Positions 1 to 20,616 of a stretch of DNA of 20,616 nt are shown one piece after another; the first letter of the stretch is position 1; every line of letters starts with the position of its first letter. This stretch comes from a virus: the IMG/VR virus record IMGVR_UViG_3300046777_001459, positions 1 through 20,616 of that record. One strand, 5' to 3'. Made by a program: the position numbers and the translations under genes. The notes beneath the pieces are model-generated. The model ran no database searches. It saw only the letters and a list, made by a program, of their open reading frames with translations, and had not been told where the DNA came from.

Positions 1-1
1 G

Positions 2-748
2 CTTAACGATCTCCTCCTAGGCTTGGCGCCGTCAAGCGTTCTCGGCTCAAGCCGAGCAATCGCGTCGCTGGTTGCCAACTACGAGCAGCGCATTGCGCCA
101 AAGCGCAAGCTTCTGTACTCGTGGGTCAAGAAGGTATGGGAGATGTCTGCCCGTCTGTGGGAGGCCAAGGATAAGGCCGTCGCAGAGGTCATCGGCGCAG
201 AGTACCGCATTGAGATTACCCCACCAGAGCTCACGCCGCGAGATACGCTTGAGCTTGCTCAGACGGCTCTCAACCTTGTTCAGGGTCGAGTGTGGAGCGC
301 AGAGCGTGCAATGGACCGTGTCGGCGTGGAGGACCCAGAGGGCGAGAAGGAACTCATCCGCGACGAGCAAACCGACGCAACGCTCAACCCAGCAGCAGTG
401 CTCACTATGGGCCAGCTCATGATGATGTTCATGCAGCTCCAGCAGATGCAGGCGCAGATGCAGGCTCAGATGGGCCAAATGGGTGTACAGACTCCACCAG
501 GAGCAGAGGCTCAGTTCCAAGAGCAGCAGGCTTCAGCAATGAACGCCTTCCGCCAAGCTGGGGCAGCCACTGGTACGGAGATGATGAATGGCGGCGAGAT
601 GGGGCAGTTGCCGCCTGAAATGCTCCCAGCAAACGCACAGCAGCCAGGTCAGCCGGGAGGAATCTCCCCTGAGCAGCAGCTTGCACAAGAGATGATGTCA
701 GGCGGTCAGCTGCCGGAAGACGTCGCCGCAGCCCTCGGAGGTGAATAA
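2..748 (+). CDS. Portal protein, C-terminal part (5' end outside window)
   Basis: The reading frame is open to the left edge, so the gene begins upstream. The internal TTG at 23 is not a credible start. The visible part, about 248 residues, is charged and helical, with a segment rich in Trp, Lys and Glu, then a stretch rich in Met, Gln and Ala, then a Pro/Gly/Gln-rich tail. This looks like the C-terminal crown and tail of a phage portal, the dodecameric ring through which DNA enters and leaves the capsid. Position supports this, since the scaffold and major capsid genes follow two genes later. A 12-bp repeat encoding Gln-Met-Gln-Ala lies inside it. The stop codon overlaps the next ATG (TAATG). 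No diagnostic portal core is in the window, so the call rests on C-terminal character and gene order. Confidence 0.6.
   Translation, partial: LNDLLLGLAPSSVLGSSRAIASLVANYEQRIAPKRKLLYSWVKKVWEMSARLWEAKDKAVAEVIGAEYRIEITPPELTPRDTLELAQTALNLVQGRVWSAERAMDRVGVEDPEGEKELIRDEQTDATLNPAAVLTMGQLMMMFMQLQQMQAQMQAQMGQMGVQTPPGAEAQFQEQQASAMNAFRQAGAATGTEMMNGGEMGQLPPEMLPANAQQPGQPGGISPEQQLAQEMMSGGQLPEDVAAALGGE
443..478 (+). repeat. 12-bp tandem repeat, three units, in portal C-terminus
   Basis: Two near-identical 12-base units (CAGATGCAGGCG and CAGATGCAGGCT) are followed by a degenerate third (CAGATGGGCCAA). They encode a Gln-Met-Gln-Ala run inside a Met/Gln-rich helix. This may be slippage-prone low-complexity sequence in the disordered portal tail. 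Confidence 0.7.
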
Positions 749-3558
749 TGGCTCGTAAAGGTAAATTCGGACGATCTGCGGCTGGGTCACAGAACCTATC
801 CGCACTGGTCTACTCGCTGCTAAAGGAAGAGCGAGCCGCCCAGGAAGATACAATGATCACTGCGTACCGGACAAACATGACGTCTGGTACCGCAGCTGGC
901 ACGTTCACCTCAGGCGGGGCGACGACTGCCGCAACTGCCACGGCCGTACGCCAGTGGTACCTTGATCAGGCTGCCGCAGCACAGGCCTCTGGCGACACAG
1001 TAGGTGCCGCACGATTCCGCAGCCGAGCCGAGGAGTTCCGAGTCCAGTCGCTTTCCGACATGGAGCGGGTACTGGACCGGGCATACGAGGACGGCAACGC
1101 CGTGGACTTGGCCCTGTTTGGTCTGAGCGGCACGGACAAGATCACCGCATCTATTTACGAAGAGATCATGAACGGTATTGCTGGCGATCCGTCAATGACT
1201 ACGTCGGACAAGCAGCGTCTTCAAGGCAAGATTTACTCGGTGTCGTATGACTATGCCAATGAGCAGATGGTCAATGGGTTCAACGAAGGACGGTACACCG
1301 CAGCCCAGCTCGTCAGTTTCTACGACAAGGAACTCAAGGCTGCTTTGGCGGCCGGACTTACTGAGACTAGCAAGACGTACCGGGCTATCCAGTCCGCACG
1401 AGCTAACGCAGTTGCTCGCAACAAGACCGACACCGAGAATGGCCGAATTGAAACTGTCAATAACGCTATGAACGACGAAGCTGACGCTATGGCTAAGGCT
1501 CTCCAGTCGCTTCTAAAACCAGTCATTGCCAACTTCGCAACAGACAAAAATACTCAAGAGATCTTAAAGACGGCGATTGCCAAAGGTGGCGGTCGTCAAT
1601 GGTTGGCGACGTTTAGCGAAATTGCCGACAAGGAAAGGTGGGATGTTTCACAAATCTACCGGAGCGGCGCTATGGCACTCGGTTTAAGCAAGGCGCAAAT
1701 GGACGATATCCTTCGCGCCATTTCTGACACCACAAGACAGCTGCAGCAGCTTCAAGCTCAAGGGTACGGCAAGGAGATTGGGCAGTGGCCTGGGTTTATC
1801 GCTGCAACTAGTGAGGCAGCTACCGATGGTCTCTTCTCGGCATCATCATCTTCCTCAGTTCTGCGATTTAGCACGCAATATAGCGAGGTTGGCGGTAATA
1901 TCTCTTTCCGCGGATCAGGTGAGCCTGCGGCTACGTCAGAACTTTTGGACAACTTGGCTCTGCAGATTGGCGGAGCACAGTCAACAACTGTGACGGAGTC
2001 TGGCAAGAAGGACCTTATTACCCGCTTTGCTAAGGGCGACATCTCTGGATTGTTCGACAATCCAACGATCACTGATCTTGACACGTTCATCGCCGCTGCG
2101 CAGAAAGTCGGAAACATGGTTGGAGCGACAGAAGTAGATATTGCTGCTGACTTCGCTACGTTCCTTCATGTTCTTAAGTCTAACCCAGAGGATGCATTCT
2201 CGCTACCAATCGGCCAGACATTTAAGCTACTCGGCGGGAAGCCAGAAATGCTTCAGGAGGCAATCACTCAAGTTGGCGGATTTGGTACGTTCGTTACGGC
2301 TGACGTCCTCCGCCTTGCTATGGAGTCAAAGATCCTCCCAGAACTTGTCAAGAAAGTTCCTGGGTACGTAATGGTATACGACTTTGACCCGAGCCAGACA
2401 GTCGCAGGTAGAAACACGTTCTCTCATCGTGTTGAGTTGGCAGCTAATATTAACCAAAATAACTACACTATTGTTCAAGACTCAAAAGGTAATCTTTATT
2501 ACACAAAGATTATCCGCGGCAGTGCCGGAGACACGGATATCGGGTACGTAGCTGTTCCTGGCGGCGGAAATACTACTGGAGACACAAATGATCTTGTGAT
2601 CGTTAAGAGTAGATTTAGCGAAAACGGGTATGGACGAGAAGAAGTCATAGCCTTTAAGCTTACAACTGCCCAACTTATGGAGTACGGTATCTGGCTAAGG
2701 AACACTAAAGGACAAGGTGGCGATTTTGCCACTCCATTCATTAGCGTTGACCAAGGGAAGGCAACCTTAAATCTTGGCCAAGGACTGAGAGACGCCCTCC
2801 TAAACGGGGAAATGGTTGGTCAGTGGGCCAGGACTAAGGGAGACGCATTCTTAAATTCAATTAAGACCACCACAGTAAATGGTGGAATTGTTCTAGCCGA
2901 GGAATCGCTCCGAAGATACGCACGAGAAGTCTTTGACGCTGGCTTGGACTCAAAAAACGCACGTTCTAGTATCCAGAAGTGGCTCCAAGAGAACAAGGGC
3001 ATTTCTGATACCGTGTTTACCATTACAGACGCAATCCTTGGAAGCGGCCTAACTGCCAACGGCGACCAAGGATGGATGCTGGTTATTAAAGACGCTAATG
3101 GGAACTCGCAGTTTTACACTAACTCTGTTGACGACACCAAAGACAAACTTCCGCCTGCGCCAGCTGGTTCTGGGGCCGGTGCGTTTGCGTCTACTGACCC
3201 ATCGTTTGGTATCCCAGCTGGGTCTCCAAGGCCAGCAGGGCCAGCGCCGATGGCTCCAACTCGCCCAGGATCACCGGGCGCGGCTGGAATCCCAATGGCG
3301 TCAAACGTTATTCCAACAAGCGATTTGCTGGAGCACACGTTGCGCAACATTGGCCCGAGCATTCGACCTGGAGCAGCAAATATCACCCCAGAGCTAGCTC
3401 CGGGAGTGCGACCGGGTTCGCCTCAGCCTACGATTGACTTCGGAGGAGAGCGTGGATCTGGGCCGCAAGTCAGGCCACTGTCAATCTCGGCAGAGCCATC
3501 CACAGGAGTGCCAACGCCAATTAAGCGTGACATCCGATTCGGAAGGAGAAACGTCTAG
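748..3558 (+). CDS. 936-aa protein of unknown function, probable virion protein
   Basis: I do not recognise a family. The ATG overlaps the portal stop and follows GGAGG at 737-741 with 6-base spacing. Residues 1-380 look mainly alpha-helical, rich in Ala, Gln and charged residues. A middle part (about 560-640) is beta-like and rich in Asn, Gly and Thr. Residues about 790-936 are rich in Pro, Gly and Ala and probably disordered. Two similar beta-hairpin motifs, DSKGNLYYT and DANGNSQFYT, fall in the middle and late parts. There is no signal peptide, membrane segment or catalytic motif that I can name. Its place between portal and scaffold, next to a 1661-aa protein, suggests an internal or ejected virion protein. 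The gene ends TAGTG, overlapping the next start. Bases around 2440-2640 look more A+T-rich than the neighbours. Confidence 0.75.
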   Translation: MARKGKFGRSAAGSQNLSALVYSLLKEERAAQEDTMITAYRTNMTSGTAAGTFTSGGATTAATATAVRQWYLDQAAAAQASGDTVGAARFRSRAEEFRVQSLSDMERVLDRAYEDGNAVDLALFGLSGTDKITASIYEEIMNGIAGDPSMTTSDKQRLQGKIYSVSYDYANEQMVNGFNEGRYTAAQLVSFYDKELKAALAAGLTETSKTYRAIQSARANAVARNKTDTENGRIETVNNAMNDEADAMAKALQSLLKPVIANFATDKNTQEILKTAIAKGGGRQWLATFSEIADKERWDVSQIYRSGAMALGLSKAQMDDILRAISDTTRQLQQLQAQGYGKEIGQWPGFIAATSEAATDGLFSASSSSSVLRFSTQYSEVGGNISFRGSGEPAATSELLDNLALQIGGAQSTTVTESGKKDLITRFAKGDISGLFDNPTITDLDTFIAAAQKVGNMVGATEVDIAADFATFLHVLKSNPEDAFSLPIGQTFKLLGGKPEMLQEAITQVGGFGTFVTADVLRLAMESKILPELVKKVPGYVMVYDFDPSQTVAGRNTFSHRVELAANINQNNYTIVQDSKGNLYYTKIIRGSAGDTDIGYVAVPGGGNTTGDTNDLVIVKSRFSENGYGREEVIAFKLTTAQLMEYGIWLRNTKGQGGDFATPFISVDQGKATLNLGQGLRDALLNGEMVGQWARTKGDAFLNSIKTTTVNGGIVLAEESLRRYAREVFDAGLDSKNARSSIQKWLQENKGISDTVFTITDAILGSGLTANGDQGWMLVIKDANGNSQFYTNSVDDTKDKLPPAPAGSGAGAFASTDPSFGIPAGSPRPAGPAPMAPTRPGSPGAAGIPMASNVIPTSDLLEHTLRNIGPSIRPGAANITPELAPGVRPGSPQPTIDFGGERGSGPQVRPLSISAEPSTGVPTPIKRDIRFGRRNV

Positions 3559-6500
3559 TGCCAGCATACGATCCGGGCAGAGACTCAGGGAATACTGGGC
3601 AACAGGACAAGCCAGGCATTGGCTCTAGGGATCTGGCCCTCAAGGTCACCCCTGAGTACGGCATTGACACTGGCCGGTGGGCCGATGTTCCGGCCGCGCT
3701 CAACGAGGGTGGAGACTCTGCAAATCCAGTAGACTTTGTGGCATCGTTGCCGTTCCGCGGAGTCGGGGTGCTCGGTGAAGGCATTGGGGCTGGTCTTGGC
3801 GGGGCAGCAAACCTTATTGGGCAGTCCCCAATTGGACAGATTGGCAGCATCCCGCTTGGTGGCGACACGCAGCTTGGCGATGTCCTTGGTAATCTGGGCA
3901 AGTACATGCTTGGCCTTATTGCCGCACCTGGTGAATTTGTGCAAGACGAATTCGCTAAGTTCCGCATCAACCACATGACTGGTACGCTGGATGATGACAT
4001 GATGGCGATGAAGAATGCTGGGTCCAGTCTTGACGACATGGCCAAGTACATGCGAGAGTCAGGCCGCTCATTCAGCAACGACAGGACGTTGAACCTTGGT
4101 TTGGCAATGCTTCTTGATCCGCTAAACCTGACGCCATTTGCATTTGGTAAGGTTAACCTGTTGAAGAACCTTGCTCGCTTTAGCCCTGCCGCAGCTGGCT
4201 TAGCCCTCGGATCTGTAGCTGGCCCGATTGGCGCAGTCGCAGGAGCAGCGACCGGCTTGTCTGTGGGGTCAAGGCTAGTAGTGCCTGCGGCTCGTGCCGC
4301 TGGGCTTGGCGGTAAAGCCCGTGGACTAGACTACGCAAGCAAGATCAAGACGGTACAAGCTGCTGAAGCAGCAGGGGTGGCAATCCCAGAAAATCTGCGT
4401 GGCATGCCTCAGCTGCTCAGCGAAATTGAAAAGGCCACATTTGGGCGCCTGCGGAATATTAGCCAACCGCTGAAGACGGCGCTTACCATTACTACCGGGC
4501 AAGCGATTAATCGCACACTTTCAAGCGGCGGAACGCTTATTGACGATAACGTAGCTCTTGCTCGTGACATCGGCGGAGAGGGCGCCGATGGGGTCATGCT
4601 CCGCAGGCTAGGACTTGCCAATCAGCAAAGCATTATTAGCGGCGTGATGCGGTCTAAGGTCACTGAGGTTGAGTCTATGGCTCAGAATATCGTGGAGAAC
4701 CTTGACGCAGACCTGAGCGTGGCATTCTCTAGGTACCGAGACATTCGGGATGGGGCAATCGTACGAGACCCTCTTTACGAGAGCCTAACTAAAGTTGTTG
4801 GCGAGGGCGAGAACGCACGGCCCCTTTTCCCGTCTGCAGAAGACTTTGTCATGGGTGTGCTTAAGGAAAGGCACGGCAAAGATCTTGCTGGGGCATTTAA
4901 CCTGTCCGAGGGTGAGATCATTGGGTACATCCAAGATACCAAGGGTCTTGTTGACGGGTTTGACAATACCACTGGATACAGGATTATTGACGACGCAACA
5001 CCCAAGCAGATCGTACAGAGCCGGCTACGTCAACGCATTGTGAATTCAAAAGTTAACCGCGATATGGAAGGGTTTGACCCGATTGCTGTTGCTCAGAAAG
5101 AGGCGGCGCACAGCATGGATACCCTGACGCGGCGGGTCACGGAAGATCTTGATTGGCAAGTCACTCAAGAATCACAAGCAATTGGCTTGAGCCGTGGGAA
5201 TGCAGAAAGCCTTGCATTTGAATATGCAGTACGATACGCTAATGAGCTGGTGAACAGCCTTTCAGACGACGTTGCCAGAACGTCTGGAAGAACGGTAGCC
5301 ACTGACGCACAGCTTGAAAAAGTGGTGAAGAGTTTGTACGGAGAAGATGCGCGCATAGTCGGCACTCGCGTCAAGGGTGGAACATACTTCCCAGAGACAA
5401 CAGCAGGCGAAGCAGTTAATATTCCGGCGAACATTACACGAGAACTGGCCCGCAAGTTTGCGTTTATCCGTCAAGTAAACTATGGGTATAACCTTAACCG
5501 AATGGGCAACGTTCGGCGAGTTCTGCACTCTATCGCCGCATGGAAGACTGCTGACGCGAACATGAAGACGAGCCTTGCCAAGGAAATTTCAAAGAGCCTT
5601 GGCCGACCGTTGACACCAGAGCAGATTGGCGAGATTGCGAACCAGCTCCCAGAAAATCTTAGTGTCGTTCGACCAACTCTGGTAAGGTCAGATGGCCTGA
5701 TTGAGGAAAACCTTAAGGGATGGCTGGCCTTGTTTGAAGACATGCAGAACAGGACTGTTAACCCAGCTAAATACAAGGGTGTTCCGGACAAGTTAATTGC
5801 ACGCATCGTAGAGAAGATTGCTGATGGCAGGACAACTAACGAAGAGCTTGGAAGGCTTTGGGCCGCCCACGCCACTGCAAGGTTCCCAGATATTGCTGAG
5901 AATTTCCCAGGGGCCGCAGTCTCATCAAAAATGGCAAGGCCAGATGCAGTAAGGGCATTCATGATGCGTGCCATCCAGGACGGTACTGTTGTTGCCAGAA
6001 TGAACACGAAAGAGTTCATTCAGATGCGCAAGCTCTGGCTTGCAGCTGGCGGAACAGCTGACGAGCTAGATAGCATTGTTGAGGCTGCCGCAAGAGACGG
6101 ATACACCGTCGGAGTGGCACCAGCAGATAACCTAATCCACACGCCACAGAAGATTGGAACACTTGCTAAAAATGGGCAGGCTGTACCAGAGTTTGTGGTT
6201 AAGACAAGGCCGTACACAGACATTACGTCAGATTTTGTTGACGGCTTGCCAAGCTTGGTAAATAGGGGAGACTATGTTGTTGGTGGGGTAAAGGGGGCCC
6301 TCCAGCACATGCTTGCTCCAGTGTATCAATCAAGCTCCAACGCAGCCTCCTTCCAAAGGCTGACAGTTTTGCTTCGTCCATACTTTTCCCTTGAGGAGAT
6401 TGAGAAGTTCCATCAGGCAGTAACCAAGCGAGCGGTAGACAGCCGTATTGGTCAACGAGGGCTTGATGCGAGGACGTATGACGACCTCATGAACGAAGTT

Positions 6501-8543
6501 ATCCGAGATATTGACCCTCTTAGTACCCTTAAAGACAGAATGGAAACCCTTGCCAAGACCGGCGTGGCGCCAGTAAACCTGCAAGATGTGATTCTTCGCG
6601 CATACAAGGGCGAGCTCTCTCAGGTAGGCGCAACACAATGGATTACCGGATCAGCAAAGACTGCGCCGATGGTAGGCGCCTTTATGGCTAAGGTTGCTGA
6701 AAATTGGTATCCTACTATGAAGTATAGGGTAAACCCACTGTTCATGGTCCAAGAAAGCATTGAGTCTCCGTTCTGGGCAGAAGCCAGAGGAATCCATACG
6801 GGGACTTTGGCGGACAGGCTTGAGGCATCAAATGTCTCTGCGCGAGAGCTTCGGCAAGCGTTCGGAGACCGAACTGCGGCCGCCGCTACAAGCCTCCATG
6901 AACAGGCATTCTTCACGGCAACAATGCGGTCTCGCCACGGAGCAGAGTCTGCCATTGAGGCTGGTGTGGTCGGGGAGCGTTCTGTTCTTTCTAGCAGCAA
7001 ATCCGCTACGATGGACTGGTTTGATAGGAAATGGGATACAATCGCAAAAAATAAGGAAGACGCCCAAGAGCTTATGGCAGTGGCAGATATGGCCCCTAAG
7101 TTTCAAGAGTGGGTCAGGACAAATATGCCTGGGGAGTATATGGCTCTCTACAACAAGTTTGGCTCAGACCCGCTTGATCAACTGCTTGGGTGGTACAGTG
7201 AGTACAAGAGACTTCACCAATTCAAGTTTGGCGAGAGGGCCATGGATGCCGCAAAGGCTCCAGGGTTTGGGTTTGCGATCAATCCAAGCGCAGTAGAGCT
7301 TACGTACCTTACAGATGACGTAGCCTTCTTGCAGCAGCAACTAAGCCCAGAGGCATTTGCGGAGATTATCCGGGGAGGAATGCGTCCGCAAGTTGTTGGC
7401 GCAATGATTAACGCCAAGTACGTTAACCGGGCAGCCGATGCCGGATACGACGTAGCAGTCGTGCGGAGCTCACTCACGGAACTTCGCAGCACAGCAGAGC
7501 GGTATGCTCGAGCGCTTAACAGCAACTCTCCTGACATTGCAAAATTTGGCAAAGCATACCAGGCCTCACTTGACGCTTTCGTTGCGGAGTTCAAGGGGCT
7601 AAAGGCCCAGATTGACGTTGCTGATGTGCAAAAGGCTATTGTTGAAGAGCTTATGGATGACTTCATTCCTGGGTTCTCAAAGGGAGATAATGCTGCTGCG
7701 GTCATTGAAGCTCTAGGAAACTCTAAGAAATACGGAGCTACATTCGGTGAACTTACTGACATCATTGAGCGTATTCGCCTAGACGCAGGAGATATTAGGA
7801 AGTTGGTACCAGGAGCGCGAGATCGCATCAAGGAGATTGTGCAATCGTACCGATCAGGCGAAAGCGCTCGTGCGGCAACTACCCGCGGAATCCAGGAGAT
7901 TCTAACCGACAGCACAAACAAGATGCTACAGAAGCACGGGCCGGAAGAGATGCTATTCCAGGCAGCGAAGTGGTCATATCAGAAGGGCTATGAGGCAATG
8001 TTGCGGGTAAACTACTTTAACCCAAACCGCAGCCTCTTTGAGCGTGGTATCAACCACCAGTTCCTTGGGCTATACCCATACTCTTACATGATGGGCAAGG
8101 TGCTACCAGAGCTCACTAGGTTCATGTTCTGGCGACCATTTGGTGCCATTGCGCCAGGAGCTGGCTACGCAGCATACAACAAGCTTTCAGAGTACCTCTC
8201 ATACAACGGACTGCCAGAGGGCTGGGAGAGTGCTGCTGAGCGGCCAGACTACCAATTCTTGATGGTCCAGCTTGTTCCGGGTATCCCAGAAGACATGACT
8301 GTGGTAACCCCAGGATGGCTGCGGCGGTCTATTTCAACGATTTCACGTCAAGGGTATGATCAGTTCAACGCCACTGATCTTTTGGCAGAACCTGCGAAGG
8401 CGTTCACTACAAGCGGTGCGCTTGGATTTGGTCAGCTGGCACTCAGCGGTCTGTCCGAGCTAACTGGACAATTGACAGACGCTGTTACAGGCGTAAAGCA
8501 GGCCAACCCACTGGAGTACACTCCAGGAGAATTTAGGAAGTAA
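3558..8543 (+). CDS. 1661-aa giant protein, probable internal or ejected virion protein
   Basis: This is the largest gene in the window. It starts at GTG, overlapping the previous TAG, with AAGGAG at 3543-3548, nine bases upstream. A Gly-rich N-terminal part (about 60-125) is followed by a DPLNLTP motif near residue 187 and an Ala/Gly-rich hydrophobic stretch at about 208-245 that could insert in membrane. The long middle is helical and charged. The C-terminal 170 residues are aromatic-rich (FLGLYPYSYMMGK, FMFWRPFG) and hydrophobic in patches. No lysozyme, protease or polymerase motif was seen. Size, membrane-active patches and the place next to portal and scaffold suggest a DNA-ejection protein like the internal proteins of podoviruses. 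A tape-measure role is an alternative, but tape measures normally lie downstream of the capsid and tail tube genes. Confidence 0.75.
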   Translation: MPAYDPGRDSGNTGQQDKPGIGSRDLALKVTPEYGIDTGRWADVPAALNEGGDSANPVDFVASLPFRGVGVLGEGIGAGLGGAANLIGQSPIGQIGSIPLGGDTQLGDVLGNLGKYMLGLIAAPGEFVQDEFAKFRINHMTGTLDDDMMAMKNAGSSLDDMAKYMRESGRSFSNDRTLNLGLAMLLDPLNLTPFAFGKVNLLKNLARFSPAAAGLALGSVAGPIGAVAGAATGLSVGSRLVVPAARAAGLGGKARGLDYASKIKTVQAAEAAGVAIPENLRGMPQLLSEIEKATFGRLRNISQPLKTALTITTGQAINRTLSSGGTLIDDNVALARDIGGEGADGVMLRRLGLANQQSIISGVMRSKVTEVESMAQNIVENLDADLSVAFSRYRDIRDGAIVRDPLYESLTKVVGEGENARPLFPSAEDFVMGVLKERHGKDLAGAFNLSEGEIIGYIQDTKGLVDGFDNTTGYRIIDDATPKQIVQSRLRQRIVNSKVNRDMEGFDPIAVAQKEAAHSMDTLTRRVTEDLDWQVTQESQAIGLSRGNAESLAFEYAVRYANELVNSLSDDVARTSGRTVATDAQLEKVVKSLYGEDARIVGTRVKGGTYFPETTAGEAVNIPANITRELARKFAFIRQVNYGYNLNRMGNVRRVLHSIAAWKTADANMKTSLAKEISKSLGRPLTPEQIGEIANQLPENLSVVRPTLVRSDGLIEENLKGWLALFEDMQNRTVNPAKYKGVPDKLIARIVEKIADGRTTNEELGRLWAAHATARFPDIAENFPGAAVSSKMARPDAVRAFMMRAIQDGTVVARMNTKEFIQMRKLWLAAGGTADELDSIVEAAARDGYTVGVAPADNLIHTPQKIGTLAKNGQAVPEFVVKTRPYTDITSDFVDGLPSLVNRGDYVVGGVKGALQHMLAPVYQSSSNAASFQRLTVLLRPYFSLEEIEKFHQAVTKRAVDSRIGQRGLDARTYDDLMNEVIRDIDPLSTLKDRMETLAKTGVAPVNLQDVILRAYKGELSQVGATQWITGSAKTAPMVGAFMAKVAENWYPTMKYRVNPLFMVQESIESPFWAEARGIHTGTLADRLEASNVSARELRQAFGDRTAAAATSLHEQAFFTATMRSRHGAESAIEAGVVGERSVLSSSKSATMDWFDRKWDTIAKNKEDAQELMAVADMAPKFQEWVRTNMPGEYMALYNKFGSDPLDQLLGWYSEYKRLHQFKFGERAMDAAKAPGFGFAINPSAVELTYLTDDVAFLQQQLSPEAFAEIIRGGMRPQVVGAMINAKYVNRAADAGYDVAVVRSSLTELRSTAERYARALNSNSPDIAKFGKAYQASLDAFVAEFKGLKAQIDVADVQKAIVEELMDDFIPGFSKGDNAAAVIEALGNSKKYGATFGELTDIIERIRLDAGDIRKLVPGARDRIKEIVQSYRSGESARAATTRGIQEILTDSTNKMLQKHGPEEMLFQAAKWSYQKGYEAMLRVNYFNPNRSLFERGINHQFLGLYPYSYMMGKVLPELTRFMFWRPFGAIAPGAGYAAYNKLSEYLSYNGLPEGWESAAERPDYQFLMVQLVPGIPEDMTVVTPGWLRRSISTISRQGYDQFNATDLLAEPAKAFTTSGALGFGQLALSGLSELTGQLTDAVTGVKQANPLEYTPGEFRK
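8472..8500 (+). promoter_or_regulatory. Weak candidate promoter ahead of scaffold and capsid genes
   Basis: A perfect -35 hexamer, TTGACA (8472-8477), lies near the end of the 1661-aa gene, about 113 bases before the scaffold ATG. At 16-base spacing the best -10 is TAAAGC, matching only three of six consensus positions. It would fit the need for extra capsid and scaffold expression, but it lies in coding sequence and may be chance. Confidence 0.2.
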
Positions 8544-8545
8544 TA

Positions 8546-8566
8546 CAGGCCGGAAGTGCCGGCCTG
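8546..8566 (+). terminator. Perfect 8-bp stem-loop between 1661-aa gene and scaffold gene
   Basis: CAGGCCGG pairs perfectly with CCGGCCTG around the loop AAGTG, starting two bases after the stop codon of the 1661-aa gene. No U tract follows (GAGAGTATATG), so it is either a U-less terminator or an RNA stability or processing element between low-copy and high-copy structural genes. Confidence 0.5.
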
Positions 8567-8589
8567 AGAGTATATGAAAGGAGCCAGAG

Positions 8590-9132
8590 ATGGCAGACCT
8601 TGAAGTCGCGGCAAATCAGCCGCTTGAGTCGCAGGTGACGGAGGAAACTCCAGAAGCTGCCACTAATGCGGTGGAGGATGTCGCCACTTATAAGCGTCGT
8701 CTCGCCGGAAAGGACCAGGCTCTCACTGCCGCTAAAAAGGCAGCTGATGAGTTTAAGGCCAAGTACGAGGAGCTCGCTCAGTGGAAGGCCTCGCAAGAGG
8801 AAGCTTCCCTGTCGGAGTTCGAGAAGGCAGCGCGAAGGATTAAGCAGCTGGAAGACCAGGTGCAGGAAGCGGAAACGAAGTACCATCAGGAGCAGTTGAA
8901 GCTCAACTACCCTAAGTACTACGAGTTCCAACAGAAGGCTCGTAACCTTTCTGAGTCCGAGCGTGCTGCGGAGTTTGAGAACTTCGTTAAGCAGTTCGCT
9001 GGCGGGGAAGAACCCGCCGAGACCCCTGGAGACGCCAACGCCCCAAAGCGTGGAGTCGCCAAGGACAAGCCAATGAAGTCTGAGGACATCATCAAGGCCT
9101 TGCAGGCACTTGGTAATCCTTGGGCAGAGTAG
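8590..9132 (+). CDS. Capsid assembly scaffold protein
   Basis: This 180-residue acidic protein guides procapsid assembly and is normally absent from mature virions. ATG follows AAAGGAG at 8577-8583. The N-terminal 30 residues are acidic and flexible. Residues about 32-135 are strongly charged and helical, rich in Lys, Glu, Gln and Ala with heptad-like spacing, as expected of a coiled-coil scaffold core. Residues 140-160 are a Pro/Gly hinge, followed by a short C-terminal helix (about 163-175) that could be the capsid-binding end. Its place directly ahead of the major capsid gene is the classical one. No maturation protease lies beside it in this window. Sequence alone would only say coiled coil; gene order makes scaffold the best reading. 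Confidence 0.8.
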   Translation: MADLEVAANQPLESQVTEETPEAATNAVEDVATYKRRLAGKDQALTAAKKAADEFKAKYEELAQWKASQEEASLSEFEKAARRIKQLEDQVQEAETKYHQEQLKLNYPKYYEFQQKARNLSESERAAEFENFVKQFAGGEEPAETPGDANAPKRGVAKDKPMKSEDIIKALQALGNPWAE

Positions 9133-9148
9133 TTTAAAGGAGTAGAAA

Positions 9149-10480
9149 ATGGCTACAAGCAATACGCTTTCTGGCCCACCACTGCACCTGACGAACTCGC
9201 TGAATGGCTCTGAGGCTAATGCCTACCAGAAGCTCGTTCAGGAGCTCGTTTCGCAGTCGGTCCAGAAGGAACTTCGCAACAACATGGTCCACGCTCTTCC
9301 GAGCAACTATGTCCCTGGCACGTTTGTCAAGGGCACGGACCGCATCCGCTACGTCCGCTATCCGGACGTTAGCCACTCGCTAACTGAGCTAGCCGAAGGT
9401 GTGACGCCTGATCCGACGATTAATCTCGCGGTTCGGACTGAGTACTTCTCGGTCAAGCAGTACGGCGCGTACACCAGCCTGAGCGACATCGTTCAGCTGG
9501 ATTCGCCGCACGACCTTGTGTCGATTGCGTCGGAGCGCGTATCGTTCGCTGCCGCTCAGTCCATGGACCGCATCGTCCGCGATGTGATGAACGCTGGCTC
9601 GGCTCGCGTGCACTACGCACAGGCCCAGTCCACGTCGTCCACGATCACGACCCGAGCCGGCCTTGCCGCGGCAGCCATCAGCAACATTGCTGAGGGTACT
9701 GCTCGCCAGGACTACAAGCTCAGCGGTCTTGAAGTCAAGAAGGCTGTTGCTCGCCTCAAGGCAGCAAACATTCCTGCGTTCCCAGACGGGTTCTACCGCT
9801 GCATCATTCACCCGAATCAGCAGTTTGACCTCCTGACGGATACCTCAGGACACGGCTTCCTTGAAGCTTCGAAGTACGTTCAGAACCTCACCATGCTTAA
9901 TGGTGAGATCGGTGCCTACTCCGGCGTTCGCTTCCTTGTCTCCAACGAGGCAAAGACGTGGACGGTGGATGGCGCAACGATTTACTCGGCACTCTTCTTC
10001 GGTCCTGACGCATTCGTCGTCGGCGACTCGCAGACGATGCAGACGTACTTCATCGCCCCAGGTGGCGACCACACTGACCCACTCTCGCAGCGCGCACTGC
10101 TTGGCTACAAGGTTCGCTTTGGTGCCATGATCATCGGCGAAGCTGCTGTGAGCGAGTACAGCGGTCGCGACAAGGCAGCTATTGTGACGAACAAGGCCCT
10201 CACCACGTCAACCGCGACCATCACGACCAGCGCAGCCCACGGGCTGTTCGCAGGCGAGAGGGTCAAGTTCGTTGGTGTTGACAGCCAGCTCAATGGCAGC
10301 ACCTGGACGATTGCTACGGTACCAACCGACACGACGTTCACCATTACCCCTGGTGGGACTCCGTTTACGGCAGTTGCATCAGTCGCGGTAAGCGACGGCG
10401 TTGTGAGCAACGTTGTGCCTCAGACCAGCACGGGTATCACCCGATACCTGCGCCTTGAGACACGCGCAACCGCTCTCTAA
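9149..10480 (+). CDS. Major capsid protein, N4-gp56 family, with extra C-terminal beta domain
   Basis: This is the main shell subunit, with an HK97-type fold expected for this family. Start ATG follows AAAGGAG at 9136-9142. The 443-residue protein has the N4-gp56 pattern: an N-terminal arm, a segment with RYVRYPD (69-74), a long helix around 120-150, a region with FPDGFYRCIIHPNQ (211-224), and a core ending near GYKVRFGAMIIGEAAVSEY (319-337). Residues about 345-425 are an additional Thr/Val/Gly-rich beta segment with AAHGLFAGERVKFVG (362-376) and LNGSTWTI (381-388). The family C-terminal strand then resumes at RYLRLETRA. The insert may protrude from the capsid as a decoration or stabilising domain. 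Codons are strongly biased to C or G endings in the main domain, fitting high expression. Confidence 0.9.
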   Translation: MATSNTLSGPPLHLTNSLNGSEANAYQKLVQELVSQSVQKELRNNMVHALPSNYVPGTFVKGTDRIRYVRYPDVSHSLTELAEGVTPDPTINLAVRTEYFSVKQYGAYTSLSDIVQLDSPHDLVSIASERVSFAAAQSMDRIVRDVMNAGSARVHYAQAQSTSSTITTRAGLAAAAISNIAEGTARQDYKLSGLEVKKAVARLKAANIPAFPDGFYRCIIHPNQQFDLLTDTSGHGFLEASKYVQNLTMLNGEIGAYSGVRFLVSNEAKTWTVDGATIYSALFFGPDAFVVGDSQTMQTYFIAPGGDHTDPLSQRALLGYKVRFGAMIIGEAAVSEYSGRDKAAIVTNKALTTSTATITTSAAHGLFAGERVKFVGVDSQLNGSTWTIATVPTDTTFTITPGGTPFTAVASVAVSDGVVSNVVPQTSTGITRYLRLETRATAL

Positions 10481-10498
10481 TCAGAGCATAGAGGATTT

Positions 10499-10525
10499 CC
10501 CCGCCGAGGTTATGTCTCGGCGGGG
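10499..10525 (+). terminator. Perfect 10-bp stem-loop after the capsid gene
   Basis: CCCCGCCGAG pairs perfectly with CTCGGCGGGG around GTTATGT. Outer bases GAGG (10491-10494) and CCTC (10527-10530) can add pairs below an internal loop. It sits 18 bases after the capsid stop. Only a short pyrimidine run (CCTCTT) follows, so it is terminator-like but may be partial, lowering expression of the genes downstream of the capsid. Confidence 0.65.
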
Positions 10526-10543
10526 GCCTCTTAAGGAGAAATA

Positions 10544-11209
10544 ATGGCAGCTATTGACACACTACTACAGAAGATCCGACGAGATCTTAGGGATACCGGA
10601 ACGTCTGACGGCGTTGACCGTACCTGGAGCAACGCTGAGCTGGAAGACCTTGTGAACTTGGCCCTGCCTGACATTTCTCGGGCCTACCCTCGTGAGCTTG
10701 TGTCTACGGTTGCCGTACCTGAGATCCTTACCTCATTCCAGGCAATCAGCATCTCACTACCAGCCGGCATGGACTCCATCATCCGCATTGATGCCCTCAA
10801 GTACCGCATTGATACCAACACCAGCCCAATCAAGGAGTGGTACGACGTTAACGACACACTAGAGCCGGGCAACGGATGGGGTCCGTACAGCGGCTGGGAA
10901 CTTCATGGCTCCACGGTCTACCTACAGCCCGGTCGCATTGCTCCAAGCACATCCCACCTACGTGTGGTAGGATATGGGGATTGGACTGTGGACACACTTG
11001 ACGTCAACGCTGAGCAGGCTGTACGATTCTTCGTTCAGGCTGAGGCATTCTTCAAGCTCATGGCTGACCGCACGATGTTCCAGCAGTGGCAGGTAAACTC
11101 TGGCGCTACGGACGTTTCGGTCCCCATGATCACGCAGAACTACACAATTGCACGCAACCGCTTTGATCGGTTGATGGCAAGAATCCGTAAGATCCGGAGG
11201 GTTGGCTGA
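10544..11209 (+). CDS. Probable head-tail adaptor (connector) protein
   Basis: The 221-residue protein starts at ATG with AAGGAG at 10533-10538. It begins with a helical stretch (residues 1-50, LLQKIRRDLRDTG and ELEDLVNLALPDISRAYPRE) followed by a beta-rich middle (about 55-145) and a helical C-terminus. This is the pattern of adaptor proteins that dock under the portal and shape the neck of tailed phages. Its position directly after the major capsid gene and before tail-tip genes fits. No enzyme motif is present. The stop overlaps the next ATG (TGATG). The family call is by pattern and place, and I cannot separate it from other neck proteins. Confidence 0.6.
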   Translation: MAAIDTLLQKIRRDLRDTGTSDGVDRTWSNAELEDLVNLALPDISRAYPRELVSTVAVPEILTSFQAISISLPAGMDSIIRIDALKYRIDTNTSPIKEWYDVNDTLEPGNGWGPYSGWELHGSTVYLQPGRIAPSTSHLRVVGYGDWTVDTLDVNAEQAVRFFVQAEAFFKLMADRTMFQQWQVNSGATDVSVPMITQNYTIARNRFDRLMARIRKIRRVG

Positions 11210-12057
11210 TGGATTTCAATAGGCCTATTAGGATTCAGACCGGAACGAACACGTTCCTGGACCTTAACTCCCTAGCTGGCGTCCGCGTTGGTGCGGCGCC
11301 AGTTTCAGGGTTTAAGGTTGAGTCGGCAAGCTACGCGTCAGTTGCCGCACAAGGGTTCATTGACAAAGCCGCCCTGCGAGACGGGTCGACTGTGACTGAG
11401 GCGTACCTTGGAACTAGGACTATTGATATGTTGGTCTCCGTATACGGTGAAACGATGGGAGACTTCTGGGACAAGCTAGACGAGCTCACAGCTGCCATGC
11501 AGCCGATGCCGCTAGACTTCTCAGCCGACTTCGGTGTACGCGCCCTGCGATTCTACCAGCCAAGCTGGGAGCTGGCAGCAGACTTCCCAGGCGGGGTAGA
11601 GCTTGACATGCGCTGCCGGCCTGCTGCGCTGCCGCAGTACAACGTAGGCCGCCGCAACTCTATCGGCAAGGACTCTGACGGGTTCTCGCAGCCAGCTACG
11701 ATTCGCTTTATTGCTCCGAACCCAAGGAAGTACCTGACTGCATCCAAGTCCCTTAGCACTGGCACGGCCACTCACAGGGGCTCAGCGACTGTCTATCCAG
11801 TTCTTTCCAAGACTTCGTGTACGGCTGGGGATACCGTGACCTTTGCATGGTCTGGTGGCGGCACGTACAGCACGGTGCAGGCTACAGTCATTGACACAGG
11901 GTCAATCAGCATTGACACGGACACGATGCAGCAGACCAACTGCCGGATCGTCCACGCCAACACGTCAGGAGATTTCCTGGTGTACCCTGGAACCGTGACG
12001 ATTGGCGATACCAACACAGCTAACGCAACACTGACATTTACGGAGGCTTGGCTTTGA
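11209..12057 (+). CDS. Distal-tail (Dit)-like baseplate protein
   Basis: This 282-residue beta-rich protein starts at ATG overlapping the upstream TGA. Residues 50-100 have the layout of a siphovirus distal tail protein N-terminal domain: a strand pair followed by RTIDMLVSVYG (70-80) and a helix, ETMGDFWDKLDELTAAMQP. Residues 100-175 finish that domain. Residues 185-282 form a Thr/Ser/Val-rich C-terminal beta domain. Dit proteins form a hexameric ring linking the tail end to the hub. The next gene is a hub-like protein, matching the usual Dit-Tal order. Normal upstream partners (tail tube, tape measure) are missing here, so the ring might attach directly to a short neck or connector. Confidence 0.6.
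   Translation: MDFNRPIRIQTGTNTFLDLNSLAGVRVGAAPVSGFKVESASYASVAAQGFIDKAALRDGSTVTEAYLGTRTIDMLVSVYGETMGDFWDKLDELTAAMQPMPLDFSADFGVRALRFYQPSWELAADFPGGVELDMRCRPAALPQYNVGRRNSIGKDSDGFSQPATIRFIAPNPRKYLTASKSLSTGTATHRGSATVYPVLSKTSCTAGDTVTFAWSGGGTYSTVQATVIDTGSISIDTDTMQQTNCRIVHANTSGDFLVYPGTVTIGDTNTANATLTFTEAWL
12042..12046 (+). promoter_or_regulatory. Ribosome binding site that selects TTG 12054
   Basis: GGAGG lies seven bases before TTG at 12054 but only one base before TTG at 12048. The downstream TTG is therefore the better start of the hub gene. Confidence 0.6.
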
Positions 12058-14915
12058 ACAGTAGCGTCAGGATTCGGATCTTTGATATCAACCCTGCCGA
12101 CCGCGGTGTCGGCAATGAGATTTGTGTCATCTACGACGCAAAGAACATCGGATCTGAGGTCTACGCTAACGACGTAGGGAGCGCCTTCTGGACGCTGCCG
12201 ATTGACCACCCTCTCGTTCCGGACTTGATTCCACTGCGTAGGCACTACAAGATTGAGCGCAAGAGTGGCAATAACTGGGTGCTCATTGGGGCTGGGCTTC
12301 TGTCTGCCTACGACGCCACCAACGACGAGATCGTGTACGAGGGCATGGACTACATGACCATGATGAGCATGCACTACACTAAGTTGGTTGGTCCTGAGTC
12401 GGGATCTGAGACCGCTATCCAGCGTCCAGAGGCGGAGTCAACCAGCGAAACCATTGACACGACGATCTACGCTACCAGGTCTGCCTCAGTGCTTACGGAC
12501 GGGTCTGCCGATCCAAAGCTGTGGAACGCCAACGATGCCGAGAAGCACATTCCTCTCGGTGTTATTTTTAGCACGGCTAGCATCATTGCGTGGAGCCTGA
12601 CCGCTACTACTGCTCGGGTAACGTACAGCGGTGTGTCTACATCGTTTTTTGCAGTAAACGATTACGTTTATATCTATGGTAATTCACAGGCAAGAATCAA
12701 CGGCACACGCCAAATCACAGCCGTCGGGACTATTTCCGCAACATCTGGGTACTTTGACTTTAACACTACCTCTGGATCAAGTGGCGGTGGCGGGGCAAGC
12801 GGCACCGTAGCATTCGCCCGGTACGTCTCTAGGGGCTTCGTTAAGTTTGATCTTCCTGCGAATCTTGATCTAAACTCAACTGTGACCAAGGCAGATCTTA
12901 TCTTGTATCAAACAAACGAGAGTGGGGACCACACCATTCCGGACACAACCCCAGGAGACTTGCGGATTAGGCGTGTAAACACTAACGATTGGACGACAGA
13001 GCAAAGCGTTGGCGCAGAAAACTCATGGGGCAACGCTGGAAATACTCTTGACTGGTCTACCATGAGCGGGGACACCGTATCCGCTTCTGAAGTGTCGTAC
13101 AACTCGCATACCAATGTGCACCTTACTAAGATCACAGCTAGCATTACGTCTATTGTTGACGACTGGAAAGACACTCCAGCGCTGAACAAAGGTCTTCAGC
13201 TTAGGAACACTGACGAGTCTATTGTCTCAAACGGGTTCACGCTGGCCAGCACTAAGTACAGCGCATCGTACCGTCCGGCCTTGGCGCTTACCTATACAGC
13301 AGTGACGAACCCAGCGACCAACGTTAACCCCAACGGCCTCTCCCATGGCCCAAAGGCCACCAAGGCGCTAGTCAAGCAGAGAAGCTCTAACAGCTCGTCT
13401 CGGCACGATGGTAAAGAAATCGCAATATATTGCAAGAACGCAGCTGGCGACCCCAACGAGCTCGACCTAGTCTACGACGAGACTGACCAGTCATACTTGC
13501 TCTCCGGAACAATCTACATTGAGCGGTCAGCAATCAACGATGCAGAGAAGCTGTATGACGCGGAGGCCGACAACTACGTCCCTAACCGGTTCAACATTGA
13601 GTCAATCCGATTGGCAGTAGTGGCAAACCCTGGCGAAGAGGTCTGCACCATCAACGTGTGGCCTGGTTCATGGACGCAGGTTGGCACACCAGAAACCCCT
13701 GCGCAGTTCAAGTGGCAGCTAAAGCTACGCCAGCATGACTCTGATGTGGCCGAAGATCTTGCCCCTGCTGCCAGTACGCCAACACTCTCAACAGTCGGCG
13801 GAGTGTACGGGAACTTTACTGGCACTACTGAGAACGTTACGAACTCGTACGAGATCAACTGCCTTACGAGTGGCGTGCAGTACAACTTCAGCGTGCTACC
13901 GCTGGTAGAGCTGGCCGTGGTGTCGCCGCAAACCTCCTCTACCACCCCAGACTATGGCGGCACTGGGGCGATCCACGACCTCAACGGCATTTTGGCCTCC
14001 ACTAATCCTGATGATAGTGCCATCATGGGACTAAAGAGCGAGACGCTTGAAGACATCTTTACCGAGTACGTGTCGCAGCTTGACAATGCTGGTGGGGTGT
14101 ACTCCCGGTTTGGGTGGATTCTTAAAGAGACGGCGTCTGGGCAAGCTTACAGCACGGAACTGCTGCGGTACTTTACTTCGGGTCAGTCAGTCCTGGAGTT
14201 CTTGCGCGATATGTGCGAGAAAGAGATGGCTGCAAACCTACTGACGCCAGATGACGCAAACCGCAGGTGGGACGTCATTGACGACGTCAAGGTACCGTGG
14301 CGTGCAGTGTTCAACTTCGTTGGCGTTCGTGGAGCTTCATACCCTGGCACTCGACTGTGCATTGCTCCTTCCAAGAGCGACTCTTCTCCGCGGTACCTAT
14401 TTGATTACCCAGGGAACATTGACGTGTTTAGGTACAGGAGAGACGGGAAGAAGCTGCGCAACTCAGTGCGGATCGTGCCATCCACGGCGTTCCTTACCGG
14501 GAGCACAACGACCTCATCTGGGTCCCGATCTCAGGGAAAGCTGGCGGAGAACGCGGCGTCAATCCAAGAGTACGGGTACGCCCCAATCCTCACAACGCAG
14601 GCTAACTTTGCTGACGAAACTGAGCTCCAGAAGTACGCCGACTCACAGCTCATTAAGCTTTCGGACATTCTCAACGTCTCAGTGGCAAACATTCAGATCG
14701 GCCCAGACACGGTGCGTCCGTTTGAGGACTTCTTCCTTGGCGACATCGTGCAGGTTGCCATCAGGCGCAAGAACGTCAACTTCTCTGACCCCATCAACCC
14801 TGACCTTATGACCGATGCCTACGTCGTAGGTGGCATCAGGTTTGAGCTTCCGGTAGACGGGTCAGAACGGATTAGTTTAGACCTTGTAAAGGCCAGCGAT
14901 TTCGGCAGAGGATAG
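12054..14915 (+). CDS. Tail hub-like protein (Gp37-like) with nested DNRLRE domain
   Basis: This 953-residue protein starts best at TTG 12054, overlapping the previous stop. Residues 1-110 and about 655-953 resemble the tail hub or minor tail proteins typified by siphovirus ReqiPepy6 Gp37. The N-terminal part has a barrel-like segment (HYKIERKSGNNWVLIGAG), and the C-terminal part carries RYRRDGKKLRNSVRI and FFLGDIVQVAI. In between, residues about 133-415 form a DNRLRE-type beta domain ending in SYRPALALTYT, probably binding surface polysaccharide. That domain is broken at about 173-255 by a separate beta segment with a GGGG linker. Another beta region (about 440-620) follows. The protein likely forms the tail tip and contacts the host. 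Bases in the nested insert are richer in A+T at third codon positions than its neighbours. Confidence 0.7.
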   Translation: MNSSVRIRIFDINPADRGVGNEICVIYDAKNIGSEVYANDVGSAFWTLPIDHPLVPDLIPLRRHYKIERKSGNNWVLIGAGLLSAYDATNDEIVYEGMDYMTMMSMHYTKLVGPESGSETAIQRPEAESTSETIDTTIYATRSASVLTDGSADPKLWNANDAEKHIPLGVIFSTASIIAWSLTATTARVTYSGVSTSFFAVNDYVYIYGNSQARINGTRQITAVGTISATSGYFDFNTTSGSSGGGGASGTVAFARYVSRGFVKFDLPANLDLNSTVTKADLILYQTNESGDHTIPDTTPGDLRIRRVNTNDWTTEQSVGAENSWGNAGNTLDWSTMSGDTVSASEVSYNSHTNVHLTKITASITSIVDDWKDTPALNKGLQLRNTDESIVSNGFTLASTKYSASYRPALALTYTAVTNPATNVNPNGLSHGPKATKALVKQRSSNSSSRHDGKEIAIYCKNAAGDPNELDLVYDETDQSYLLSGTIYIERSAINDAEKLYDAEADNYVPNRFNIESIRLAVVANPGEEVCTINVWPGSWTQVGTPETPAQFKWQLKLRQHDSDVAEDLAPAASTPTLSTVGGVYGNFTGTTENVTNSYEINCLTSGVQYNFSVLPLVELAVVSPQTSSTTPDYGGTGAIHDLNGILASTNPDDSAIMGLKSETLEDIFTEYVSQLDNAGGVYSRFGWILKETASGQAYSTELLRYFTSGQSVLEFLRDMCEKEMAANLLTPDDANRRWDVIDDVKVPWRAVFNFVGVRGASYPGTRLCIAPSKSDSSPRYLFDYPGNIDVFRYRRDGKKLRNSVRIVPSTAFLTGSTTTSSGSRSQGKLAENAASIQEYGYAPILTTQANFADETELQKYADSQLIKLSDILNVSVANIQIGPDTVRPFEDFFLGDIVQVAIRRKNVNFSDPINPDLMTDAYVVGGIRFELPVDGSERISLDLVKASDFGRG

Positions 14916-14933
14916 GATTATGTGGTATAATCC
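14915..14933 (+). promoter_or_regulatory. Extended -10 promoter inside a 7-bp inverted repeat (operator-like)
   Basis: TGGTATAAT (14923-14931) is a consensus extended -10 element. It lies inside a perfect inverted repeat, GGATTAT-GTGGT-ATAATCC, right after the hub gene stop. No good -35 is visible, as expected for an extended -10 promoter. A protein bound to the repeat would cover the -10, so this may be an operator as well as the promoter of the downstream block. Confidence 0.6.
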
Positions 14934-14937
14934 GAGC

Positions 14938-14954
14938 GAAGGGGACTTCCCTTC
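14938..14954 (+). promoter_or_regulatory. 5'-terminal stem-loop of the downstream transcript
   Basis: GAAGGG pairs with CCCTTC around GACTT. Counting about seven bases from the -10 element puts the transcript start at or next to the first G, so the RNA would begin with this hairpin. It lies 11 bases before the GGAGGAG site of the next gene. It may protect the 5' end or affect ribosome loading. Confidence 0.5.
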
Positions 14955-14974
14955 AGAGTAGTATTGGAGGAGAC

Positions 14975-15691
14975 ATGGCGAAAGCAAACCTCGTAGAGCG
15001 AGTGGGCGAGCTCAAGGAGCAGGGGCTATCGTTCACTCAGATCGGGAACCAGCTCAACATGAGCAAGGACCAGGTCCAGAAGTTCCACAAGCGGTATGCA
15101 GAGGGGAAGCCGGAAGACCTGCTGCCAGCTGCGCGCAAGACCACGCCAACGCCGAAGTTCGTTGGCATTGACATTGCGTTCTTTGACATTGAGACGACGT
15201 TCAGCAACTGGCGACGCATGCTCTGCGGATCTATTGCAGACAGTCTAGGCAACGTGATCACGCTTAGCCACGACACCCATCCTGGCAAGAATTGGCAGGA
15301 TGACAGCGTGCTCGTGAAGGCATACTGCGAAGAACTCGACAAGTACGACGTGATCGTTGGGTGGAACTCAAAGCTCTTTGACGTTCCGGTATTGAACTCG
15401 CGCATGCTGTACCACGGCTTCCGGCCGTACGATCCGAAGATGCACCTTGACCTTATGTATAAGGCCACTGGTTCGTCTATCGCAATTGGCCGCAAGAGCT
15501 TGGACAACGTGTCTAAGTACTTCGGTGTACAGAACAAGAAGACGCCGCTTGATCCGCGCACATGGGATGACGCAGATCATGGCGACCGAGCTTCGTACGA
15601 GAAGATCATTGAGCACTGCGAGGCAGACGTCTTGGTTCTCCGCGACGTGTACGCCAAGCTCAAGCCAATGGTTCGGATTCTTCACCGATGA
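14975..15691 (+). CDS. HTH-containing DEDD-family 3'-5' exonuclease
   Basis: The 238-residue protein starts at ATG after GGAGGAG (14966-14972). Residues 1-42 form a helix-turn-helix-like unit (FTQIGNQLNMSKDQVQKFHK). Residues about 62-235 are an RNase-H-like exonuclease domain. Exo I is FFDIETT (D71, E73), Exo II is VGWNSKLFDVPVL (D136), and Exo III is HCEADV (D218), where the usual Tyr is replaced by H214. Such domains remove nucleotides from 3' ends using two metal ions and resemble proofreading domains of family B polymerases and YprB-like nucleases. It is the first gene behind the promoter and overlaps the next by ATGA. It probably serves phage DNA replication, repair or nucleotide recycling. 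Whether the substrate is DNA or RNA is unknown. Confidence 0.8.
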   Translation: MAKANLVERVGELKEQGLSFTQIGNQLNMSKDQVQKFHKRYAEGKPEDLLPAARKTTPTPKFVGIDIAFFDIETTFSNWRRMLCGSIADSLGNVITLSHDTHPGKNWQDDSVLVKAYCEELDKYDVIVGWNSKLFDVPVLNSRMLYHGFRPYDPKMHLDLMYKATGSSIAIGRKSLDNVSKYFGVQNKKTPLDPRTWDDADHGDRASYEKIIEHCEADVLVLRDVYAKLKPMVRILHR

Positions 15692-16041
15692 TCAACGCAG
15701 ACCTTGAGGGCGCACGCAACATTTGCGTGGACTTTGACGACACCATCTCCGTACGAGTGTTTGGTACAATCGTGCCGGCAAGGGGTGTCATTGAAGGCCT
15801 AGAGAGGCTGCGTGCTAACGGGTACAGGATCATCATCCATTCCGCTCGGGCATGGGAAAAGTTTGAAGACAGAGCAGAACGCATTGACGAGATGCGCTAC
15901 TATTTGGACACCTGGGGTGTGCCATACAACGAGATCTGGGTTGGGGCTGGAAAGCCTGTGGCCAAGGCCTACGTTGACGATAGGGCGCTCAGATTTGACA
16001 ACAACTGGGATGCAATTGTAGAATCCATCCTGAACGGATAA
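15688..16041 (+). CDS. HAD-superfamily phosphatase
   Basis: This 117-residue single-domain hydrolase starts at ATG overlapping the exonuclease stop. HAD motif I is DFDDT (nucleophile D15, acid D17). Motif II is the Ser of IIHSAR (S52). Motif III Lys is probably K89 in GAGKP, and motif IV is the acidic pair in VDDRAL (D97, D98). The cap is minimal. Small phage HAD proteins of this kind act on nucleotide phosphates or on 3'-phosphate ends, like the phosphatase part of polynucleotide kinase; the exact substrate cannot be read here. Overlap with the exonuclease gene suggests linked roles, for example trimming and cleaning 3' ends. A perfect stem-loop follows the stop. Confidence 0.8.
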   Translation: MINADLEGARNICVDFDDTISVRVFGTIVPARGVIEGLERLRANGYRIIIHSARAWEKFEDRAERIDEMRYYLDTWGVPYNEIWVGAGKPVAKAYVDDRALRFDNNWDAIVESILNG

Positions 16042-16047
16042 AGTTCT

Positions 16048-16077
16048 CCCCCAGCCGGGCGCCCCTCCGGCTGGGGG
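16048..16077 (+). terminator. Perfect 11-bp stem-loop after the HAD gene
   Basis: CCCCCAGCCGG pairs with CCGGCTGGGGG around GCGCCCCT, six bases after the HAD stop. Sequence after it is GTCTAATTGGGG, without a U tract. It is the most stable hairpin seen here and is likely a terminator or RNA processing site separating the HAD gene from the recombination genes. Confidence 0.65.
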
Positions 16078-16102
16078 GTCTAATTGGGGCAATGGAGGGG
16101 CG

Positions 16103-16798
16103 ATGGTTAAGAAGCTCATTGGAGACCTCTTTGACGAGGGCCTCCGTAAGGGACGCACAGAGCGTCCTGCTAGCGCCAAGTGGCGTGGCTCCCTACTAGG
16201 TAGCTGCCTGCGGCAACAGTGGTACTACGCTCATGGCGTAGAGCCTACGGACGTCCGAGAAGGAGAGGTCTTTCGTATTTTTGAGCGTGGGCACATCATC
16301 AACACGGCGTTCAACGAGCGGCTACGGGGCTCCGAGCACCTAATCTCCTACGAGGAGGAGGTGCCTGTGTCGATCCCAGAGCTGAACTTTGGCGGGAACG
16401 CCGACGGTGTGGTACAATGGAAGGACGGCCAGCATGAACTGATTGAGTACAAGTCTGTGAAGGATTCGGCCTGGAAGTTTATTCCAAAGCCGGAGCATCA
16501 GATTCAAGCGTCAATCTATGCGGAGTCGTTGCGGCGAATGCGAGGCCACGACTACTCAGCACGGTTGGTTTACATCAGGGCAGGGGATCTCGCCACCGAG
16601 GAGTTCATCGTTGATGAGTCGTGGCGAGAGAAAGCTCTGAGGATTCTGGAGGTGCTGAACAGTGACCGATTCAGTGACACCCCTCCGTGGAGACTCCCGG
16701 AGGAGAAGTACAGGTCAAAGAAAACGGGGAACTGGCTCTTCCCATGTGGGTACTGCGAGTTCTTCACCAAGTGCAGAGGAGGAGAAGATGGCAAGTAA
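16103..16798 (+). CDS. Cas4/AddB-like PD-(D/E)XK exonuclease with Fe-S cysteines
   Basis: The 231-residue protein starts at ATG after GGAGGGG (16094-16100). It has the layout of RecB-family nucleases with an iron-sulfur clamp: C35 in LGSCLRQQW, H64, the catalytic D101 in GNADGVV, E115 and K117 in LIEYKSVK, and the QIQASIY motif (Q133, Y139). Three C-terminal cysteines follow at 215, 218 and 224. The one-plus-three cysteine pattern matches the 4Fe-4S site of Cas4 and AddB. Such enzymes resect DNA ends to give single strands. The next gene encodes an ERF annealing protein, so the pair most likely forms a lambda-Red-like recombination system. There is no CRISPR array or cas1 nearby, so a CRISPR role is not indicated. 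Confidence 0.85.
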   Translation: MVKKLIGDLFDEGLRKGRTERPASAKWRGSLLGSCLRQQWYYAHGVEPTDVREGEVFRIFERGHIINTAFNERLRGSEHLISYEEEVPVSIPELNFGGNADGVVQWKDGQHELIEYKSVKDSAWKFIPKPEHQIQASIYAESLRRMRGHDYSARLVYIRAGDLATEEFIVDESWREKALRILEVLNSDRFSDTPPWRLPEEKYRSKKTGNWLFPCGYCEFFTKCRGGEDGK

Positions 16799-17297
16799 GA
16801 CGTTGGCCGGCAAGCTGGCCGAAGTCATGGGCGAGATTGGGTACATCGCCAAGGGCGGTACCAATCAGGCTCAGGGGTATAAGTACGTTATGGCATCGCA
16901 GGTGGCAGATACCATCCGCGAAAAGCTGGCGGCCAAGGGAGTTGCGATCCTTCCAGGCGACATTGAGAAGCTGAGCGAGGGCCCATCTGCATCTGGCAAG
17001 CAGGTGATCCTTACGTTCAAGTACTCGTGGCATCTGGTGGATGGCGAGACTGGCGAGAAGCACACGATCTATTCGCTTGGATCTGGTGCTGACTCAGGGG
17101 ATAAGCACGTGTACAAGGCCACGACTGGTGCCCTCAAGTACGCGCTGCTCACGACGTTCCTCATCCCGACTGGGGACGATCCGGAGAACGATTCGGGAGA
17201 CGCAGCCATCGCTAAGGCGGCGAAGGAGGTCTTTGGCGACACAGTGAAGCCTGTAGTAGGTCAGTCCAAGAAGGCTGACGGAGAGTGGGAGTTCTAA
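16788..17297 (+). CDS. ERF-family single-strand annealing protein
   Basis: This 169-residue protein starts at ATG 16788, preceded by GAGGAG, and overlaps the nuclease gene by 11 bases. The ERF pattern is clear: YKYVMASQVADTIREKLAAKGV (residues 31-52) early, then a beta segment VILTFKYSWHLVDGETG (73-89), and the signature GADSGDKHVYKATTGALKYA (100-119) with LIPTGDDPE after it. The C-terminal 40 residues are acidic and flexible, ending in WEF, which may bind a partner such as SSB. ERF proteins pair complementary single strands in phage recombination, circularisation and replication restart. With the nuclease upstream it makes an exonuclease-annealase pair. Confidence 0.9.
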   Translation: MASKTLAGKLAEVMGEIGYIAKGGTNQAQGYKYVMASQVADTIREKLAAKGVAILPGDIEKLSEGPSASGKQVILTFKYSWHLVDGETGEKHTIYSLGSGADSGDKHVYKATTGALKYALLTTFLIPTGDDPENDSGDAAIAKAAKEVFGDTVKPVVGQSKKADGEWEF

Positions 17298-17689
17298 TGG
17301 ATAGGGTTGATCTTTGGCTCACGGACAAGGTAGCTCCAGTTAAGGAGAAGACCAAGGCTGGTCGAGACGTTTGGAAGTTCTTCGGCAGCATGCAGTCCTA
17401 TGCGTACGACGCATTCATGGGCGCTACTGCTGACGTCCGGTCAAAGTCTGAGGCACCGAATCGCTACGAGCGCGTAACGATTTTGGTCTTTGAGGCTGAC
17501 CTGGCCGCGCACATCCAGAAGATTTATGATAGTACGGTGAACCGCGAGACGAACGATCCGCGTCAGCACCTGCACGTCATTGGCAAGCTGGAGGAGCGCA
17601 GCGACAAGGACGGCAACCCGAAGGGGTATAGCCTGCTCGCCAATGAGGCAAGCCCGTTGATCTGGGGGCCTCTGAAGAAGCGCTCGTGA
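17297..17689 (+). CDS. 130-aa protein, possible SSB-like OB-fold protein
   Basis: ATG 17297 overlaps the ERF stop (TAATG) and gives 130 residues. An in-frame GTG at 17285 would lie inside the ERF gene without its own ribosome site. The N-terminal half has VDLWLTDKVAPVKEKTKAGRDVWKFFG. A beta pattern near the end (residues 91-116) reads HLHVIGKLEERSDKDGNPKG, which recalls the strand-loop-strand of single-stranded DNA-binding proteins, where V.G.LE is followed by a charged loop with DG. Position right after the annealing protein suits an SSB. No acidic SSB tail is present; the end is basic (KKRS). The SSB reading is an inference from pattern and place, not a firm homology. Confidence 0.55.
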   Translation: MDRVDLWLTDKVAPVKEKTKAGRDVWKFFGSMQSYAYDAFMGATADVRSKSEAPNRYERVTILVFEADLAAHIQKIYDSTVNRETNDPRQHLHVIGKLEERSDKDGNPKGYSLLANEASPLIWGPLKKRS

Positions 17690-18015
17690 TTGACGAGACG
17701 AAGTTTGTAGACGAACTTGAGGAGGGCCTCATCGGTCTTGGTATCCAATACCAAGCCGATGGCTCTCCCAGGTACGTCGCAATCTACAGCAAGGAGGCAT
17801 GGATGGGAGCCTACAAGGATAAGGCTATTGACTTCATGAACGCTCATGGCGCCTACAAGAAGGGCGAGACAGAGCAGCTGCTGCAAGAGGGAGAGAAGCT
17901 CTTCTGGGAGCTGATGCGCAATGCCGGCACGGGAGTCGGCGCACCTATTGCAGTTGTGGAGGAAGAGGATGACGGACAAGGCGAGACAGGGTCGACTGAA
18001 CCGGTCCAGGGGTAA
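17686..18015 (+). CDS. 109-aa acidic protein of unknown function
   Basis: GTG 17686 overlaps the previous stop by four bases (GTGA). The protein has an alpha/beta N-terminal part (residues 5-80), with IQYQADGSPRYVAIY as a strand pair and a helical run from about 62 to 80. An acidic, low-complexity tail follows (EEEDDGQGE, 92-100). No catalytic motif was recognised. Its last 47 bases also encode the start of the resolvase-like gene in another frame. It is probably co-translated with the recombination genes and could be an accessory DNA protein. Confidence 0.6.
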   Translation: MIDETKFVDELEEGLIGLGIQYQADGSPRYVAIYSKEAWMGAYKDKAIDFMNAHGAYKKGETEQLLQEGEKLFWELMRNAGTGVGAPIAVVEEEDDGQGETGSTEPVQG

Positions 18016-18367
18016 TGCTTTTGAGCGGGAGACCGCGAAGAAGCATGGCGGCCGCAGGACTGGCATGTTCGGTGGCCCAGACGACGTGACGGTGGATGGT
18101 CTGTTTAAGATCCAGACCAAGGTCGGCACGATGTTTTCCAATAAGTACTGGGGATGGTTGAAGAAGATCGTTGTAAAGGCTGGGGAGATCCCCTACCTCG
18201 TGATCGGCGATGCACCTGGAGCTGGCACACAGCGGCGGGTCATGGTCATCATGGATGAGCGGGATTGGTTGGAGATCAAGGAGAAGCTTTATGGCAGTAC
18301 CAAAGAAGGGCAAGCCAGCGAAGGGGAACGTGGCCCTGGTAGCGGCGAAATGGGGAGTGGCATTTAA
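17969..18367 (+). CDS. Holliday-junction-resolvase-like PD-(D/E)XK nuclease
   Basis: ATG 17969 follows GGAGGAAGAG and gives 132 residues. The upstream in-frame ATG at 17921 is less likely because it has no clear ribosome site. Residues 12-55 have the small-nuclease layout: GNAFERETAKKHGG (E19 or E21 as the first acid), then GGPDDV (D38/D39), then FKIQTKVG, where the usual Glu of ExK is Gln (Q49, K51). The helix KYWGWLKKIVVKAG and a strand YLVIGD follow, then MDERDWLEI. Such nucleases resolve branched DNA or nick phage DNA, fitting the cassette. The last 22 residues are low-complexity Gly/Ser/Glu and overlap the next gene. Gln for Glu could reduce activity or be normal in this subfamily. Confidence 0.65.
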   Translation: MTDKARQGRLNRSRGNAFERETAKKHGGRRTGMFGGPDDVTVDGLFKIQTKVGTMFSNKYWGWLKKIVVKAGEIPYLVIGDAPGAGTQRRVMVIMDERDWLEIKEKLYGSTKEGQASEGERGPGSGEMGSGI

Positions 18368-18521
18368 TATTGTTGCCGCTTCGTTCATTGATAAGTACTT
18401 TGAGGGCGTCCCAGAGGACAAGCGGGAAGAGGTTAAGATCCCGTATGACGCAGTGCTGCAGCTTTCTGCAGGCGTGGCCCTAAAGATTGTGGAGCTTGAA
18501 GATGGCGACGATGCCCGATGA
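18291..18521 (+). CDS. 76-aa protein of unknown function
   Basis: ATG 18291 follows AAGGAG (18278-18283) and gives 76 residues, MAVPKKGKPAKGN at the start. The frame is open further upstream, but that part lies wholly inside the resolvase gene. The N-terminus is basic (Lys-rich) and the middle is mildly hydrophobic (VALVAAKWGVAFNIVAASF), possibly one amphipathic or short membrane helix. The C-terminus is acidic. The gene overlaps the resolvase frame by 77 bases and the next gene by 20. No family recognised. Confidence 0.6.
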   Translation: MAVPKKGKPAKGNVALVAAKWGVAFNIVAASFIDKYFEGVPEDKREEVKIPYDAVLQLSAGVALKIVELEDGDDAR

Positions 18522-18714
18522 AGAGAAGCAAACTGAAGGTTTTTTTAGTAACGTCAAGCGTGGAGCGTCTGCAGCTGTTGCGCACCCTAGGTTCCGAGAC
18601 ACTTTTGTTCCGGCTGCGGGAGTCTTTGGAGTTGTGGTTGGCGTCTCGGCGAACGTGGCCTTGGCACTAGGTGCGTCGCTGCTGACGTTCGCACTGGTAG
18701 ATAAGAAGCGATGA
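18502..18714 (+). CDS. 70-aa small membrane protein
   Basis: ATG 18502 has GGAG seven bases upstream. Other starts in frame (TTG 18487, ATG 18511) are possible. The N-terminal 30 residues are charged. Residues about 37-66 are hydrophobic (FVPAAGVFGVVVGVSANVALALGASLLTFALV), enough for one long or two short membrane segments joined by a tight turn, ending DKKR. Size and layout would allow a holin-like or membrane-anchor role, but no endolysin gene is near and the neighbours are DNA genes. It could tether replication proteins to the membrane. Function unknown. Confidence 0.6.
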   Translation: MATMPDEEKQTEGFFSNVKRGASAAVAHPRFRDTFVPAAGVFGVVVGVSANVALALGASLLTFALVDKKR

Positions 18715-18908
18715 AGCACGGTCTCAAGTGCCCTGTTTGCAGCGAGCCTAGTCTCGTTCCAAACAGGGCCAAGGCCGTCGTTGTGAACAACAAGTCGTTG
18801 AGGGTGATGGACTGCAAGGCATGCGGCCTTAGAACAATATCTGTGACCCAGTTCATCACGCCAGAGATGGCAGAGAAGATTGTAGAGGAGTTGGAAGATG
18901 AGCGCTAG
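18711..18908 (+). CDS. 65-aa zinc-ribbon protein
   Basis: ATG 18711 overlaps the previous TGA (ATGA). CPVC (C7, C10) and CKAC (C35, C38) form a zinc-ribbon pair with a beta stretch between them and a helical C-terminus (TPEMAEKIVEELEDER). The layout resembles the ribbon of NrdR-like and other small nucleic-acid-binding proteins, without the ATP-cone of NrdR. It may bind DNA or RNA or act as a phage regulator of host proteins. Confidence 0.7.
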   Translation: MKHGLKCPVCSEPSLVPNRAKAVVVNNKSLRVMDCKACGLRTISVTQFITPEMAEKIVEELEDER

Positions 18909-19296
18909 ACGAGAAGTACCAGAAGCTTTTACGCAGTATTTCAGTGAGCTGGCTACTGAGTCGCACGAGATCATGGTAGAGCGCCAGGCCGGGTACGGCC
19001 CGGGCAACATTGAGGCACTCGGGCCCTACGGCGTGTTTTCACGCCTGGCAGAGGACAAGTGCTCACGCGTGGCTACGGCCCTCCAGGGCAAGATCATTGA
19101 CGGCAAGGCTGTCGTAGCTGAGGACTGGTTTGACGACAGCGTCCACGACGCCTTGATCGACATCCAGAACTACGCCAAGATCCTCATTGCCCTTGGGCAA
19201 GGGAAGTGGTCCTTTGTGACCCGCGGCGTACCGCCCAAGAGCTGGACTGCTCTGGACGATAGGCTGGACGAGAAGCTGCAAGATGAACTTTCTTAG
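18898..19296 (+). CDS. DUF1599 / nucleotide modification-associated domain 1 (Nmad1)-like protein
   Basis: The 132-residue helical protein starts at ATG 18898 after GAGGAG, overlapping the zinc-ribbon gene by 11 bases. It carries YGPGNIEALGPYGVFSRLAEDKCSRV (33-58), then WFDDSVHDALIDIQNYAKIL (77-96). This matches the DUF1599 family: an early YG..N motif, a basic K.SR helix, and a D..hD.L.D..NYA helix, related in layout to MazG-like all-alpha nucleotide pyrophosphohydrolases. The family is described as linked with nucleotide modification in phages, but its reaction is not settled. Here it sits among replication genes and could control the nucleotide pool. No base hydroxymethylase or glycosyltransferase is in view. 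Confidence 0.75.
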   Translation: MSARREVPEAFTQYFSELATESHEIMVERQAGYGPGNIEALGPYGVFSRLAEDKCSRVATALQGKIIDGKAVVAEDWFDDSVHDALIDIQNYAKILIALGQGKWSFVTRGVPPKSWTALDDRLDEKLQDELS

Positions 19297-19894
19297 TAAG
19301 AAGGGGATGGTCTGGCCCGACGGGAAGGTCCAAGGCATCATCTACTTCGGCGACAATGGCTGGAAGGCCAGCGCTTGGTACTTGAAAGATGCAACGAAAA
19401 CGTATAAAATAGGAGAAGGCAGCGAAGTACTGGACAGGCTAAGTGCGCTGCGAAATTGGACGAGGTGTTCGATGGGTGGATCCAAAAGCAAGGGCGGCGT
19501 CGCTAGGATTACCTTCACCAACAACGCCCCAAAGGAGCTCCGGCTCCAGTGGAAGCCGCTCATTGAGTGGCTGCGTAAGGTGGCGGTAGCCGAAGGTATC
19601 TACGTCTCGTCGCTCACGATCCATTACCATGCCGGGAACCGCACGAAGTGTCCCCTGGGCGAGGCCGATAAGGACCAGCCCAAGATCATGCTGTGCACGT
19701 TCTACGACGATTACGACACCGCGCTCCATGAGCTGGCTCACGTGGCCACTCCTGGGTTCCACTCAGCCGAGTGGTCGGAACTGTTCGTCGCCCTGATCAA
19801 CAGGTGGCTCAAAGGTACGGACCTGGCGCGAGCTATTTACCACGCCTGCAGGGATTACCGAGGCTGCTCAAAGGTGGTGCAACGTGGTCTTTAG
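19283..19894 (+). CDS. SprT-like zinc metallopeptidase
   Basis: The 203-residue protein starts at ATG 19283, overlapping the previous gene by 14 bases. The active site is HELAH (H149, E150, H153), followed by H160 in TPGFHSAEW as the likely third zinc ligand, the spacing seen in SprT/Spartan-type proteins. Residues 75-115 give a strand and a helix leading to the site (ARITFTN, WLRKVAVAEGIYVSSLTIHYH). The first 65 residues are a separate small beta-like region with GWKASAWYL and an A+T-rich patch at 19384-19450, of unknown function. SprT-like proteases in cells cleave DNA-crosslinked proteins. In a phage this could clear proteins from DNA, or remove a host defence protein. Substrate is not visible. 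Confidence 0.75.
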   Translation: MNFLSKKGMVWPDGKVQGIIYFGDNGWKASAWYLKDATKTYKIGEGSEVLDRLSALRNWTRCSMGGSKSKGGVARITFTNNAPKELRLQWKPLIEWLRKVAVAEGIYVSSLTIHYHAGNRTKCPLGEADKDQPKIMLCTFYDDYDTALHELAHVATPGFHSAEWSELFVALINRWLKGTDLARAIYHACRDYRGCSKVVQRGL

Positions 19895-20087
19895 AGAGAA
19901 GAAAACACGGGTTGAAAAAGATGTGCTAAGATTGTTTGTGGAGGACGCTAAGGAGCAGGGGATGTCCCTGCGAGCGTACTGCCGCAAGCACGGTATTGAC
20001 TACTACCAACTGACTGGGTATCCTAGTCCGGTAAAGGAAGTACCGTTAGAGGAGGCACTACATGGCGAGAAAGAAGAAAGAAGCTGA
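19884..20087 (+). CDS. 67-aa basic protein, possible helix-turn-helix
   Basis: GTG 19884 overlaps the end of the peptidase gene by 11 bases, with AAAGGTGG upstream. The protein has a charged N-terminal helix (VEKDVLRLFVEDAKEQG) and a helix-turn-helix-like piece, MSLRAYCRKHGIDYYQLTGY (27-46), then a short Pro/Glu tail. A DNA-binding or regulatory role is possible but not shown. No family recognised. Confidence 0.6.
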   Translation: MVFREKKTRVEKDVLRLFVEDAKEQGMSLRAYCRKHGIDYYQLTGYPSPVKEVPLEEALHGEKEERS

Positions 20088-20229
20088 GGAGGTCCTCGGC
20101 GCCGGCGACTACGTCAATGACGGCAGTTGCCCAATTTGTGGGAAGTACAAGAAGAGGATTGATGCCGGAAAGATGAAGCCTTGCTTCATGTGGGAGCGCA
20201 TCAAAGAGGAGGAAGACGAAGATGCCTAG
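20062..20229 (+). CDS. 55-aa cysteine-motif microprotein
   Basis: ATG 20062 follows GAGGAGG (20049-20055) and gives 55 residues. The protein starts with a Lys-rich stretch (MARKKKEAEE), has CPICGK (C23, C26) and one more Cys at 41 (KPCFMW), and ends in an acidic run. Three cysteines are fewer than a full zinc ribbon. It overlaps the previous gene by 26 bases and the next by eight. Good spacing and ribosome site support it as a real gene. Confidence 0.6.
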   Translation: MARKKKEAEEVLGAGDYVNDGSCPICGKYKKRIDAGKMKPCFMWERIKEEEDEDA

Positions 20230-20434
20230 GGAAGATGTTTACGGGAATAAGGTCTATAGCTGCAGTGAGTGCGCGGTGGACTTCATTGAGGACTTTGATG
20301 AGGAGCGCGGACTCTGCAATGAGTGCGCAGCTAGCATTGACGAGGAAGGACGCCAGGAGAACATTGGGGTCGAGAGCCTCCAAGAGGTCTTGGTAGCCGC
20401 CAAAGAGGATTACCACACCAAGGAGATCTTTTAA
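20222..20434 (+). CDS. 70-aa acidic zinc-finger-like protein
   Basis: ATG 20222 follows GAGGAGGAAGA and overlaps the end of the previous gene. CSEC (C14, C17) and CNEC (C32, C35) form a compact four-cysteine zinc site with 14 residues between pairs. The rest is acidic with a C-terminal helix (VESLQEVLVAAKED). Acidic small zinc proteins of this type in phages may bind host or phage proteins more than DNA. Its stop overlaps the helicase start (TAATG). Confidence 0.65.
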   Translation: MPREDVYGNKVYSCSECAVDFIEDFDEERGLCNECAASIDEEGRQENIGVESLQEVLVAAKEDYHTKEIF

Positions 20435-20616
20435 TGACGCGCACCAATCGGGAAGCCGAGAGGGCGCTGATTGGGGCCTGCCTCATCTCTGGTGAGGTGG
20501 CGTCTCAGGTAGCTGAGCGCGTGACGGCTCAGGACTTTGACGACATGCAATGCCGGCACATGTTCAATGCGATCAAGGTGTTGCTGGCAGCTGGCGTCAG
20601 CATTGATATCGTTACG
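20434..20616 (+). CDS. DnaB-like replicative helicase, N-terminal part (3' end outside window)
   Basis: ATG 20434 overlaps the previous TAA, and the frame stays open to the right edge, giving 61 residues. They read as the start of a DnaB N-terminal domain: NREAERALIGACLISGEV (5-22), then VTAQDFDDMQCRHMFNAI (30-47), then LLAAGVSIDIVT at the edge, the usual series of helices with the E.ALIG, FD..CRH.F.AI and G..ID.VT positions. DnaB-type proteins are hexameric helicases that unwind DNA at the fork. The P-loop domain must lie downstream, outside the window. Confidence 0.85.
   Translation, partial: MTRTNREAERALIGACLISGEVASQVAERVTAQDFDDMQCRHMFNAIKVLLAAGVSIDIVT

Follow-up and report, generated by a model that had tools for sequence, protein, structure and literature searches.

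The window analysed here, a 20.6-kb virus record taken over its whole length of 20,616 nt, includes an open reading frame for a 955-aa protein that may be a tail hub, as suggested by gene order and weak family matches. The frame begins with a TTG codon, and M, V or L is found at the same start position in the homologues. Residues 783-916 gave weak Pfam matches to Prophage_tail (PF06605, 20.3 bits against a cut-off of 31.3) and to Sipho_Gp37 (PF14594, 21.1 bits against 26.2), and residues 421-640 matched no Pfam family. The hub gene lies directly 3' of a gene called Dit-like from weak matches only. A tblastn search of annotated phage genomes with the hub identified no cultured relative and no host: there was no match, with none for the DNRLRE region even at E up to 10. 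Hub homologues were also absent from the genome contigs searched, so that no link to a host is given, and a PDB sequence search with the hub produced no relevant match.

Elsewhere in the window, positions 23-8543 encode the C-terminus of a portal protein (phrog_64) and then two proteins without family match, of 936 and 1661 aa, and a scaffold-like gene and then the capsid gene lie 3' of these. Neither a tail tube gene nor a tape measure gene could be identified in the window, and PF10145 was not found in four related records, three of them of 46 kb, which leaves the tail type unsure. Just 3' of the hub gene is an exonuclease gene (14975-15691) that occurs in two types among the relatives. The exonuclease in the window is 97-99% identical to those of relatives L002 and L006 and 89% identical to that of L013, and only ~52% identical to those of L007 and L008. 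The L007 hub is much nearer to the window hub than the L013 hub is, with the likeness of the exonucleases reversed, and the hub/exonuclease neighbourhood is, by these comparisons, a mosaic at gene level.

Table 1. Features of the hub gene and its surroundings in the window (residue numbers refer to the hub protein).
Feature	Position	Strand	Basis
Major capsid protein (9149-10480): FCCH/endosialidase-barrel-like module close to its C-terminus	10184..10420	+	PF12195 and PF16190, under cut-off
Dit-like tail gene	11209..12057	+	weak phrog_5360 and Sipho_tail matches; neighbour of hub kept in relatives
Tail-hub-like protein, 955 aa	12048..14915	+	open reading frame; weak Prophage_tail/Sipho_Gp37 matches; Dit-like gene adjoins upstream; homologues
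Sandwich part 1, residues 132-173	12441..12566	+	AlphaFold2; structure alignment 133..417; unbroken profile in insert-less relatives; conservation
Nested domain, residues 174-257, FCCH/endosialidase-barrel-type fold	12567..12818	+	structure alignment; missing in six relatives; exchange borders
Sandwich part 2, residues 258-420	12819..13307	+	NF033679, E 7.7e-12; structure alignment
Further beta-rich region, residues 421-640	13308..13967	+	AlphaFold2 strands, moderate confidence
C-terminal hub region, residues 641-955	13968..14912	+	Prophage_tail, E 4.8e-4, under curated cut-off

Residues 132-420 of the hub form a beta-sandwich of the DNRLRE/CBM96 type, divided by a second domain. The NCBIfam DNRLRE model NF033679 matched residues 257-415 over profile positions 27-164, scoring 45.6 bits (cut-off 34), and each of the seven family records scored above this cut-off. 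The first ~26 positions of the profile correspond to residues ~132-173 on the far side of the insert, and in the insert-less relatives L062 and L052 the match is unbroken over profile positions 9-163. With the first strands of the DNRLRE domain at residues 132-173, residues 174-257 form an interruption in it. The DNRLRE domain in the window is complete, since the first strands missed by the profile were recovered structurally. An AlphaFold2 model of the hub, built on a 14-sequence alignment, had a confidence of 51.5 for the whole protein, ~80-90 for residues 133-290 and a mixed 55-88 for the remainder of the sandwich to residue 420. The closest solved fold was 8wab, a module that binds chondroitin sulfate (Z 16.5; 172 of 176 residues aligned, model residues 133..417), and the alginate-binding founder of CBM96, 7vbo, was also matched (Z 14.2, 168 residues, 3.5 A), with the insert skipped in both alignments. 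The Pfam CBM96 model (PF24517, cut-off 26 bits) had no match in the window and gave 24.4 bits for L062.

The first part of the sandwich ends with a conserved WNxNDxExHxxxG stretch (residues 159-171), within the WNSN motif of which the L072 hub has a seven-residue insertion. Across 16 diverse hubs there is no variation at R144, S145, W159, N160, E165, H167, G171 and Y259, and almost none at D163 and R262. These residues lie on either side of the insertion point, at hub positions 144-171 and at 259-262 (together 12477-12833, insert included), and may represent a binding or a structural site.

The nested domain is Ser/Thr/Gly-rich and was predicted as a compact beta fold with pLDDT of about 83-93. 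Aligned on its own (174..257), it matched the barrels of phage endosialidases (Z 9.4-10.4), including those of phi92 (4hiz; Z 10.4, 77 residues, 1.9 A) and K1F (3ju4; Z 9.6, rmsd also 1.9). It further matched the FCCH domain of the E1 enzymes UBA6/UBA1 (Z 8-9). By sequence, the window insert alone matched no Pfam family: neither PF12195 (End_beta_barrel, cut-off 35 bits) nor PF16190 (E1_FCCH, cut-off 29.5 bits) was found in it, and the L079 insert reached 15.8 bits with the latter. Strands 167-184 and 253-266 pass continuously between sandwich and insert in the AlphaFold2 model, where the insert appears to be plugged into one beta-hairpin turn of the sandwich. Computation thus shows two predicted folds and one insertion site. 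The proposal of the first-pass annotation, a small beta domain nested in the DNRLRE domain of a tail-hub-like protein, is borne out in that the two parts match solved structures separately and that the prediction gave two folds, not one continuous fold. The interruption that it placed at 12570-12818 is almost exact, corresponding to residues 175-257; the residue numbers given then, 173-255, were shifted by two. Its reading of a GGGG run as a linker at the junction has to be abandoned, as this run (246-249) forms a loop inside the insert, ahead of the last strand, and strand 253-266 is unbroken into the sandwich. GGG is kept at the equivalent position in the clade mates of the window, not in other relatives.

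The insert is present in all relatives at 46-97% identity. The first profile scans returned insert-carrying relatives only, and hubs lacking the insert were among the more distant ones reached via the capsid protein. Among 20 distinct hubs, 14 carry an insert of 83-100 residues between the invariant G171 and a conserved YxxR motif (259-262), and the other six (L062, L052, L053, L054, L064 and L073) have a 7-12-residue loop instead; the segment is therefore not part of the DNRLRE core in all relatives. The inserts of L067, L072, L079 and L081 are related to the type in the window (hhalign 82-89%, control slices at most 1.4%), and for the most divergent ones, of L016/L017, profile comparison with the remaining inserts was not significant (hhalign at or below 4%). 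The L067 and L072 hubs also have a loop that is ~45 residues longer at the equivalent of window residues 447-470, and the L079 hub frame (L079:2228-5410) includes one in-frame stop.

As a stand-in for the window hub without its insert, the corresponding region of the naturally insert-less L062 was folded. It was predicted to be a complete sandwich (pLDDT 86, pTM 0.84) with a three-residue turn at the insert site, and matched the same solved modules as the window sandwich (Z 16.2 and 13.3). No FCCH or endosialidase match was obtained with the L062 model, as expected, and this is not evidence by itself. On a hub tree built with the insert left out, presence or absence changed at least two times, which is forced by well-supported branches, and the grouping of all insert-less hubs together was rejected (p-AU 0.02).

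Wobble positions in the insert had been noted as A+T-rich and taken to suggest later acquisition. The GC3 value is 0.47 in the insert, 0.70 upstream and 0.57 in the rest of the DNRLRE domain, and the lowest-GC3 83-codon stretch of the hub frame starts at residue 168. With the hub divided into five segments, the insert has the lowest GC3 in each of the ten hubs of the window's clade, and ~10% of the 83-codon stretches across all genes of the window have values as low. The bias is hence real, though weak and gradual: the second part of the sandwich is also low in GC3, and such a gradient is weak evidence for foreign origin. Later acquisition does not follow, as there were at least two changes and, the hub tree having no outgroup, gain cannot be distinguished from loss.

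Comparison of pairs of relatives indicated that inserts have been exchanged. The DNA identity between L008 and L019 is 90% up to residue 174, drops within about ten codons to 41-50% in most of the insert, and is 71-86% after residue 257. With this drop in the insert and the recovery beyond it, the insert behaves as an exchanged cassette. The L006 and L007 proteins are 46% identical in the insert, 81-83% in the sandwich and 92-98% in the rest of the hub. The grouping of L008 with L019 in the hub tree was rejected by the insert data (p 0.007), and the grouping of L013 with L019, moderately supported in the insert tree, was rejected by the hub data (p 0.004). Since the insert provides only 87 usable columns and the tests were selected after the identities had been seen, these tests support exchange but do not prove it. 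In the window/L007 pair, the insert is more similar (87% identity) than the sandwich (71-77%), which would not be given by a uniformly faster clock. The modular character suspected in the first-pass annotation is supported.

DNRLRE relatives of CBM96 bind alginate, and CBM96/DNRLRE domains hold polysaccharide in a groove, which in TM6-N4 has the key residues Lys10, Lys22, Lys25, Lys27, Lys31, Arg36 and Tyr159 (PMC9971899). The insert enters the DNRLRE model at about profile position 27 and is probably located in or beside the stretch with most of these key residues, as judged by approximate position. In phage K1F, the endosialidase barrel provides one of the three sites for polysialic acid and is a hotspot for discriminating hosts (PMC12632334), and host binding is known for CBMs inserted in siphophage Dit and Tal proteins (PMC9437275, PMC7291167). 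By analogy, these precedents favour glycan recognition with a swappable second contact. The tail-hub-like protein would display a carbohydrate-binding sandwich of the CBM96/DNRLRE type at the tail tip, and one hairpin turn of this sandwich would hold a small FCCH/endosialidase-barrel-type domain. With the hairpin strands running straight on into the plugged-in domain, the sandwich fold would be kept with or without the insert. The sandwich may bind a cell-surface polysaccharide, and the insert, probably beside the groove, may provide a further contact and so adjust the choice of surface glycans. In relatives, recombination within the flanking conserved sequence would then exchange or remove the insert in step with changing host surfaces. 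This explanation, a glycan-binding sandwich with a swappable nested domain that tunes recognition, is considered fairly probable as a whole; the role of the nested domain in receptor binding or host range is inferred from its fold and from cassette exchange only.

The major capsid protein also has a module similar to the insert, close to its C-terminal end. Capsid modules reached at most 26.6 bits with PF12195, and even the L053-type module, at E 6.1e-6, is under the curated cut-off. The module is present in nearly all relatives and missing from the 50%-identical capsid protein of L071. In hhalign comparisons with the capsid module, the B-type hub inserts (L067, L072, L079 and L081) gave values of 7-24% against at most 1.8% for controls, which is suggestive only, and the A-type insert was not significant. 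These comparisons are insufficient for common descent of the hub and capsid modules, which is not claimed.

As the capsid module shows, modules of this kind do not necessarily bind receptors, and the nested domain might accordingly be an architectural decoration or spacer, involved in stability, in trimer or Dit contact or in shielding, and variable because it is exposed and little constrained. Receptor binding is unlikely for the capsid module and six relatives manage without the insert, but the abrupt changes in identity and the discordance of the trees speak for replacement and not for drift, and the inserts of the window and L007 are better conserved than their sandwiches; a spacer is considered rather unlikely. 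An insert that was never exchanged, evolving fast in each lineage under diversifying selection or relaxed constraint and lost in some, is improbable: insert and sandwich are indeed both the fastest parts of the hub, and identity declines gradually in divergent pairs like window/L008 (insert 32%, sandwich 49-52%), but neither the abrupt L008/L019 border nor the grouping of L019 with L013 by the insert, rejected by the hub tree, agrees with it. Finally, a reading of the segment as an extended loop in the DNRLRE core, disordered or of low complexity, deserves hardly any weight, as the composition of the segment, the missing family match and the unlinked L016/L017 inserts are outweighed by the confidently predicted compact fold and its superposition on solved domains.

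Carbohydrate-binding decorations of phage tail proteins are already known, and a swappable nested domain in a glycan-binding sandwich would place one decoration inside another. As in the evolved Dit or decorated Tal of Gram-positive siphophages, in which CBMs occur in loops of the Dit galectin domain or on Tal (PMC9437275, PMC7291167), modules of carbohydrate-binding type sit on conserved tail-tip proteins and vary among relatives. Here, however, the module lies inside a DNRLRE (CBM-type) domain of a hub-like protein and, unlike the BppA-like modules, is of the FCCH/endosialidase-barrel type. The sandwich belongs with NF033679 by sequence and with CBM96 (TM6-N4, 7vbo; PMC9971899) by fold, but is part of a phage tail protein and split by another domain, whereas 8wab is an enzyme appendage of a chondroitinase, has no insert and is 15% identical. 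The insert shares its fold, and its place within a larger phage tail protein, with the endosialidase barrels of K1F and phi92 (PF12195), but these are carried by a tailspike enzyme and the insert by a CBM-type domain, with no PF12195 sequence match. It likewise shares the fold of the E1 FCCH domain (PF16190), which is part of a eukaryotic enzyme, and sequence matches of the related modules here are under the Pfam cut-off.

A two-tier recognition unit can be tentatively envisaged, though with some doubt, in which a CBM96-type sandwich fixed in the hub carries at its groove rim an FCCH/endosialidase-type barrel that recombination can swap or drop without affecting its carrier, so that glycan specificity would change stepwise, with the same kind of module used in the capsid. 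The hub is an additional carrier for the endosialidase barrel/E1 FCCH fold, which already occurs inside larger unrelated proteins. The natural alleles with the module, without it and with a replaced one form a ready set for asking whether one nested domain changes adsorption.
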